Positions 1 to 64,000 of a stretch of 64,000 bases of DNA are shown piece after piece. The notes under the pieces were generated by a model that did no database searches, had not been told where the DNA came from, and worked only from the letters and a program-made list of their open reading frames with translations. How positions within the stretch are numbered: the stretch's first letter is position 1; every line of letters starts with the position of its first letter. The position numbers and the translations under genes were made by a program. The DNA is from Terriglobia bacterium (lineage in GTDB: Bacteria; Acidobacteriota; Vicinamibacteria; Vicinamibacterales; CAVVIG01), in the NCBI GenBank assembly GCA_020073005.1, contig JAIQFX010000005.1, positions 1 to 64,000 on the forward strand. The letters are read 5' to 3'.

Positions 1-2081
1 GGCGTATTGAGCGCCCCGACTCTTCTCACCGGCGCGTCGAGATGCTCGAACAGTTCGCCGCCGATGCGCGCGGCGATCTCGGCGCCGAACCCGCACATCA
101 GCTGATCCTCGTGCGCGACGACGACGCGGTTCGTGCGCTTGACGTGCGCCGCGATCGCCTCCCAGTCGTACGGCACGATCGTCCGCAGGTCGAGCACCGC
201 GGCGCTGATCTGATCTTTCTCTGCCTGCTGCGCGGCGAGCAGCGACCGCTGCACCAGCGCGCCCCAGGTAATCACCAGCACGTGATCGCCGTCGCGGCGC
301 AGGTTCGCCTTGCCGAACGGGATCATGTAGTCCTTCCCCGGGTACTCACCTTTGTTATAGGTCTGGCGGTACAGGTGCTTGTGCTCGAGGAAGAGCACCG
401 GATCGTCGCAGCGAATCGCGGTCCGCAGCAGACCGGCCGCGTCCTGCGCCGTCGACGGGTACGCGATCCGGATGCCGGGGCAGTGCGCGAAGATGCTCTC
501 GCCCGACTGGCTGTGATACGGACCGCCGCCGCGCAGGTAGCCGCCAATCGGCACGCGGATCACCATCGGGCACGAGAACGTGTTGCCCGACCGGTAGCGC
601 AGCATCGACATCTCGTCGCGGATCTGCATCATCGCCGGCCAGATGTAGTCGAAGAACTGAATCTCGACGACCGGCTTCAGCTTGCGCGTCGCCATGCCGA
701 TCGCGCGGCCGACGATGTTGGCTTCGGCGAGCGGCGAGTTGAACACGCGATCGTCGCCGTAGAGTTTCTGCAGACCGTGCGTCAGCTTGAAGACCCCGCC
801 TTTGCCGGTGACGAGCCCCTGCGACGCCTTCCGGCTGACGTCCGCGACGTCCTCGCCAAAAACGATGATGCGCGGCTCGCGCGCCATTTCGTCTTTGAGC
901 GTGCGGTTGATGGCGGCGACCATCGTGTCCGGCTTGCCTTCGGGCTGCGCCGGCGTGTCGAACGCGGACGACGTGGGATCGACGGTGGGCGAGTAGACCC
1001 ACAGCTCGGCCGTGTTCTTCGCGGGCCGTTTGGCCGCGAGCGCTTTCGTCGCGGCATCATTGATCTCGCGATCGACGTCGGCGAGCATCGCGGCGAGGTC
1101 CTCGTCGGTCGCGAGGCCGTTCTCTTTCAGGAACGCGGCGAACAGCGCGATCGGATCCCGTTTCGCTTCGGCCTCGCGTTCCGCCGCCGGCTTGTACAAC
1201 TTCTCATCGTCCGAGAGCGAGTGCGAGTACGGACGGATCACGCGCGCGTGGACGAACGCGGGCCCGTGCCCCGCACGGACGTAGGCCGTCGCCTCGCGCA
1301 TCGCGCGCAGGCTGGCGAAGAAATCAGTGCCGTCGATCGAATCGACGTGCAGGCCGGGAAACGATCGCACGAGGCGCGAGATGTCGCCACCCGGCGTCTG
1401 CACTTCGACGGGCACCGAGATCGCGTAGCCGTTGTCTTCGACGAGGTACAGCAGCGGCAGGCGTTTCGTGCACGTCGTGTTGAGCGCCTCCCAGAATTCG
1501 CCTTCGCTCGTCGCGCCGTCGCCGAGCGAGACGTACGTCAGCTCGTCGGCGTGCGCGCGCGATTCGCGATCCGGAATCTGCGCGACGCGGCGGTAAATCA
1601 GCGAGGCTTCGGCCGCGCCGACGGCCTGCAGCACCTGCGTGCCGGTCGGACTCGATCCCGAGACGATGTTGAGCGACGGATTGCCCCAGTGCGACGGCAT
1701 CTGCCGGCCGGCGGACGCCGGGTCGTCCTTCGAGCCGACGCCGGCGAGCAGCATGTCGAGCGGCGTCACGCCGAGCTGCAGGCACAGCGCGCGGTCGCGA
1801 TAGTACGGATAGAACCAGTCGTAGCCGGGCTTGAGCGTCAGCGACGCGGCGACGAGCACGGCTTCGTGGCCGGCGCCGCTGATCTGGAAGAAGATGTGGT
1901 TCTGGCTCTTGAGCTGGATTTCCTTGTCGTCGAGCCGGCGCGACAGGAGCATCGCGCGGTGGACGGCGAGAAGAGCAGTCCGATCGAGACCGTCTGTGCT
2001 GTAACCGCTCGATGGACTCGCGGGTCCGCTCGATGGACTCGCGGGTCCACTCGCGGCCCCGCCGTTGAGAACGGCCTTCAT
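1..2081 (-). CDS. fused 2-oxoacid dehydrogenase E1 (alpha+beta), 3'-truncated by window edge
   Basis: Thiamine-diphosphate-dependent E1 component of a branched-chain 2-oxoacid or acetoin/pyruvate dehydrogenase complex, with alpha and beta subunits in one chain. From the ATG at 2081 about 693 codons are open and no stop is reached before base 1, so the extreme C-terminus is missing. The alpha half carries the TPP motif [15 protein letters not shown] near residues 187-201, followed by [10 protein letters not shown]. The beta half begins near residue 365 and contains IIVFGEDV and [14 protein letters not shown]. The N-terminus has a duplicated GPASPSS peptide encoded by a 21-bp tandem repeat, so the true start could lie downstream near [12 protein letters not shown]. 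The substrate cannot be fixed from sequence alone; E2 and E3 genes are not visible here. Confidence 0.9.
2007..2048. repeat. 21-bp tandem repeat, two copies
   Basis: Two perfect copies of a 21-bp unit (2007-2027 and 2028-2048), with a partial third match after it. It lies inside the N-terminal codons of the E1 gene and encodes the duplicated GPASPSS peptide. The unit length is a multiple of three, so copy-number change keeps the frame. Confidence 0.85.
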
Positions 2082-2091
2082 GCGACCGGGA

Positions 2092-2097
2092 ATTATA
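2092..2097 (-). promoter_or_regulatory. possible -10 box for the E1 gene
   Basis: The minus strand reads TATAAT here, 11 bases before the ATG at 2081. A start site about 7 bases further on would leave almost no leader. The -35 region around 2115-2120 is poor (CATATA). This is weak support for a divergent promoter in the 49-base gap between the E1 and cupin genes. Confidence 0.3.
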
Positions 2098-2130
2098 GCA
2101 TTCGCGCCCCTTGGTATATGCTCGACCGAC

Positions 2131-2493
2131 ATGAGCGCTGCGACCGTTCGGCTGCACCGGTGGGACGAAATCGCCCTCGAAAAAGTCACGGAAATGCTCT
2201 CGCGCAAGGTGGTCACGGGCGAGCGCGAGATGATCGCGCAGATCTACCTGAAGCGCGGCTGCCTCGTGCCGATGCACAAGCACGAGAGCGAGCAGATGAC
2301 CTACATTCTGCAGGGCGCGCTGAAATTTCTGATCGGCGGCGAGGAGATCACGGTCCGCGAGGGTGAAGTGCTGCACATCCCGTCGTGGGTCGAGCACCAG
2401 GCCGAAGCCCTCGAGGACACGTTCGAGCTCGATCTGTTCAGCCCGATCCGCCAGGACTGGCTCGATCACACCGACGACTACTTCCATCGCTGA
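2131..2493 (+). CDS. single-domain cupin protein
   Basis: A 120-residue protein made of one small beta-barrel cupin domain. Metal-binding motif 1 is recognisable as [18 protein letters not shown]; motif 2 is [16 protein letters not shown]. Both histidine sets needed for a metal site are present. The start is placed at ATG 2131 because the residues upstream in the same frame look like non-conserved read-through of the divergent promoter region. The gene is transcribed away from the E1 gene and is followed 15 bases later by a lemA-like gene. Substrate or regulatory role is unknown; small cupins of this type are often sugar-binding or oxygenase-like. Confidence 0.85.
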
Positions 2494-2508
2494 CGCGCCC
2501 GGAATGCC

Positions 2509-3036
2509 GTGAAGCTCGGAATCCTGTTTGCGGTCGTCTTCGCCGCGTTGCTCTGGATCGTCGGCAGCTACAGCCGACTCGCGCGCCTGCGCAACGAGCT
2601 GCTCGAGGTCTGGCGCGCGATCGACGTGCAGTTGAAGCGCCGCCACGACGTCGTGCCCAACCTCGTCAACGCCGTCCGCGGATCGGCGGCGGTCGATCGC
2701 GAGGCGCTGGCCGCGGCGATGAACGCGCGCGCGAGCGCGCTCACGGCGACCGGGCCCGCCGACGCGGCGCGCAAGGAAGCGCGGCTGGCGCAGGCCATCG
2801 CGACACTGCTCGCGGCGGCGAACGCCGACGCGGCGCTCGCGTCGAGCGAGACCGTGCGGACGCTGCGCGACGAGCTGTCGGCGGTCGCGCAGAAGATCGA
2901 CGTCGCGCAGCAGTCGTACAACGACATCGCGATGAGATTCAACGCGGCGTTGCGGACGTTTCCGTCGAATGCGCTCGCGGCGTTCGGCTTCGCGCCGGCG
3001 GAGCCCTTCGACGCCGGCCCTGTCGGGATTGTGTGA
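2509..3036 (+). CDS. lemA: LemA family protein
   Basis: A 175-residue protein with one N-terminal transmembrane segment (about residues 4-20) followed by a helical bundle, the LemA architecture. The family hallmark, a helix with RNELLEVWRAIDVQLKRRHDVVPNLVNAVRG, is present at residues 27-57 (shown here as overlapping short pieces RNELLEVW and RRHDVVPNLV). It begins with GTG. LemA proteins are widely conserved inner-membrane proteins of uncertain function. Here it lies between a cupin gene and an M28 peptidase gene, with only 10 bases to the next start. Confidence 0.88.
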   Translation: MKLGILFAVVFAALLWIVGSYSRLARLRNELLEVWRAIDVQLKRRHDVVPNLVNAVRGSAAVDREALAAAMNARASALTATGPADAARKEARLAQAIATLLAAANADAALASSETVRTLRDELSAVAQKIDVAQQSYNDIAMRFNAALRTFPSNALAAFGFAPAEPFDAGPVGIV

Positions 3037-3046
3037 GGAGGCGGGC

Positions 3047-5203
3047 ATGAAACGGTGGCGTCTCGAACTGATCGCGCTGGGCCTGGCGACGGCCGGCGTG
3101 ACGTGGCTCAACGCGCAACACGCGCCATCCGCGGGCCGCATCCGCGGGTTCGCCGCGGCGTCCAGCGCCGCCGAAGCCGCGCGCGAGCGCGAGCTGAAAG
3201 CGGCACCCTCACCGAAGATCGCGGAAGCGGACTTCGACGTGATGACCGCCGAGCCGCATCACGCCGGATCGCCGTACGAGATCAAGCTCGCGGATTACGT
3301 CGGCGATCGCTTCAAGGAATTCGGCCTCGAGGTGACGCGCTACGAATACAGCGTGCTGCTGCCCTGGCCGGGCGAACGCCGCATCGACATCCTCGGGCCC
3401 GACCCGGTCAAGCTGCAGGTCGAGGAAGAGAAGCTGCGCGGCGATCAGTGGGCCGACAAGCCGGGAATTCTCCCCGCGTACAACGCGTACTCGCCGTCAG
3501 GCGACGTGACCGGCGACATCGTCTACGTCAACTTCGGCGTGCCCGCGGACTACGAGACGCTCGCGAGGCTCGGCATCGACGTGAAAGGCAAGATCGTCCT
3601 CGCGCGGTACGGCGGCAGCTGGCGCGGCATCAAGCCGAAGGTCGCGGCCGAGCACGGCGCGATCGCCTGCATCATCTATTCAGATCCGCACGAGGACGGC
3701 TACTTCCAGGGCGACGTCTTCCCGAACGGCCCGTTCCGCGGCCCCGGGATGATCCAGCGCGGCAGCGTGATGGACATGCCGCGGTATCCCGGCGATCCGT
3801 CGACGCCCGGCCGGCCGTCGAAGCCCGGCGTCGAGCGCGTGCCGATGGACAAGATCGAGACGTTCGCGCCGATTCCGGTGGAGCCGATCTCGTATCGCGA
3901 CGGCGAGGAAATCCTGCGGCGGCTCAAGGGCCCCGTCGCGCCCGAAGCGTGGCGCGGCGCGCTGCCGATCACGTACCACATCGGTCCCGGCCCGGCGAAC
4001 GTCCACATGAAGCTGCAGATGGACTACGGCCAGCGCCGCTTGATCGACGTCGTCGGGAAGATCACGGGCGCGGTCGCGCCGGACGAGTGGATCGTCATCG
4101 GATCGCATCGCGACGCGTGGACGTTCGGCGCGTCGGATTCGGTCAGCGGTCACGTGTCGATGAACAGCGTCGCGCGCGCGATGGGCGAGATGCTGAAGAA
4201 GGGCTGGCGGCCGCGGCGGACGATCCTCTTCGTCAGCTGGGACGGCGAGGAGCAGGGCCTGCTCGGATCGACCGAGTGGGTCGAGGATCTCGCGACGGAG
4301 CTGAGCGCGAAAGTCGCCGTGTACGTCAACCGCGACGCCGGCGCCGGCGGCACGACGTTCTCGAGCAGCGCCGTGCATTCGCTCACGCCGTTCGCGCACG
4401 AGCTGGCGCAGTCGATTTCGATCGAGGGCACGTCAAAGACGCTGTTCGACACCTGGCTCGAACGGTCGCGCGATCAATCGCCGGCGCGCGACGGCCATCC
4501 GATGCTCAAGCTGCCGACCGTCGGCGCGCTCGGATCCGGATCCGACTACACGGCGTTTCTCGATCACGTCGGCATTCCGTCGATGGACATGGGGCTCAGC
4601 GGCCGCGGCGGCGACGGCACGTATCACTCGACGTACGACAACCCGGACTGGTTCAAGAAGTACATCGATCCGCAGTTCAAGTACAGCGTGCTCGCGGCGC
4701 AGGTCACCGGCGTCGCGCTGCTGCGTCTCGCCGACGCCGAGCTGCTGCCGATGGACTACGAGTCCTACGGCAATCAGATCCTCGAATACATCCGGGACAT
4801 CGAACAGCAGGCGACAACGGCGTCGGCCGCGGACGCCAAGCGCATCGACTTTGCGGGAATGAAGTCGGCCGCCGAGGCATTCACCAAGGCTGGCGCCGCG
4901 CTTCGTCAACGCGGGGACACGCTGCTCGCCGGCTCTTCGACAAGCTCAGGGCAGGCGCTCGCCGAGATCAACCATCGGCTGATGATGGCGGAGCGCGATC
5001 TCATCGAGCCGGCGGGCCTGCCCGATCGTCCGTGGTACCGGCACGTCATCTACGCGCCCGGTCTGTACACCGGGTACGGCGTGAAGACGATTCCGGGCGT
5101 GCGCGAAGCGGTGGACGCGGGCAACGACGCCCGCGCGGCCGAGCAGGCGACCGTGGTCATCCGCGCGCTGCGGCGCGCCACGAAGACGCTGCAGGGCAAC
5201 TGA
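3047..5203 (+). CDS. M28 family metallopeptidase (glutamate carboxypeptidase II-like)
   Basis: A 718-residue exported di-zinc peptidase with the layout of PSMA/glutamate carboxypeptidase II: signal-anchor region (residues 1-24), protease-associated insert (about 110-330), M28 catalytic domain (about 340-560) and a C-terminal transferrin-receptor-like dimerisation domain. The zinc ligands are visible as H354 (GSHRDAW), D364 (ASDSVSG), E402 after catalytic E401 (WDGEEQG), D430 (NRDAGAG) and H527 (DGTYHSTYD). The ATG at 3047 is preceded by GAGGAGG. Residues about 628-637 (AGSSTSSGQA) are encoded by a short mobile-looking repeat and interrupt the dimerisation domain without breaking the frame. 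Probable role: peptide scavenging or processing in the periplasm. Confidence 0.92.
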   Translation: MKRWRLELIALGLATAGVTWLNAQHAPSAGRIRGFAAASSAAEAARERELKAAPSPKIAEADFDVMTAEPHHAGSPYEIKLADYVGDRFKEFGLEVTRYEYSVLLPWPGERRIDILGPDPVKLQVEEEKLRGDQWADKPGILPAYNAYSPSGDVTGDIVYVNFGVPADYETLARLGIDVKGKIVLARYGGSWRGIKPKVAAEHGAIACIIYSDPHEDGYFQGDVFPNGPFRGPGMIQRGSVMDMPRYPGDPSTPGRPSKPGVERVPMDKIETFAPIPVEPISYRDGEEILRRLKGPVAPEAWRGALPITYHIGPGPANVHMKLQMDYGQRRLIDVVGKITGAVAPDEWIVIGSHRDAWTFGASDSVSGHVSMNSVARAMGEMLKKGWRPRRTILFVSWDGEEQGLLGSTEWVEDLATELSAKVAVYVNRDAGAGGTTFSSSAVHSLTPFAHELAQSISIEGTSKTLFDTWLERSRDQSPARDGHPMLKLPTVGALGSGSDYTAFLDHVGIPSMDMGLSGRGGDGTYHSTYDNPDWFKKYIDPQFKYSVLAAQVTGVALLRLADAELLPMDYESYGNQILEYIRDIEQQATTASAADAKRIDFAGMKSAAEAFTKAGAALRQRGDTLLAGSSTSSGQALAEINHRLMMAERDLIEPAGLPDRPWYRHVIYAPGLYTGYGVKTIPGVREAVDAGNDARAAEQATVVIRALRRATKTLQGN
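4932..4955. repeat. CTTCGACAAGCTCAGGGC-type repeat inside M28 gene
   Basis: This stretch carries CTTCGACAAGCTCAGGGC. The same core, with one change (CTTCGGCAAGCTCAGGGC), occurs on the other strand at 36143-36164 in an intergenic repeat cluster. It is read in frame as part of the peptidase. Confidence 0.7.
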
Positions 5204-5214
5204 GCGAGGACGCG

Positions 5215-5670
5215 ATGGCACTCGATCGGCAACGCACCGGCCTCACGATCCTGCGCATCTGCATCGGGGTGTTCTTCGTCTTCGAGGGGCTGGGCAAGAT
5301 CTCCTGGTTCACGAACACGACGCCGCTGGCCGATCAGCTCTCGGGCTGGTCGAAGGCCGCGGCTGGCGGATCGATCAGCCAGTGGTACCTGCAGACGGTC
5401 GCCGTGCCGGGCCTCGTGTACTTCGCGCGGCTCGTCCCGCTCGGCGAGATGAGCTCCGGCCTCGCGATGATCTTCGGGTTCTGGACGCCGCTCGCCGCGT
5501 TCGTCGCGTTCTTCATGGCGCTGAACTTTCAGATCGCCGGCGGCGTGATCTTCAAGTACAGCTTTCTGACGAACGGCTACGGGTTGCCGGTACTGGGATC
5601 GACGCTCGCCCTGGTGTTGTCGGGCTCGCGCGGAAAGACGAAGACCCTGAAAGTGAAAAGAGAAAAGTGA
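5215..5670 (+). CDS. DoxX family membrane protein
   Basis: A 151-residue integral membrane protein with four hydrophobic helices and the DoxX-type N-terminus ILRICIGVFFVFEGLGKI. DoxX-like proteins are associated with quinone or thiol redox functions, but no specific role can be assigned. ATG 5215 lies 11 bases after the M28 peptidase stop, so the two are probably co-transcribed. The last seven or so residues (TLKVKREK) are encoded by the start of an AAAGTGAAAA-type periodic tract, so the tail is probably not conserved. Confidence 0.88.
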   Translation: MALDRQRTGLTILRICIGVFFVFEGLGKISWFTNTTPLADQLSGWSKAAAGGSISQWYLQTVAVPGLVYFARLVPLGEMSSGLAMIFGFWTPLAAFVAFFMALNFQIAGGVIFKYSFLTNGYGLPVLGSTLALVLSGSRGKTKTLKVKREK

Positions 5671-5735
5671 AAACTGAAAACTGGAGAGAAGCACCTGAAC
5701 GCTTCACTTTTCAGTGTTCTCTTTTCAGTTTTGAG
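5649..5735. repeat. AT-rich periodic tract with inverted repeat between convergent genes
   Basis: Runs of AAAAGTGAAAACTGAAAAC are followed by the inverse TTTTCAGTGTTCTCTTTTCAG, giving an imperfect inverted repeat in the gap between doxX (plus) and the rhomboid gene (minus). It is far more AT-rich than its surroundings. It could fold in RNA from either strand and may end transcription in both directions, but it is not a standard GC stem plus U-run. Confidence 0.6.
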
Positions 5736-5737
5736 TT

Positions 5738-6484
5738 TTAGTGGACGCGTCCGTCCCAGTGGTCCGAGCGTCCACCGGACACGACGTCGAACTTCTTGCG
5801 GAGCCGGTTGATTCTCCACTTCACGTAGCGGTACTTCACCTCGGCGAACGGCGACAGCGTGATTCGCCCGCCCTTCAGATACAGATAGCCGACGAGCAGC
5901 CCGCCGAGGTGCGTCGCGTTCGCGACGCCGCCCGATTCCCCGAGCGACGAGTACAGCGCGATCGCGCCCATGATCGTCACGAACACGCGCACCGGGATCG
6001 GGAACACGAAGTACATGTAGATTCGGCGGTCGGGAAAGTACATCGCGTACGCGAGGAGCAGGGCGTAGATCGCGCCCGAGGCACCGATCACGATCGAGTA
6101 GTGCACCTGCTGCGCGAAGCCGAACGGCAGGAGCGAGAACAGCACCGTGAGGACGCCCGCGCCAATTCCGGTCACGAAGTAGAACTTCAGGAAGAACCGC
6201 GTACCCCATCGCCGTTCCAGATCGGTGCCGAACATCCACAGCGCGAGCATGTTGAAGAGGATGTGGAACAGGCCGCCGTGGAGGAACATGTAGCTGACGA
6301 GTTGCCAGACGCGGAACTCGTGGACCACCTGCACCGGGACCAGGCCGAACCAGACAATGATCGACGGCATGAACGTCGTCAGCACGAACATCGCGACGTT
6401 GGCGCCGATCAACGCCTTCATGGCGCTCGAGAGCGGCCCAGGACCGAAGGAATACGACGAGGCGTACGGCGAATAGCGGGGCAT
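5738..6484 (-). CDS. rhomboid family intramembrane serine protease
   Basis: A 248-residue polytopic membrane protein with the rhomboid catalytic dyad: Ser136 in GASGAIYA and His192 in NATHLGGLLVG. The upstream HGGLFHILFNM motif (residues 69-79) supplies the oxyanion-site His and Asn typical of active rhomboids. It has six predicted helices and a basic, soluble C-terminal tail. The family cleaves membrane proteins within the bilayer. The ATG at 6484 is 8 bases from the murJ stop, so it is probably the last gene of a murJ-rhomboid unit. The substrate is unknown. Confidence 0.93.
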   Translation of the reverse strand: MPRYSPYASSYSFGPGPLSSAMKALIGANVAMFVLTTFMPSIIVWFGLVPVQVVHEFRVWQLVSYMFLHGGLFHILFNMLALWMFGTDLERRWGTRFFLKFYFVTGIGAGVLTVLFSLLPFGFAQQVHYSIVIGASGAIYALLLAYAMYFPDRRIYMYFVFPIPVRVFVTIMGAIALYSSLGESGGVANATHLGGLLVGYLYLKGGRITLSPFAEVKYRYVKWRINRLRKKFDVVSGGRSDHWDGRVH

Positions 6485-6492
6485 GGGCGGGG

Positions 6493-8133
6493 TCAGGATC
6501 GTACCACACGTGCCCGAAGCAACGAGAGGACGTCGCCGAACTCAACAACTTCATTGGGGCGCAGCAGCCGCACCGCGACGGCGAATCCGGCCAGCGCGCC
6601 GCCGATCTCAACCGACAGGCGGACCGCCTGCGCGGTGAAATGCGGACCCGGGACCGCGCGCAGCATGGCCGTCTCGAGTCCAACAGCGAGCGCCGCCATC
6701 ACCAGCGCCGCGATCGCGATCTTCGTCAGCGAGACGACGAGCCGCCGCGCGTGCAGTCCACCGAGTTGCCGGTGCAGCAGCCAGACGAGCGCCGCCGCGT
6801 TCACGACCGCGGCGATCGACGTGCCGAGCGCGAGGCCGCGAAATCCCATCAGGTTCACGAGCGTGACGCTCGCGATCACGTTGGTGCCGATCGCGACGGC
6901 GCTGACCATCACGGGCACGCGGCTCCGGCCGATCGCGTAGAACGCCGGCGACACGATGCGCACGGTGGAGTAGCCGACGAGGCCCACGGCGTACAGCCGC
7001 AGCGCCGCCGCGGTGGCGATGGTGTCGGCCGCGACGAAGTGCCCCCGCTCGAACAGCAGCTGCACGATGGGCGTCGCCAGCACGATCAGGCCGAGCGTCG
7101 CGGGCACGTTCAGCATCAGCATCATCGCGAGCCCGCGCGTAATCGTGTCGCGAATGCCCGCGGTGTCGCCGACTGCCGCGTGACGTGACGCCGCCGGCAG
7201 CACGGCCGTGCCGATCGAGACGCCGAACAATCCGATCGGCAGATACATCAACCGGAACGCGTACGCCAGCCACGACACCGCGCCGGTGCCCTGGCTCGTC
7301 GCCAGCAGCGTGTTGACGAAGATGTTCACCTGCGTCGCGGCGAGTCCGATCGCACCCGGGCCCATCAGGAGCAGCACCTGCCGCAGCGCCGGGTCGCGCG
7401 GATCGAGCACGGGCGCGTAGCGAAACCCTTCGCGTCGCAGCGACGGCCACTGCAGCGCGATTTGTCCCAAGCCGCCCGCGAGCGCCGCGATCGCGATCGC
7501 CATGATGCGCGGCAGACCGAGCGCCGGCATCACGGGCACAAGCGCGAGACCGAGCACGATCGTCGCGATGTTGAACATGGCGGGCGAGAGCGCCGGCAGA
7601 AAGTAATGGTGCAGCGAATTCAGCATGCCCATCGCCGCCGCCGCGATCGCGACCATGGTGAGAAACGGCAGCGTCACGCGCGTCAGCTGCACGGTCAGCT
7701 CGAGTTTGCCGGGCACGCCGGCGAAATCGCCGGCGTACATCCGTACGAGCGGCTGCGCGAACACGACGCCGAGCACGACGAGCGCGCCCGTGACGATGAC
7801 GAGCGCGGTGATGACGCTGTTGCCGAGCCGCCACGCGTCGCGTTTGCCGCCGCGCGTCAGCTCGCGCGTGAACGTCGGCACGAACGCCGCGCTCATCGCG
7901 CCCTCCGCGAACAGATCGCGCACGAGATTGGGAATGCGGAACGCGACGATGAACGCGTCCATCTCGTTGCCGGCGCCGAAGAGGGCGGCCAGCACCTGAT
8001 CGCGCGCGAGACCGAGGACGCGGCTCGCCAGCGTCGCCACGCCGGTGATGCCGGCCGAACGCGCGAGGCGGCCGCCGGCCGTCTGCGGTCGCTGTTCAGG
8101 CTGTTCGGAAGTGGACACGAAAGAAGGACGCAA
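6493..8133 (-). CDS. murJ: lipid II flippase MurJ
   Basis: MurJ/MviN moves lipid II across the inner membrane for peptidoglycan synthesis. The 546-residue chain has about 14 hydrophobic helices and the family start region ASRVLGLARDQVLAALFG followed by DAFIVAFRIPNLVRDLFAEGA and SAAFVPTF. The longest reading uses TTG 8133, which sits inside the U-run of the upstream yqeY terminator; the GTG at 8118 is a more plausible start and loses only five residues. It belongs functionally with the mur genes of the dcw cluster 10 kb away but is transcribed in the opposite direction. Confidence 0.94.
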   Translation of the reverse strand: MRPSFVSTSEQPEQRPQTAGGRLARSAGITGVATLASRVLGLARDQVLAALFGAGNEMDAFIVAFRIPNLVRDLFAEGAMSAAFVPTFTRELTRGGKRDAWRLGNSVITALVIVTGALVVLGVVFAQPLVRMYAGDFAGVPGKLELTVQLTRVTLPFLTMVAIAAAAMGMLNSLHHYFLPALSPAMFNIATIVLGLALVPVMPALGLPRIMAIAIAALAGGLGQIALQWPSLRREGFRYAPVLDPRDPALRQVLLLMGPGAIGLAATQVNIFVNTLLATSQGTGAVSWLAYAFRLMYLPIGLFGVSIGTAVLPAASRHAAVGDTAGIRDTITRGLAMMLMLNVPATLGLIVLATPIVQLLFERGHFVAADTIATAAALRLYAVGLVGYSTVRIVSPAFYAIGRSRVPVMVSAVAIGTNVIASVTLVNLMGFRGLALGTSIAAVVNAAALVWLLHRQLGGLHARRLVVSLTKIAIAALVMAALAVGLETAMLRAVPGPHFTAQAVRLSVEIGGALAGFAVAVRLLRPNEVVEFGDVLSLLRARVVRS

Positions 8134-8166
8134 AAAAGGCCCTCCGCGCTTTCACGTGGAGGGCCT
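8132..8166 (-). terminator. Rho-independent terminator after the yqeY gene
   Basis: On the minus strand an 8-bp stem, GGCCCTCC with GGAGGGCC, and a 12-base loop are followed directly by TTTTTTG. It lies 71 bases after the yqeY stop and overlaps the first possible codon of murJ, so it should separate the glycan/yqeY transcript from murJ. Confidence 0.85.
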
Positions 8167-8236
8167 AAAGGAGGATGGATGAGAGGCTGTTATTTGCCGT
8201 CTCGCCTGGGTTAGACGGCCGGGCTCGCGAAAAAGT

Positions 8237-8689
8237 TTAGCTTCCGGAAAGCTTCTTGCGCACGAGCTCGTTGACCGCCTTGCCGTCCACGCTCTGGCCC
8301 GCCAGTTTCGCCATAGCCGCCTTCATCACCCGTCCCATGTCCTTGGCGGAGGCCGCGCCTGTCTCGGCAATGGCCTCGGTCACGGCGCGTTCGACAACAG
8401 CGGGATCGGCGGCCGGCGGCAGATAGGCTTCGAGCACGCGAATCTCGGCGGACTCCTTGTCCGCCAGATCCGTCCGTCCGCCCTTGGTGAATTGTTCGAT
8501 GGAGTCCCGCCGCTGCTTGACGAGCGCCGCGACGACCTGCGCGGACTCGGCGGCGTCGAGCGCGCGGCCGCGTTCCACTTCGCGGTTCATCAACGCCGCT
8601 TTCAACATGCGCAGCGCGCTGAGACGGAGCGCGTCGTGGGTGCGCATCGCGTCAGCGATGGCCGCCGTCACGTCGTCGACAAGCGCCAA
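8237..8689 (-). CDS. GatB/YqeY domain-containing protein
   Basis: A 150-residue protein covering the whole YqeY fold: an N-terminal helical half with LRLSALRMLKAALMNREVE and a C-terminal tail-like domain with ASAKDMGRVMKAAMAKLAGQSVDGKAV (given here only as pieces, ASAKDMGRVMK and VDGKAVNELV), which resembles the GatB C-terminus. Members are thought to act near tRNA or amidotransferase functions, but their role is not settled. The start is TTG 8689, giving a normal-length N-terminus. In many bacteria yqeY sits beside rpsU, dnaG and rpoD; here it is apart from dnaG-rpoD. Confidence 0.9.
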   Translation of the reverse strand: MALVDDVTAAIADAMRTHDALRLSALRMLKAALMNREVERGRALDAAESAQVVAALVKQRRDSIEQFTKGGRTDLADKESAEIRVLEAYLPPAADPAVVERAVTEAIAETGAASAKDMGRVMKAAMAKLAGQSVDGKAVNELVRKKLSGS

Positions 8690-8695
8690 CGGAGC

Positions 8696-9520
8696 TTATC
8701 GTCCGCCGCGGCCGGTGGTCGGCCGCTGCGTCTGTCCTGGGGAAGTGGGCGGCTGCGGCGGCGGCGCCGGCGCGACCATGCCGGGTACCGCGACGCCGCC
8801 ATACGGCGCGCTCGGCGCGCCGGGGAATGCGGCCGGCGGCTGCTGACCGGCGGGCGCCTGCGGCTGCCCGGCCACGCCCGGCTGCTGCTGGCCCGCGCCC
8901 GGCTGCGGCATCACTTGCTGCACGATCGGCGGCTGCCCGACGCCGCCCTGCGCGCCCGGAACAAACGGCTGGCCGCCGGGACCGATTTGTGGATTCACGA
9001 CCTGCGGCTGAGGCACCGTGTTGAAGATCGGACCGCGGACCTGGTTCGGGACCACATTGCTCGGCGCGGCCGGCCGCAGATCATCGTCGTCGTCGGCGGG
9101 CATCGGCGGCTGCGCGAACTGCGGCTGCTGGAATGTCGGCGTCGACGGACCAGCCGACGCGCGCGGCGCCGTGCTCGTCGGCATGACGACGATGCGATCG
9201 AAGGTCGACAGATTCGCGGCGCCGGCCGATCGCGGAGCCGCCATGTAGCCGGCCACGGACCGGAGCAGGACGTCGAGCGCCTGCGCTTCGGGGACGTCGA
9301 CCAGCTCCAGCGTCAGCGGCCCGCCCGGAATCCGTTCGAGGTTGACGATCTTCGTCTGCCCGATGCGCGCCCACTCGGTGAGGATCTGCTTCACGGTGAC
9401 GTCCTTCGCCACCAGCGTCACCTTGCCGTCCTTCATCGAGAGCTTCACGTCGGCGAACGCCGCGGGGCTCGCCAGCAGGAAGGCGACGACGCCGATGCCG
9501 AACGTGCGCAATACCCTCAT
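8696..9520 (-). CDS. exported STN-domain protein with Pro/Gln/Gly-rich tail
   Basis: A 274-residue protein with an N-terminal signal peptide (cleavage near AAFADV, residues 21-24). Residues about 25-95 resemble the STN/secretin N-terminal short domain: LVAKDVTVKQILTEWARIGQ followed by LTLELVDVPEAQALDVLLRSVAGY. The rest, from about residue 115, is low-complexity, rich in Pro, Gln and Gly with a DDDDD run. STN domains normally belong to TonB receptors, FecR-type regulation or secretins, yet no beta-barrel or secretin follows here. It lies 6 bases upstream of yqeY and 20 bases downstream of an epimerase gene. The function is unknown. Confidence 0.75.
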   Translation of the reverse strand: MRVLRTFGIGVVAFLLASPAAFADVKLSMKDGKVTLVAKDVTVKQILTEWARIGQTKIVNLERIPGGPLTLELVDVPEAQALDVLLRSVAGYMAAPRSAGAANLSTFDRIVVMPTSTAPRASAGPSTPTFQQPQFAQPPMPADDDDDLRPAAPSNVVPNQVRGPIFNTVPQPQVVNPQIGPGGQPFVPGAQGGVGQPPIVQQVMPQPGAGQQQPGVAGQPQAPAGQQPPAAFPGAPSAPYGGVAVPGMVAPAPPPQPPTSPGQTQRPTTGRGGR

Positions 9521-9540
9521 GGATGCCGCCAGTATAGCCC

Positions 9541-10503
9541 TTACTTCTTTCTGAAGTAATCAATGACCTGGGTCAGGATTTCGTCGAGCTGGTGCTTGGG
9601 TTCGTAGCCGATCAGCCCCTTGACGCGCGTCAGATCCGGCACGCGCCGCGGCATGTCCTCGAAGCCCGATTCATAGGCCTGGTCGTAGGGAATGAATTTG
9701 ATCGAAGATTTCGACCCGCTCAGCTCGCGGACGCGCTCCGCGAGCGCGGTGATGGTGACTTCCTGCGTGTTGCCGATGTTGATGACCTGGCCGATGGCCT
9801 TCGGTTCCTGCACCAGTTTCAGCAGCGCGCCGACGACGTCGCTGACGTGCGTGAACGCGCGGGACTGCGTGCCGTCGCCGAACACCGTGATCGGCTCGCC
9901 GGCCAGCGCCTGCCGCACGAAGTTCGGGATGACCATGCCGTACTGTCCCGTCTGGCGCGGCCCGACGGTGTTGAAGAAGCGGACGATGATGACCGGCAGC
10001 TTGCGCTCTTTCCAGTACGCGAGCGCCAGGAATTCGTCGATCGCCTTGCTGCACGCGTAGGCCCAGCGGTGCTTCGGCGTCGGACCCATGACGAGGTCGG
10101 AATCCTCGCGAAACGGCACGTCCTCGCTCTTGCCGTAGACCTCGGACGTCGACGCGATCACGACGAGCTTCTTCTTCTTGTTCGCGTGCTTGAGGACGAC
10201 TTCGGTCCCGTGCACGTTGGTCTCGATCGTGTACACGGGCTGCTCGACGATCAGCTTGACGCCGACCGCCGCGGCGAAATGGAAGACGACGTCGCTGCGA
10301 TCGATGAGCTCGGCGAGCAGCGGCTCGTTCTCGACCGTGTCGATGAAGTACTCGAAGCCGGGCCGGCCCTTGAGATGGGCGATGTTGTCGATCGATCCCG
10401 TCGACAGGTTGTCGAGAATCAGCACCTCGTGGCCCTGCGCCAGCAGCGCATCCGAGAGGTGCGATCCGATGAATCCGGCTCCGCCGGTAATTAGCGCGCG
10501 CAC
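9541..10503 (-). CDS. NAD-dependent epimerase/dehydratase (extended SDR, sugar nucleotide)
   Basis: A 320-residue extended short-chain dehydrogenase acting on a nucleotide sugar. It has the Rossmann motif GGAGFIGSHL at residues 7-16, the active-site YACSK (Tyr and Lys present), STSEVYG and the RFFNTVGPRQ substrate-site motif. The sequence is like UDP-glucuronate decarboxylases and UDP-glucose 4-epimerases; which one cannot be decided by eye. The start is GTG 10503. It follows a DegT aminotransferase gene across a 29-base gap that contains half of a REP hairpin, and closes the glycan gene block. Confidence 0.88.
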   Translation of the reverse strand: MRALITGGAGFIGSHLSDALLAQGHEVLILDNLSTGSIDNIAHLKGRPGFEYFIDTVENEPLLAELIDRSDVVFHFAAAVGVKLIVEQPVYTIETNVHGTEVVLKHANKKKKLVVIASTSEVYGKSEDVPFREDSDLVMGPTPKHRWAYACSKAIDEFLALAYWKERKLPVIIVRFFNTVGPRQTGQYGMVIPNFVRQALAGEPITVFGDGTQSRAFTHVSDVVGALLKLVQEPKAIGQVINIGNTQEVTITALAERVRELSGSKSSIKFIPYDQAYESGFEDMPRRVPDLTRVKGLIGYEPKHQLDEILTQVIDYFRKK

Positions 10504-10517
10504 TCGTGTCCTTTCAG

Positions 10518-10565
10518 AAGGGGACGGGAGTCCTAGCCCTGTTGACCAAGGACTCCCGTCCCCTT
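10518..10565. repeat. REP-like hairpin, GGGGACGGGAGTC family (copy 1)
   Basis: A perfect 17-bp inverted repeat, AAGGGGACGGGAGTCCT at 10518-10534 and its complement at 10549-10565, with a 14-base loop. The right-hand part lies in the last codons of the DegT gene. Related arms occur at 28197-28270, 43107-43175 and 43513-43554. No U-run follows, so it is not a standard terminator. Confidence 0.9.
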
Positions 10566-11672
10566 CAGCTCCGTCCCCCTGTCAATAAACGCGTGAATCG
10601 CCGCGGCGACGTCGTCGACGTGCTCCGGGGCGAGCGAGGGATGCAACGGCAACGAGACTACCTCGCCGCATGCCCGCGTCGCCACCGGGCATTCCGCGGG
10701 ATGGACCGGGGCGAGCGCCGGCTGCCGCGGAATCGGCACGGGGTAGTGAATCAGCGTCTCGATGCCCCGCTCCGCGAGATGCGCCTGCAAATCCGCGCGG
10801 GCGCCGCTTCTTACGACGAACAGGTGATAGACGTGGCCGGCATCGCGTTCGGGCGGCACCGCGACGGGCGCGCCCGCCAGCCGCTCGCGGTAGCGCGCCG
10901 CCAGCGCGCGGCGGCGCGCCGTCCACGCCGGCAGCAGCGGCAGCCGCGCGCGGAGAATCGCCGCCTGCATTTCATCCAATCGCGAATTGACGCCGAACTC
11001 CTGATGGTGATACCGGTCGGTCTGCCCGCCGTTGCGCAGCCGGGCGATCCGATCGGCGAGCGCCGCGTCGTTGGTCACGACCGCGCCGCCGTCGCCGAGC
11101 GCGCCGAGATTCTTGGTCGGATAGAAGCTGAAGGCGCCCGCGACGCCGATCGTCCCGACGGGCCGGCCACCGGCGGTGGCCAGATGCGCCTGACAGCAGT
11201 CCTCGACGATCGCCAGATTGAAGCGCGACGCGACGCGCGCGATCGCCGTCATGTCCGCGGCCTGGCCGTACAGGTGCACGGGAAGGATGGCCCGCGTCCG
11301 CGGTCCGGCGAGCGCGGCCACGCGCTCCGGATCGATCGTGAGGCGATCGGGATCGATGTCGGCGAAGACGGGCCGCGCGCCGGCCATCATGATCGCGAGC
11401 GCCGAGTACGCGGCCGAGAGCGGCGAGGTGATCACTTCGTCGCCCGCGCCGATGCCGAGCGCGCGCAGGATCAGCGCGATCGCGTCCGTCCCCGTGCCGA
11501 CGCCCACGGCGCGCGCTGCGCCGGAGGCCGCGGCGAACTCGCGCTCGAACGCGTCGACCTCCGGGCCGAGAATGAACCAGCCGCGCGCGATGACGCGATC
11601 GATCGCCTGCTTGACGGCGGCGGCGTCCTCGCCGGGCACGAGTGACATGAAAGGCAAGCGGCGCGGCGTCAT
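10533..11672 (-). CDS. DegT/DnrJ/EryC1 family aminotransferase
   Basis: A PLP-dependent sugar aminotransferase of 379 residues that makes an amino sugar nucleotide for glycan synthesis. The PLP lysine is in SFYPTKNLGALGDGG; GTGTDAIALILRALGIG and EDCCQAHLA are the usual cofactor-site segments. The ATG at 11672 overlaps the stop of the upstream SDR by four bases (ATGA). The final eleven or so residues (ELKGTGVLGQQG) come from a REP-like hairpin, which also supplies the stop codon, so the natural C-terminus was probably replaced by the insertion. Confidence 0.92.
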   Translation of the reverse strand: MTPRRLPFMSLVPGEDAAAVKQAIDRVIARGWFILGPEVDAFEREFAAASGAARAVGVGTGTDAIALILRALGIGAGDEVITSPLSAAYSALAIMMAGARPVFADIDPDRLTIDPERVAALAGPRTRAILPVHLYGQAADMTAIARVASRFNLAIVEDCCQAHLATAGGRPVGTIGVAGAFSFYPTKNLGALGDGGAVVTNDAALADRIARLRNGGQTDRYHHQEFGVNSRLDEMQAAILRARLPLLPAWTARRRALAARYRERLAGAPVAVPPERDAGHVYHLFVVRSGARADLQAHLAERGIETLIHYPVPIPRQPALAPVHPAECPVATRACGEVVSLPLHPSLAPEHVDDVAAAIHAFIDRGTELKGTGVLGQQG

Positions 11673-12694
11673 GGCTGGCCTCCGCCCGCGTCGCTCTCCG
11701 TGTAATGCGCGCCGTGCTGCCGGTAGAACGCGATCGTCTGGCGCAATCCGTCCGCCAGACTCGTCGCGGGCGTCCAGCCCGTCGTGCGCGTGAACCTCGC
11801 GGAGTCCGCGTAGAAGCTGCCGATGTCGATGGCCTTCTTGTCCGGCGGCCAGTCGACGTACTGCACGGTGCCGCTGCCGGCGATCTCCACGAGCAGCGTC
11901 GTCAGATCGCGGTGACTGATCGGCCGGTCGCCGCCGACGTTGAACACGTCGCCGTTGCACGCGTCGCTCGCGCCGGCGCGCAGGAACGCGTCCGCCGCGT
12001 CGTCCGCGTAGACGAAATCGCGCAGCTGCGAGCCGTCGCCGTAAATCTGAATCGGCTTGTTCTCCATCGCGAGCCGGATGAACCAGCCGATGAATCCCTG
12101 GCGGTTGTGGCGGATGAGCTGGCGCGGGCCGTACACGTTGGTCAGACGCAGCGAGCAGGCGCGGATGCCGAAGACGTTGTTGTAGACGAGGTGGTAGTAC
12201 TCGCCCGCGGCCTTGTTGATCCCGTTCACGTCGGTCGGCCGGACGAGATGCGTCTCGTCCACGGGCAGGCGATCGGGCCGCCCGTACACCTGACGCGTGC
12301 CGGCGAAGACGACCTTCACCTTCGGGTTGTACTTGCGGCACGCTTCGAGCACGGTGAGCTGGCTGCGGCAGTTGATTTCGAGATCCGTGTACGGATCCCG
12401 CATGCTGTCGATGTGGCTCACCTGGCCCGCGAGATTGAAGATCACGTCGCGATCGCGGACGAGGTAGTTCATCGTCGACTGCTGGCGGATGTCGGCGACG
12501 TTGACGTGCACCCGATCCGCGATGCCGTCGATGTTGAACAGGTTGCCGCCGTAATCAGGAATCAGCGAATCGACCAGCAGGACGTCGGCGCCGAGACTGA
12601 CGAGGCTGCGGGCCAGATTGCTGCCGATGAAGCCGAGACCGCCGGTGATCATCACGGCGCGGCCGCGGTAGAAGGATCGGTAGTCGACGGTCAC
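11669..12694 (-). CDS. NAD-dependent epimerase/dehydratase with atypical active site
   Basis: A 341-residue extended SDR with the Rossmann motif TGGLGFIGSNL (about residues 17-27). The segment that normally reads YxxxK reads VNGINKAAGEYYH, so Asn stands where the catalytic Tyr is expected while the Lys is kept. RLTNVYGPRQ and YGDGSQLRDFVYADD are standard nucleotide-sugar binding regions. I recall related proteins with the same NGINK motif, so it is likely a subfamily trait and not a local mutation. It is coupled by 4-base overlaps to the glycosyltransferase before it and the aminotransferase after it, which implies a role in one sugar-nucleotide pathway. Confidence 0.88.
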   Translation of the reverse strand: MTVDYRSFYRGRAVMITGGLGFIGSNLARSLVSLGADVLLVDSLIPDYGGNLFNIDGIADRVHVNVADIRQQSTMNYLVRDRDVIFNLAGQVSHIDSMRDPYTDLEINCRSQLTVLEACRKYNPKVKVVFAGTRQVYGRPDRLPVDETHLVRPTDVNGINKAAGEYYHLVYNNVFGIRACSLRLTNVYGPRQLIRHNRQGFIGWFIRLAMENKPIQIYGDGSQLRDFVYADDAADAFLRAGASDACNGDVFNVGGDRPISHRDLTTLLVEIAGSGTVQYVDWPPDKKAIDIGSFYADSARFTRTTGWTPATSLADGLRQTIAFYRQHGAHYTESDAGGGQP

Positions 12695-13491
12695 TGGCGT
12701 GGCGAGCCCGGATAGACCGGCTTGCCGGCGTTCCTCGCCGGCACCAGCGCGCGTCCCGAGCGGCGATGCTCCCGCCGGATGACGAGCGCGAACCAGAGGG
12801 CCGCCACATCGAGCGCGACCCGGAAGAGCCGCCGGAAGTTGAAGAACTGTGACTTGCCGAACGCGCGATGGTAGTGATTGACCGGCACTTCGACGATGCG
12901 GAAGCCGGCGTCCTGAATCTTCTTCATCATCTCGAGGCAGATGACGCCGCTCGTCTTCTCGAGATCGATCCGCTCGAAGATCTCGCGCCGCATCAGCCGG
13001 TAGTCGCAGTCCACGTCGCGGACCTTCAGCCCGAACAGCATGCTGACGATGTGGTGGTACAGCCGGCCGATGATGATGCGGTGCAGCGGATCGGACCGGC
13101 TGATCTTGTAGCCGTTCACCATATCGGCGTCAGGCGTCATCTTCTCCCACAACGACGCGAGCTCCGCCGGATCGTACTGGCCGTCGCCGTCGGTGTAGAA
13201 GATGAGATCCTTGGTCGCCGACCGGAAGCCGGTCTGCAGCGCCGCGCCGTAGTCCCGGTTCTTCGGATGATGGATGGCCCGCACGTGCGAATAGGTGCGC
13301 GCGAGCTCGTCGGCAATCTCCGGCGTCGCGTCCGCGCTGCCGTCGTCGACCACGATCACTTCGTAGTCCGGCGTCAGCGCCTCGGCGGTTTTCACGGCGC
13401 GGATCACCAGGTTGGCGATGGTGCCGCTGTCGTTGTACGCCGGGAAAAAGACGCTCAGGCCCGCGGGTTTCCGGGGGGGCGGCGCTGACAT
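12691..13491 (-). CDS. family 2 glycosyltransferase (DPM1/polyisoprenyl-type)
   Basis: A 266-residue inverting glycosyltransferase with a GT-A fold: FFPAYNDSGTI at the N-terminus, VVDDGSADAT for the UDP/GDP site and TDGDGQYDP as the DxD metal motif. Residues 110-200 (RDVDCDYRLMRRE) match the polyprenyl-phosphate sugar transferase branch. One hydrophobic segment near residues 228-245 may anchor it to the membrane. ATG 13491 is preferred over GTG 13515 because the extra residues are not conserved-looking. It is the third glycosyltransferase in the block and overlaps the next SDR gene by 4 bases. Confidence 0.88.
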   Translation of the reverse strand: MSAPPPRKPAGLSVFFPAYNDSGTIANLVIRAVKTAEALTPDYEVIVVDDGSADATPEIADELARTYSHVRAIHHPKNRDYGAALQTGFRSATKDLIFYTDGDGQYDPAELASLWEKMTPDADMVNGYKISRSDPLHRIIIGRLYHHIVSMLFGLKVRDVDCDYRLMRREIFERIDLEKTSGVICLEMMKKIQDAGFRIVEVPVNHYHRAFGKSQFFNFRRLFRVALDVAALWFALVIRREHRRSGRALVPARNAGKPVYPGSPRQ

Positions 13492-13525
13492 GTAAAAGCC
13501 TCTAAACCATAGCACGAAAAGGAAG

Positions 13526-14266
13526 TCAGCGCGGCGGAGGCGACGGCGTTCCGCGCGCCGCGCGGCCGGCGATCAGGCGCCACGGCGTCACGATCGACTC
13601 GAGCAGTACCGCGGCCGACAGCTTCGATTCGCCCTGCCGCCGCTCGACGAACGTGATCGGGCGCTCCGCAATCCGGAACCCGCGTCGCGCCGCGAGGTAC
13701 AGCAGCTCGACCAGGTACGAATACCCCTCGGACGCGACGCGCGCGAGCGGAAGCTTCGCGAGCGCTTCCCGCCGCCAGCACCGGTAGCCGCTCGTGCAGT
13801 CGCGCGCGCTGAGCCGCGTCACGAGCCGGATGTACACGTTGGCGTAGCGGCTCAGCATGCGGCGCCGCCACGGCCAGTTCACGATCCCGCCGCCGGGAAT
13901 GTACCGCGAGCCGATCACGACGTCGGCCTGCTCGAGCGCGGCGAGCAGGTCGGGCAGGTGCCGCGGGTCGTGCGAGAGATCGGCGTCCATCTGGCAGATG
14001 GCGTCGAACGGCCGATCAATCGATCGCTGCATCGCGTCGAGGTACGAGCGCCCGAGTCCCCGGCCGCCCGCGCGGTGCAGCACTTCGATCCGCTGCGGAT
14101 GCTCGCGCGCGAGCGCATCGGCGACGTCGCCGGTGCCGTCGGGCGACTGATCGTCGACGATCAGCATCGTGATGCCGGGCAGCGCCATGAGTCCGGCCGC
14201 GATCAGTGGAAGGTTGTCGCGCTCGTTGTACGTCGGGACGATCACGAGCGCCGAGCGCACCGTCAC
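13526..14266 (-). CDS. polyprenol-phosphate mannosyltransferase-like GT2
   Basis: A 246-residue family 2 glycosyltransferase close to dolichol/polyprenol monophosphate mannose synthases. Motifs: VIVPTYNERDNL, LIVDDQSPDGTGDVAD, CQMDADLSHDPRHLPDL (metal-binding DAD) and GSRYIPGGGIVNWPWRRR. It would load a sugar on undecaprenyl phosphate for use outside the cytoplasm. The start is GTG 14266, overlapping the previous gene's stop as GTGA; a longer open frame upstream lies inside the neighbouring gene and is not coding in this frame. Confidence 0.92.
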   Translation of the reverse strand: MTVRSALVIVPTYNERDNLPLIAAGLMALPGITMLIVDDQSPDGTGDVADALAREHPQRIEVLHRAGGRGLGRSYLDAMQRSIDRPFDAICQMDADLSHDPRHLPDLLAALEQADVVIGSRYIPGGGIVNWPWRRRMLSRYANVYIRLVTRLSARDCTSGYRCWRREALAKLPLARVASEGYSYLVELLYLAARRGFRIAERPITFVERRQGESKLSAAVLLESIVTPWRLIAGRAARGTPSPPPR

Positions 14267-15141
14267 GACCGCCGTCCCTCGAAACGCAGCGACGAAATCT
14301 GCTCGGAGACCAGACCGACGAGGAAGATCACGACGCTGAGCAGAATCAACAGCACCGACGAGTTGGTCACGTGCGATTGCGTGGCGATCGTCCAGGCGGC
14401 GTAGCCCGCGCCCAGAAAAAACGACGCGGCGCTGACCGGCACGAAGATCCGCAGCGGGCTGTAGATCGTGATGACTTTCAACAGAATCATCAAGAAGCGG
14501 ACGCCGTCCGACGCCAGCCGGATCTTCGAGGCGCCCTGACGCGTCGCCGCGTGCACGGGTTCGAACCACACGCTGTATCCCGCTTTGATGAACGCCAGCG
14601 TCGTGGTCGTCGGCGTCGAGAATCCGTTCGGCAACAGGTGCAGAAATTCGACGAGGCACGCGCGACGGGCCGCGCGGAAGCCGGAGGTCAGATCAGGAAT
14701 GCGGCGCCGCGTGAGGTAACTGGCGGTCACGTTCAGCAGGCGGTTTCCGAGCCGGCGGGCCATCGTGGCCTGCGTGGCGCTCGATCGCGCGCCGACCACG
14801 AGATCGTACTCGTCCAGCTTGGCGACGAGCCGCACGGCGTCCGCCGCCTGATGCTGACCGTCGGCGTCGACGATCAACACGAAGACGCCGGCCGCCTGCC
14901 GGATCCCGGTCTTCACCGCGGCGCCGTTGCCCTTGTTGTACGGATGGCGGATCACGCGCGCGCCGGCCGCCGCGGCGCGCGCTCCAGTGTCGTCGGCCGA
15001 TCCATCGTCGATGACGAGGATTTCCTGCCACGGCGCGGCGGCCCGCAGGTCGGCGACCAGCGCGCCGACGGACGGCGCTTCATTGAAGGCGGGGACGATC
15101 ACCGACGTCGCGGCGGGATTCGAGACGATCTCCACGGTCAC
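14263..15141 (-). CDS. membrane-anchored family 2 glycosyltransferase
   Basis: A 292-residue glycosyltransferase with VIVPAFNEAPSV, VIDDGSADDTG and VDADGQHQAAD (DxD) in the N-terminal GT-A domain and two hydrophobic helices at the C-terminus (about residues 225-285), the layout of undecaprenyl-phosphate sugar transferases such as the ArnC/GtrB group. The GTG at 15141 overlaps the stop of the upstream GT4 gene by four bases. The acceptor and sugar are not determinable from sequence. Confidence 0.9.
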   Translation of the reverse strand: MTVEIVSNPAATSVIVPAFNEAPSVGALVADLRAAAPWQEILVIDDGSADDTGARAAAAGARVIRHPYNKGNGAAVKTGIRQAAGVFVLIVDADGQHQAADAVRLVAKLDEYDLVVGARSSATQATMARRLGNRLLNVTASYLTRRRIPDLTSGFRAARRACLVEFLHLLPNGFSTPTTTTLAFIKAGYSVWFEPVHAATRQGASKIRLASDGVRFLMILLKVITIYSPLRIFVPVSAASFFLGAGYAAWTIATQSHVTNSSVLLILLSVVIFLVGLVSEQISSLRFEGRRS

Positions 15142-16190
15142 CGGCCATTCGCCATGAGCCGATCGACGACACCGTCCCACGTGATGAGACGGACGCGATC
15201 GTACCCCGCGTCTCCGAGCGACTGGGCGAACCGGCGGTCGTCCGCGAGCTGGTTGACCGCCGCGCCGATCGCCTCCGGCGACGGCTCGACGACGAGGCCG
15301 GTCACGCGGTCTTCCACGAATTCCAGCGGCCCGCCGGCGTCGCTCGTCGTGACGACGGGCTTGCGCGAGAGAAACGCCTCGAGCGTGATGTAACCGTAGT
15401 CTTCGTCGAAGGGCGGGAACACGACGCCGAGCGCGCCGGCGTACAAGTCGACGAGGGCGCGCGCGTCAATGCCGCCGGTCCACGTGATCCGACCGGCCAC
15501 GCCGGCCTCCGCAGCGGTCGCTTCGAGCGACTGCCGGAGCGGACCCTCGCCGACGACGACGAGGCGCACGCCAGACGTGACGTGCGCGAGCGCGCGGACG
15601 ATGAGGTCGACGCGCTTGTTGCCTTCCAGACGTCCCACAGCGAGCACGTAGTCGCCGAGCGGGCCCGTCTTCAGCTGGCCGGCGAGCGGCGGCGGATGAT
15701 AGAGCGGCTCCGCGGTCAGTCCGTTGTAATGCGCCATGCGCGCGGCCGTATTGCGCGAGTTGGTGAACAGACGCCGGACTTCGCCGAGCGCGTCCCGGTC
15801 GAGCCCGATCAGCGTGTTGCGCAGGCGGACGTCGCCTTCAGTGTGCGTGAACTCGCTGTACGGCGTGCCCGCCAGATCATAGATGGCGCGGTACTGATGG
15901 AAGACCCACGCGATCTTGTTCGGGTGGCGGACGAAGTACGTCGGAAATTTCGTCGCGATCACGGCGTCGATGCGCTGGTGGTTCGACTCGGAGAGGTCGA
16001 TGAGCCGCCACGCGGCCGCCTGGGCGAGCAGCTCGGCTTTCGGGTACCACTTGAACGGAATCGACACGCGCTCGGCGCGGTAGCCGCGCCGCTGCAGCTC
16101 GCCGACCAGGCCGCGCACGTGCAGCTCCGCGCCGCCGTGCACGAACGGCACCTGCGCTTCGCAGACGAGCACGGTACTGATCGATGGCAT
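15138..16190 (-). CDS. family 4 glycosyltransferase
   Basis: A 350-residue GT-B retaining glycosyltransferase. The C-terminal nucleotide-sugar domain is clear: YVLAVGRLEGNKRVDLIV, VVVGEGPLRQSLE, then PPFDEDYGYITLEAFLSRKPVV with the EX7E-like acidic residues. The N-terminus has the glycine-rich VHGGAELHVRGL acceptor loop. It is the first gene of the coupled glycan block and lies behind a periodic tract with a 16-bp palindrome that may hold the control region. It likely adds a hexose to an exported polysaccharide or O-antigen-like glycan. Confidence 0.92.
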   Translation of the reverse strand: MPSISTVLVCEAQVPFVHGGAELHVRGLVGELQRRGYRAERVSIPFKWYPKAELLAQAAAWRLIDLSESNHQRIDAVIATKFPTYFVRHPNKIAWVFHQYRAIYDLAGTPYSEFTHTEGDVRLRNTLIGLDRDALGEVRRLFTNSRNTAARMAHYNGLTAEPLYHPPPLAGQLKTGPLGDYVLAVGRLEGNKRVDLIVRALAHVTSGVRLVVVGEGPLRQSLEATAAEAGVAGRITWTGGIDARALVDLYAGALGVVFPPFDEDYGYITLEAFLSRKPVVTTSDAGGPLEFVEDRVTGLVVEPSPEAIGAAVNQLADDRRFAQSLGDAGYDRVRLITWDGVVDRLMANGR

Positions 16191-16262
16191 TGGGTAATTG
16201 GGTGGTTGGGTAAGTGGGTAATCGATTACCCGGTGACCAGATTACTCAACGACCCAATTCAT
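16191..16262. repeat. TGGGTAA periodic tract with 16-bp perfect palindrome
   Basis: Repeated TGGGTAATTGGGTGGTTGGG words lead into GGGTAATCGATTACCC (16216-16231), a perfect palindrome, and then the inverse word family ending in ACCCAATTC. It fills the gap between ychF and the first glycosyltransferase gene. It may be a repeat relic, a regulator site for the glycan block, or both. Confidence 0.65.
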
Positions 16263-16268
16263 CTTCCG

Positions 16269-17378
16269 CTATGTCGCAAAGCGGAAGTTGATTATGTCGC
16301 CGTCCTGCACGATGTACTCCTTGCCCTCGAGGCGCACTTCGCCGTGCTCGCGGCAGGCGGCCATCGATCCGCGCGCGATCAAATGGTCGTAGCTGACCAC
16401 TTCCGCCCGGATGAACCCGCGCGCGATGTCGCTGTGAATCTCGCCCGCCGCGATCTGCGCCTGCGTGTGGCGGGGAATCGACCAGGCGCGGCACTCGTCC
16501 TCGCCGACGGTGAAGAAGGACATGTAGCCGAGCAGCTCGTAGCTCGCGCGGATGACGCGATCCAGTCCGGACTCGCTGAGGCCGAGGTCCGCGAGAAAGG
16601 CCGCGGCGTCGGACGGCTCCAGCTGGGCGATTTCGAGCTCGATCTTCGCGCAGACCGCCACCGCGGCCGTTGCCGCGTGCGAGAGGAACGCGGTCAGCCC
16701 GGCGGCTTCGGCGGCGCGCTCGATCCGCGTCGCCGCGTCGCCGCCTTGCGCCAGCGCCGATTCGTCCAGGTTGATGACGATCAGCAGCGGCTTGGCCGAC
16801 AGAAACTGAAATCCGCGCAGCCGCTTCAGGTCGTCGCCCTTGAGATCCAGGGTCCGCAGCGGACGGCCGTCTTCGAGCGCCGCCTTGCAGACCGTGATGA
16901 CGTCGCGTTCCTTTTCCAGCTCGGCTGACTTGTTCTTCTTGAGGTCTTTCTCGAGGCGCTCGAGCCGCCGCTCGGCGACGCCGAGGTCGGCGAGGATCAG
17001 CTCGTCTTCCATCGCCTGCGCGTCGCGCGCCGGATCCACGGCGCCCGACGGATGCGGCACGCTCGGATCCTGAAACGCGCGCAGCACGTGGACCAGCGCG
17101 TCGGCATTCTTGTACGCCGCGACGTCGACGAGCGCCTGCGCGCCGCCCGTGCCGCCGGGGATCGCCAGGTCGCTGAATTCCACGGTCGCCGGCACGCGTT
17201 TCTTCGGGTTGTACATCGCCGTCAGGCGATCGAGGCGGGCGTCGGGCACTTTGGAAATCCCGATCGACGCTTCGCCTTTGCCGTGCGCGGACCGCGCGGT
17301 TTCCCGGGCGCTGGTCATGAGCTGGAAAAGCGAGGTCTTGCCGCTTGAACCAACGCCGATGAGGGCTGCCCTGAGCAT
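16269..17378 (-). CDS. ychF: YchF/OLA1-type P-loop ATPase (divergent)
   Basis: A 369-residue TRAFAC-class nucleotide hydrolase that matches YchF in layout: P-loop domain with inserted coiled coil (VAERRLERLEKDLKKNKSAE as pieces at about residues 130-155) and a C-terminal TGS/DUF933 domain (IHSDIARGFIRAEVVSYDHL). The P-loop is GVGSSGKTS (residues 8-16), in place of the usual NVGKST form. The G4 motif is NLDE, the NxxE form that marks YchF proteins as ATP-binding. YchF binds ribosomes and stress-response partners. It diverges from the dcw promoter. Confidence 0.88.
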   Translation of the reverse strand: MLRAALIGVGSSGKTSLFQLMTSARETARSAHGKGEASIGISKVPDARLDRLTAMYNPKKRVPATVEFSDLAIPGGTGGAQALVDVAAYKNADALVHVLRAFQDPSVPHPSGAVDPARDAQAMEDELILADLGVAERRLERLEKDLKKNKSAELEKERDVITVCKAALEDGRPLRTLDLKGDDLKRLRGFQFLSAKPLLIVINLDESALAQGGDAATRIERAAEAAGLTAFLSHAATAAVAVCAKIELEIAQLEPSDAAAFLADLGLSESGLDRVIRASYELLGYMSFFTVGEDECRAWSIPRHTQAQIAAGEIHSDIARGFIRAEVVSYDHLIARGSMAACREHGEVRLEGKEYIVQDGDIINFRFAT

Positions 17379-17524
17379 GCGAAGCCTCGCATCGTACCAC
17401 CGACGGGCCGCGAGGCGGGCGTCACTGCGGGGGTCTGGTCTGAAGTGGACCCCAAGGGCTTGGGCCGACGGGCGATGAGATGGCGAAAATTAGGCGTAAC
17501 TTACTGATGTAACAGATTTTGCGG

Positions 17525-17553
17525 TTGACACCAACGAGGGCCTCTCCTACTAT
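17525..17553 (+). promoter_or_regulatory. sigma-70 promoter of the dcw cluster
   Basis: TTGACA at 17525-17530 and TACTAT at 17548-17553 are separated by exactly 17 bases. This is a perfect -35 box and a near-consensus -10 box, placed 48 bases before the mraZ start. It is the clearest promoter in the window. Transcription should begin near 17560, within the first MraZ repeat. Confidence 0.85.
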
Positions 17554-17557
17554 CGTC

Positions 17558-17581
17558 GTGGAATTTTGTGGCGGAAAGTGG
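17558..17581 (+). promoter_or_regulatory. MraZ box: three GTGG repeats at 10-base period
   Basis: GTGG occurs at 17558-17561, 17568-17571 and 17578-17581, each exactly 10 bases apart. MraZ is known to repress its own operon by binding G-rich (T)GTGG/TGGG direct repeats at 10-base spacing near the dcw promoter. The location just after the -10 box fits autorepression. Confidence 0.82.
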
Positions 17582-17600
17582 GTTGCTCTAGAGGTCTGGT

Positions 17601-18041
17601 GTGTTCAGGGGCCACGAACAGGCGCGGATAGATGACAAGGGTCGACTCAAGGTGCCGAACGTCTTCCGTTCGCTCCTCGAGAGCAAGTACGGGCGCGAGC
17701 TGTTTCTCACCAGCTTGAGCGGTGAATACGCGCGCGTCTACCCGATGCCCGTGTGGCTCGAACTCGAAGAGAAGCTCGGAGGGATGCCGTCGACGCATCC
17801 CGCGCGGCTGCGCTACCTCGATCGGGTGAACTTCTTCGGCCAGGCGGCGGAGCTCGACGCGCAGGGACGCGTGCTGATTCCGGCGCGCCTGCGGGAGACC
17901 GCGACGATCAGCGGCGACGTCGACGTGCTCGGGCAATACAACTACCTCGACGTGTGGAATCACGACCGTTTCCTGACCAAGCTGCAGCGCGATCCGTTCA
18001 CGGACGAGGACGCGAAGGCGCTGTCGGAGTTCGGCATCTGA
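17601..18041 (+). CDS. mraZ: transcriptional regulator MraZ
   Basis: A 146-residue AbrB-fold regulator, first gene of the division and cell-wall cluster. The duplicated DxxGR signature is visible as DDKGRLKVP (residues 11-19) and DAQGRVLIPARLRE (residues 85-98). MraZ forms ring-shaped oligomers that bind the operator upstream of its own gene. The GTG at 17601 is preceded by AGAGG. The stop overlaps the rsmH start (TGATG). Confidence 0.96.
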   Translation: MFRGHEQARIDDKGRLKVPNVFRSLLESKYGRELFLTSLSGEYARVYPMPVWLELEEKLGGMPSTHPARLRYLDRVNFFGQAAELDAQGRVLIPARLRETATISGDVDVLGQYNYLDVWNHDRFLTKLQRDPFTDEDAKALSEFGI

Positions 18042-18952
18042 TGACCGCCGTCGGCAATATCAGTCACGTCCCCGTCATGACCGCCGAGGTCCTGCAGCAT
18101 CTGCGCCCCGAGCGCGGCGGCGTGTTCGTGGATTGTACCGTCGGACTCGGCGGGCACGCGCGCGCGCTGCTCGAAGCCGGCGCCACGCGCGTCATCGGCC
18201 TCGATCGCGACCGCGACGCGCTCGCGCACGCCCGCGACACGCTGGCGCCCTGGGGCGACCGCGTCGAGCTGGTGCACGCCGACTATCGCGCGATCGTCGA
18301 CGTGCTCGACAGCCGGCGCATCGCCGGCATCGACGGCGCTCTGGCCGATCTGGGCGTCTCGTCGCTGCAGTTCGACGCGCCCGGCCGCGGTTTCAGTTTC
18401 CAGCGCGACGAGCCGCTCGACATGCGAATGGATCGCGCGACCGGCGAGACCGCGGCGGATCTCGTCGCGCGATCGACCGAGCGCGAGCTGGCCGACGCGA
18501 TCTTCCAGTACGGCGAGGAGCGGTTCTCGCGGCGGATCGCGCGGGCGCTCGTCGCGGCGCGGCGCGAGGCGCCGGTCGACACCACCGGCCGGTTGGCGGC
18601 AATCGTGCGGCGCGCGATCCCGCGCCGTGGCCCGATGCGCCCCATGCGAATTGACCCTGCGACGCGGACCTTCCAGGCGCTGCGCATCTGGGTGAACCGC
18701 GAGCTCGAGGGCCTCGATCGCTTTCTCGAGGCCGCGGCGCGCCGTCTCCGCGCCGGCGCGCGGTTGGTCGTGATCACGTTTCATTCGCTCGAAGATCGGA
18801 TCGTGAAGCACACGCTGCGCGCGCTCGAGCACGGCGACGAGGCGCTCGTGAAAGTGCTGACGAAGAAGCCCCTGGTGCCGGGCGAGGACGAAGTGCAACG
18901 AAATCCGCGGGCGCGGAGCGCGAAGCTCCGCGCGGCGGAGCGGCTTGGTTAG
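18041..18952 (+). CDS. rsmH: 16S rRNA (cytosine-1402-N4)-methyltransferase RsmH
   Basis: SAM-dependent methyltransferase that modifies C1402 in the decoding centre of 16S rRNA. The 303-residue chain shows the family opening HVPVMTAEVL, the SAM motif DCTVGLGGHARALLE (about residues 30-44), DLGVSSLQFD and the late ITFHSLEDRIVK. It lies between mraZ and ftsL as in most bacteria. The start ATG shares a base with the mraZ stop. Confidence 0.96.
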   Translation: MTAVGNISHVPVMTAEVLQHLRPERGGVFVDCTVGLGGHARALLEAGATRVIGLDRDRDALAHARDTLAPWGDRVELVHADYRAIVDVLDSRRIAGIDGALADLGVSSLQFDAPGRGFSFQRDEPLDMRMDRATGETAADLVARSTERELADAIFQYGEERFSRRIARALVAARREAPVDTTGRLAAIVRRAIPRRGPMRPMRIDPATRTFQALRIWVNRELEGLDRFLEAAARRLRAGARLVVITFHSLEDRIVKHTLRALEHGDEALVKVLTKKPLVPGEDEVQRNPRARSAKLRAAERLG

Positions 18953-19006
18953 CGCGGAGATCCGCGAGGGGACCGAGCGGGGGACGCCCCCCGCGTGAGG
19001 ACATTC

Positions 19007-19393
19007 ATGGAACCGTTCGAATACGCCATCAAAAAAGACGTCCGCAACAATCCGATCGTGCACGAGGTCGACGAAGCCCGGCAGCGCGAGATGTGGAAGT
19101 CCGTCGGCATCGCCGGCTTCCTCGTCATCGTGCTGCTGTTCTCGGCCTGGCAGCACTTCGAGCTGCTGCGGCACGGCTACCAGATCGAGCAGCTGCAGCG
19201 CGAGCGCGCCGGCGAGGAAGAAACGAACCGCCGCCTGCGTCTCGAGATCGAGACCTTGAAGTCGCCCAAGCGCATCGAGGCGCTCGCGACCGATCAGCTG
19301 CACCTGGTCGCGCCCTCGCGCGACGAGGCCATCGTGATCGAGCGCGTGCTGCCCACCGATCCGCCCGCCAAGTCGGTCGTCGCGCTCCGGTGA
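19007..19393 (+). CDS. ftsL: cell division protein FtsL-like
   Basis: A 128-residue bitopic membrane protein: cytoplasmic N-terminus, one transmembrane helix (about residues 30-48, GIAGFLVIVLLFSAW) and a periplasmic coiled coil (about 52-92, with LQRERAGEEETNRRLRLEIE). FtsL sequences are poorly conserved; the assignment rests on size, topology and position between rsmH and ftsI. It would link FtsI-FtsW to FtsQ-FtsB. ATG 19007 has GAGG seven bases upstream, better than GTG 18995. Confidence 0.88.
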   Translation: MEPFEYAIKKDVRNNPIVHEVDEARQREMWKSVGIAGFLVIVLLFSAWQHFELLRHGYQIEQLQRERAGEEETNRRLRLEIETLKSPKRIEALATDQLHLVAPSRDEAIVIERVLPTDPPAKSVVALR

Positions 19394-19400
19394 TGATGTG

Positions 19401-21428
19401 ATGACCTCTCCCGGCCCCGGCGCCTGGCGCGAGATTCTGAGACGCCGCGTGATCACGGTCGCGGCGCTGCTCGGGTTGTGGGCGGTCGGCATCGAAGCGC
19501 GGCTCGTCGTGCTGCAGGTGGTGCGCCATGGCGATCTCATGGCGCGCGCCGAGCGCCAGCAGATGCGGACGCAGCCGCTGCCGCCCAAGCGCGGCGACAT
19601 CCTCGATCGCCACGGCCGCATCCTCGCCACCAGCGTGGACGCCGACTCCATCGTCGCGGTCCCGACCGAGATCGGCGACGCGAAGGACGTCGTGCAGAAA
19701 CTCTGCGGCGCGCTCGGCGACTGCACGCAGAAGGATCAGCAGAATCTCATCGAGCGCTTGAGCCAGCCGCGCGCGTTCGCGTACGTCCGCCGGCAGGTCG
19801 CGCAGGATCAGGCGCAGCGCGTCGCCGCGCTCAATCTCGACGGCATCGGCTCGGTCAAGGAAAGCAAGCGCTTCTATCCCAACCGCGAGCTCGCCGCGCA
19901 TCTGCTCGGCTGGGTCGGCCTCGACAACAAAGGGCTCGACGGCCTCGAGTCGGCGTACGACGCGCAGATCAGAGGCAAGGCCGGCACCGTGCTCGTGCAC
20001 ACGGACGCGCGACGGCACGCATTCGGCCGGTTCGAGCGGCCGCCGACGTCCGGATCGACCGTCGAGCTGACGATCGACGAATACCTCCAGCACATCGCCG
20101 AGCGCGAGCTCCACGCCGGCGTCGTCGAGAATCGCGCGGCCGGCGGCAGCGCCATCATCATGAATCCGCACACGGGCGAGATTCTCGCGATGGCGAACGA
20201 GCCGACGTTCAATCCGAACGCCTTTCGCGACTTCGACGACAACGAGCGGAGAAACCGCGCGGTGCAGGATCTCTACGAGCCGGGATCGACGTTCAAGGTC
20301 GTGACCGTGTCGGCGGCGCTCGAAGAGAAAGTGATGACGCCGGACACGATGATCGACACCAATCCCGGCCGCATCCAGGTCGCCCCGGGCCGCGTCGTCA
20401 AGGAGAACGAGGGCCACAACTACGGCGTGATCTCCCTGGCGAACGTGATCGCCATGTCGAGCAACGTCGGCGCGATCAAGATCGGTTTCAAGATCGGCAC
20501 CGAACGCCTCGGCCGGTTCGTGTCCCTCTTCGGCTTCGGCCATCCCGTCTCGCCGGATTTTCCGGGTGAAAGCCCCGGCATCGTGTGGAGCCCGTCGAAG
20601 TGGACCGACGGCGCGCTCGCGTCGGTGTCGATGGGATACCAGGTAGGTGTTACACCGTTGCAGATCGTCACCGCCGTGAGTTCCGTCGCGAACGGCGGCG
20701 AGTACGTCGAGCCGCGCGTCATCCGCGCGGTGTATCGCAATGGCGTCCGTTATGCAGTGACGCCGAAAGTGGTCCGCCGCACGATCAGCGCCGACACCGC
20801 CGCGCTGATGACCAGCATCATGGAAGGCGTCGTCGACGCGGAGCGCGGAACCGCGCGCGTGGCCAGGATTCCCGGCTACACGATCGCGGGCAAGACGGGC
20901 ACCGCCTCGAAGCTGGTCAACGGCCACTACTCGCATTCCGATTACAACGCGTCGTTCGTCGGATTCCTGCCGTCGCGCAGTCCCGCGGTGGCGATTGTCG
21001 TCGTGATCGACTCGCCGCACGGGCCGAACAGATATTTCGGCGGCACCGTCGCCGCGCCGATCTTCAAGCGGATCGCCGAGCCGACGCTGCGCTATCTCGG
21101 CGTCGGTCCCTCGATCAACCCACAGGCGCCGATCTTCGCCGCGCGTCACGATGACGCGCCGAGTCCTGCCGCGGACACGCCCGCGAGCGATCCGGTCGTC
21201 AGCCTGATTGCCGATGGGCCGCCCGGGACGCTGCCGGATCTTCGCGGCATGAGCGCGCGTGAAGCCGTGCGGGCGCTGGTGAAGCTCGGCTTGAACGCGC
21301 GCGTCACCGGCGACGGCGTCGTCGTGTCGCAGGAACCGGCGCCCGGCATGCCGCTCGAACCGGGCTCCCTCTGCCGTCTGACGCTCGAACGCTTGCCCCG
21401 GCGCCCGAACCGCGCGGGACCGCCATGA
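19401..21428 (+). CDS. ftsI: division transpeptidase FtsI (PBP3) with PASTA domain
   Basis: Class B penicillin-binding protein that crosslinks septal peptidoglycan. It has an N-terminal membrane anchor (about residues 15-33), a PBP dimerisation domain and the transpeptidase domain with Ser296 in EPGSTFK, Ser354-Asn355 in MSSN and K498-T499-G500 in AGKTGTASK. Residues about 610-670 (LPDLRGMSAREAVRALVKLG in part) form one PASTA repeat, as in SpoVD and some non-proteobacterial FtsI proteins. ATG 19401 directly follows a GTG that could also serve. Its stop overlaps murE by four bases. Confidence 0.95.
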   Translation: MTSPGPGAWREILRRRVITVAALLGLWAVGIEARLVVLQVVRHGDLMARAERQQMRTQPLPPKRGDILDRHGRILATSVDADSIVAVPTEIGDAKDVVQKLCGALGDCTQKDQQNLIERLSQPRAFAYVRRQVAQDQAQRVAALNLDGIGSVKESKRFYPNRELAAHLLGWVGLDNKGLDGLESAYDAQIRGKAGTVLVHTDARRHAFGRFERPPTSGSTVELTIDEYLQHIAERELHAGVVENRAAGGSAIIMNPHTGEILAMANEPTFNPNAFRDFDDNERRNRAVQDLYEPGSTFKVVTVSAALEEKVMTPDTMIDTNPGRIQVAPGRVVKENEGHNYGVISLANVIAMSSNVGAIKIGFKIGTERLGRFVSLFGFGHPVSPDFPGESPGIVWSPSKWTDGALASVSMGYQVGVTPLQIVTAVSSVANGGEYVEPRVIRAVYRNGVRYAVTPKVVRRTISADTAALMTSIMEGVVDAERGTARVARIPGYTIAGKTGTASKLVNGHYSHSDYNASFVGFLPSRSPAVAIVVVIDSPHGPNRYFGGTVAAPIFKRIAEPTLRYLGVGPSINPQAPIFAARHDDAPSPAADTPASDPVVSLIADGPPGTLPDLRGMSAREAVRALVKLGLNARVTGDGVVVSQEPAPGMPLEPGSLCRLTLERLPRRPNRAGPP

Positions 21429-22975
21429 CCTGGGCCGACCTCGCGAACGTCCTCGGCGAACGCGGCCTGACGCGATCCGCGTCGGGCACGCAGAATGCCG
21501 GCGCCGCGATCACCGGTGTGGCGTACGACTCCCGCACCGTGACGCCGGGCCAGGTGTTCGTCGCCCTGAAAGGTCAGCACGTTGACGGCGCCGCGTTCAC
21601 GCGACAGGCGATCGAGCGCGGCGCCGCGGCGATCGTGTCCGAGCAGCAGCCGCCTTCAGGCGTCGCGATTCCGTGGGCCGTCGTCGAAGACGCGCGGCTC
21701 GCGCTGGCGTGGCTCGCGTCGGCGTTCCACGGCGAGCCCAGCCGCGAGTTGCAGGTCGTCGGCATCACCGGCACGAACGGCAAGACGACGACCGCGTATC
21801 TTCTCGCCTCCATCTTCGAAGCGGCGGGCGTGCGCTGCGGTCTGCTCGGAACGGTCGCGTATCGCACCGGGCCCGGGAAGACCGCGGTCCGCGACGCGTC
21901 GCGGACGACGCCGGAAGCGCCGGACCTGCAGGCGATGCTGCGCGAGATGGTCGACCGCGGGTGCGGCGCCTGCGCGATGGAAGTCTCGTCGCACGCGCTG
22001 TCGCTGCACCGCGTGTCCGCCATGACGTTCGCCGCCGCCGTCTTCACGAATCTCACGCGGGACCATCTCGATTTCCACACGAACATGGACGAGTACTTCC
22101 GCGCGAAGCGCCGGCTGTTCGAAATGCTGCCGCCGCACGCGCCGAGTCTCCTGAACATCGACGATCCGCGCGGCGCTTCGCTCGCCGACGCGGGCGGACG
22201 GCCGGTCACGTACGCGATCGGACGTCCGGCCGACATCACGCCAGGCCCGCTGTCGTTCTCGCTCGCCGGATTGACGTTCGACGTGCGCACGCCCCGCGGC
22301 ACGCTGCACGTGCGCTCGTCGCTCGTCGGGCGGCCCAACGTCTACAACATCCTCGCCGCCGTCTCGACCGCCGTGGCGCTCGACGTGCCGTTCGACGCGA
22401 TCGAGCAGGGCATCCGCTCGCTCGACGGCGTGCCCGGCCGGTTCGAGATGGTTTCTGGCGCCAAGGACGAAGTCACCGTCGTCGTCGACTACGCGCACAC
22501 CGACGATGCGCTGCGCAATCTGCTGGAGACGGCGCGGCCGCTCGCGCGCGGACGGCTGATCACGGTCTTCGGGTGCGGCGGCGATCGCGATCGCACGAAG
22601 CGTCCGCTGATGGGCGCCGTCGCGGGCCGGTTGAGCGACGTCATCGTGATCACGTCGGACAACCCGCGCAGCGAGGATCCGGCGCGCATCATCGAAGAGA
22701 TTCAGCGCGGGATTACGCCGGACACGCGGCGTCCTCCCTCTGGCGTCGGGCCGATCGAAGGGCGGGACGCCGGCCAGTCGCCGATGACGATCGTCGACCG
22801 CGGCCGCGCGATTGCGGCCGCGATCGAAATGGCCCGGCCCGGCGATCTCGTGCTGATCGCCGGCAAGGGCCACGAGAAGTACCAGGTGATCGGCGACCGC
22901 GTGCTGCCGTTCGACGACGTCGCGGTGGCGCGCGAGGCGCTGGCCCGGCGGCGGACGAATTCGGGCGTCGTATGA
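21425..22975 (+). CDS. murE: UDP-MurNAc-tripeptide synthetase MurE
   Basis: ATP-dependent ligase that adds the third amino acid to UDP-MurNAc-L-Ala-D-Glu. The 516-residue chain has the Mur P-loop GTNGKTTTAYLL near residues 116-127 and the substrate motif DNPRSEDP starting at residue 412. The DNPR form is the one associated with meso-diaminopimelate; lysine-adding enzymes differ at this site. ATGA overlaps link it to ftsI before and murF after. Confidence 0.96.
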   Translation: MTWADLANVLGERGLTRSASGTQNAGAAITGVAYDSRTVTPGQVFVALKGQHVDGAAFTRQAIERGAAAIVSEQQPPSGVAIPWAVVEDARLALAWLASAFHGEPSRELQVVGITGTNGKTTTAYLLASIFEAAGVRCGLLGTVAYRTGPGKTAVRDASRTTPEAPDLQAMLREMVDRGCGACAMEVSSHALSLHRVSAMTFAAAVFTNLTRDHLDFHTNMDEYFRAKRRLFEMLPPHAPSLLNIDDPRGASLADAGGRPVTYAIGRPADITPGPLSFSLAGLTFDVRTPRGTLHVRSSLVGRPNVYNILAAVSTAVALDVPFDAIEQGIRSLDGVPGRFEMVSGAKDEVTVVVDYAHTDDALRNLLETARPLARGRLITVFGCGGDRDRTKRPLMGAVAGRLSDVIVITSDNPRSEDPARIIEEIQRGITPDTRRPPSGVGPIEGRDAGQSPMTIVDRGRAIAAAIEMARPGDLVLIAGKGHEKYQVIGDRVLPFDDVAVAREALARRRTNSGVV

Positions 22976-24396
22976 CCGCGATCGCCCTCCCGCTGGGGGC
23001 GAAGTGGGTTGCGGCGGTGATGGCGGGCGAGATCGTGCACGGCGACGCGGCGCGCGAGTTCAGCGCCGTGTCGATCGACACGCGGACGCTGGCGCCCGGC
23101 GAGTTGTACATCGGAATCCGCGGCGAGCGGTTCGACGGCGCGGAGTTCGCGCCGGCGGCCATCGCGGCGGGCGCGGCGGGCGTCGTCGTTCCGCGCGGCC
23201 GCGGAGCAGGTTCCCGTAGCGCGAGCCTTTCAGGCGAGCGGGACGCGGTCGTCATCGAGGTCGACGACACGACGCTCGCGTTGCAGGCGCTGGCCCGGGC
23301 GGTGCGGCGGGCGTCGGGCACGAAGGTCGTGGCGATCACCGGCAGCGCCGGGAAGACCACGACCAAGGAAATTACGGCGGAGTTTCTCTCGGCGCGGTAT
23401 CGCGTGATCCGCAACCGCGGAAACTTCAACAACCACATCGGGTTGCCGCTCTCGCTCATCGAGTTGAGACAGCGGCCGGAGATCGCCGTCGTCGAGCTGG
23501 GCATGAATCACGCCGGGGAGATCAGCACGCTCATCGGCGTCGCTGAGCCGGACGTGCGTGTGTGGACGAACGTCGGCGACGCGCATCTCGGGTTCTTCGC
23601 GTCGGTCGACGCCCTTGCGGACGCGAAGGCGGAGATTCTCGACAGCGCGGCCGCGTCGACGACGCTCGTCGCCAACGCCGACGACGATCGCGTGATGGCG
23701 CGCGTCGCGTCGTTCCCCGGCCGCACGGTGACGTTCGGGATCGATCGCGAGGCCAGCGTGCGGGCGTCGGCGATCGTGGATCGCGGCATCGACGGGATCG
23801 CGGCGCGCGTCACGACGGCGCGCGGAGCCGTGAACGTCTCGACGCCGCTCGTCGGGCGGGGGAATCTGGCGAACATCCTCGCGGCCACCGCGGTCGCGAC
23901 CGAGTTCGACGTGCCCCTCGACGCGATGGCCGCGCGGGCCGCGACGCTGCGCGCGGCTCGTCATCGCGGCGAGGTCGTGCGGCTGGCGAGCGGCGTGACG
24001 GTGCTCGACGACAGCTACAACGCCAGCCCCGCCGCGACGCTGCGCGCGCTCGACGTGTTCGCGCGGTCGCGGGCCGTCCGGCGAATCGCGGTGCTGGGCG
24101 AAATGCTCGAGCTCGGCGCCCACGCGGGCGCGCGGCATCAGGACGTCGGGCGCGCGGCCGCGCAGGCGCGGATCGACGTGCTGTTCGCGGTCGGCGGTGA
24201 CGCGGCGCGGGCGCTGGCCGACGCCGCGATCGCGGCCGGGATGGCGCGCGCGAGCGTGCGGCACTTTGCGACGAGCGACGAAGCGGCGGAGGCGGCCGCG
24301 GCGCTCGTCACGCGCGGCGATCTCGTGCTGGTGAAGGGATCGCGCGGCGTGAAGACGGATCGCGTGGTGGAACGGCTGACGGCGGGGCGCGGCTGA
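22972..24396 (+). CDS. murF: UDP-MurNAc-tripeptide-D-Ala-D-Ala ligase MurF
   Basis: Adds D-Ala-D-Ala to complete the UDP-MurNAc-pentapeptide. The 474-residue protein has the P-loop [10 protein letters not shown] (about residues 124-133), [25 protein letters not shown] and [10 protein letters not shown], all MurF hallmarks. Residues about 78-91 ([14 protein letters not shown]) are encoded by a short palindromic repeat inserted in frame in the N-terminal substrate domain, between a conserved VVVPRG strand and VVIEVDD. The ligase core is intact. It overlaps mraY by three bases. Confidence 0.96.
23213..23242. repeat. palindromic repeat inside murF (CTCGCCTGAAAGGCTCG family)
   Basis: The minus strand reads GCTCGCCTGAAAGGCTCGCG then CTAC. 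The same 24-base word with one change is found at 48986-49009 between genes, and a shorter relative (GGCAGGCCTGAAGGCCTGCG) at 32899-32918. In murF it is part of the coding sequence and keeps the frame. Confidence 0.85.
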
Positions 24397-25481
24397 TGCT
24401 GTACCGGCTGCTGTTCCAGTTCCACACGCAGCTCTCGGTGCTGAACGTGACGCAGTACATCACGTTCCGCACGGCGGCCGCGAGTTTGTCGGCGCTCGCG
24501 ATCAGCCTGGCGTTCGGGCCGTGGATGGTGCGGAAGCTGCGCGAGTTCCAGATCGGCCAGGTCATTCGCGCCGAGGGGCCGCAGTCGCATCGCGCCAAGG
24601 CCGGGACGCCGACGATGGGCGGCCTGCTGATTCTGACGGCGGCGCTCGTGCCGACGCTGCTGTGGGCGGATCTCTCGAATGTCTACGTGTGGATCGCGGT
24701 GCTGACGACGGCCGGGTACGGCGGGATCGGATTCGCGGACGACTATCTCAAGGTCGTCCGTCGATCGCATCACGGCCTGCTGCCCCGGTACAAGATGGGC
24801 CTGCAGGTGCTGATCGCCATCGCGGTCGGCGCCGTGCTGCTGTGGCTGCAGCACGAAGGCCTCTACAGCACGCGGCTGATCTTCCCGTTCTTCAAGCGGC
24901 TGATTCCGGATCTCGGCTGGGGCTACCTGCCGTTCGCGGTCCTCGTGCTCGTGGCCGTGTCGAACGCGGTCAACCTGACCGACGGTCTCGACGGGCTCGC
25001 GATCAGCACGTTCGCGATCGCCGCCGGCGCGTACACCGCGCTGGCGTACGTCACAGGCCATCGCGTCTTCGCGGAGTACCTGCTGCTGGTCCACCTGCCG
25101 CGCGTCGCGGAGCTCACGGTGTTCTGCGGATCGCTGGTCGGCGCGTCGCTCGGGTTCCTCTGGTACAACTCGTACCCCGCCGAAATCTTCATGGGCGACG
25201 TCGGGTCGCTGGCGCTCGGCGCCGCGCTCGGATCGGTCGCGATTCTCATCAAACAGGAACTGCTGCTGCCCATCGTCGGCGGCGTGTTCGTGCTCGAAGC
25301 GGCGTCCGTGATCATCCAGGTCGCGTCGTTCAAGATGACCGGCCGCCGCGTGTTCCGGATGGCACCGCTCCATCACCACTTCGAACAGATCGGATGGAGC
25401 GAGCCGAAGGTGATCTCGCGGTTCGTGATCGTCGGAATCATCTTCGCGTTGTTCAGTCTCGCGACACTGAAGTTGAGATGA
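24396..25481 (+). CDS. mraY: phospho-MurNAc-pentapeptide transferase MraY
   Basis: Integral membrane enzyme making lipid I from UDP-MurNAc-pentapeptide and undecaprenyl phosphate. The 361-residue chain has about ten helices with [16 protein letters not shown], the metal-binding [20 protein letters not shown], and the family HHH loop in [12 protein letters not shown]. All catalytic aspartates are visible. The start overlaps the murF stop (TGATG), and its own stop overlaps murD (ATGA). Confidence 0.97.
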
Positions 25482-26833
25482 CGTTTAGCGTGGATCGCAA
25501 GCGTGTGACCGTCGCGGGAGCGGCGCGAAGCGGCCTGGCCGCCGCCGAGCTGCTCGCGCGCCGCGGCGCGCGCGTGACGCTCTCGGACTTGCGACCCGCG
25601 GTGCCGGAGGCCGAGCCGCTTCGTCGGCTCGGTGTCGAAGTGGAGCTCGGCGGGCACACGCGCGAATCGTTCGAAGCCGCCGATCTGGTGGTGTTGAGCC
25701 CCGGCGTGCCGCCCGAACAACCGATGGTGCAGGCGGCGCGGGCGAAGGGCGTCCCGGTCATCGCGGAGATCGAGCTCGCGTCGCGCTGGCTGCAGGGCCG
25801 CGTGATCGCGATCACCGGCACGAAAGGGAAATCGACGACGACCGCGCTGACCGGACGGATTCTGGCGACCGCGGGATTCAAGGTAACCGTCGGCGGCAAC
25901 ATCGGTGCGCCGCTCAGCGCGCAGGTGTCCGAGTCGACGCCCGACACGCTGCACGTCGTCGAGGCGAGCAGCTTTCAGCTCGAGCAGATCGATACGTTCC
26001 ATCCGTGGATCGCCGTGATGCTGAATTTTTCGCCCGACCATCTCGATCGCCACCCGACCGTCGAGGCGTACGCGGCGGCGAAGGCGCGCATCTTCGAGAA
26101 CCAGGACGCGGGCGACTGGGCCGTGATCAACGCCGACGATCCCGCCGTGCTGGAGCTGGCGCGGCGCGGCCGCGCCGCGACGCGTCTGTTCGCGCGCCGC
26201 AGCGCGATCGCCGACGGCACGGTGATCGACGGCGACTGGATTGTCGAGCGCGCCGGCGCGACGCAGCGCCGGCTCGTGCCGCTGGTCGCCGTGCACCTGC
26301 TCGGTCCGCATCTGGTCGGCGACGTCATGGCCGCGGCGACGGTCGGTGCGATTGCCGGCGCCACGCCGGCGTCGATGACCGCGGCGGTCGATGGATTCGC
26401 CGGACTCGAGCATGCGATGGAGCTCGTCGCCGACATCGGCGGCGTCCGGTTCGTCAACGACTCGAAGGCGACCAACGTCGAGTCGGCGCTCAGATCGATC
26501 GAGAGCTTCGAACGGAATCTCGTGCCGATTCTGGGCGGCAAGTTCAAGGGCGGCGACCTGCGGCTGCTGCGCGAGCCGCTGCGCGCGCGCGCGAAAGCCG
26601 TCGTCGCGATCGGCGAAGCGCGGCCGCTGGTGCGCGAAGCGCTCGCCGGCGCCGTGGACGTGGAGGAAGTCGACGGCCTCGCCGCGGCGGTCGCACGCGC
26701 GTACGCGATCGCCAAGCCGTCAGGCGTCGTGCTGCTGGCGCCCGCGTGCGCGAGCTTCGACATGTTTCGCGACTACGCAGAACGGGGGAGACGCTTCAAA
26801 GAGGAGGTGAGGCGGCTCGCAGCTGAAAGCTGA
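25478..26833 (+). CDS. murD: UDP-MurNAc-L-Ala--D-Glu ligase MurD
   Basis: ATP-dependent ligase adding D-glutamate to UDP-MurNAc-L-Ala. The 451-residue protein opens with the Rossmann-like [15 protein letters not shown], has the P-loop [13 protein letters not shown] at residues 114-126, then [11 protein letters not shown] and the C-terminal [16 protein letters not shown] (pieces of each shown). The last codons (AAES) run into a GCTGAAAGCTGA-type tract. It is the last gene before a 256-base gap that holds an inverted-repeat element; this is the largest break in the dcw cluster. Confidence 0.96.
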
Positions 26834-27089
26834 GAGCTGAAAGCTTGCTGAGCAGTGAACAGTCGTCAGTCGGTCCGTGCGGTAGAGGACTGGCTGCTGG
26901 GAACACAGGCCGCCCCGGCCTGTGAAGCTGGTGCCCCGGCCCACGGCCGACTGATGACTGTTGACCGCTCAGCGCGATCCTAAATCCGGCTGAAGCCGGA
27001 CGCCACGTACTTCCGTGGCGGGGCGTTCAGAGCGTTTCGTTCCGGTTCGGACAGTATTTCGGGCGCAATCGCGCCCGACTGTAGAGGGC
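26834..27089. other. 256-base intergenic gap in dcw cluster, repeat-filled
   Basis: No credible gene. It begins with a GCTGAAAGC periodic tract, contains the 127-bp inverted-repeat element at 26847-26973, then ATCCGGCTGAAGCCGGAC (26983-27000), ACGTACTTCCGTGGCG and GGGCGCAATCGCGCCC (27061-27076), a series of small hairpins. The ftsW ribosome-binding site GAGGG closes the gap. No consensus promoter was found, so ftsW is probably read through from upstream. Confidence 0.6.
26847..26973. mobile_element. 127-bp MITE-like element with 27-bp terminal inverted repeats
   Basis: The left end (26847-26873) and the complement of the right end (26947-26973) match at 24 of 27 positions, beginning GCTGAGC and ending CAGTCGG. 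The interior is a GC-rich 73-base stretch with internal hairpins and no reading frame. No transposase gene is present in the window, and I see no clear target-site duplication. It may also be a degenerate periodic tract paired with its inverse. Confidence 0.55.
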
Positions 27090-28193
27090 ATGGCCAGAAA
27101 ACTGAAGTCCGACAGAGTGCTGTTTCTCGCGACCCTGCTGCTGGTCGGGATCAGCATCGTCATGGTCTACAGCGCGTCGGCCGTCGTCGGCCTGGAGCGC
27201 TTCGGTAAGCCGTCGATGTTCCTGCTCCGCCAGAGCATGTGGGCCCTGCTCGGGATGGCGATGCTGTACGTCGTGATGCAGATCGACTACCGCTACTACC
27301 GCGAGCCGATCTTCATCTGGAGCGGCCTCGCGTGCGTCGTGCTGGCGCTCGTCGCCGTGTTCTTCAGCGCGCCGGTCAACGGCGCGCGGCGCTGGTTCGG
27401 CATCGGCGGTTTCGGCGTGCAGCCGTCGGAGCTCGCCAAGCTGGTCGCGATCTTCTTCATCGCGGCGCTGCTCGAGCGCCGCATGCACCGCATCGACGAC
27501 GCGAAGTACGCGCTGCTGCCGATCGGCTGCCTCGTGCTGGGTCTCGTCGCGCTGATTCTGCCGGAGCCCGACTTCGGCACGTCGATGTCGCTGGTGCTCA
27601 TCGCGGCGGTGATGGTGTTCGCGGCCGGTCTCAACTACCGCTACGTCTTCGGCGTGATCCTCGCGTCGCTGCCCGTGATCTACATCGTCGTGATGGGGTC
27701 CGCGTACCGGCGCCGCCGGACGCTCGCGTTCCTGAATCCATGGGACGACCCGCTCGGCGACGGCTTCCAGATCATCCAGTCGCTCATCGCGGTCGGCACC
27801 GGCGGCGTGTGGGGCCGCGGGCTGATGAACGGCGTGCAGAAGCTCTTCTATCTTCCCGAGCCGCACACCGACTTCATCTACTCGGTCATCTCCGAGGAGC
27901 TCGGCCTGGTCGGCGCGACCGTCGTGCTGCTGTGCTTCTGCGTCGTGACGTGGCGCGGACTGCGCGTCGCGCTGCGCGCGCCGGACACGTTCGGCGCGTT
28001 TCTCGCGCTCGGCCTGACGACGATGGTCGCCGTCCAGGCGCTCGTGAACATCAGCGTCGTGCTCGGACTGATGCCGACGAAAGGGATCCCGCTGCCGTTC
28101 GTGAGCGCGGGCGGCTCGTCCCTCCTGATCAACCTGGTGGGCATGGGGATTTTGTTGAACGTGTCGCAGCACGCGTCTTCGTTCGAGGCATGA
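27090..28193 (+). CDS. ftsW: septal peptidoglycan glycosyltransferase FtsW
   Basis: SEDS-family membrane protein that polymerises septal glycan strands together with FtsI. The 367-residue chain has ten hydrophobic helices and the SEDS signatures GARRWFGIGGFGVQPSELAK, the PEPDFGTSM loop with the catalytic Asp, and PLPFVSAGGSSLL. ATG 27090 is chosen because GAGGG precedes it and the family N-terminus starts here; in-frame residues upstream come from repeat sequence. Confidence 0.95.
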   Translation: MARKLKSDRVLFLATLLLVGISIVMVYSASAVVGLERFGKPSMFLLRQSMWALLGMAMLYVVMQIDYRYYREPIFIWSGLACVVLALVAVFFSAPVNGARRWFGIGGFGVQPSELAKLVAIFFIAALLERRMHRIDDAKYALLPIGCLVLGLVALILPEPDFGTSMSLVLIAAVMVFAAGLNYRYVFGVILASLPVIYIVVMGSAYRRRRTLAFLNPWDDPLGDGFQIIQSLIAVGTGGVWGRGLMNGVQKLFYLPEPHTDFIYSVISEELGLVGATVVLLCFCVVTWRGLRVALRAPDTFGAFLALGLTTMVAVQALVNISVVLGLMPTKGIPLPFVSAGGSSLLINLVGMGILLNVSQHASSFEA

Positions 28194-28196
28194 AGG

Positions 28197-28270
28197 AAGG
28201 GGACGGGTGTCGTTGTCGTGACGAGTGCCTCGCAACACGCCGGCGGGAAGCGGACGGCACCCGTCCCCTT
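28197..28270. repeat. REP-like hairpin, GGGGACGGGTGTC family (copy 2), at murG start
   Basis: Left arm AAGGGGACGGGTGTC at 28197-28211 and right arm GGCACCCGTCCCCTT at 28256-28270 pair with one mismatch across a 44-base loop. The element lies between the ftsW stop and the conserved part of murG and holds the GTG start of the long murG reading. Confidence 0.85.
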
Positions 28271-29369
28271 GCGCGTCGTGATGGCCGGTGGCGGCACGGG
28301 CGGTCACCTGTATCCGGGGATCGCGGTCGCGCGCGCGCTGCTGGCGCGGCGGCCGGACGCGCAGATTTCGTTTGCGGGCACGGCGCGCGGACTCGAAGCG
28401 CGCGTCGTCCCGCGCGAGGGGTTTCCGCTGGATTTGATCAGGAGCGCGGGCGTGAAAGGGAAGTCGCTCGCCGGGCTCGTGCGCGGCGCCGCGCTCATAC
28501 CGATCAGTCTGCTCGACAGCTGGCGGATTGTATCGGCGCGGCGGCCCGACATCGTGATCGGTGTCGGCGGCTACAGCTCCGGTCCGGTCGTGCTGGTCGC
28601 CGCGCTGCGCGGCGTGCAGACGCTGTTGCTCGAACAGAACGCGGTGCCAGGGCTCACGAACCGGTTGCTCGCGCGGGTGGTGAAGGCGGCGGCGGTGACA
28701 TTCGACTCGACGCGGACGTTTTTCGGATCCAAGGCGTTCGTCAGCGGCAACCCGGTCCGGCCGGAGTTTTTCGCGACGGCTGGACCAGAACGGGAGTCGG
28801 AAGGCGATGAGCACGCATCCGTTGCATCCGTCACAGGGGTCCTAGTTTTTGGCGGCTCTCAGGGCGCGCACGCAATCAACGTGGCCATGGTGGAGGCAGC
28901 GTCGCGGCTGGCGGCCGGCGGTTCGCGTCTTCGTCTCGTTCACCAGACGGGAGAGCGAGACCTGGAGATGGTGCGCGCCGCCTACCGGCAAGCGGGGCTT
29001 CAGGCCGACGTCGAGCCGTTCCTCTACGACATGGGACGGCGACTCGGACAAGCGGACGTAGTCGTCTGCCGCGCCGGCGCGACGACGCTGGCCGAGATCG
29101 CCGCGGCGGGCAAGGCGGCGATTCTGATCCCGCTCCCGAGCGCGACCGACGATCACCAGCGCAGGAACGCCGAGGTGCTGGAGTCGGCGGGCGCCGCGGA
29201 ATTGCTGCTGCAGGCGGATCTGACGGGCGCGGTGCTCGCGGAACGCATCGCGGCGCTCGCGGGCGATCCGGAGCGGCGGCAGCGGATGTCGGCGGCGGCG
29301 CGATCGCTCGCGCGTCCCGACGCCGCGAACGTGATCGTCGATCGGGCGCTGCAGTTGGTGGAGAAGTGA
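28218..29369 (+). CDS. murG: lipid II synthase MurG
   Basis: Transfers GlcNAc from UDP-GlcNAc to lipid I on the inner face of the membrane. The 383-residue GT-B protein has the N-terminal loop AGGGTGGHLYPG, GVGGYSSGPVV, EQNAVPGLTN, FGGSQGAHAIN and CRAGATTLAEI. The first 17 residues of this reading are encoded by a REP-like element; TTG 28269 would give MRVVMAGGGTGGH, the normal MurG N-terminus, and is a strong alternative start. Residues about 193-208 (PERESEGDEHASVASV) are an acidic insertion not typical of the family. Confidence 0.95.
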   Translation: MTSASQHAGGKRTAPVPLRVVMAGGGTGGHLYPGIAVARALLARRPDAQISFAGTARGLEARVVPREGFPLDLIRSAGVKGKSLAGLVRGAALIPISLLDSWRIVSARRPDIVIGVGGYSSGPVVLVAALRGVQTLLLEQNAVPGLTNRLLARVVKAAAVTFDSTRTFFGSKAFVSGNPVRPEFFATAGPERESEGDEHASVASVTGVLVFGGSQGAHAINVAMVEAASRLAAGGSRLRLVHQTGERDLEMVRAAYRQAGLQADVEPFLYDMGRRLGQADVVVCRAGATTLAEIAAAGKAAILIPLPSATDDHQRRNAEVLESAGAAELLLQADLTGAVLAERIAALAGDPERRQRMSAAARSLARPDAANVIVDRALQLVEK

Positions 29370-29376
29370 GGCCGCC

Positions 29377-30798
29377 GTGCTAGGCAAGACGCGGCGCATC
29401 CACTTCATCGGGATTGGCGGCATCGGCATGAGCGGGATCGCCGAGCTGCTCGCGAATCTCGAGTACGTGGTGAGCGGTTCGGATGAAAAGCGATCGCCGG
29501 TCACCGATCGGCTCGCGACGCTCGGCATCCGGATCGCGTACGGGCACGACGCGGCACACGTCGGCGACGCGGACGTCGTCGTGACCTCGTCGGCGGTCAG
29601 GGCGACGAACCCTGAGGTGCGCGAGGCGGCGCGGCGGCAGATCCCGGTGATTCCGCGCGCCGAGATGCTCGCGGAGCTGATGCGCCTCAAGTACGCGATC
29701 GCGGTCGCGGGCGCGCACGGCAAGACGACGACGACGTCGATGATCGCGCTGGTGCTCGAACGCGCCGGTCTCGATCCGACGGCGGTGATTGGCGGGCGGC
29801 TGAGCGCTTTCGGCAGCAACGCGCGGCTCGGCCGCGGGCCGCTCATGGTGGCCGAGGCGGATGAAAGCGATCGTTCGTTCCTGAAGTTGTTTCCGACATT
29901 GGCGGTGATGACGAACATCGACCACGAGCACCTCGAGAACTACGGCGGCTTCGACGACCTGCAGCAGGCGTTCGTCGAGTTCGCCAACCACGTGCCGTTC
30001 TACGGCGCGGTGATCGCGTGCGCGGACGATCCGGATCTGGCCGCCGTGCTGCCGCGCATCACGCGCCGCGTGACGACGTACGGGCTGTCGTCGCCCGACG
30101 CCGATCTGACGGCGACCGGCGTCACGCTCGGACCGCGCGAGGTGACGGCGACCGTGCAGCGCCGCGTGCGAAGGGCGGGCGCGCCCGCCGCACTCACGAC
30201 GCTCGGGCCCGTGACGCTGCCGGTGCCCGGCCGGCACAACCTGCAGAACGCGCTCGCGGCGATCGCCGTCGGCCTGGAGCTCGACGTGCCGTTCGAGCGC
30301 CTCGCCGCGGGACTGAAGGATTTCCACGGCGTCGAGCGGCGCTTCGACGTGCGCGGCGAGCCGAACGGCATCCTCGTCGTCGACGACTACGGTCATCACC
30401 CGACGGAGATTGCCGCCGTGCTCGCTACGGCGCGCGCGTTCAACCGGCGCGTCATCGTCGCGTTCCAGCCGCACCGCTTCACGCGCACCGCGTCGCTGAT
30501 GGACGCGTTCGGGCCGGCGCTCGCCGGCGCCGATCACATCGTGCTGACGGACATCTACGCGGCGGGCGAGGATCCGATTCCCGGCGTCACGCTCGACGCG
30601 CTCGCCGCCGCGATTCGCCGGAGCGCGCGGTCGCCGGTGGACGTGGCGCCGTCGCTCGATGACGTCGTGCCGGCGATCGTCCGGATCGCGAAGCCCGGTG
30701 ACCTCGTGATCACGCTCGGCGCGGGATCGATCGGCGGCGTGGCGGATCGATTGGTCGCGGCTCTTGGTGGAGCACGCAAACCGGCGGTGCATCGATGA
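29377..30798 (+). CDS. murC: UDP-MurNAc--L-alanine ligase MurC
   Basis: First of the Mur ligases in pathway order; adds L-Ala to UDP-MurNAc. The 473-residue chain has the Rossmann motif IGIGGIGMSGIAELL (residues 11-25), P-loop GAHGKTTTTS (residues 112-121), EADESDRSFL and the C-terminal DDYGHHPTEI. The start is GTG 29377 with a GAGAAGTGAGG purine tract upstream. Its stop overlaps ftsQ (ATGA). In many bacteria murB and ddl follow; here ftsQ follows directly. Confidence 0.96.
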   Translation: MLGKTRRIHFIGIGGIGMSGIAELLANLEYVVSGSDEKRSPVTDRLATLGIRIAYGHDAAHVGDADVVVTSSAVRATNPEVREAARRQIPVIPRAEMLAELMRLKYAIAVAGAHGKTTTTSMIALVLERAGLDPTAVIGGRLSAFGSNARLGRGPLMVAEADESDRSFLKLFPTLAVMTNIDHEHLENYGGFDDLQQAFVEFANHVPFYGAVIACADDPDLAAVLPRITRRVTTYGLSSPDADLTATGVTLGPREVTATVQRRVRRAGAPAALTTLGPVTLPVPGRHNLQNALAAIAVGLELDVPFERLAAGLKDFHGVERRFDVRGEPNGILVVDDYGHHPTEIAAVLATARAFNRRVIVAFQPHRFTRTASLMDAFGPALAGADHIVLTDIYAAGEDPIPGVTLDALAAAIRRSARSPVDVAPSLDDVVPAIVRIAKPGDLVITLGAGSIGGVADRLVAALGGARKPAVHR

Positions 30799-31634
30799 GC
30801 GCGATCGCCGCGCCGGCCGATCGCCGGTTCCGCCGCCACCACGTCAAGCCGGCGCGCCGGCGGCGGCAGTGGCGCGCGTGGGTCAGGCCCGTGCTGCAGT
30901 ACAGCGCGATCGCCGCGCTGCTGGCGTTCGGCCTGTATCGCGGCGGAGCGGTCGCGGCCCACGCCCACGTGCTGCAGATCGATCGCATCGCCGTGAGCGG
31001 CAACGTCCGCCTGTCGAAGGGCGAAGTCCTCAACATGCTCGGGAGCCTGCGCGGCGAGAGCCTGCTGTTCACCGATCTCGACGCGTGGCGCAAGCGCCTG
31101 CAGGCGTCGCCGTGGGTCCGCGAGGCCGCGCTGCGGCGATCGCTGCCGTCCACGGTGGACGTCGTGATCGTCGAGCGGCAGCCGATGGGCATCGGCCGCA
31201 TCAACGGCGAGATGTACCTCGTCGACGAGCACGGCGTGATCATCGATCAGTACGGCCCGCAGTACGCCGATCTCGATCTGCCGATCGTCGACGGCCTGAC
31301 GATGTCGGACGGCGGATCGCTGACGGATGAAGCGCGGGCGGAGTTCGCGGCGCGGGTGATCGCGTCGCTGCGGCCCAAGCCGCAGATCGCGCGGCGGCTG
31401 TCGCAGATCGACGTCGCGGATCTGCGCAACGCGCTCGTCATTCTCAGCGGCGACGCGGCCGTCGTCCAGCTGGGCGACGACCAGTTTCTGCCGCGGCTGC
31501 AGTCGTACCTCGATCTCGCGCCGACGCTGCGGCAGCGGATCCCGGACATCGACTACGTCGACATGCGGTTCGACGAGCGCGTGTACGTGCGGCCGGCCGG
31601 CAAGCCGGTCAGAGCGATCGAACAGAAGCGATAA
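30795..31634 (+). CDS. ftsQ: cell division protein FtsQ
   Basis: A 279-residue bitopic protein of the divisome: basic cytoplasmic tail (residues 1-30), one membrane helix (about 35-55), a POTRA domain beginning LQIDRIAVSGNVRLSKGEVLN and a beta domain with LRRSLPSTVDVVIVERQPMG. It connects FtsL-FtsB to FtsA and the septal synthase. Position between murC and ftsA supports the call. Confidence 0.95.
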   Translation: MSAIAAPADRRFRRHHVKPARRRRQWRAWVRPVLQYSAIAALLAFGLYRGGAVAAHAHVLQIDRIAVSGNVRLSKGEVLNMLGSLRGESLLFTDLDAWRKRLQASPWVREAALRRSLPSTVDVVIVERQPMGIGRINGEMYLVDEHGVIIDQYGPQYADLDLPIVDGLTMSDGGSLTDEARAEFAARVIASLRPKPQIARRLSQIDVADLRNALVILSGDAAVVQLGDDQFLPRLQSYLDLAPTLRQRIPDIDYVDMRFDERVYVRPAGKPVRAIEQKR

Positions 31635-31656
31635 CCCCGCGGAGGCTGGAGGCGAC

Positions 31657-32895
31657 GTGGCACGCAAAGAGCGATACCTGGTGGGACTCGACGTCGGAAC
31701 GTCGAAGGTGACGGCCGTGGTCGGCGAGATGCTCGACGGCGAGGGGCTCGACATCGTCGGGCTCGGCGTGGCCGAGTCGCGCGGCATCCGCCGCGGCGTG
31801 GTCGTCAACCTCGAAGCGGCCGTCGAGTCCATCAAGAAGGCGATCGAGGAAGCCGAGCTGATGGCCGGCGTCGAAATCGACTCGGTGCACCTCGCGCTCT
31901 CGGGCCCGCACATCAAGGGCTTCAACAGCCGCGGCGTCATCGCGGTGGCGGGGAAGAACCGCGAGATCACGCGCGAGGACGTGCGCCGCGCGATCGACGC
32001 GGCGAAGGCCGTCTCGCTCCCGACCGGCCGCGAGATCCTGCACGTGCTGCCGCAGGATTTCGTCGTCGACGAACAGGACGGCATCGGCGCGCCCGTCGGC
32101 ATGACCGGCGCGCGGCTCGAGGTGAACGTCCACATCGTCACCGGCAGCCAGAGCTCGACGCAGAACATCGTCGCCTGCGTGAACCGCGCGGGCGTGACGG
32201 TGAAGGAAACCGTCGTCGAGCAGCTCGCGGCGAGCGACGCCGTGCTGACCGAGGACGAGAAGGAACTTGGCGTCGCGCTCGTCGACGTCGGCGGCGGGAC
32301 CACCGACATCGCGATCTACGAGCGCGGCAGCCTGTGGCACACGGCCGTGGTGGGCGTCGGCGGCGATCATTTCACCAACGACATCGCCGTCGGCCTGCGC
32401 ACGCCGGTGCCCGAGGCGGAAAAGATCAAACGCAAGTGCGGGTGCGCGCTGTCCGGCATGGTCGACGAAGACGACACGATGGAAGTGGCGAGCGTCGGCG
32501 GACGCAAGCCGCGCGTGATGGCGCGGCGCATCCTGTCGGAGATTCTCCAGCCGCGCGCCGAAGAGATCTTCCATCTGGTCTGGGACGAAATCCGCCGCGC
32601 CGGGCACGAGAAAAGCCTGAACTCCGGCATCGTGCTCACCGGCGGCGGCGCGATTCTCGACGGCATGCCCGAGATCGCGGAGCAGATTTTCGATCTGCCG
32701 ATTCGGCGCGGATGCCCGGTCGGCGTCGGCGGCCTCGCCGACCACGTGAACAGTCCGACCTTCGCGACCGGCGTCGGCCTCGTGCTCTACGGCTATCGCA
32801 ACGCGATGGGTGAGGCGGCGCGGACGCCAGTGGGCGCCGGCGCACTGGTGCGCGCGGCCGGACGGCTGCGCGGGTTGTTCAAAGAGTTCTTCTGA
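31657..32895 (+). CDS. ftsA: cell division protein FtsA
   Basis: Actin-fold ATPase that tethers FtsZ filaments to the membrane. The 412-residue chain has phosphate-1 GLDVGTSKVTAVVGE, the SHS2 (1C) insert around residues 80-160, phosphate-2 LVDVGGGTTDIAIY and the adenosine motif LTGGGAILDG. The C-terminal amphipathic membrane helix is visible as LVRAAGRLRGLFKEFF. The start is GTG 31657 with GGAGG four bases upstream. Confidence 0.96.
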   Translation: MARKERYLVGLDVGTSKVTAVVGEMLDGEGLDIVGLGVAESRGIRRGVVVNLEAAVESIKKAIEEAELMAGVEIDSVHLALSGPHIKGFNSRGVIAVAGKNREITREDVRRAIDAAKAVSLPTGREILHVLPQDFVVDEQDGIGAPVGMTGARLEVNVHIVTGSQSSTQNIVACVNRAGVTVKETVVEQLAASDAVLTEDEKELGVALVDVGGGTTDIAIYERGSLWHTAVVGVGGDHFTNDIAVGLRTPVPEAEKIKRKCGCALSGMVDEDDTMEVASVGGRKPRVMARRILSEILQPRAEEIFHLVWDEIRRAGHEKSLNSGIVLTGGGAILDGMPEIAEQIFDLPIRRGCPVGVGGLADHVNSPTFATGVGLVLYGYRNAMGEAARTPVGAGALVRAAGRLRGLFKEFF

Positions 32896-32932
32896 TCGGC
32901 AGGCCTGAAGGCCTGCGCTACGCCCCGGGGCG
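32896..32932. repeat. GGCCTGAAGGCCTGCGCTACG palindromic repeat between ftsA and ftsZ
   Basis: GGCAGGCCTGAAGGCCTGCG (32899-32918) is palindromic and is followed by CTACGCCCCGGGG. It belongs to the same style of repeat as those in murF and at 48986. It occupies half of the 75-base gap and could stall or process the mRNA between ftsA and ftsZ. Confidence 0.7.
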
Positions 32933-32970
32933 ACGACGCCCGAACGACAACGTTACAGGGAGCACATCGA

Positions 32971-34278
32971 ATGGCTGACCACAAGACGCCGCACGACCCC
33001 AGCAAAGAGGCGAATCGCATGAGACTGCACCTCGAGGAGGAGCGGAGCGCCGGCGCGCGCATCAAGGTGATCGGCGTGGGCGGCGGCGGCGGCAACGCCG
33101 TCAACCGCATGGTCCGCACCGGGCTGGACGGCGTCGAGTTCATCGTCGCCAACACCGACATGCAGGCGCTGCGGACGAACGCCGCGCAGGTCAAGCTGCA
33201 GATCGGCGCCAAGCTGACGAAAGGCCTGGGCGCCGGCGCCGATCCGACGATCGGCCGCCAGGCGGCGCTCGAGGACACCGAGGAGATCATCCAGTCGCTC
33301 GACGGCGCCGACATGATCTTCGTCACCACCGGCCTGGGCGGCGGGACCGGCACGGGCGCCGCGCCCGTCATCGCCAGCCTCGCGAGCGAGCTGGGCGCGC
33401 TCACGGTGGCCGTCGTCACCAAGCCGTTCAAGTTCGAGGGGAGGAAACGGCAGATGCAGGCGGAGCGCGGGCTCGAGATGCTCCGCGACTGCGTCGACAC
33501 GATCATCACGATTCCCAACGAGCGGCTGCTGACGATCATCGACCGGACGACGCCGCTGACCGACGCCTTCGCGACCGCAGACGATGTGCTGCGGCAGGCG
33601 ATTCAGGGCATCTGCGATCTGATTCTCGTGCCGGGGCTGATCAATCTCGACTTCGCCGACGTGAAGACGATCATGTCCGGCATGGGCCTCGCGATGATGG
33701 GGACGGGCATCGCCGAGGGCACGGACCGCGCGATGGAAGCCGCGCGCCGGGCGATCTCGAGCCCGCTGCTCGAAGGCGCGTCGGTGAACGGCGCTCGCGG
33801 CGTGATCATCAACGTGACCGGCGGGCCCGACCTCTCGCTCGTCGAAGTCAGCGAAGCTTCGTGCATCGTGCAGGAGGCGGCCGACGAGGACGCCAACATC
33901 ATCTTCGGCGCCGTCGTCGATCCGCAGCTGAAGGGCAAGGTCAAGATCACCGTCATCGCGACCGGATTCGGACCGCAGGCTGCCGCGCGGCCAACGGCGT
34001 CGGCGGCGGCGACGCCCGTGGACATGACGCAGTACGACTCGGCGCGTCGCGCCGACAACGCGCCCGTGAACCCGGCGTCGATTCCCGTGTCGCGCCTGTC
34101 GTTGTCCATGGCGCGGCGTCCGCTGCTCGATCTGCCGATCGCCGCGGCCGCCGGCACGCCGGCCGAACCGGGCGCGGCGCCGGCCGCGCACCACGGGCTC
34201 GACGACATGCGGAAGCTCGACGAGGATCTCAACATCGCGTTCGACGTCCCGGCGTTCCTGCGCCGCCAGGAGGGCTGA
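32971..34278 (+). CDS. ftsZ: cell division GTPase FtsZ
   Basis: Tubulin homologue that forms the Z-ring. The 435-residue protein has [14 protein letters not shown], the tubulin signature [13 protein letters not shown] (given here as GGGTGTG), T7 loop [11 protein letters not shown], and a flexible linker ending in the conserved C-terminal peptide DVPAFLRRQ that binds FtsA. ATG 32971 follows an AGGGAG site. It is the last gene of the dcw cluster. Confidence 0.97.
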
Positions 34279-34360
34279 GGGCGGCGTCAGCATTCTCGGT
34301 GGTAGAGTAAGTAGATCCACGGCACTCGAGAACGCCGACGTGTGAGCGTCAGCGCCCGAC

Positions 34361-36106
34361 ATGAACTCCTGGGAACAGCGCGAACGCGCACTCGCCACCC
34401 TCGCCAAGGAAATCGGCTACACGAAAAAGCCGCACGGCGATCGGCTGCGCATCGCCCTCGCCTTCCCGAACACGTACTGGGTCGGGATGTCCAATCTCGG
34501 CTTCCAGACGCTCTACCGCCTCTTCAACGCCGAAGACGCCATCGTCTGCGAACGGTTCTTCCTGCCGCCGAAGCAGGAGCTCGCCGCCCTCAGCGCGGCG
34601 CGCGCGCCGCTGCTGACGCTCGAGTCGCAGACGCCGGTCGGCGACTTCGACGTCATCGCGTTCTCCGTCTCCTTCGAGTGGGACTACGTGAACGTGCTGA
34701 CGCTGCTGCGGCTCGCCGGCGTGCCGGCCCGCGCCGCCGATCGCACGCCGCGGCATCCGCTCGTCGTCGTCGGCGGCGCCGTGACGTTCGTCAACCCTGA
34801 ACCGCTCGCGCCGTTCGCCGACGTCATCGCCGCGGGCGAGGGCGAAGCGCTGGTCCCCGGATTCCGACGTGCCCATGCCGCCGCGACCGATCGCGCCGAT
34901 CTCCTGCGGCTGCTCGCGAAGGAGCGCGGGTTCTACGTGCCGTCGTTCTACGAGCCGCAGTACGCGCAAGACGGCACGCTCGCCGGCTACACGGTCCAGG
35001 CCGGCGTGGACGCGCCGCTCCCCGTACGGAAAGCGGCGCTCAAGACGACCGAGGCCGTCGACCCGCCGGCGACGAGCATCTTCACGCCCGACACCGAGTT
35101 CGGTTCGCGCCTGCTCATCGAAGTCGTGCGCGGCTGCGCCAACCTGTGCCGCTTCTGCTGGGCCGGCTACAACTACCTGCCCGTGCGCGCGTTTCCGACC
35201 GACCGCATCCTGGAGATCGCCGCCGCCGCGCGCCCGTACGCGAATCGCGTCGGCCTCGTCTCCATCGCGCTCTGCGACCATCCCGACATCGAGCGCATCC
35301 TCGCGCGTCTGCTCGAGATGGGCTACGCCATCAGCCCGGCCTCGCTCCGGCTCGACGATCTGACCGAGCCGATCGTCCGCGTCCTCCGCGAGAGCGGAGA
35401 ACGATCGATCACCATCGCGCCGGAAACCGGATCCGATCGCCTGCGCCGCGTCATCAACAAGACCGTGACGAACGACGAGATCCTCGATCGCGCCGATCTG
35501 ATCTTCGCGAGCGGCATCGAGAACGTGAAGCTCTACTACATGATCGGCCTCCCGACGGAAACAGACGAGGACCTCGTGGCCATCCGCGATCTCACGCTGC
35601 AGATGCGCGACCGCATGCTCGCGCACGCTCGCATTCGCGGCCAGGTCGGACGCATCGTCGGCAGCGTCAACCCGCTGGTTCCGAAGCCCGGCACGGCCTA
35701 TCAGTGGATCCCGATGGAGGATCCGTCGCTCATCGAGCGCAAGATCAAGCGCCTGCGCGCCCTGACCTCCGGCATCGACAACGTGTACTTCAACATCAAG
35801 TCCGAGCGGAACTCCTACTTCCAGGCGCTGCTGTCGCTCGGCGACCGGCGCGTGGCCCCGGCGATCGAGGTCGCCGAGCGCAACGGGCAGAACTGGCGCG
35901 CGGCTCTGGCCGACGCCGGCGTCGACGGCGATTTCTACATCTTCCGCGACCGCAGCCGCGACGCGTTCCTCCCGTGGGACATCATCGACGGCGGCATGAA
36001 GGCGTCTTTCTTCAAGTCGGAGTACGAAAAGAGCCTCCGCGAAGAGTGGACGCTGCCGCCGAAGCGCGCGCAGGAAAACGCGAAGCTGCTGCCGGTGATC
36101 CAATAG
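34361..36106 (+). CDS. B12-binding-domain radical SAM protein (TIGR03960-like)
   Basis: A 581-residue radical SAM enzyme. Residues 1-210 hold a divergent cobalamin-binding-type Rossmann domain (IALAFPNTYWVGMSNLGF, then VVVGGAVTFVNPEPLAPFAD in part). The iron-sulfur ligands are Cys259, Cys263 and Cys266 (RGCANLCRFCW). Downstream motifs SIALCDHPDI, TIAPETGSDRLR and GLPTETDED follow the usual order. Proteins of this family are often followed by a TIGR03936 partner; none is adjacent. The substrate is unknown. It begins 82 bases after ftsZ. Confidence 0.88.
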   Translation: MNSWEQRERALATLAKEIGYTKKPHGDRLRIALAFPNTYWVGMSNLGFQTLYRLFNAEDAIVCERFFLPPKQELAALSAARAPLLTLESQTPVGDFDVIAFSVSFEWDYVNVLTLLRLAGVPARAADRTPRHPLVVVGGAVTFVNPEPLAPFADVIAAGEGEALVPGFRRAHAAATDRADLLRLLAKERGFYVPSFYEPQYAQDGTLAGYTVQAGVDAPLPVRKAALKTTEAVDPPATSIFTPDTEFGSRLLIEVVRGCANLCRFCWAGYNYLPVRAFPTDRILEIAAAARPYANRVGLVSIALCDHPDIERILARLLEMGYAISPASLRLDDLTEPIVRVLRESGERSITIAPETGSDRLRRVINKTVTNDEILDRADLIFASGIENVKLYYMIGLPTETDEDLVAIRDLTLQMRDRMLAHARIRGQVGRIVGSVNPLVPKPGTAYQWIPMEDPSLIERKIKRLRALTSGIDNVYFNIKSERNSYFQALLSLGDRRVAPAIEVAERNGQNWRAALADAGVDGDFYIFRDRSRDAFLPWDIIDGGMKASFFKSEYEKSLREEWTLPPKRAQENAKLLPVIQ

Positions 36107-36177
36107 GTCCGGCTGACGCCGCCCCTCGACCGTGCTCGGGGCGGCCCTGAGCTTGCCGAAGGGCCGGACGCCACCGT
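36107..36177. repeat. nested palindromic repeat cluster
   Basis: Outer words GTCCGGCTGACGCC and GGCCGGACGCCACC resemble the uninterrupted TCCGGCTGAAGCCGGACGCC at 26984. Between them lie two hairpins, GCCCC/GGGGC (36121-36142) and GGCCCT/AGGGCC (36143-36165), the second carrying the CAAGCTCAGGGC-type core also found in the M28 gene. Confidence 0.7.
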
Positions 36178-36480
36178 TCAGCTCGCGATCGCCGACTGTT
36201 CCTCGAACTCCGCGTAGGCCGCGAGAATCAGCTCACGCACTTTGGTCTGCGCCGTCGCGTCGACGATCGGCCGCAGGAGCGCGAAGCTGCGGCGCTCGCC
36301 GTTGACGGTGTACTGGCGCGACGGGAACGTCACGTTGCGGCCGCCGCCGCCGCGCCGCTCCCAGATGGAGAAGCCGATCAGCTTCAGGCCGTCGAGCGGG
36401 CCGTCGCCGAAGTGCAGCTCGGCGTCCGCGAGCAATCCCGGCGGGTTGCCTTTGTCGTTGGGCGTAATCTTGATCGTCAC
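36178..36480 (-). CDS. small SpoVG-like protein
   Basis: A 100-residue soluble protein starting at GTG 36480, with a good ribosome-binding site (AAAGGAG, 7-8 bases upstream). Residues 38-90 (NVTFPSRQYTVNGERR then LLRPI and VRELILAAYAEFEE) line up by eye with the SpoVG core, where a strand of the form FVAMPSKR is followed by a GEFRD turn, HPI and a C-terminal helix. SpoVG is a small nucleic-acid-binding regulator. I cannot confirm the homology without a profile search; otherwise this is a conserved-looking protein of unknown function. Confidence 0.65.
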   Translation of the reverse strand: MTIKITPNDKGNPPGLLADAELHFGDGPLDGLKLIGFSIWERRGGGGRNVTFPSRQYTVNGERRSFALLRPIVDATAQTKVRELILAAYAEFEEQSAIAS

Positions 36481-36745
36481 GTCATCACTCCTTTAGCGGC
36501 TCGCTTCGAACCGCTGGCCGGCAGGCGCGTGACGCTTCATCAAGGGTGATGCCGAGCCGGGCGATGGCAGGCGCGTCGGCGGAAACGACTGAACGGGCGC
36601 GCGTTGGAGGAGCGGCTTGCGAATGCGCCCTGGGCCGCAGCCCGGGGCGGGAGAACAATGACGCCGGCAGTTGCCCGCCTTCGCGCCGAAGGGCGCTTCG
36701 GCGGGGCAAGCCCAGCCGTCGCGCCGGAGCGCCTCGGCGGACACA
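36481..36745. other. 265-base gap without a supported gene
   Basis: Short open frames exist in several frames, but none has a ribosome-binding site or recognisable protein. The gap holds a palindromic segment near 36678-36720 (GCCCGCCTTCGCGCCGAAGG and its inverse CCTTCGGCG...GGCGGGC style), similar to the repeat next to the tRNA at 39167-39250. No terminator with a U-run was seen. Confidence 0.5.
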
Positions 36746-37129
36746 TCAATCGCCGAGAATCAGAACCTGGGCCAGCGCCAGCTTGTCGGAGTGCGTGATG
36801 GTCAGCAGGGACGAGCGGCCGCCCATGGCGGCAAACCGCCGCGCGGCGCCGCCGTGCAACTGCAGTTGCGGGGGACCGCCGCGCCGGATGACCTCGACGT
36901 CGCGCCACAGGACGCCGTGCGAGTGCCCGGTGCCGAGCGCTTTCATCGCCGCCTCTTTCGCCGCGAAACGGCCGGCGAAGTGAATGGCGGGCACGCGACG
37001 ACGGTTGCTGTAGGCCACCTCGCCATCGGTGAAAATGCGAAGGAGGAAGCGGTCGCCGTAGCGCTCGATGGTCTCGGCGATGCGGTCGATGTCGGTGGCG
37101 TCCAGCCCCAGCCCGATGATGTTCGGCAT
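36746..37129 (-). CDS. acpS: holo-[acyl-carrier-protein] synthase AcpS
   Basis: Transfers 4'-phosphopantetheine from CoA to the acyl carrier protein. The 127-residue chain has the two family motifs: GLGLDATDIDRI with metal ligand Asp10 and RFAAKEAAMKALG with Lys58 and Glu59. Size is standard for AcpS. It diverges from pgeF across only 14 bases of AT-rich sequence, which leaves little room for two separate promoters. Confidence 0.95.
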   Translation of the reverse strand: MPNIIGLGLDATDIDRIAETIERYGDRFLLRIFTDGEVAYSNRRRVPAIHFAGRFAAKEAAMKALGTGHSHGVLWRDVEVIRRGGPPQLQLHGGAARRFAAMGGRSSLLTITHSDKLALAQVLILGD

Positions 37130-37143
37130 GAACCTTATTAATA

Positions 37144-37989
37144 ATGTCTGACTCGTTGACGTTGCCCCAGCCTACCGGCGGCTTCGCCTGGGTGCAAGCG
37201 CCCGCCGGCCCGGCGCTCGTGTCGCGCGCGCTCGAGCCGCTGGCGGATCACCTGTTTACGACGCGCGCGTGGGCGCTTGGATCCGCCGTCCCCGCGACCG
37301 ACGCGGACTGGCAACAGGTCGCGGCCGCACTCGACGTCGACCTCGCGCATCTCGTTCGCGTCCGCCAGGTCCACGGCGCATCAGTGGTCGTCTGCCGTGA
37401 CGGTGACGCGCGCGTCGGCGCGTCACACGCGAGAATGACGGAGGCCGACATCATCGTTTCGAACGATCCGTCGCTGGCCATCGCGATTCAGACGGCGGAC
37501 TGTGTCCCGCTGCTGATCGCGGATGCACGAACGGGCGCCGTGGCGATGGCGCACGCCGGCTGGCGCGGCCTGGCGGCTCGCGTGCCGTCGGTCGCGGTCG
37601 ACGCGCTGGCGCGCGAGCTCGGCAGTCGATCTGTTGATCTGATCGCGGCGATCGGGCCGTCCATCAGCGCCGATCGCTACGAGGTGGGCGCCGACGTGCG
37701 CGCGCGCTTCGAGGCATCCGGGTTTTCAGCCGCGCAGATCGATCGGTGGTTCCGGCACGGCGACCGTCCCGAGCACTGGTCCTTCGACGGCTGGCGGTCG
37801 GCGCGCGACCAGCTGGAGGCCGCGGGCCTGCGGCCGTCGAACATTCACGTCGCCGCGTTGTGCACGGCGAGCCATCCCGACCTGCTGTGTTCGTATCGTC
37901 GCGACGGACAAAACGCCGGGCGGATCGCGGCGGCTATTCGCGCGCGGCGTCCATCGCCGCATTCGCCAGCCGATCGGCGTGCGCGTTGA
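37144..37989 (+). CDS. pgeF: peptidoglycan editing factor PgeF (YfiH, multicopper-like domain)
   Basis: A 281-residue YfiH/laccase-domain protein. The metal/active-site residues are present in order: His in RQVHGAS, Cys in TADCVPLL and His in AHAGWRGL. PgeF-type enzymes remove mis-incorporated residues from UDP-MurNAc precursors or act as purine nucleoside-cleaving enzymes. The 3' end overlaps the convergent RNase H gene by 56 bases, and the last residues (RPSPHSPADRRAR) look unconserved. Confidence 0.9.
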   Translation: MSDSLTLPQPTGGFAWVQAPAGPALVSRALEPLADHLFTTRAWALGSAVPATDADWQQVAAALDVDLAHLVRVRQVHGASVVVCRDGDARVGASHARMTEADIIVSNDPSLAIAIQTADCVPLLIADARTGAVAMAHAGWRGLAARVPSVAVDALARELGSRSVDLIAAIGPSISADRYEVGADVRARFEASGFSAAQIDRWFRHGDRPEHWSFDGWRSARDQLEAAGLRPSNIHVAALCTASHPDLLCSYRRDGQNAGRIAAAIRARRPSPHSPADRRAR

Positions 37990-38350
37990 GCGCGCGGCCC
38001 ACGTGCTCGAACGTCACGTGGCCGATCGCGTGGACGAGCAGGCGCGCCTTCGCGTGCAGCGGCTGCAGGCCCGAGTTCTTGACCTTGAAATTCCCGAGCA
38101 TCTGCTGCACGAGCAGGAGGGAATCAGAGCGGACGTGAAGCGCGCGGTGCCCGTGCGCGCGCGCCCACTCGAGCGCCGCCAGCAGGCCGCGGTACTCCGC
38201 GACGTTGTTGGTCGCGACGCCGATCGACTCGCTGAATTCCTCGACGAGCGTGCCGTCCGGCTGCTCGACGCGGACGCCGAACGCCGCGGGACCGGGATTG
38301 CCGCGCGCGCCGCCGTCGATGTAGGCGATCGGAATGGGTTCAGGGTTCAA
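37934..38350 (-). CDS. ribonuclease HI-like protein
   Basis: A 138-residue RNase H fold enzyme. The four catalytic acids are visible: Asp12 (YIDGGARGNPG), Glu52 (NNVAEYRGL), Asp76 (VRSDSLLLV) and Asp126 (AHADRLAN). It lacks the basic protrusion of the E. coli enzyme, resembling the YpdQ/Sll-type short forms. TTG 38350 is the only start that includes the first strand, and it sits in a TTCAGGGTTCAAGG tract that encodes the first four residues. It follows the zinc-ribbon gene by 4 bases. Confidence 0.9.
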   Translation of the reverse strand: MNPEPIPIAYIDGGARGNPGPAAFGVRVEQPDGTLVEEFSESIGVATNNVAEYRGLLAALEWARAHGHRALHVRSDSLLLVQQMLGNFKVKNSGLQPLHAKARLLVHAIGHVTFEHVGRALNAHADRLANAAMDAARE

Positions 38351-38400
38351 GGTTCTACGTTCTCAGTTCCGAGTTCTGAGTTCCACTCCCCTGAACCCCG
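38339..38400. repeat. periodic tract of AGTTC/GGTTC words between two coupled genes
   Basis: Words such as TTCAGGGTTCAAGGTTC, then CAGTTCCGAGTTCTGAGTTCC repeat at a 7-10 base period. The tract encodes the last 15 residues of the zinc-ribbon protein and the first four of the RNase H-like protein. Confidence 0.65.
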
Positions 38401-39107
38401 GCCTTCGGAACGAAGTACAGAATCCGATTACAGCTGTCGCACTGAAGGATCGCGTCGTTGCGCATCACGGTGTTGAAGATCTGCGGCCGCAGCCGGACGT
38501 GGCAGATCGTGCAGATGCCGTCGCGCGCCTCGGCGACCGCGACGCCGTTGCGCTTGCGCGACACCTGCTCGAACGTCGCGAGCACCTGTTTGTCGAGCGC
38601 GCCGACCACCGCGACGCGTTCGCCCGTGATCCGGTCGATGGTCGCCTGCAGCTCCGTCTGCTCGGCCTGCATCGCGCGCCGATCCGCGTCGACGGCTTTC
38701 TGCTCCGCGGCCAGCTCGGCCTCCGCGCGCTTGACGATGGCCGTCAGCTCGTCGGCTTCGAGCATGCGCTCGAGGACCTTGTCCTCGATGGTCTTGACCT
38801 CGCCCTGCGCGAACGTCATCTCCTTCTGCATGGCCTGGTATTCGACGTTGGTCTTCACGGCCATCAGCTGATCGCGAAACTTGGAGAGCCGTCCCTGGTG
38901 GACGGCGACTTCCTTTTCGAGGTCGCGCCGCGCGTGCTGGTTCTGCGTCAGCTGCTCTTTCGCCGCCGCCACGCGCTGGCGCGCCCCGTCGAGCCGCGCG
39001 TCGAGCGCCTTCTCACGGTCGGGGCCTTCCGCGAGCCGGCGCCGCGCGGCGTCCGCGGCCGAGTCAATCTGTTGGAGGGCAATGAGGCGTTCCAGATCAG
39101 AGTTCAT
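38355..39107 (-). CDS. coiled-coil zinc-ribbon protein (CT398/zf-RING_7 type)
   Basis: A 250-residue protein with a long antiparallel coiled coil (about residues 5-180, heptad-rich with NVEYQAMQKEM at the centre) and a C-terminal four-cysteine-type ribbon with CTICH and CDSC near residues 199 and 224. This is the architecture of chlamydial CT398 and its many bacterial homologues, which have been linked to RpoN or secretion partners. The last 15 residues (AGVQGSGTQNSELRT) come from a periodic tract. It lies just behind the terminator that follows the tRNA gene. Confidence 0.88.
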   Translation of the reverse strand: MNSDLERLIALQQIDSAADAARRRLAEGPDREKALDARLDGARQRVAAAKEQLTQNQHARRDLEKEVAVHQGRLSKFRDQLMAVKTNVEYQAMQKEMTFAQGEVKTIEDKVLERMLEADELTAIVKRAEAELAAEQKAVDADRRAMQAEQTELQATIDRITGERVAVVGALDKQVLATFEQVSRKRNGVAVAEARDGICTICHVRLRPQIFNTVMRNDAILQCDSCNRILYFVPKAGVQGSGTQNSELRT

Positions 39108-39121
39108 GAGTCCTGCAAGGC

Positions 39122-39149
39122 AAAAAAAAGGCCCCGCCGAGGCGGAGCC
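39122..39149 (-). terminator. Rho-independent terminator after rpoD-tRNA
   Basis: On the minus strand GGCTCCGCC pairs with GGCGGGGCC over a two-base loop and is followed by eight T residues. It lies 100 bases after the tRNA and 15 bases before the zinc-ribbon gene, so it should end the dnaG-rpoD-tRNA transcript. Confidence 0.88.
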
Positions 39150-39166
39150 TGAATTCTACAGCGGTT

Positions 39167-39250
39167 GGTCGTCCGCCTTCGCCACGGCTACGGCGGACGC
39201 CTTCGCGTGGGCTTGCGCGCCGAAGCTCTCGGCGCAAGCCGAGAGCGAAG
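39167..39250. repeat. palindromic repeat next to tRNA
   Basis: TCCGCCTTCGCCACGGCTAC pairs with CGGCGGACGCCTTCGCG, followed by a second hairpin GCTTGCGCGCCGAAGCTCTC with GGCGCAAGCCGAGAGCGAAG. A related segment is found in the gap at 36678-36720. It lies in the transcript between the tRNA and the terminator. Confidence 0.65.
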
Positions 39251-39251
39251 G

Positions 39252-39324
39252 TGGGCCCACCAGGATTCGAACCTGGAACGGGCCGGTTATGAGCCGGCGG
39301 CTCTAACCGTTGAGCTATGGGCCC
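39252..39324 (-). tRNA. tRNA with CAU anticodon (Ile2 or elongator Met)
   Basis: A full cloverleaf of 73 bases: acceptor GGGCCCA/TGGGCCC, D stem GCTC/GAGC with an 8-base loop AACGGTTA, anticodon stem GCCGG/CCGGC with loop CTCATAA (anticodon CAT), T arm CCAGG-TTCGAAT-CCTGG, and discriminator A. No CCA is encoded. The 8-base D loop resembles tRNA-Ile2, whose C34 is changed to lysidine, more than elongator Met, but the choice needs a covariance model. It starts 8 bases after the rpoD stop codon and must be cut from that transcript. Confidence 0.95.
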
Positions 39325-39332
39325 GGACAATT

Positions 39333-41111
<1,779 letters not shown>

Positions 41112-42835
41112 AAGTTGTCGATTTCGCTTCCGTGTTGAGTGGCGCCCAGCTGCTGCAGCCGGTCGATTTCCCGTTGAATGGCCGCGCGCTCTCGGTCGAG
41201 CCGCAGGCGTTTGAACGTGTGAACGCAGTTCAGGACGACTGTCGCCGGGGGGGCCTTGTCGGTGGCGATCCGGGTCACTAACTGAGCATTCATAGTACTT
41301 AGACGCTGCAACAGCGTCGTTGGTAAGAGCTCAGGCGAGTGATTTTGCAGAGTCCGCGCCACCTGGAAGACCTCTCGTGTCACCAGGTTATCCAAATCCG
41401 CTTCGTCGATGTCCTCCAGCACGGCAAGGGCCTCTTCGGGCCGGTTGATCAACCACCAAATCAGGGCCTTTTCCGCGTCCTTCAGGCTCCCCAGGCTGGG
41501 CAGTTCAGCCGTCCCCACGGTCGTGCGCCGCTGCACGGCCGCCTTACGAATCTCGTCCCTGACGACGCCTTCCGCGACCCGCGCCTTGTGCGCGATGCGG
41601 TCCGCGAACTGGTCGCGCACCGCGGCATCGGGTATTCGCGCCGCGACCGCCAGCATCTCCTCGAAAAACTGTCTCCGGTTGTCATCGCGACCGAAATCGC
41701 GGCCTGCCGCCGATCGATCGAGGAGGTACTCCAAATACGGCTGGGAGCGCTTCAATCTTTCACGATACTGCTCTGGACCGTGCTTCCTGATGAATGTATC
41801 GGGATCTTCGCCTTTGTCCAGCACGACGACGTTGACGTCGAAGCCCTCGGCGACCAGCAGTTCACACGACCGCACGGCGGCGCCCTGTCCGGCGGCATCC
41901 GGGTCGAAGCTCAGCACGATCTTGGACGTGAAGCGGCGGAGGAGCTGGGCCTGCTGCGGGGTCAGGGCCGTGCCGCAGGATGCCACGGCCGGCGCGGCCT
42001 GCGACTGGAACATCTGCGCGAAATCGAAGTAGCCCTCCACCAAGACGGCGTATCCGGCCTTGCGGATCGGCGATTTCGTCAGGCTGAGCCCGTACAGCGT
42101 CCGCCCCTTTGAGTAGATCGGCGTTTCCGGGGAATTCAGGTACTTGGGCCCGCCCTGATCGGGATCCATCTGCCGGCCGCCAAACGCGATGACGGACCCC
42201 GTATCCCTCGTAATCGGCACCATCAGCCGATTCCTGAATCGGTCGACGATCTCGCCGCCCTCGCGCTGCACGACCAGCCCGCTCTGGACGACCACTCCCG
42301 GCGCGAAGCCCTGCGCGAGCAGCCGGGTCTTGAGCCCGTCACGCGACGAAGGCGCGAAGCCGAGGCCGAGTTGCTCGATCGTCTGCGCCGTGACGTCGCG
42401 GTCGGCCAGCTGCTTCCGCGCGCGCGCGCCTGACGGCGCGTCGAGCTGCTCGCGGAAGTACGCCAGCGCGATCTCGTGCATCTTCAGCATCGCTTCGCGC
42501 AGCGCGGAATCGCGGCGGGCGTCGTCGGATCCCTCCGCCGGCTCCGGCAGCGCGACGCCGAATTTCTGCGCGAGCATCCGCACGGCGTCCTGGAACCCGA
42601 CCTTCTCGTGCAGCTCGAGGAACTTGAACACGTCGCCGCCGGCGTTGCAGCCGAAGCAGTGGAAGAAGCCCTTGTCAGGATGCACGTGGAACGACGGCGT
42701 CTTCTCGTTGTGGAAGGGACAGTTGCCTTTGTACGATGTCCCCGCCTTCTTCAGCGGGACGTACTCCTGCACCACCGTCAGGATGTTGGCCTGCAGGCGG
42801 AGGTCGTCGATGAACTGCTGCGGGAACAAACCCAT

Positions 42836-42878
42836 CAGAATCTGGTCATCTCGCCATCTGGTTATCTGGTCAGTCCTT
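42836..42878. repeat. ATCTGGT periodic tract between mutS2 and dnaG
   Basis: CTGGTCATCTCGCCATCTGG then TTATCTGGTCAG repeats at a 7-10 base period and fills the whole 34-base gap, entering the last three codons of mutS2. No promoter is visible, so dnaG is probably read from mutS2 or further upstream. Confidence 0.55.
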
Positions 42879-45380
42879 GAGTTCAACAACGGTCACGCCG
42901 CCGCCGCCCTGTTCGGGCGGCGCGGTCGCGAATCGCGCGACGAGCGGATGCTGCTGCAGGAACCCGGTCAGCGCGCGCTTGAGCTGGCCGGTGCCGTAGC
43001 CGTGGATCACGCGCACGACGCGCTGATCGGTCAGCAGCGATGCGTCGAGGAAGCGCTCCGCGCGCGAGATGGCTTCGTCGACCGTGCAGCCGATGACATT
43101 GAGATCAAGGGGACGGGAGTCCCCCGGCAATCCCTGGGACTCACGTCCCCTTCCGTCCTGCGACTCCCGTCCCCTCGCGAGCTCGACGTTGACCCGCACG
43201 CGCGCCGCGGCGGGCCCGCCGCCGTCGGATGAAATCACGCGCAGATCGCGGACGCTGGCGCGCATGCGCTTGCCGCGGACATCGAGATCGGCCGTTCCGT
43301 CGTGCATCGCGGTCACGGTCGCCTCGAGACCGAGGCCGCCGACGATCACGCGGTCGCCCACCTCAACACCGCGGATTGAGGATTGCGGAGTGCGGATTTC
43401 CGAGGAGGCGGCCGGCTCGCTCGACGCGCCATCGCCGGCGAGAATGCGGGTCGCGACATTGTCGACGGCCGCGCGCGCGTCGGTGCGGGCGGCGCCGGTG
43501 TCGCCCGTGGTCGGGGACGGGTGTCGGAGAGGATTGGCGCCGACACCCGTCCCCGATGCCATTGCGGCCGTCTTCGCCTTGAGCGCCGCGATCACGTCGT
43601 CGATTTCCTTGCGCGCCTGGCGCACCTGCGTTTCCAGCTCCTCGTTCAGGCGCCGGCGGAACGTCTCTTCCTTCTGCCGCAGCGCGTCCTCGCGCTGATG
43701 CATGCGGCCTTCCGCCTCGTGCAGCTGCTCGCGCTCCCGCGTGGCGAGCCGCTGTTCGTGCTCGAGCGCCCGCATGTCGTGGTCGATCTTCGCGAGGTGC
43801 TCGGCGAGCTGCGCTTCGCGCGCGCTGAGATTGGCGCGCGCCGCGGTGATGACCGACGGATTCAGCCCGAGCCGCGCCGCGATCTCCAGCGCGAGACTTC
43901 GTCCGGGCGAGCCGTAGACCAGGCGGTACGTCGGGGCGAACGTCTCCGCGTCGAAGCCGAACGCCGCGCCGGCCACGCCGTCCGTCGTCGACGCGTACGT
44001 CTTGAGCGCGTCGTAGTGGCTCGTCGCGATGACCGTCGCGCCGCGCCGGCGGAGATGATCGACGACGGCCACGCCGAGCGCGCCGCCTTCGATCGGGTCG
44101 GTGCCCGAGCCGACTTCGTCCAGCAGCACGAGCGCCGGCGTGACGAGCCCGCGATCCATCGACGCGATGTTCGCGATGTGCCCGGAGAACGTGCTGAGGC
44201 TCGCGTCGATCGACTGCTCGTCGCCGATGTCGGCAAAGATCGTGCGGAAGACGGGCAGCCGCGATCCGTCCGCGGCCGGAATCCGCAGGCCGGCCTGCGC
44301 CATCAGCGCGAGCAGCCCCGCGGTCTTCAGCGCGACGGTCTTGCCGCCGGTGTTCGGGCCCGTGATCAGCAGCGCGGTCGCCGGCGGAATGATTTTGATC
44401 GTCACGGGCACGGGGGGCTTTGTTACCCCCGGGGCCCCCATCCCCGGGATGAGCAGCGGGTGCCGCGCGGCCTGCAGCTCGAACGCGCCGTCGGTGGTGA
44501 GCGCCGGCTCGACGCCGTCGATCGACGCGGAGTAGCGCGCGCGGGCCTGCAGCACGTCGAGCTCGGTCGCGGCCTCGATCGTGCGCTGCAGGTCCGACGG
44601 GCGCGCGCGGAACGCGTTGGTCAGCGCGAGCAGGATCCGGCGAATCTCCTCGGCCTCCTGCTCTTCGAGCGCGACGATGTCGTTGTTGATCTCGACGGTG
44701 CTGAGCGGCTCGAGAAACAGGCTCGCGCCGCTCGTCGACGTGCCGTGCACGATGCCCGGGATGCCGCTGCGGTGCTCGGCCTTGATGACGAGCACGTAGC
44801 GGCCGCTGCGCTCGGTGACGACCTGCTCCTGCAGGTACTTCGCGGTTTCCTTGCCCCGCAGGTACGACTCGAGCGTCGTCCGCAGGCGCGATCGCTGCTT
44901 GCGCAGGCGATCGCGGATGAGCTTCAGCTCCGGGCTCGCGGTGTCGAGGACGTCGCCGGCCGGATCGATTTTCTCCCGCACGTGCGCCGATTCACCCTTG
45001 AACGACGCGGCGGCGCCGCTGACGGCTTCGAGCGCCGGGTACGCGCCGGGCGCCCGGCGGATCGCCGCGCGCGATTCGTCGACGCCGTCGAGAAACGACG
45101 CGAGCGCGAGGAGCCGCAGCGCTTCGAGCGGACGGCCTTCGACGGCGAGCGCGCCGAGCGTCTCCGGCAGATCGGCCGCCGCGCGCAGCGGCAGCGCGCC
45201 GTTCGATCCCAGATACCGCATCGTCTCGCTCGTCGCCGCGAGCAGCTGCGCGACTTTCGCGGCGTCGGTCGACGGCGCCAGGCGCGCCAGGCGCTCCGCG
45301 CCCATGGGCGTCAGGGCGAAGCCGTTGACCGCCTCGACGACACGATCGAATTCGAGGGCCCGAAGGGCGCCTGCCTGCAT
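42870..45380 (-). CDS. mutS2: endonuclease MutS2 with two repeat-derived insertions
   Basis: MutS-like ATPase with a C-terminal Smr nuclease; it suppresses recombination or resolves collided ribosomes. The 836-residue chain has the Walker A ITGPNTGGKTVALKT near residue 345, Walker B LVLLDEVGSGTDP, a coiled coil (about 525-600) and the Smr domain (about 755-836, with HGYGTGQLK). Residues about 609-622 and 735-758 are encoded by REP-like hairpins (43513-43554 and 43107-43175). Both lie in linkers: one after the coiled coil, the other just before Smr. The frame and the catalytic parts are intact. Confidence 0.95.
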   Translation of the reverse strand: MQAGALRALEFDRVVEAVNGFALTPMGAERLARLAPSTDAAKVAQLLAATSETMRYLGSNGALPLRAAADLPETLGALAVEGRPLEALRLLALASFLDGVDESRAAIRRAPGAYPALEAVSGAAASFKGESAHVREKIDPAGDVLDTASPELKLIRDRLRKQRSRLRTTLESYLRGKETAKYLQEQVVTERSGRYVLVIKAEHRSGIPGIVHGTSTSGASLFLEPLSTVEINNDIVALEEQEAEEIRRILLALTNAFRARPSDLQRTIEAATELDVLQARARYSASIDGVEPALTTDGAFELQAARHPLLIPGMGAPGVTKPPVPVTIKIIPPATALLITGPNTGGKTVALKTAGLLALMAQAGLRIPAADGSRLPVFRTIFADIGDEQSIDASLSTFSGHIANIASMDRGLVTPALVLLDEVGSGTDPIEGGALGVAVVDHLRRRGATVIATSHYDALKTYASTTDGVAGAAFGFDAETFAPTYRLVYGSPGRSLALEIAARLGLNPSVITAARANLSAREAQLAEHLAKIDHDMRALEHEQRLATREREQLHEAEGRMHQREDALRQKEETFRRRLNEELETQVRQARKEIDDVIAALKAKTAAMASGTGVGANPLRHPSPTTGDTGAARTDARAAVDNVATRILAGDGASSEPAASSEIRTPQSSIRGVEVGDRVIVGGLGLEATVTAMHDGTADLDVRGKRMRASVRDLRVISSDGGGPAAARVRVNVELARGRESQDGRGRESQGLPGDSRPLDLNVIGCTVDEAISRAERFLDASLLTDQRVVRVIHGYGTGQLKRALTGFLQQHPLVARFATAPPEQGGGGVTVVELKD
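43107..43175. repeat. REP-like element, GGGGACGGGAGTC family (copy 3), in mutS2
   Basis: Left arm AAGGGGACGGGAGTCCC (43107-43123), right arm GGGACTCACGTCCCCTT (43136-43152) and a third half-arm GCGACTCCCGTCCCCT (43160-43175). On the coding strand it reads as duplicated GRESQ peptides followed by PGDSRPLD. The total length keeps the reading frame. Confidence 0.88.
43513..43554. repeat. REP-like hairpin, GGGGACGGGTGTC family (copy 4), in mutS2
   Basis: A perfect 15-bp inverted repeat, GGGGACGGGTGTCGG (43513-43527) and its complement (43540-43554), with a 12-base loop. It encodes SGTGVGANPLRHPSPT between the coiled coil and the following domain of MutS2. Confidence 0.92.
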
Positions 45381-45491
45381 ATCAGTGAACTGGGTGGTGA
45401 CCGCGCCAGAGAGGCGGGGGAACTAGTAATCCTACCGTACAGGACGGGCGAAGGGCAGAGGGCAAAGGGAGAAAAACTTCCCCGTGATTCC
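45381..45491. other. gap between larB and mutS2 with GGGCAAAGGG tract
   Basis: About 110 bases. It contains a purine-rich tract, GGGCGAAGGGCAGAGGGCAA then AGGGAGAAA (45447-45474), of the same periodic kind as other gene boundaries. No consensus promoter or terminator was seen. Confidence 0.5.
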
Positions 45492-46253
45492 CTATAAGTG
45501 ATTGATGAGACTCGCGATTGAAGCGGCGCCGAATCCGTTGTCGATGTTCACGACCGCGACGCCGAGCGCGCAACTGTTGAGCATGCCGAGCAGGGCAGCG
45601 ATGCCACCGAAGCTCGCGCCGTAGCCGATGCTCGTCGGCACGGCGATGACGGGCGTGCTGACCAGACCCGCCACGACGCTCGGCAGCGCGCCTTCCATGC
45701 CGGCGACGACGACGATCACGCGGGCGGACGAGAGACGGCTGCGCTCGCCGAGCAACCGGTGCAGCCCGGCGACCCCGACGTCGTAGAGGCGATCGACGTC
45801 GTTGCCCATGAGCTCGGCCGTCCGCGCCGCTTCTTCCGCGATCGGCAGGTCCGAGGTCCCCGCGGCGGCCACCATGATGGTTCCCTTACCTGGCGTGACG
45901 TCCTGCTGACGCAGGGTGATGAGCTTCGCGTCCGGGTGGTAGAGTGCCCCGGGCACGAGCGCGCGGACGGCCTCGTACGCCGCTTCGTCTGCGCGTGTCA
46001 CGAGCAAGGTCGATCCCCTTCCGACGATTTCCGCGGCAATTGCCGCGATCTGGGCGGACGTCTTGCCCAATCCAAGAATCACCTCGGGAAACCCCTGCCT
46101 GACGGATCGATGGTGGTCGACGCGCGCGAACCCCAGATCCTCGAACGGCCTGGACCGGAGCACCTCGATCAGGTACTCGAGAGCGGCATTGGTGTCGAGC
46201 TCGCCCCGCGCGACCCGCCCGAGCAAATCCTGCAGATGTTTGTTTGACGTCAT
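45492..46253 (-). CDS. larB: nickel pincer cofactor biosynthesis protein LarB
   Basis: LarB carboxylates and hydrolyses nicotinic acid adenine dinucleotide in the first step towards the nickel-pincer cofactor of lactate racemase and related enzymes. The 253-residue protein has an N-terminal helical part (DLLGRVARGELD) and a C-terminal AIR-carboxylase/PurE-like domain with VVVAGMEGALPSVVAGL, VIAVPTSIGYGASFGG and NIDNGFGAA. LarA, LarC and LarE genes are not in this window. It diverges from a glycosyltransferase gene over a 41-base region with a small palindrome. Confidence 0.93.
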   Translation of the reverse strand: MTSNKHLQDLLGRVARGELDTNAALEYLIEVLRSRPFEDLGFARVDHHRSVRQGFPEVILGLGKTSAQIAAIAAEIVGRGSTLLVTRADEAAYEAVRALVPGALYHPDAKLITLRQQDVTPGKGTIMVAAAGTSDLPIAEEAARTAELMGNDVDRLYDVGVAGLHRLLGERSRLSSARVIVVVAGMEGALPSVVAGLVSTPVIAVPTSIGYGASFGGIAALLGMLNSCALGVAVVNIDNGFGAASIASLINHL

Positions 46254-46265
46254 CAGACTCGGCCA

Positions 46266-46291
46266 TTAATATAAGTGATTACGCCACTTAT
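46266..46291 (+). promoter_or_regulatory. TAATAT box and ATAAGTG/CACTTAT palindrome
   Basis: In the 41-base divergent gap between larB and the glycosyltransferase gene, TAATAT is followed by ATAAGTG and CACTTAT, a perfect 7-bp inverted repeat with a 7-base spacer (46271-46291). It is AT-rich against the background and could be a regulator site or a short leader hairpin. No -35 box is obvious. Confidence 0.4.
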
Positions 46292-46294
46292 CAC

Positions 46295-47800
46295 ATGACC
46301 GTCGCCGAAACCCTGACACTCGCTGCGTACTTCTTCGTCCTGATCGTGCTCGCCGTGTATGGATGGCACCGGTACTACCTGGTCTATCTCTACATGAAGA
46401 ACAAGGACCGGCTGCCGCTGCCGGGACCCGCGCTCGATCCCGCGCCGGTCGTGACGATTCAGCTGCCGCTCTACAACGAGATGTACGTCGCGGATCGGCT
46501 GGTGGAAGCCGTCTGCCAGATCGACTATCCGCGCGAGTGCCTCGAGATTCAGGTGCTCGACGATTCGACCGACGAGACGCGCAACATCGCCGAGCAGGCC
46601 GTCCGGCGGTTCGCCGCCGACGGCATCGACATCAAGTACTACCACCGCGCGGATCGCACGGGCTACAAGGCGGGCGCGCTCGAAGCCGGGCTGAAGGTCG
46701 CGCGCGGCGAGTTCGTCGCGATCTTCGACGCCGACTTCATTCCGACGACGGACTTTCTCGTCCGCCTCATGCCGCACTTCCGCAGCGAGAAGATCGCGAT
46801 GGTGCAGGCGCGCTGGGGCCACATCAATCAGGACTACTCGCTGCTGACGAAGATCCAGGCGATCCTGCTCGACGGGCACTTCATCCTCGAGCACGGCGGG
46901 AGGAACCGCGGCGGCCGCTTCTTCAACTTCAACGGAACGGCGGGCGTGTGGCGCCGCGCCGCGATCGACGACGCGGGCGGCTGGCAGCACGACACGCTGA
47001 CGGAAGATCTCGATCTCAGCTACCGCGCGCAGCTGCGCGGCTGGGAGTTCGTGTTCGTGCCGGACCTGATCGCGCCGGCGGAAGTGCCGGTGGAGATGAA
47101 CGCGTTCAAGTCGCAGCAGCACCGCTGGGCGAAGGGCTCGATCCAGACGTGCCGGAAGCTGCTGCCGACGATCCTGCGGTCGAACCTGCCGTGGGGCGTG
47201 AAAGCGGAAGCGTTCTTCCACCTGACGGCGAACTTCAACTACATCCTGATGTGCGTGCTCTCGATCCTCATGTTCCCGGCGATGGTCATCCGCTACAACA
47301 TGGGCTGGTACGAGATGCTGCTCATCGACACGCCGCTGTTCTTCGCGGCGACGTTCTCGTTCTGCAACTTCTACGTCGTGTGCCAGCGCGAGATCTATCC
47401 GGACTGGCGCGCCCGCATCAAGTACGTGCCGTTCCTGATGTCGGTCGGCATCGGCCTGTCGATCAACAACACGCGCGCCGTGCTCGAAGCGCTGTTCCAC
47501 AAGGACAGCGAATTCGCGCGCACGCCGAAGTACCGCATCGAGGCGGACGCCACCGACAACAACGACTGGGTGGGGAAGAAGTACCGCCAGTCGGTCAACG
47601 TCCAGCCGATGATCGAGCTGCTGCTCGGTCTGTACTTCACCTGGACCGTCTTCTACGCGCTCGCGAACGGCATCTACGGCACGCTGCCGTTCCTGGTGCT
47701 CTTCCAGGTCGGCTTCCTCTACACGGGGCTGCTGTCGGTCGTGCAGCAGTTCGCCGCGGAGCCGGTCGTGCTGAAGACCCAGGTCGCCAGGGGGGAATGA
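46295..47800 (+). CDS. membrane family 2 glycosyltransferase (cellulose-synthase-like)
   Basis: A 501-residue processive-type glycosyltransferase. One N-terminal helix, then a GT-A domain with QLPLYNEMYVADRLV, VLDDSTDET, FDADFIPTTDFL (D,D), TEDLDLSYRAQLRGW and the QXXRW-like QQHRWAKGS, followed by four or more C-terminal helices. This resembles CslA/BcsA-type beta-glycan synthases. The ATG at 46295 gives the usual short N-terminus before the first helix. Its stop overlaps the DUF362 gene start (ATGA), so the two are translationally coupled. The polymer or lipid product is unknown. Confidence 0.92.
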   Translation: MTVAETLTLAAYFFVLIVLAVYGWHRYYLVYLYMKNKDRLPLPGPALDPAPVVTIQLPLYNEMYVADRLVEAVCQIDYPRECLEIQVLDDSTDETRNIAEQAVRRFAADGIDIKYYHRADRTGYKAGALEAGLKVARGEFVAIFDADFIPTTDFLVRLMPHFRSEKIAMVQARWGHINQDYSLLTKIQAILLDGHFILEHGGRNRGGRFFNFNGTAGVWRRAAIDDAGGWQHDTLTEDLDLSYRAQLRGWEFVFVPDLIAPAEVPVEMNAFKSQQHRWAKGSIQTCRKLLPTILRSNLPWGVKAEAFFHLTANFNYILMCVLSILMFPAMVIRYNMGWYEMLLIDTPLFFAATFSFCNFYVVCQREIYPDWRARIKYVPFLMSVGIGLSINNTRAVLEALFHKDSEFARTPKYRIEADATDNNDWVGKKYRQSVNVQPMIELLLGLYFTWTVFYALANGIYGTLPFLVLFQVGFLYTGLLSVVQQFAAEPVVLKTQVARGE

Positions 47801-48969
47801 AGTCGACCGTCGCCGTTCTCCGGGTGACGCCGGACACGATTCTTCCCGACATCGATCGCCTCGTCGATCTCGCGGGCGTGTCGCACGCGCTCGCCGCCGG
47901 CAGGACGACGATCCTCAAGGACAACATCTCCTGGCACTTCCCGTTCCCGGCGGCCAACACGACGCCGTGGCAGCTCGAGGGCACGATTCAGGCGCTGGCG
48001 CGCCGCGGGTTCGCCGATCAGGTCTGCGTCCAGAACAAGACCGTCGTCACCAACGCGTTCAAGGGCGAAGACCTCAATCATTACCTCCCGATCTTCAAGC
48101 GCTACCAGATTCCCGTCCTCTACAACTTCAAGGACGGGGACATGAAGTGGATTCGGTACGAGCCGAAGGCGAAGATGCGCGTGCTGAACCGCATCTACCC
48201 TGAAGGCATTCACATCCCCGACTACTTCTTCGGCAAGAACATCGTCCACCTGCCGACGACGAAGTGCCACATCTACACGACGACGACGGGCGCGATGAAG
48301 AACGCGTTCGGCGGATTGCTGAACACGCGGCGGCACTACACGCACTCGTGGATTCACGAGACGCTCGTCGATCTGCTCGCGATCCAGAAGGAGATCCACT
48401 CCGGCATCTTCGCGATCATGGACGGAACGACCGCGGGCAACGGCCCCGGTCCGCGCACGATGTATCCCGTCGTGAAGAACGTGATGCTGGCGTCGGCCGA
48501 TCAGGTCGCCATCGACGCCGTCTCGGCGAAGATGATGGGGTTCGATCCGCTGTCGATCGACTACATCCGGCTCGCGCACGAGGCGGGACTCGGCGTCGGC
48601 GATCCGCGGTCGATCGAGATCACCGGCGACGTGGACGCGGCGAACGAGAACTGGCAGTTCCACGTGGGGAAGAACCTCGTGCGGATCGGCGGCGGCGACC
48701 TGATCTGGTTCGGCCCGCTGAAGCGCTTCCAGAAACTGTTCTTCCACACGCCGCTCGTCAACGGGTTCATCCTGGCGAGCGACGTGTACCACGACTTCTA
48801 CCGCTGGCCGCTGCTCGACCGCCGCGTCTTCGAGCGCTGGTGCGAGACGACCGAGTGGGGGCAGATGTTCCTCCGCTACGCCCAGGCAGGAACGCTGGGC
48901 CCGCAGGGCGAGCCGCCTTTCGCACCGCCGCCGTCGGTCACGGTTCCCACGTCGACGAGAATTCACTAG
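47797..48969 (+). CDS. DUF362 domain-containing protein
   Basis: A 390-residue soluble protein of the DUF362 family. Visible parts are the substrate-like region VHLPTTKCHIYTTTTGAMKN, GTTAGNGPGPRTM and the conserved SADQVAIDAVSAKMMGFDP. Unlike many DUF362 proteins it has no 4Fe-4S cysteine cluster. The family function is not established. Coupling to the membrane glycosyltransferase by a 4-base overlap suggests it acts on or with that glycan product. Confidence 0.85.
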   Translation: MKSTVAVLRVTPDTILPDIDRLVDLAGVSHALAAGRTTILKDNISWHFPFPAANTTPWQLEGTIQALARRGFADQVCVQNKTVVTNAFKGEDLNHYLPIFKRYQIPVLYNFKDGDMKWIRYEPKAKMRVLNRIYPEGIHIPDYFFGKNIVHLPTTKCHIYTTTTGAMKNAFGGLLNTRRHYTHSWIHETLVDLLAIQKEIHSGIFAIMDGTTAGNGPGPRTMYPVVKNVMLASADQVAIDAVSAKMMGFDPLSIDYIRLAHEAGLGVGDPRSIEITGDVDAANENWQFHVGKNLVRIGGGDLIWFGPLKRFQKLFFHTPLVNGFILASDVYHDFYRWPLLDRRVFERWCETTEWGQMFLRYAQAGTLGPQGEPPFAPPPSVTVPTSTRIH

Positions 48970-49057
48970 ACTCTGGTCGTCTCGGCTCGCCTGAAAGGCT
49001 CGCCCTACAGGTGTAGCGCGAGGCTTTCAGCCGAGCGTTCAATCAAAAGGAGTCGCC
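48970..49057. repeat. palindromic repeat pair (CTCGCCTGAAAGGCTCG family)
   Basis: GGCTCGCCTGAAAGGCTCGC then CCTACAGGTGTAGCGCGAGG and CTTTCAGCCGAGCG form two linked copies in opposite orientation (48985-49034). The first matches the repeat inside murF with a single change. An AAGGAG ribosome-binding site for the next gene follows at 49047-49052. Confidence 0.8.
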
Positions 49058-49477
49058 ATGAACTACGGCCGCCTCGTCGCCGCTGCTGTTGCGGGGACCC
49101 TCGTCGACGCGTGTTACGGCTTCGTCGTCTACGGCATGCTGCTGACCGGCGAGTTCGCGCGGACGCCGCTCGTCTACCGCTCGATGGACACGCAGATGGC
49201 CTACATGCCGTTTCTGTTCAGCGGAATCTTCCTGGCCATGCTCGCGGCCACCTTCATCTACGCCAAGGGGTACGAAGGCGGTTCCGGCGTGACCGAAGGC
49301 GCCCGGTGCGGCGTCGCCCTGGGCGTGTTCGCCGCGGGCTACGCGGCAATCGTCGGATACTCGATCACGAACATCGGCCGGAAGATGGCGGGCGAGCTGG
49401 CGGTGGCCAATTTCGCCGAGTGGATCATCGCCGGGATCGTCATCGGCCTCATCTACAAGCCGTCACCGAAGAAGTGA
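49058..49477 (+). CDS. small four-helix membrane protein of unknown function
   Basis: A 139-residue protein with four hydrophobic segments (about residues 5-25, 48-68, 82-103 and 115-135). I do not recognise a family with certainty; it looks like the small DUF1761-like or hypothetical membrane proteins common in soil bacteria. ATG 49058 has AAGGAG six bases upstream. It is flanked by the repeat pair before it and by gltA 22 bases after it. Confidence 0.75.
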   Translation: MNYGRLVAAAVAGTLVDACYGFVVYGMLLTGEFARTPLVYRSMDTQMAYMPFLFSGIFLAMLAATFIYAKGYEGGSGVTEGARCGVALGVFAAGYAAIVGYSITNIGRKMAGELAVANFAEWIIAGIVIGLIYKPSPKK

Positions 49478-49499
49478 ACGAGAAGTATCATTAGGAGTT

Positions 49500-50639
49500 A
49501 TGGCGACCGTCGAGAAGCCCAAAGCGGGACTCGAAGACACCGTCGCGACTTCGTCCGCGATCTGCTACCTCGACGGCGATCGCGGCGTCCTCGCGTACTG
49601 CGGCTACGACATCCACGATCTCGCGCAGAAGGCGACGTTCGAGGAGGTGTGCTACCTCCTGTGGCATCGCCGCCTGCCGACGCGCGCGGAGCTCGGCGAT
49701 CTGCAGTCGCAGCTGGCGGCCGCGCGGCCGCTGCCCGAGGCGATCCTGCGGCTGATGAAGACGCTGCCGGCGGGCAACGGGATGGATCTGCTGCGGACGC
49801 TGACGTCGGCGCTCGGGCACTATGATCCCGACGCGGCGGATCAGTCGCCGCAGGCGAACGACCGCAAAGCCGTCCGCCTGACGGCGCAGATCGGATCGCT
49901 TGTCGCGACGCTCGGGCGGATGAACGCGGGCGGCGGACCGATTGCGCCGGATCCCGTGCTCGGCCACGCGGCGAACTTCCTCTACATGCTGACGGGCGAG
50001 CGGCCGGGTGGTCTCCAGACCCGCGCGTTCGACGTCGCGCTGATCCTGCACGCCGATCACGAGCTGAACGCGTCGACGTTCGCCGCTCGCGTCGCGGCCG
50101 CCACGCTCACCGACATCCACTCGACGATCGTCGGCGCCATCGGCGCGCTCAAGGGGCCGCTGCACGGCGGGGCGAACGCCGACGTCATGAAGCTGCTGCT
50201 CGAGGTCGGCGCCGACGCGAGCCCGGACAAGGCGGAAGAAGTCGTCCGCGCGAAGCTCGCGCGGAAGGAAAAGATTCCGGGCTTCGGCCATCGCGTGTAT
50301 CACACCGAGGATCCGCGCGCCACGCACCTGCGCCAGATGTCGAAGGACCTCGGGCAGCGCGCCGGCCAGCCCGGCTGGTTCGCGATGTCACAGCGCATCG
50401 AACAGCTGGTCAAGACCGAGAAGAAGCTGTACGCCAACGTCGACTTCTATTCGGCCTCGACGTACTACGTGCTGGGCATCGCCGTCGATCTGTTCACGCC
50501 GATCTTCGCCGTCAGCCGCATCTCCGGCTGGACCGCGCACGTCCTCGAGCAGTACGCCAACAACCGCCTGATTCGTCCGCGCGCCGAATACGTCGGTCCC
50601 GAGTACCCGCAGCGCTACATCCCCGTGGAAGCACGTTAG
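49500..50639 (+). CDS. gltA: citrate synthase family protein
   Basis: Condenses oxaloacetate with acetyl-CoA at the entry to the TCA cycle; a 2-methylcitrate synthase cannot be excluded. The 379-residue chain is the short type. Catalytic residues are His222 (GPLHGGAN), His264 (GFGHRVY) and Asp315 (NVDFYSAS), with the helix HADHELNAS at 184-192. The ATG at 49500 follows TAGGAG. It lies 3 bases before lepA. Confidence 0.94.
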   Translation: MATVEKPKAGLEDTVATSSAICYLDGDRGVLAYCGYDIHDLAQKATFEEVCYLLWHRRLPTRAELGDLQSQLAAARPLPEAILRLMKTLPAGNGMDLLRTLTSALGHYDPDAADQSPQANDRKAVRLTAQIGSLVATLGRMNAGGGPIAPDPVLGHAANFLYMLTGERPGGLQTRAFDVALILHADHELNASTFAARVAAATLTDIHSTIVGAIGALKGPLHGGANADVMKLLLEVGADASPDKAEEVVRAKLARKEKIPGFGHRVYHTEDPRATHLRQMSKDLGQRAGQPGWFAMSQRIEQLVKTEKKLYANVDFYSASTYYVLGIAVDLFTPIFAVSRISGWTAHVLEQYANNRLIRPRAEYVGPEYPQRYIPVEAR

Positions 50640-50642
50640 GCC

Positions 50643-52454
<1,812 letters not shown>

Positions 52455-52456
52455 AA

Positions 52457-53224
52457 GTGAAAACGGACAACTCAAAAGTGAAGAGGCAGCAGGCTGAAGC
52501 GCCGAAGGCCGGCGCTGCGAACGCGACGACGTACCGCAAGTCGACGGTGCGCGAGTACTTCGAGTCGATCGTCATCGCCGTCATCCTGGCGCTGTTCATC
52601 CGGACGTTCGTCGTCCAGGCGTTCAAGATTCCCACGGGCTCGATGGAGAACAACCTGCTGATCGGCGATCATCTGCTGGTGAACAAGTTCGCGATGGGGC
52701 CGGCGGCGACCTCGCTCGAGCACGCGCTGCTGCCGGTGGAGAACATCAAGCGCGGCGACGTCCTGGTCTTCAAGTACCCGGTCGAGCCGGATCGCGACTT
52801 CATCAAGCGCGTCATCGGCCTGCCCGGCGAGACGCTCGAGCTGCGCGAGAAGAAGGTCTACATCAACGGCAAGCCGCTCGACGAGCCGTACGTCCACTTC
52901 CTGCAGGCGCCCAGCACGGGCGGCGAATTGTCGGAGGTGACGTCGTACGACGTGCGCGAGCGGTACGGCCCCGTGACGGTGCCCCCCAACCAGTACTTCA
53001 TGATGGGCGACAACCGCGACAACTCGCAGGACAGCCGCTACTGGGGCTTCATGCCGCGCGAGAACGTCAAAGGCAAGGCGCTCGTGATCTACTGGTCATA
53101 CGAATCGGAGCGCGAGGACTACCTGGACGAGAGCACGGGCGCGACGCTCAAGGGGCTGGCGTCGGTGTTCGCCCACTTCTTCACGCGCACGCGCTGGGAT
53201 CGGATGTTCCACCAGATTCATTAG
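52457..53224 (+). CDS. lepB: signal peptidase I (LepB)
   Basis: Membrane serine protease that removes signal peptides from secreted proteins. The 255-residue protein has one N-terminal helix (about residues 35-53), catalytic Ser62 in IPTGSMENN, Lys117 in DFIKRVIGLPGE and box E GDNRDNSQDSRYWG. The GTG at 52457 is the first in-frame start after lepA. The first ten or so residues (KTDNSKVKRQ) are encoded by a GTGAAAACGGACAACTC-type tract like the one after doxX, so the native N-terminus may have been extended or replaced. Confidence 0.95.
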   Translation: MKTDNSKVKRQQAEAPKAGAANATTYRKSTVREYFESIVIAVILALFIRTFVVQAFKIPTGSMENNLLIGDHLLVNKFAMGPAATSLEHALLPVENIKRGDVLVFKYPVEPDRDFIKRVIGLPGETLELREKKVYINGKPLDEPYVHFLQAPSTGGELSEVTSYDVRERYGPVTVPPNQYFMMGDNRDNSQDSRYWGFMPRENVKGKALVIYWSYESEREDYLDESTGATLKGLASVFAHFFTRTRWDRMFHQIH

Positions 53225-53262
53225 CGGGTTCAAGCTTCAGCGTTCCCGTTCACGAGAGCCGG
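53225..53262. repeat. short GGTTCAAGCTTCAGCGTTC tract after lepB
   Basis: GGGTTCAAGCTTCAGCGTTC then CCGTTCACGAGAGCC shows the same word style as the tract at 38339. It fills the gap between lepB and the next gene. Confidence 0.45.
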
Positions 53263-53264
53263 AT

Positions 53265-53633
53265 GTGATCAAGACCATCGTCAAACTCGCGATCGTGGCC
53301 GTGATCGCCAACGCCGCCTGGCATGCCTTCGTGCCGTACTCCGCGCATTTCAAGTTCAAGGACGCGGTCGAAGCGGCCTCGCAGTACGGGTCCGAGAAAC
53401 CCGACGATGAGCTGCGGGCGAAGGTCCTGGAGATCGCGGCCGAGCACGACGTGCCGCTCACGCCCGAAGGATTCACGCTGAGGCGTGACTTGAAGCACAC
53501 GATCATCGACGGGTCCTACGTGCAGCCCATCGAGATCTTTCCTGGGTTTTCGTATCCCTACACGTTCACGTGGCACACCGACACGTTCGCCCTGCAGCCG
53601 CCGAAGGTCGACGACCTACTCGCGCCGAAGTAG
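53265..53633 (+). CDS. DUF4845-like small membrane-anchored protein
   Basis: A 122-residue protein with an N-terminal membrane helix (residues 4-22) and an extracytoplasmic alpha-beta domain (FKDAVEAASQYGSEKPDDEL, then EIAAEHDVPL). This size and layout, directly downstream of lepB, fits the DUF4845 proteins found next to signal peptidase genes in many bacteria. The start is GTG 53265. Its 3' end overlaps the convergent cyclodeaminase gene by 18 bases. The function is not known. Confidence 0.72.
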   Translation: MIKTIVKLAIVAVIANAAWHAFVPYSAHFKFKDAVEAASQYGSEKPDDELRAKVLEIAAEHDVPLTPEGFTLRRDLKHTIIDGSYVQPIEIFPGFSYPYTFTWHTDTFALQPPKVDDLLAPK

Positions 53634-54236
53634 GGACTCCGCCCGCTCGGCGCTGACGGCCGCGGCGGCCGCGAGCCGCGCGCGCTCCGCGCGAGCGCTC
53701 TCCGCGTACGGCGCATCCGATACGCTGCCGAGATTGATGTCGACGTTGAGGCCCGCGCCGTACAGTCCCGCGCGCAGCAGCGCCACGGCGACGCCGGCGT
53801 CGCTGGCCGCGGCGCCGTGCCCGCACGCGGCGACGGTCTCCGCGTGTTCGAGCGTGCGCGCCGAGAGACGCATGACGCCGAGCGGAGTGTCGGTCGCTGC
53901 GCGCAGCGCCCGCTGGATCGCCGCCTTGCGCGCCTGCTGTTCGTCCGGCGACGCCTTCGGCAGTTTGTAGGCGGCGACCACCTGGTCGTACGCGGCGGTG
54001 TCCGCGTCGATGGCGTCCATCAGCTGCCGGCGAAGCTCGCCGAGCGCCGCGGCCGCGCCCGTCAGCGCGGCGCGCTCGTCGCCGGACCCGCTGCGCGTTG
54101 TCGGCAGGCTCGCCACCATCTGCAACAACGAGGCGCCGACGGCCGACGCGAGCGCGGACGCGGATCCACCGCCGGGCGTCGGGTCCGACGAAGCGAACGC
54201 CGCGATCAGATCCCGCACGGAACGATCAACGAGCAT
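53616..54236 (-). CDS. cyclodeaminase/cyclohydrolase family protein
   Basis: A 206-residue all-helical protein matching the C-terminal (cyclodeaminase) half of formiminotransferase cyclodeaminase, with the family loop SSDPTPGGGSASALASAVG in part and CGHGAAASDAGVAVALLRAG near residue 145. The enzyme converts 5-formimino-THF to methenyl-THF and ammonia. ATG 54236 overlaps the end of hutI by 11 bases. The pairing places one-carbon recovery next to histidine breakdown. No formiminotransferase half is present in the window. Confidence 0.87.
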   Translation of the reverse strand: MLVDRSVRDLIAAFASSDPTPGGGSASALASAVGASLLQMVASLPTTRSGSGDERAALTGAAAALGELRRQLMDAIDADTAAYDQVVAAYKLPKASPDEQQARKAAIQRALRAATDTPLGVMRLSARTLEHAETVAACGHGAAASDAGVAVALLRAGLYGAGLNVDINLGSVSDAPYAESARAERARLAAAAAVSAERAESLLRRE

Positions 54237-55476
54237 GACAGACACGTCCTCTCTTGACGACCGCGCGGATGGGCTCGGCGCCGACGCGGATCAGATCCAC
54301 GGCGGGACCGTCGACGATGACGGCGTCCATGAGCTTGCCGGGCTCGAGGCTGCCCGCGCGATCCTGCCGGTCGAGCGCGTACGCCGCGTTGATGGTCGCG
54401 CCGACCAGCGCTTCCTCGAACGTGAGGCCCATCGTGAAGCAGGCGAGCGCCATCGCGAACGGCATCGACGGCGAGAAGCCGCCGCCCGGATTGACGTCGG
54501 TGGCGAGCGCGACGGCGACGCCGCGATCCATCAGCATCCGCGCCGGCGCGGAGCGGCCGAGCTTCAGATAGAAGGACGCGATCGGCAGGAGCGTCGCGAC
54601 GACGCCGGCCCCGGCCAGGCCGTCGGCGCCCGCCTCGTCGACGAAGATCAAGTGATCGGCCGAGCGCACGCGCAGGTCGGCCGCGACCCGCGATCCGCCG
54701 CTGCGCCCCAGCTCGTCGGCGTGGATGCGCAGCTTCAGGCCAGCCTCGCGCGCGGCGCCGAGGATTTCGCGCGATTCCTCGGGCGTGAAGACGCCCGTCT
54801 CACAGAAGACGTCGCACCACTCCGCGAGTCGCTCGCGCGCGACAGCGGGAATCATGTCGCGGATCACCAGATCGACGTACGCCCGCCGACGGTCGCGGTA
54901 CTCGACGGGCACTTCATGCGCGCCCATGAACGTCGGCGACACGTCGATCGCGTGATCGGCCGCGATCGTCCGCAGGACCCGCAACATCTTGATCTCGTCG
55001 GCCGTCGTCAGGCCGTAGCCGCTCTTGGCTTCGCACGTCGTGGTTCCGCAGCGCAGCATCTCGTCGAGCCGGGCCCGCGTCGCGTCCGCGAGCTCGGCTT
55101 CGGTCGCCGCGCGCGTGGCGGTGACGGAGGACACGATGCCGCCGCCGTCGGCGGCGATGTCGGCGTAGGTCGCGCCCGCGAGGCGGCGGCGCAGCTCGTC
55201 GCGGCGATCGCCCGCGAAGATCACGTGCGTGTGCGCGTCGACGAAGCCCGGCACGACCGCGCCGCCATTGGCGTCGACCATGACGGCCGTGTCCGTCAGC
55301 GTGCCGTCGCGCCGCCAGTCGGCGTCGCTGCCGACGAACACGATGATGCCGTCGCGCGCGGCCACGACGGCGCGTGACCGCGAACCGGCGTCGGCCTGCC
55401 GCCGGCCGATGCGCGGCGCCGGACCCTCGCAGGTCAGGACTTCAGAGGTGTTGCGGATGAGGAAGTCGGCGAGCAC
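54226..55476 (-). CDS. hutI: imidazolonepropionase HutI
   Basis: Amidohydrolase that opens 4-imidazolone-5-propionate in histidine degradation. The 416-residue TIM-barrel enzyme has the metal motif DAHTHVIFAGDR, EAKSGYGLTT, GAHEVPVEY, the HADELGRSGG metal His and the late ATDVNPGGGFSPSM with the metal Asp. All fit HutI. The start is GTG 55476. HutH and HutU genes are absent here, so the pathway is split or held elsewhere. Confidence 0.95.
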   Translation of the reverse strand: MLADFLIRNTSEVLTCEGPAPRIGRRQADAGSRSRAVVAARDGIIVFVGSDADWRRDGTLTDTAVMVDANGGAVVPGFVDAHTHVIFAGDRRDELRRRLAGATYADIAADGGGIVSSVTATRAATEAELADATRARLDEMLRCGTTTCEAKSGYGLTTADEIKMLRVLRTIAADHAIDVSPTFMGAHEVPVEYRDRRRAYVDLVIRDMIPAVARERLAEWCDVFCETGVFTPEESREILGAAREAGLKLRIHADELGRSGGSRVAADLRVRSADHLIFVDEAGADGLAGAGVVATLLPIASFYLKLGRSAPARMLMDRGVAVALATDVNPGGGFSPSMPFAMALACFTMGLTFEEALVGATINAAYALDRQDRAGSLEPGKLMDAVIVDGPAVDLIRVGAEPIRAVVKRGRVCHAR

Positions 55477-55493
55477 GAAGACATTGTAGATGG

Positions 55494-55769
55494 TTACAGC
55501 AGCGCCCTGATCCGTTCGGCGGTGACGCCGGCGATCGCGACGCGCTTTTCCCGGCTGCGCTCGCCGCTGAGGATGCGCACGGCGCGCCTGGGCACGCGCA
55601 GCGTCTCGGCGAAGAAGTCGATCAGCGCGTCGTTGGCGGCGCCTTCAACCGGAGGCGCGGCCAGACGGACGACGAGGGACTCGCCGCGGACGCCGGTGCA
55701 CTCGGATTTCTTTGCGCGGGGAATGACGCGGACGGCGAGCTCGACGCCGTCCGCGTTTTCCTTGATCAA
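55494..55769 (-). CDS. YggU family (DUF167) protein
   Basis: A 91-residue DUF167 protein with LAVRVIPRAKKSECTGVRGE, APPVEGAANDALIDFFAE and the ILSGERSREKRVAI core that defines the family. The biochemical role is not known. TTG 55769 is the start that gives normal length. The gene is 21 bases after divIVA, in the common yggS-divIVA-yggU order. Confidence 0.9.
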   Translation of the reverse strand: MIKENADGVELAVRVIPRAKKSECTGVRGESLVVRLAAPPVEGAANDALIDFFAETLRVPRRAVRILSGERSREKRVAIAGVTAERIRALL

Positions 55770-55790
55770 TGGACAGGCGCGGGCCCGGCG

Positions 55791-56339
55791 TCAGCCGAGC
55801 CGGCGCGCCTCGAGCGACTCCGGCGATTCGTGCGCCGCGTCGGCGTGACGCGGCCGGTGGAAGAGGATCTTCTCCTCGCGCTCGCGCGCTTCCTGCTCGC
55901 GCACGAACTCGAGCGTGTTGCGCAGTGTCTGGATCGTCGATTCGATGGACGTCTCGACGTCGCGGCGCTTCAGTTTCAGCCCGTCGATCTCGCGCTGGAC
56001 GTCTTCGAGCCGCGACTGCGTCTTCTCGAGCAACAGGTCCGATCGGCTTTCGGCGTCGCGGATGATTCGCCGCGCTTCCTGTTCGGCGCCGGCCTTGATG
56101 TCCTCCGAGATCCGCTGCGCGGTCGTCAGCGTGTTCTGGAGATTGCGCTCGTGCTCGCGATGCTCGTTGAGCACCGCCTCCATCCGCATCAGATCCTGGC
56201 GGAGCCGATCCGTTTCGAGCAGGGCCTGCTCGTAGTCCTCGGCGACGGCCGCCAGAAAGGTGGCGACTTCGACGCGATCGAAGCCCCGGAAGGCGAGCCG
56301 GAAGCGCTGCTGGCGAAGGTCGAGTGGGCTGACATTCAT
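55791..56339 (-). CDS. divIVA: DivIVA domain protein
   Basis: A 182-residue coiled-coil protein. The N-terminal lipid-binding DivIVA motif is seen as SPLDLRQQRFRLAFRGFDRV and EVATFLAAVAEDYEQAL, followed by a long heptad coiled coil (about residues 40-160). Such proteins mark curved membranes at poles and septa and recruit division or growth factors. It is encoded between yggS and yggU. Confidence 0.92.
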   Translation of the reverse strand: MNVSPLDLRQQRFRLAFRGFDRVEVATFLAAVAEDYEQALLETDRLRQDLMRMEAVLNEHREHERNLQNTLTTAQRISEDIKAGAEQEARRIIRDAESRSDLLLEKTQSRLEDVQREIDGLKLKRRDVETSIESTIQTLRNTLEFVREQEAREREEKILFHRPRHADAAHESPESLEARRLG

Positions 56340-56408
56340 AGTGAGCGTTCTCCCCGCTCACGTGTATCGGACGCAGCCTGTCCGTGCAATAGCCCGCAGG
56401 AGTGTGCG

Positions 56409-57107
56409 CTACCGGGCCCCGAAAATGGCCGTCCCGACCCGGACGATGGTGGCGCCTTCCTCGATGGCAATTTCGAAATCGTGGCTCATTCCCATCGACA
56501 ATTCCGTAAGCATCGAGGGGCTGACCCCGCGCGCCAGGAGGCGGTCGCGAACGGCGCGCAGCGCCCGGAAATACGGGCGTGCCGCCTCGGGATCCTCGAC
56601 CGCCGGCGGGATCGCCATGAGGCCGACGATGGCGACGGCGCGGGCCTGGGCGCCCGCCGCGAAGATCCCGGGCAGCTCTTCTTCGCGCGCTCCGAACTTG
56701 GTGATCTCGCCCGCGAGGTCCACCTGGACCAGTACCTCGAGCCTGCGTCCCGCAGTCACAGCCGCATCGTCCAGGAGCGGGACCAACGCCTCGCCGTCGA
56801 CCGACTGCACGACGTCGAAGCGCGCGCCGGCCTTCTTCGCTTTGTTCGACTGGAGATGACCGACCAGATGCCACCGGATGGGCAAACCGGCGGTCCGGTC
56901 CATTTTCTGCAGCGCTTCCTGGACTTTGTTCTCGCCGAACTCGGTCTGTCCGGCGTCGGCGGCCGCGCGCACCGCATCGGCGGGGAAGGTTTTGGAGATG
57001 GCGACGAGCCGGACGGAGGCGGGATCGCGATCCGCCCGGCTGGCGGCACGCGCGACGCGCGCGCGAACGTCGGCCAACCGGGAGCGGATCGTCGACGCGT
57101 CGGACAT
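56409..57107 (-). CDS. yggS: PLP homeostasis protein YggS
   Basis: A 232-residue alanine-racemase-fold protein that binds PLP and keeps B6 vitamers and amino acids balanced. Motifs: LVAISKTFPADAVRAAADAG with the PLP Lys, FGENKVQEAL, WHLVGHLQSNKAKK and the C-terminal LSMGMSHDFEIAIEEGAT (in part) and VRVGTAIFGAR. ATG 57107 is the family-like start; longer in-frame sequence upstream belongs to the opposite reading of the TPR gene. A 69-base gap with a small hairpin separates it from divIVA. Confidence 0.95.
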   Translation of the reverse strand: MSDASTIRSRLADVRARVARAASRADRDPASVRLVAISKTFPADAVRAAADAGQTEFGENKVQEALQKMDRTAGLPIRWHLVGHLQSNKAKKAGARFDVVQSVDGEALVPLLDDAAVTAGRRLEVLVQVDLAGEITKFGAREEELPGIFAAGAQARAVAIVGLMAIPPAVEDPEAARPYFRALRAVRDRLLARGVSPSMLTELSMGMSHDFEIAIEEGATIVRVGTAIFGAR

Positions 57108-57160
57108 TGTTGACAGCGCTGCGGTGCTCGAAGACTCGCTCCTCGCGCAGGTCGCGGGCG

Positions 57161-58135
57161 CTACTTCTTCAGCGTACCCAGAATGCCCTTCGCCGTCGCC
57201 GCGTTCGGGCCGGTCGGCGCCAGCTTGAGATACGTCTCGAATTCCGTCGCCGCGCCGGCGAGGTTGCCCTCGTTCACCAGCGCCATGCCGAGCTGATAGT
57301 GCGCCTCGGCGTGTTCCGGCTTCGCCGCGATCGTCGCCTCGAACTGCTTCTTCGCCTCGGCGATCTTGCCCGCGTTCCAGAGAATGACGCCCTGGTTGAA
57401 CATCGCGTCGGCGTTGCCGCCGCCCAGCGCGCCCGGCGCGCTGCCGGCGATCTCGGCCGCCTTGGCGCTCGCGACCTGCGCCTGATCGAACTTGCGCGTC
57501 GCGTTGTAGATGTTGGCGAGCCCGCTGTACGCTTCGCCGTAGTCGGGCTTGATCTCGATCGCCTTCTTGTACGCCGCCTCGGCCTTGTCGTAATCCTTCT
57601 TCTGCGATTCCGAGTAGGCGATGTTGTAGTAGCAGTCGAAGCACTTCTCGTTCAGTTCGGCCGCGTGCGTGAACTTCGCGATCGCCTCATCGTGATTGTT
57701 GGCGCGGCTCGCCGCCACGCCCTCTTCGAACGTCTTCTTCAGCTCGGCATTCTTCGCCGCCGCTTCAGGAGACGCGCCGCCGCCCGCGCCCGCGCCGATG
57801 ATGAGATTGGCGGCCGCCGGTCCCGCGATCCTCACGTTGACCGACACGACGTTGGACGGGATCTTGTCCTTCTCGGCGACGACCTTGTACGCGCCGGGCG
57901 ACAGGCCGATCTGGACGAACTCGCCCTTCTTGTCGGACTTCGTTTCGAAATGTCGGGAGCTGCCTTCGGCGTCGATCTTGATGACCGCGCCATCGACAGG
58001 TTTGCCGGACGCGTCCCGGACCGTTCCCCGCACCATCCCGGTGGACTGCGCGGCGGCGGGCAACGCGATCGCCAGCGCGAGCGCCGCGGCGCACGCCACC
58101 AGCCACAGCTGCCGGCCGTTCAATCGGCGGACCAT
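57161..58135 (-). CDS. exported TPR protein with carboxypeptidase-regulatory-like domain
   Basis: A 324-residue secreted protein. It has a signal peptide (cleaved near ALPAAAQ, residue 30), a carboxypeptidase regulatory-like beta-sandwich (about 33-110, MVRGTVRDASGKPVDGAVI in part) and then TPR repeats (about 130-310), for example CYYNIAYSESQKKDYDKAEA in pieces. ATG 58135 has a perfect AGGAGG five bases upstream. TPR-plus-CarboxypepD_reg proteins are common in soil Acidobacteria, but no specific role is known. Confidence 0.88.
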   Translation of the reverse strand: MVRRLNGRQLWLVACAAALALAIALPAAAQSTGMVRGTVRDASGKPVDGAVIKIDAEGSSRHFETKSDKKGEFVQIGLSPGAYKVVAEKDKIPSNVVSVNVRIAGPAAANLIIGAGAGGGASPEAAAKNAELKKTFEEGVAASRANNHDEAIAKFTHAAELNEKCFDCYYNIAYSESQKKDYDKAEAAYKKAIEIKPDYGEAYSGLANIYNATRKFDQAQVASAKAAEIAGSAPGALGGGNADAMFNQGVILWNAGKIAEAKKQFEATIAAKPEHAEAHYQLGMALVNEGNLAGAATEFETYLKLAPTGPNAATAKGILGTLKK

Positions 58136-58206
58136 GGAATCCTCCTGAAGCATGAGAGCAACTTTCACGCAAGGAATAGTTTACCCCCGTTCGCGCGGGG
58201 GAGGAA

Positions 58207-59472
58207 CTACTGGTAGTGCAGCGCCCGCACGGGGTCGAGGCGGGCCGCCTTCGTCGCGGGGTAGACGCCGAAGACGAGGCCGATCAAGACGGAGACAGAG
58301 AAAGACAGCAGCAGCGACCCGCTGGTCACGATCGTCGACCAGCCCGCGAAACTCGCGATGAGCCGCGACATGGCGACGCCCATCGCCAGGCCGATCGTCC
58401 CGCCCGCGACGGCAATCAGCGTCGTTTCCATCACGAACTGGCGGATGATGTCGGTCTGCCGCGCGCCGATCGCGCGGCGCAGACCGATCTCGGGTGTGCG
58501 CTCGAGAACGCTCGCCAGCATGATGTTCATGATGCCGATGCCGCCGACGAGCAGCGAGATCGACGCGAGCGCGACCATCACGATATCGAAGATGCGCTTC
58601 GTCCGCTGCTGCTCCGCGAGCAGCTCCGCGGGCACGACGAGCGCGTAGTCGTCGGCGCCGCGGTGCGACGTGGCGAGGATGCCGCGCACGGTGGCGGCGG
58701 CCGCGGTCACGTCGGCGTCCGGCTTCACGCGCAGATAGACGCCGTCGATCTCGTCGCGCATCGACGAGTAGTTGTCCTCGAGCCGGAACATCGCCGCGCC
58801 CGTCGGCACGTAGATCACGTTGTTGCGATCCTGCGCCGGCAATCCGGACGAATCGGTCTGCGCGACCGCCTGCGCGCCCGCGGCGCCGATGACGCGGAAC
58901 CACTGCTCGTTGACCTTGACGAAGCGGCCGACCGGATCGTCGAGCCCGAACAGATTCGTGCGCGCCGCGTCGCCGAGCACGCAGACGGCCTCGGAGCGCG
59001 CGCTTTCTTCATTCGTGAAGAACCGGCCGATCGACACGCGCAGGCCGCCGATGTACGCGTAGTTGGGATCGACGCCGAACACGGCCGGCATGTCCGCCTG
59101 CGGCTTCGGCACGAGCTTGCTCGGCGTGAAACGCTTGCGCGGCGTGAGCGAGTCCAGCCCCGCCACCGTCGCCTGCATCGCGCGCACGTCGTGGAACGTC
59201 AGTCCGGGCGACTGCTGCCGCACCTTGGCCCAGACGCTGCGGTCGGTCGACTCCCTCGCCTCGACGATCAGGTTGTGGACGCCGAGGTCTTCGATGAACG
59301 CCATCACCTGCTGCTGCGCGCCCGCGCCGATCGACAGCATCGACAGCACGGCCGCGACGCCGAAGATCATCCCGAGCATCGTGAGGAACGACCGCAGCTT
59401 GTGCAGGAGGAGATTGTCGAGACTGCGGCGGAGATCCGGCAGCCACGCGTTCGCGCGCGTGACGGCCTTCAT
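58207..59472 (-). CDS. MacB-like ABC transporter permease
   Basis: A 421-residue membrane protein with one N-terminal helix, a large periplasmic MacB_PCD domain (about residues 45-265) and three C-terminal helices (FtsX domain) containing GGIGIMNIMLASVLERTPEIG in part and RRAIGARQTDI. This is the mechanotransmission type of the MacB/LolCDE family. It overlaps the adaptor gene by 4 bases. No ATP-binding partner gene lies in the window. Confidence 0.92.
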   Translation of the reverse strand: MKAVTRANAWLPDLRRSLDNLLLHKLRSFLTMLGMIFGVAAVLSMLSIGAGAQQQVMAFIEDLGVHNLIVEARESTDRSVWAKVRQQSPGLTFHDVRAMQATVAGLDSLTPRKRFTPSKLVPKPQADMPAVFGVDPNYAYIGGLRVSIGRFFTNEESARSEAVCVLGDAARTNLFGLDDPVGRFVKVNEQWFRVIGAAGAQAVAQTDSSGLPAQDRNNVIYVPTGAAMFRLEDNYSSMRDEIDGVYLRVKPDADVTAAAATVRGILATSHRGADDYALVVPAELLAEQQRTKRIFDIVMVALASISLLVGGIGIMNIMLASVLERTPEIGLRRAIGARQTDIIRQFVMETTLIAVAGGTIGLAMGVAMSRLIASFAGWSTIVTSGSLLLSFSVSVLIGLVFGVYPATKAARLDPVRALHYQ

Positions 59473-60764
59473 CGCGACGCTCGCTGTCCGGCGGGCGCCG
59501 GCGGCCCGGACTTCGGACGCGCGCCCGGCGCGCGCGGATCGACGAGCGCGACTTCGACGCCGGGCTCCACGTTCTCGACAACAGCGAAGCTGTCCGTGCG
59601 CGCGCGGACGTGGACTTCCTTCGCGTCGAATCCCGCGCCCGACCGGACGTACACCACGGATCGGCCGCCGTTCTCGAAGACCGCCTGGCGCGGTACGTAG
59701 ATCGCGTCGTTCAGCGTCGCGCCCGCGATGGCGAGTTGCGCCGTGATGCCCGGGCGCACGCGCGGCCCGAGCCCGGTCACGTCGAACAGCACGTCAAACT
59801 GGCGAATGGGATCGTTGCCGAACGGATTGCGCCCCGCCACATTGCTTATGGCGCGCACGGAGCCCCGCAGCGTCACGCCCGGCAGCGCGTCCATCGTCAC
59901 GTCGGTCGGCTGGCCCGCGGCGACGTTCGCGCGATCGCCTTCCGGCACCTTCGCGCTGACCTCGACGCGCGACGTGTCGACGACGTCGGCCAGCGTCTGT
60001 CCGGAGAACGCCGTGTCGCCGGGCCGGTAGTCCGGGATCGGCATGCCGAAGAAGAGCGGTCCGCCGAACGCGTTCGTGTTCTCGCGCAGCACGACGACGC
60101 CGTCGAACGGCGCGCGGATGCGCAGGTTGTCGATGTTGCGCTGCGCGACTTGCACGGAGAGCTGAGCCTTGTTCTTCTTCTCGACCAGCACCGCCGTCGC
60201 CGCGCGCGAGGTGTCGCCGTGCGACCGCGCGTCGTTTTCGACCTGCGCGAGCTGCTGACGCGCTTCGTCGAGCAGCATCAGATTCTTCTTCGCGTCGATT
60301 GCGCTCAGCAGCTCGTTGCCTTCGGCGTCGAGCTCGGCGCGGCGGACTTCGAACCGCTGATGGACGAGCAGCAGCTCGTCCTCGGCCGCCTGCACGGCAT
60401 CCTGCGCTTCCGCCTTGACAATGTCCTGCTCGGCCTGCAGCAGATCGAACCGCGCCTGCTCGAGCGCGAACTCCTGATCGGACGGATCGAATTCGACGAC
60501 GACGTCTCCGGAGCTGACCCATCCGCCGGACGGCGCGATATTCACGACCTGCAGCGCGCCGCCGATCGGCGGCGCGAGGATCTGCGCCGAGCGTGCCGCG
60601 CGCAGCTCGCCGGTCGTGAAGACTTTCAGCTGCACCGCGCCACGCTGGACGCGCGCGGTGGGAATCGTCGCGGCGGCCGACGGTACGAGACGGTTCCACG
60701 CGACGACGATCGCGGCGCCGACAATCGCCATGATCGCGGTGACCAGCACGCCGCGGCGCTTCAT
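59469..60764 (-). CDS. HlyD/MacA-type periplasmic adaptor (1)
   Basis: A 431-residue membrane-fusion protein. It has an N-terminal helix (about residues 6-24), a lipoyl-type half (LKVFTTGELRAARSAQILAP in part), a long helical hairpin (about 95-200), the second lipoyl half NLRIRAPFDGVVVL, and beta-barrel domains. It overlaps the permease gene downstream by 4 bases and the next adaptor upstream by 4 bases, so all are one transcript. Confidence 0.92.
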   Translation of the reverse strand: MKRRGVLVTAIMAIVGAAIVVAWNRLVPSAAATIPTARVQRGAVQLKVFTTGELRAARSAQILAPPIGGALQVVNIAPSGGWVSSGDVVVEFDPSDQEFALEQARFDLLQAEQDIVKAEAQDAVQAAEDELLLVHQRFEVRRAELDAEGNELLSAIDAKKNLMLLDEARQQLAQVENDARSHGDTSRAATAVLVEKKNKAQLSVQVAQRNIDNLRIRAPFDGVVVLRENTNAFGGPLFFGMPIPDYRPGDTAFSGQTLADVVDTSRVEVSAKVPEGDRANVAAGQPTDVTMDALPGVTLRGSVRAISNVAGRNPFGNDPIRQFDVLFDVTGLGPRVRPGITAQLAIAGATLNDAIYVPRQAVFENGGRSVVYVRSGAGFDAKEVHVRARTDSFAVVENVEPGVEVALVDPRAPGARPKSGPPAPAGQRASR

Positions 60765-62023
60765 CGCGCGCTCCCCGCGAGGTCGTCGGGCTCTTTGAGC
60801 GCGACGCGATCGCCTTCAGTCAGGCCGCGCGCGATGGCGACCTGATCGCGCCCGCGCCGGAGCACGGTGATCGCGCGCGGTTCGACGTTCGATCCCTTGA
60901 CGACGTAGGCGACCGCGCGGCCGCCGCGCTGGAAGATCGCCCCGGCCGGGACGACGAGGACGCCGTTCAGCTGCTCGAGCTCGACGCGCGCCGTGCCGCT
61001 CATGCCCGATTTCAGACGGCCGTCGTTGTCGGCCATCGTGATGATGAGATCGAAGTTGCGCGTCGGCGGGAACGAACTGAAGTCCGGCCGCGCGATGAGC
61101 GAGATGTCGCTGACCGTTCCCTTCAGCTCGCGATCCGGCAGCGCGTCGACCCGCACGAGGACGCCGCGTCCCGATTGCAGCCGCGCGCGATCCACTTCGT
61201 CCACGTGGCACGCCATCTGAATCCTGGAGAGGTCGGGCAGCTCGGCGATCGGCGCGCCGAAGAACGCGCGGTCGCCCGGACGGAATTCCGGCGCGGACTG
61301 CGCGAAGACGCTGGCCGCGCGGCGATTGGGCAGCAGGGTGATCGGTCCCGTCGCGGGCGCCCGCACGGTCATCCCGGCCATCGTGCGTTCGGTCTCGCGC
61401 ACGTCGAACAGCGCCTTGTCGCGCTTCTGCCGCGCGCTCGCGACGTCGGCGGCCGCCGACGCGCGTTCGGACTCCAGCTTCTGTTCCAGCTCGCGCACGC
61501 CCTGCTCGGCGTCGGCCGCCTTGAGGGCGAGATGCTCCGCGTCGACGCGCGGCCGCAGGTCTGCGCCCTCGAGATCGAGTTTCGCGCGACCCGACGCCGA
61601 CTTCGATTGATCGAGCGCCGTCTGCGCCGCCTGCTCGCGCCGCCGCTGCTCGGCGACGGCCTTCTCGATTTCCGATTCGGCCTGCTTCAGCTCCGACTGC
61701 TTCTGCTCGAGCGTCCGCTGCTGCACGGTCGTGTCGAACTGGACGACGACGTCGCCGGCGTTGACGATGCTGCCGTTGCGCGCCAGCTCGATGATCTGCA
61801 GGTCCGAGCCGCCCGACATCGGCGCCGACAGCACGACCGATTTCACCGGGCGCACTTCGCCGCGCAGCTGCAGGTAGTCCACGAACGTGCCCTTGGCGAC
61901 CGCCGCCGTCGGCAGCGACGATCCGCCCGCGCGTCGCAATCGCGCGACACTGCTCACAGCGGCGACCGCGGCCGCGGCGACGAGCAACACGACGATGGCG
62001 CCGATCGCGCTGCGTTTCATCAT
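60761..62023 (-). CDS. HlyD/MacA-type periplasmic adaptor (2)
   Basis: A 420-residue membrane-fusion protein with an N-terminal helix (residues 5-25), lipoyl halves (YLQLRGEVRPVKSVVLSAP in part and GMTVRAPATGPITLL) around a long coiled-coil hairpin rich in Glu and Gln (about 90-195), and a C-terminal barrel with VLVVPAGAIFQRGGRAVAYV in part. ATG 62023 overlaps the upstream gene's stop by four bases; a second ATG follows at once. Confidence 0.92.
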   Translation of the reverse strand: MMKRSAIGAIVVLLVAAAAVAAVSSVARLRRAGGSSLPTAAVAKGTFVDYLQLRGEVRPVKSVVLSAPMSGGSDLQIIELARNGSIVNAGDVVVQFDTTVQQRTLEQKQSELKQAESEIEKAVAEQRRREQAAQTALDQSKSASGRAKLDLEGADLRPRVDAEHLALKAADAEQGVRELEQKLESERASAAADVASARQKRDKALFDVRETERTMAGMTVRAPATGPITLLPNRRAASVFAQSAPEFRPGDRAFFGAPIAELPDLSRIQMACHVDEVDRARLQSGRGVLVRVDALPDRELKGTVSDISLIARPDFSSFPPTRNFDLIITMADNDGRLKSGMSGTARVELEQLNGVLVVPAGAIFQRGGRAVAYVVKGSNVEPRAITVLRRGRDQVAIARGLTEGDRVALKEPDDLAGSAR

Positions 62024-63066
62024 TGTTTCCCGGGCTTCCGGGATTTCCAGCTGTCCGAGCCGTCTCCGGGCTGGAGGTCGATGGCGACCGCGAGGTCGGG
62101 CAGCAGGTGGGGATCGGATTCGGCGAGCGAGAACACGGCGAGGAACGTGCGCACCTTCGCGGACATCGCGCTCGTCGACGCGATGGGGGAGAGCTGTTCG
62201 AGCTTGCCGGTGAAGACGCGCGACGGATACGAATCCAGCGTCATCCGCGCCGCCTGACCGACCTGCACGCGATCGACGTCGGCCTGGTTCACACGCGCGC
62301 GCACGCGCATCGCCGACGAGTCGACGACCTCGAGGATCGGCACGCCGGGCCGCGTGTCCTCGCCCTCCTGCACTTCGCCGAAGCTGCCGTTCTTCCACGT
62401 CGTCTTGAGGACGACGAGGCCGTCGAGCGGCGAGACGATGCGCATCTTCGTCGCGTTCTGCTCGGCGTGATGCCACGCGTTGAGCGCGCGATCGCGCTGG
62501 ATCTCGAGGATCCGCAGGTCCGCGGCTTCGGCGCGCCGGCGCAGATCGGAGCTGCGCCGCAGCTCGGTCAGGTGCGCGCGCGCCTCTTCGAGCGTGAGCT
62601 CGTTCTTCTCCGCGTCGATCTTCGGCCGCACGTCGTTGGTCGACACGTCGATCTGCGCGCTCTTCACCGCGTTCTCCGCGGCCTTGATCATCGTTTCGTC
62701 GTGCGTGCGCGAGGCGAGCTGGTCGGCTTTCTTCTTGTTGATCTGCTCGAGGAAGTCCTTGTACTCGGCTTCGCGGTCGTGCGCGGTCTTGATCTGCGCC
62801 TGACTGTCGAACTCGACCAGCAGATCGCCCTTCTTCACGCGCGTGCCGGGCGGCGCGAGGTGGACGATGACGACCGAGTTGACGCCGGCGCCGCTCAACC
62901 GCGGGACGAACACGGGGTAGCTCCGGACCGGCTCGACCGTCCCGTGCAGGCGCACGGGCGACGGGGCCTCAGCCGGCGCGGCGGCGAGCGTCGTCAGGGC
63001 GCCGAGCCCGCACGTGAGGAGGACCGCAAGCCGGGGCATGGCGCCTGTGAACATTGCTGGGATCAT
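62020..63066 (-). CDS. HlyD-type periplasmic adaptor (3)
   Basis: A 348-residue exported adaptor. It has a cleavable-looking signal peptide (RLAVLLTCGLGALTTLAAA), a lipoyl-type region (VFVPRLSGAGVNSVVIVHLA in part and KKGDLLVEFDSQAQ), a coiled-coil hairpin (about 95-195) and TKMRIVSPLDGLVVLKT. It lacks part of the C-terminal membrane-proximal domain seen in the two that follow. ATGs at 63066, 63054 and 63039 are possible starts; none has a clear ribosome-binding site. It opens the adaptor-permease operon. Confidence 0.88.
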   Translation of the reverse strand: MIPAMFTGAMPRLAVLLTCGLGALTTLAAAPAEAPSPVRLHGTVEPVRSYPVFVPRLSGAGVNSVVIVHLAPPGTRVKKGDLLVEFDSQAQIKTAHDREAEYKDFLEQINKKKADQLASRTHDETMIKAAENAVKSAQIDVSTNDVRPKIDAEKNELTLEEARAHLTELRRSSDLRRRAEAADLRILEIQRDRALNAWHHAEQNATKMRIVSPLDGLVVLKTTWKNGSFGEVQEGEDTRPGVPILEVVDSSAMRVRARVNQADVDRVQVGQAARMTLDSYPSRVFTGKLEQLSPIASTSAMSAKVRTFLAVFSLAESDPHLLPDLAVAIDLQPGDGSDSWKSRKPGKQ

Positions 63067-63095
63067 AGACGCCGCGGGCGAGGAATCGGACGGCT

Positions 63096-64000
63096 CTAGA
63101 CCGAAAAAAATGCCTCGATGTGTGACAGGTCGTGCACGATGGGCGCGGGCGGCAAAGACGCCACGAAACGACGCCCGTAACCCTTTGTCCGGAGACGCGG
63201 ATCGAGGACTGCGAGGACGCCGCGGTCGCGCCGGTGCCGGATGAGCCGGCCGAGGCCCTGCTGCAGCGCCAGGATCGCGAGCGGCACCTGGTACTCGCCG
63301 AACGGATCGCCGCCGCGCTCGCGGATTGCCTCGATGCGCGCCGCGGTGATGGGATCGCCGGGCGACGCGAACGGCAGCTTGTCGATGATGACGCAGCTCA
63401 GCGCCTCGCCGACGACGTCGACGCCTTGCCAGAAGCTCGACGTCGCGAACAGCACCGAATGCGGCGTCGCGCGGAACTGATTGAGCAGCAGCGACCGCGG
63501 CGCCGTGCCCTGCGCGAGGATCGGATAGTCCAGCGCCATCTCCGCGATCGCCTGCACCGCGCGCATCGTCGCGTAGCTCGTGAACAGCACGAAGGCGCGG
63601 CCGCGCGTGCGCCTGAGGATCTCGATCACCTCGCGGCCGGCCGCGAGCGCGAAATCGTCGGACCGCGGGTCGGGCATGCGCGGCGGCAGGTAGAGCAGGG
63701 CCTGGTGCGCGTAGTCGAACTCCGACGGCAGCCGCACCTCGGCGGCTTCGCGAATGCCGAGCCGCGCGCGGATGTACTCGAACGTGCCGTCCACCGCGAG
63801 CGTCGCGGAGGTGAGGACGGTCGTGTGCATGCGATCGAAGAGCACCTCGCGAACGATCGTCGACACGTCGATCGGTGACGCGCGCAGGAAGACGCCGCGG
63901 CCGCGGAACTCGACGAAGTAGACGTACTGATCGTCGCCGGCGCGAAGCATGAAGCGCAGCTCGTCGCGGATCTCACCCGCGCGGCGTTCGAGCGATTCGC
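63096..64000 (-). CDS. ATP-dependent DNA helicase (DinG/XPD-like), 5'-truncated
   Basis: C-terminal 301 codons of a superfamily 2 helicase; the reading frame is open to the window edge, so the P-loop and DEAH half lie outside. Visible motifs: TVLTSATL (motif III/Ia-like SAT), AFVLFTSYATM (motif IV), ATSSFWQGVDVVGEAL (motif V), KLPFASPGDP and QGLGRLIRHRRDRG (motif VI, catalytic Arg). These fit the DinG family. The stop is 30 bases from the adaptor gene, so they may share a transcript. Confidence 0.92.
   Translation of the reverse strand, partial: ESLERRAGEIRDELRFMLRAGDDQYVYFVEFRGRGVFLRASPIDVSTIVREVLFDRMHTTVLTSATLAVDGTFEYIRARLGIREAAEVRLPSEFDYAHQALLYLPPRMPDPRSDDFALAAGREVIEILRRTRGRAFVLFTSYATMRAVQAIAEMALDYPILAQGTAPRSLLLNQFRATPHSVLFATSSFWQGVDVVGEALSCVIIDKLPFASPGDPITAARIEAIRERGGDPFGEYQVPLAILALQQGLGRLIRHRRDRGVLAVLDPRLRTKGYGRRFVASLPPAPIVHDLSHIEAFFSV

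Follow-up and report, generated by a model that had tools for sequence, protein, structure and literature searches.

Short inverted arrays of seven- and eight-base words: a genome-wide, lineage-specific class of elements in a Vicinamibacterales bacterium

The genome examined here contains a real, genome-wide and lineage-specific class of short inverted arrays. Each element is about 60-160 bp long; a word of seven or eight bases is repeated in a first array, and after a short spacer the array recurs in inverted form. The explanation that fits the data best is that these elements were inserted as discrete short units, and we give it about an even chance of being correct; to a similar degree, we consider the strong tracts to be arms of such discrete extragenic elements, or what is left of them. 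Several bacteria are known to carry intergenic heptameric repeats, on whose origin and role there is no agreement. The anatomy that we describe matches that of the known GGGAATC heptamers of Xanthomonas, as presented in passages of PMC4692102, with other words and many of them per genome.

The window, that is, the whole stretch of 64,000 nucleotides that was analyzed (contig JAIQFX010000005.1), has a GC content of 68% (43444/64000), and its tracts are mostly much more A+T-rich. A first-pass annotation had reported periodic tracts at eight gene boundaries, and we compared each of them with 1000 shuffles. Six are significantly periodic: none of the shuffles was as periodic as 5649-5735, 16191-16262, 26822-26870, 38339-38400 or 42836-42878, and one equaled 45447-45474. 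The remaining two are not, since 58 and 63 shuffles were as periodic as 52453-52490 and 53225-53262, respectively; the former possibly consists of decayed AAAAGTG words. The word length had been given as 7-10 bases, and we found periods of 7 and 8, but 9-10 were not seen. The main tracts of the window were recovered by Tandem Repeats Finder and by the period scan. The observation was thus partly confirmed and is largely real, although the inverted pairs among the strong tracts had been overlooked (Table 1). The DNA-fold z-scores of the inverted-pair tracts were -4.1 (5645-5742), -2.7 (16186-16262), -8.0 (26840-26976) and -2.3 (38333-38401), whereas the single-arm tracts 42834-42880 (z -0.2) and 45440-45476 (z 0.07) showed no DNA fold.

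Table 1. Features of the window, junctions that differ cleanly between sister species, and Y1 transposase genes. Positions are those of the window unless a sampled stretch (L) is named.
Feature	Position	Strand	Remarks
DoxX-family gene	5215..5670	+	final 7 codons, including the stop, lie within element 5650..5739
Hairpin element, word AAAACTG/AAAAGTG	5650..5739	.	arms 5650-5678 and 5703-5731; 24-nt spacer
Hairpin element, 8-base word AATTGGGT	16189..16260	.	inverted pair 16189-16226/16221-16258; between ychF and the GT4 glycosyltransferase gene
Single-arm tract, word AGCTGAA	26821..26845	+	murD end; other words there in G001 and G002
Long conserved hairpin, murD-ftsW junction	26847..26982	.	kept in G001, G002 and G017
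Tract, word GGGTTCA	38336..38398	.	10-bp inverted end 38336-38345/38389-38398; encodes the zinc-ribbon protein C-terminus
Zinc-ribbon (CT398-like) gene	38355..39107	-	
Single-arm tract, 8-base word ATCTGGTC	42840..42872	.	mutS2/dnaG junction; in G001, hairpin of another word
Intragenic tract, word GGATTGC	43371..43403	.	within mutS2; near-identical in G001
Short tract, word GGGCAAA	45446..45469	.	in G001, TTGGGTAG hairpin at the same place
Tract at lepB start	52453..52490	.	periodicity not significant
Tract from first-pass annotation	53225..53262	.	periodicity not significant
Y1 gene with flanking repeats GGGGACGGGAGTC	L042 14121-14468		
Y1 gene with flanking repeats GTAGCGCGAGCC	L021 12449-12760		
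Y1 gene with flanking repeats GTAGGSCGGGTCC	L256 11680-12003		
Clean presence/absence junctions (1)	win_25481, L014_12914, L030_16581, L033_18143, L034_16077, L036_11056, L037_11715		
Clean presence/absence junctions (2)	L038_12987, L038_14118, L039_6703, L039_7957, L039_10938, L044_8689		

We scanned 455,357 bases of the genome (the window and stretches L029-L048, which were selected by contig without regard to content) and found 55 tracts of period 7 and 7 of period 8 at an A+T fraction of at least 0.4 and a score of at least 13. The same scan gave no tracts at the control periods 4, 5, 6, 10, 11 and 13 and one at 9; the counts at periods 14, 21 and 28 are an echo of 7. Without the composition filter, the density was 158/Mb for period 7 and 19/Mb for period 8, against 0-2 for periods 5, 10, 11 and 13. 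Period-7 tracts were also found in the sister species G001 (194/Mb, with control periods at 0-11) and G002 (191/Mb), and they reached 297/Mb in G030, which belongs to another family of the order. The densities in G013 were 100 and 150, with one run of N inflating each period. No tracts occurred in G004, G027 and G037, and one occurred in G028, in samples of 20-60 kb. The trait is patchy across relatives. The commonest words are AAAACTG, ACAGCTG, ACCAGCC and AAGGCAG, and GGG is present in few. Each tract had been credited with its own vocabulary, which was not supported: the set of words is limited and lineage-specific, and some of them turn up repeatedly at different loci, in the sister species as well. 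In the relative G013, stretches L218-L220 contain long near-perfect 8-base arrays (GAGGATTT), the longest of about 9 units.

Genes were called with a purpose-made codon-score caller, according to which 92.0% of the own-genome set is coding. Of 60 merged elements, 51 are intergenic, 5 are located at the ends of genes and 4 in their cores, so that the elements are rare inside genes rather than equally frequent there. With respect to the orientation of the neighboring genes, they occupy 19 of 116 ++ pairs, 21 of 147 -- pairs, 12 of 46 convergent pairs and 2 of 46 divergent pairs, with two more at stretch ends. Among 80 hairpins from this genome, its sisters and relatives, none is inside a gene; 36 are between ++ genes, 18 between -- genes, 22 between convergent and 3 between divergent genes, and 1 is at an edge. 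The median distance from the stop codon to these hairpins is 1 nt (quartiles -3.75 and 9), and that from the hairpin to the next start is 18.5 nt. Hairpins thus overlap or adjoin stops, as an association with stop codons would have it, and the remark that style and position are the same despite different words is supported. At L030 14580-14670, an extension of the palindrome (AACTCTAG) enters the end of the upstream gene.

When the 150 bp around each of the 89 own tracts were searched, 40 tracts had an inverted partner and 5 a direct one, compared with 1 of 89 in a control using the flanks of another tract; the other 49 have no detectable inverted copy within that distance. The difference from the control recurred in the set of relatives (24/61 vs 1/61), in G001 and G002 (31/83 vs 5/83) and in own stretches picked by pattern (19/84 vs 2/84); for the named loci, which share one word by choice, it was 96/276 vs 34/276. 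The spacers have a median length of 28 nt (10th-90th percentile, 11-78) and are mostly unique, and a local BLAST search with them within the sampled stretches showed no clear donor. Three GAGGAT-word hairpins of G001 (L270 16502, L272 13348 and L272 14245) have a similar spacer (GGGAAGAGTC..GACTCTGC), a resemblance which suggests that some whole elements may have been copied. The word itself can be described as a core of about five bases with two variable bases, as in GAAAA+NN, CAGCT+NN, GGTTC+NN and GAATT+NN. The two columns that vary most lie side by side in 53 of 79 own tracts (1/3 expected; binomial 9e-10), in 51 of 107 named tracts (0.0015), in 13 of 26 from G001 and G002 (0.058) and in 10 of 19 from other relatives (0.065), these probabilities being too small because tracts of one word family are not independent. 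Tracts of period 8 did not show this effect (1/8 in the own genome). Units next to each other are barely more alike than units two apart (0.786 vs 0.760).

The arms also have a constant polarity. We could assign a word family to 58 of 65 hairpins in the genus, leaving 7 unassigned, and the core was in the left arm in all 58 (for example, GAAAA 13:0, GAGGAT 10:0, CAGATT 8:0, GGATTG 6:0, TGGGTA 6:0 and AGAATT 5:0). Because the core directions were set after inspection, the information lies in the consistency within each family. In loci of other genomes picked with TTTTCAG, the polarity was reversed (24 vs 3); polarity therefore seems to go with the lineage rather than with the string. The outer ends mostly fall at one phase of the word, the boundary lying directly before AAANNGA in 26 of 36 ends, ATTGNGG in 12 of 15, ANTTGGGT in 13 of 18 and (G)ATNTGAGG in 21 of 26, where each hairpin is taken from both strands. 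The phase is less uniform in CAGATT (split 9 + 5 of 18), GAATT (4/8) and AATGCA (4/8). We settled on the family words once the arrays had been inspected, and elements that are orthologous among the own genome, G001 and G002 are not independent; only the end-phase tests are word-free. In the word-free test, the two outer ends shared a phase in 26 of 50 genus hairpins and the inner ends in 11 of 50, whereas simulated random ends gave a mean of 7.8 and a maximum of 17 in 200 runs. For the named loci, the outer ends shared a phase in 14 of 37, where simulation gave a mean of 6.7 and a maximum of 14, and the inner ends did so in 11 of 37; in other relatives a count without simulation gave 2 of 9 for the outer ends. 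The signal is weaker outside the genus.

Comparison with G001 at 241 junctions, whose flanks are about 88% identical, showed a tract in neither genome at 182, in both at 28, in G001 only at 22 and in the own genome only at 9. These 31 one-sided junctions bear out rapid change at the same junction between sister species, and 13 of them were judged by eye to be clean cases of presence and absence (Table 1); the remaining one-sided junctions come down to threshold crossings, a different word, REPs or, at L013_15972, a junction that is not equivalent. Words are also swapped. At 26833-27117, the own word AGCTGAA is replaced by ATGGCTA in G001 and by a long GGGCTAA array in G002, and such a swap, with the G001 hairpin, also distinguishes 45380-45492. 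Element 5650..5739, which sits between the convergent DoxX and rhomboid genes, has different arms in G001 and G002. The first-pass annotation had set simple shared descent aside, but shared descent acts as well: a tract is common to both genomes in 28 of the 59 own-G001 junctions with a tract in either. Conservation in distant relatives was checked between ychF and GT4. The own genome, G001 and G002 all have the element there, and it is larger in L055, from another genus of the family, while L064, from another family, has inverted arms with other words. The junction is empty in L052, L058, L062, L065 and L070, where ychF abuts GT4. The element at this site is thus common to the members of the genus and to a second genus of the same family, whereas many relatives are empty.

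The tracts had further been said to encode protein termini, and this is so for two C-termini. Before the stop, DoxX ends in ...KTLKVKREK in the own genome, ...SKKLKVKTEK in G001 and ...SKNLKLKSQK in G002, of which the tract encodes KVKREK, KVKTEK and KLKSQK, respectively, and the zinc-ribbon protein ends in ...VQGSGTQNSELRT in the own genome and ...VQGSGFNVQGSGSAGSSPVDPAN in G001. The two N-terminal claims fared less well: that for LepB depends on the tract 52453-52490, and that for the RNase H-like protein hangs on an uncertain start codon, with Pfam matches beginning at residues 8 and 12. Neither 7 nor 8 is divisible by 3, so a word containing a stop codon supplies stops in every frame, and therefore the elements readily become protein tails; by arithmetic, three units of a stop-triplet word at either period are enough to close every frame. 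Of 98 sense 5' arms, 31 carry stops in all frames, compared with 11 of 98 shuffles and 13 of 98 3' arms, and this higher frequency is due to the word period. We rejected the idea that the words were chosen as a stop-codon cassette, since the stops per nucleotide in the 5' sense arms match those of shuffles (0.0663 vs 0.0659). By donating stop codons and C-terminal tails to ordinary genes, the elements feed protein evolution.

How might such elements arise? If they are inserted as discrete units, a sequence-specific activity would recognize the word and the outer end and insert the element as a whole, the gain and loss of units and point mutation would subsequently alter it, and elements beside a stop codon would be tolerated. 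At the detected ends there was no excess of target-site duplication, with 57 of 66 showing none, 8 two bases and 1 four bases (control: 59.7, 4.6 and 0.3). The apparent duplications TGATGTT (win_25481) and AATGA (L039_10938) were discarded; they are not telling, because they repeat overlapping stop and start codons that selection would demand anyway. The elements resemble a DDE-type MITE in their terminal inverted repeats with defined ends, but they differ in showing no such excess; their spacers are mostly unique, unlike those of ordinary MITEs, although three G001 loci share one. The first-pass annotation had envisaged one process acting at junctions, such as slippage or template-free repair, and this interpretation is partly supported. 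Template-free repair was not supported, the words being specific and heritable within the lineage, nor was slippage alone, which does not predict that polarity is inward, that outer ends are fixed or that different loci use common words. In our estimate, local slippage during replication, starting from the final bases of the gene itself, is a distinctly improbable origin. It would suit the specific preference for period 7 and two empty sites of G001, which hold GAAGAAGTAAGAAGG where the own genome has an AAGAAGT array (L044 8689) and GAATTGA where it has a AATTGAGT array (L038 14118); however, inverted arms and constant polarity are also not predicted by it, and the similarity of units hardly depends on their being neighbors. 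Fold-back (quasi-palindrome) template switching, with one arm serving as the replication template of the other, would explain the inverted arms, the inverted identity that continues for 8 nt past both ends at L030 14580-14670, and the better match of GAATT arms to their own partners than to others (permutation p 0.002; six tests). Nevertheless, arms are about as similar to their own partner as to those of other elements (0.854 vs 0.837), with no significant gain in five of six word families, and the inverted identity of the outside flanks is at control level, so that we regard it as very improbable. A hardly greater probability attaches to word-templated addition by an analogue of telomerase in bacteria, in which both ends of a break would be extended from a fixed phase and then joined. 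If true, this would yield inward, independent arrays whose outer ends are fixed and whose inner ends are random; the filler would be unique, the target would not be duplicated, and the template would determine which words a lineage has.

An unlikely but more serious candidate is that the arrays bind protein and are kept by selection, the word being a repeated site at which a protein binds DNA or RNA, placed in inverted orientation at the 3' ends of genes, with a role in regulation, insulation or mRNA 3'-end protection of the kind proposed for the TAACTGA repeats. The conserved core with its variable positions is in keeping with this, as are the constant polarity and the retention of the word in arms that diverge independently. 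However, a dozen or so words per genome would require many proteins, and the word changes at the same junction between sister species. Selection on an RNA hairpin was also considered and rejected: at co-directional junctions, the sense-strand arm mismatches comprise 69 G-U and 74 A-C, without a wobble bias, and therefore there is no sign of selection on an RNA stem. The least probable origin, in our view, is that the elements are REPs mobilized by RAYT (Y1) transposases. They are indeed palindromic, extragenic, near gene 3' ends and without target duplication, and GTAG-type REPs are present in the same junctions of this genus. However, the element ends (AAANNGA, ATTGNGG, AATTGGGT and (G)ATNTGAGG) have no GTAG or CGTC tag. 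Y1 matches, found in 12 of 17 genomes, do not track tract density, in that G030 and G013 have many tracts without a Y1 match, and G027 and G028 have Y1 matches with 0-1 tracts in 60 kb. We inspected the contexts of four loci (three own, one from G001) of 25 matches. Three Y1 genes (two own, one from G001) have other REP families, rather than word arrays, on their flanks, the GGGGACGGGAGTC repeat having 20 exact copies in 455 kb, and the fourth locus (L275) has no tract; the L021 Y1 gene has a GGGTTC hairpin at a distance of about 1.3 kb. On present evidence, the Y1/RAYT transposases of these genomes are not the inserting enzyme. Together, the constraints from ends, arms, polarity, duplication and Y1 genes disfavor simple accounts and define what the responsible activity must do. 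Within mutS2, in addition to the word tract at 43371-43403, the own genome has an extra insertion with GGGGACGGGAGTC-type repeats (43105-43183) that is absent from G001.

Among described repeats, the cyanobacterial STRR heptamers are, like our elements, short and tandem, but they differ in being described as direct repeats. The closest description appears in passages of PMC4692102 (Rehm et al. 2015) on Xanthomonas and Nostoc, where GGGAATC and GGGGA(C/T)T heptamers are 89-93% intergenic, lie near the end of the upstream ORF and are few between divergent ORFs, with 70-75 convergently oriented inverted pairs per Xanthomonas genome. There, the Xanthomonas heptamer is one G-rich word with a similar one in Nostoc, its origin and role are left open, and a preference of the polymerase footprint for 7 is quoted as a suggestion of others. 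As far as those passages describe them, these heptamers share with our elements conserved and variable positions, an intergenic location at the upstream ORF end, rarity between divergent ORFs, convergent inverted pairs, and variation in length and sequence among relatives. They differ in that our genomes have many words each, mostly without GGG runs, and also 8-base words; our data further show that outer ends are fixed, that arms are independent and that presence/absence can be clean. Judged by sequence only, the units here are not of a G-rich, quadruplex-forming kind, few words containing GGG. The TAACTGA repeats of Beggiatoaceae, in the passages of MacGregor (2015, PMC4679880), are a single word, mostly direct and just upstream of start codons; they too are intergenic heptamer arrays, patchy across phyla and with no known mechanism of mobility, but ours have many other words, are inverted and abut stop codons. 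Passages of PMC2700814 describe paired tandem heptamer and octamer sites of Geobacter metallireducens, such as MTYCTGA, as putative binding sites of global regulators. Tandem 7-/8-base units paired on opposite strands are common to both, whereas ours are tied to stop codons and show presence/absence between sisters. With the GTAG/CGTC-tagged REPs and their RAYT, as outlined in PMC3733652, our elements share the form of short extragenic palindromes near gene ends, but they have no tag, an internal 7-/8-base periodicity and no RAYT association. Heptamer-derived satellites in bacteria are noted in a passage of PMC6749651. In the literature that we covered, which lies largely outside subscription journals, neither the fixing of outer ends nor the independence of arms was found described, nor were such multi-word elements.

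One hairpin of the window is long and conserved. The 135-bp hairpin at the murD-ftsW junction is 98% identical in G001, 90% in G002 and 82% in G017 (L222), with 50 predicted consensus pairs, 4 of which have double changes. A search of Rfam at the gathering threshold gave no match to it and found tRNA only. It is a candidate structured RNA. Its outer arms are also spaced by 7 bases (CAGTGAA CAGTCGT CAGTCGG), and perhaps it is a word-array hairpin that has become frozen.
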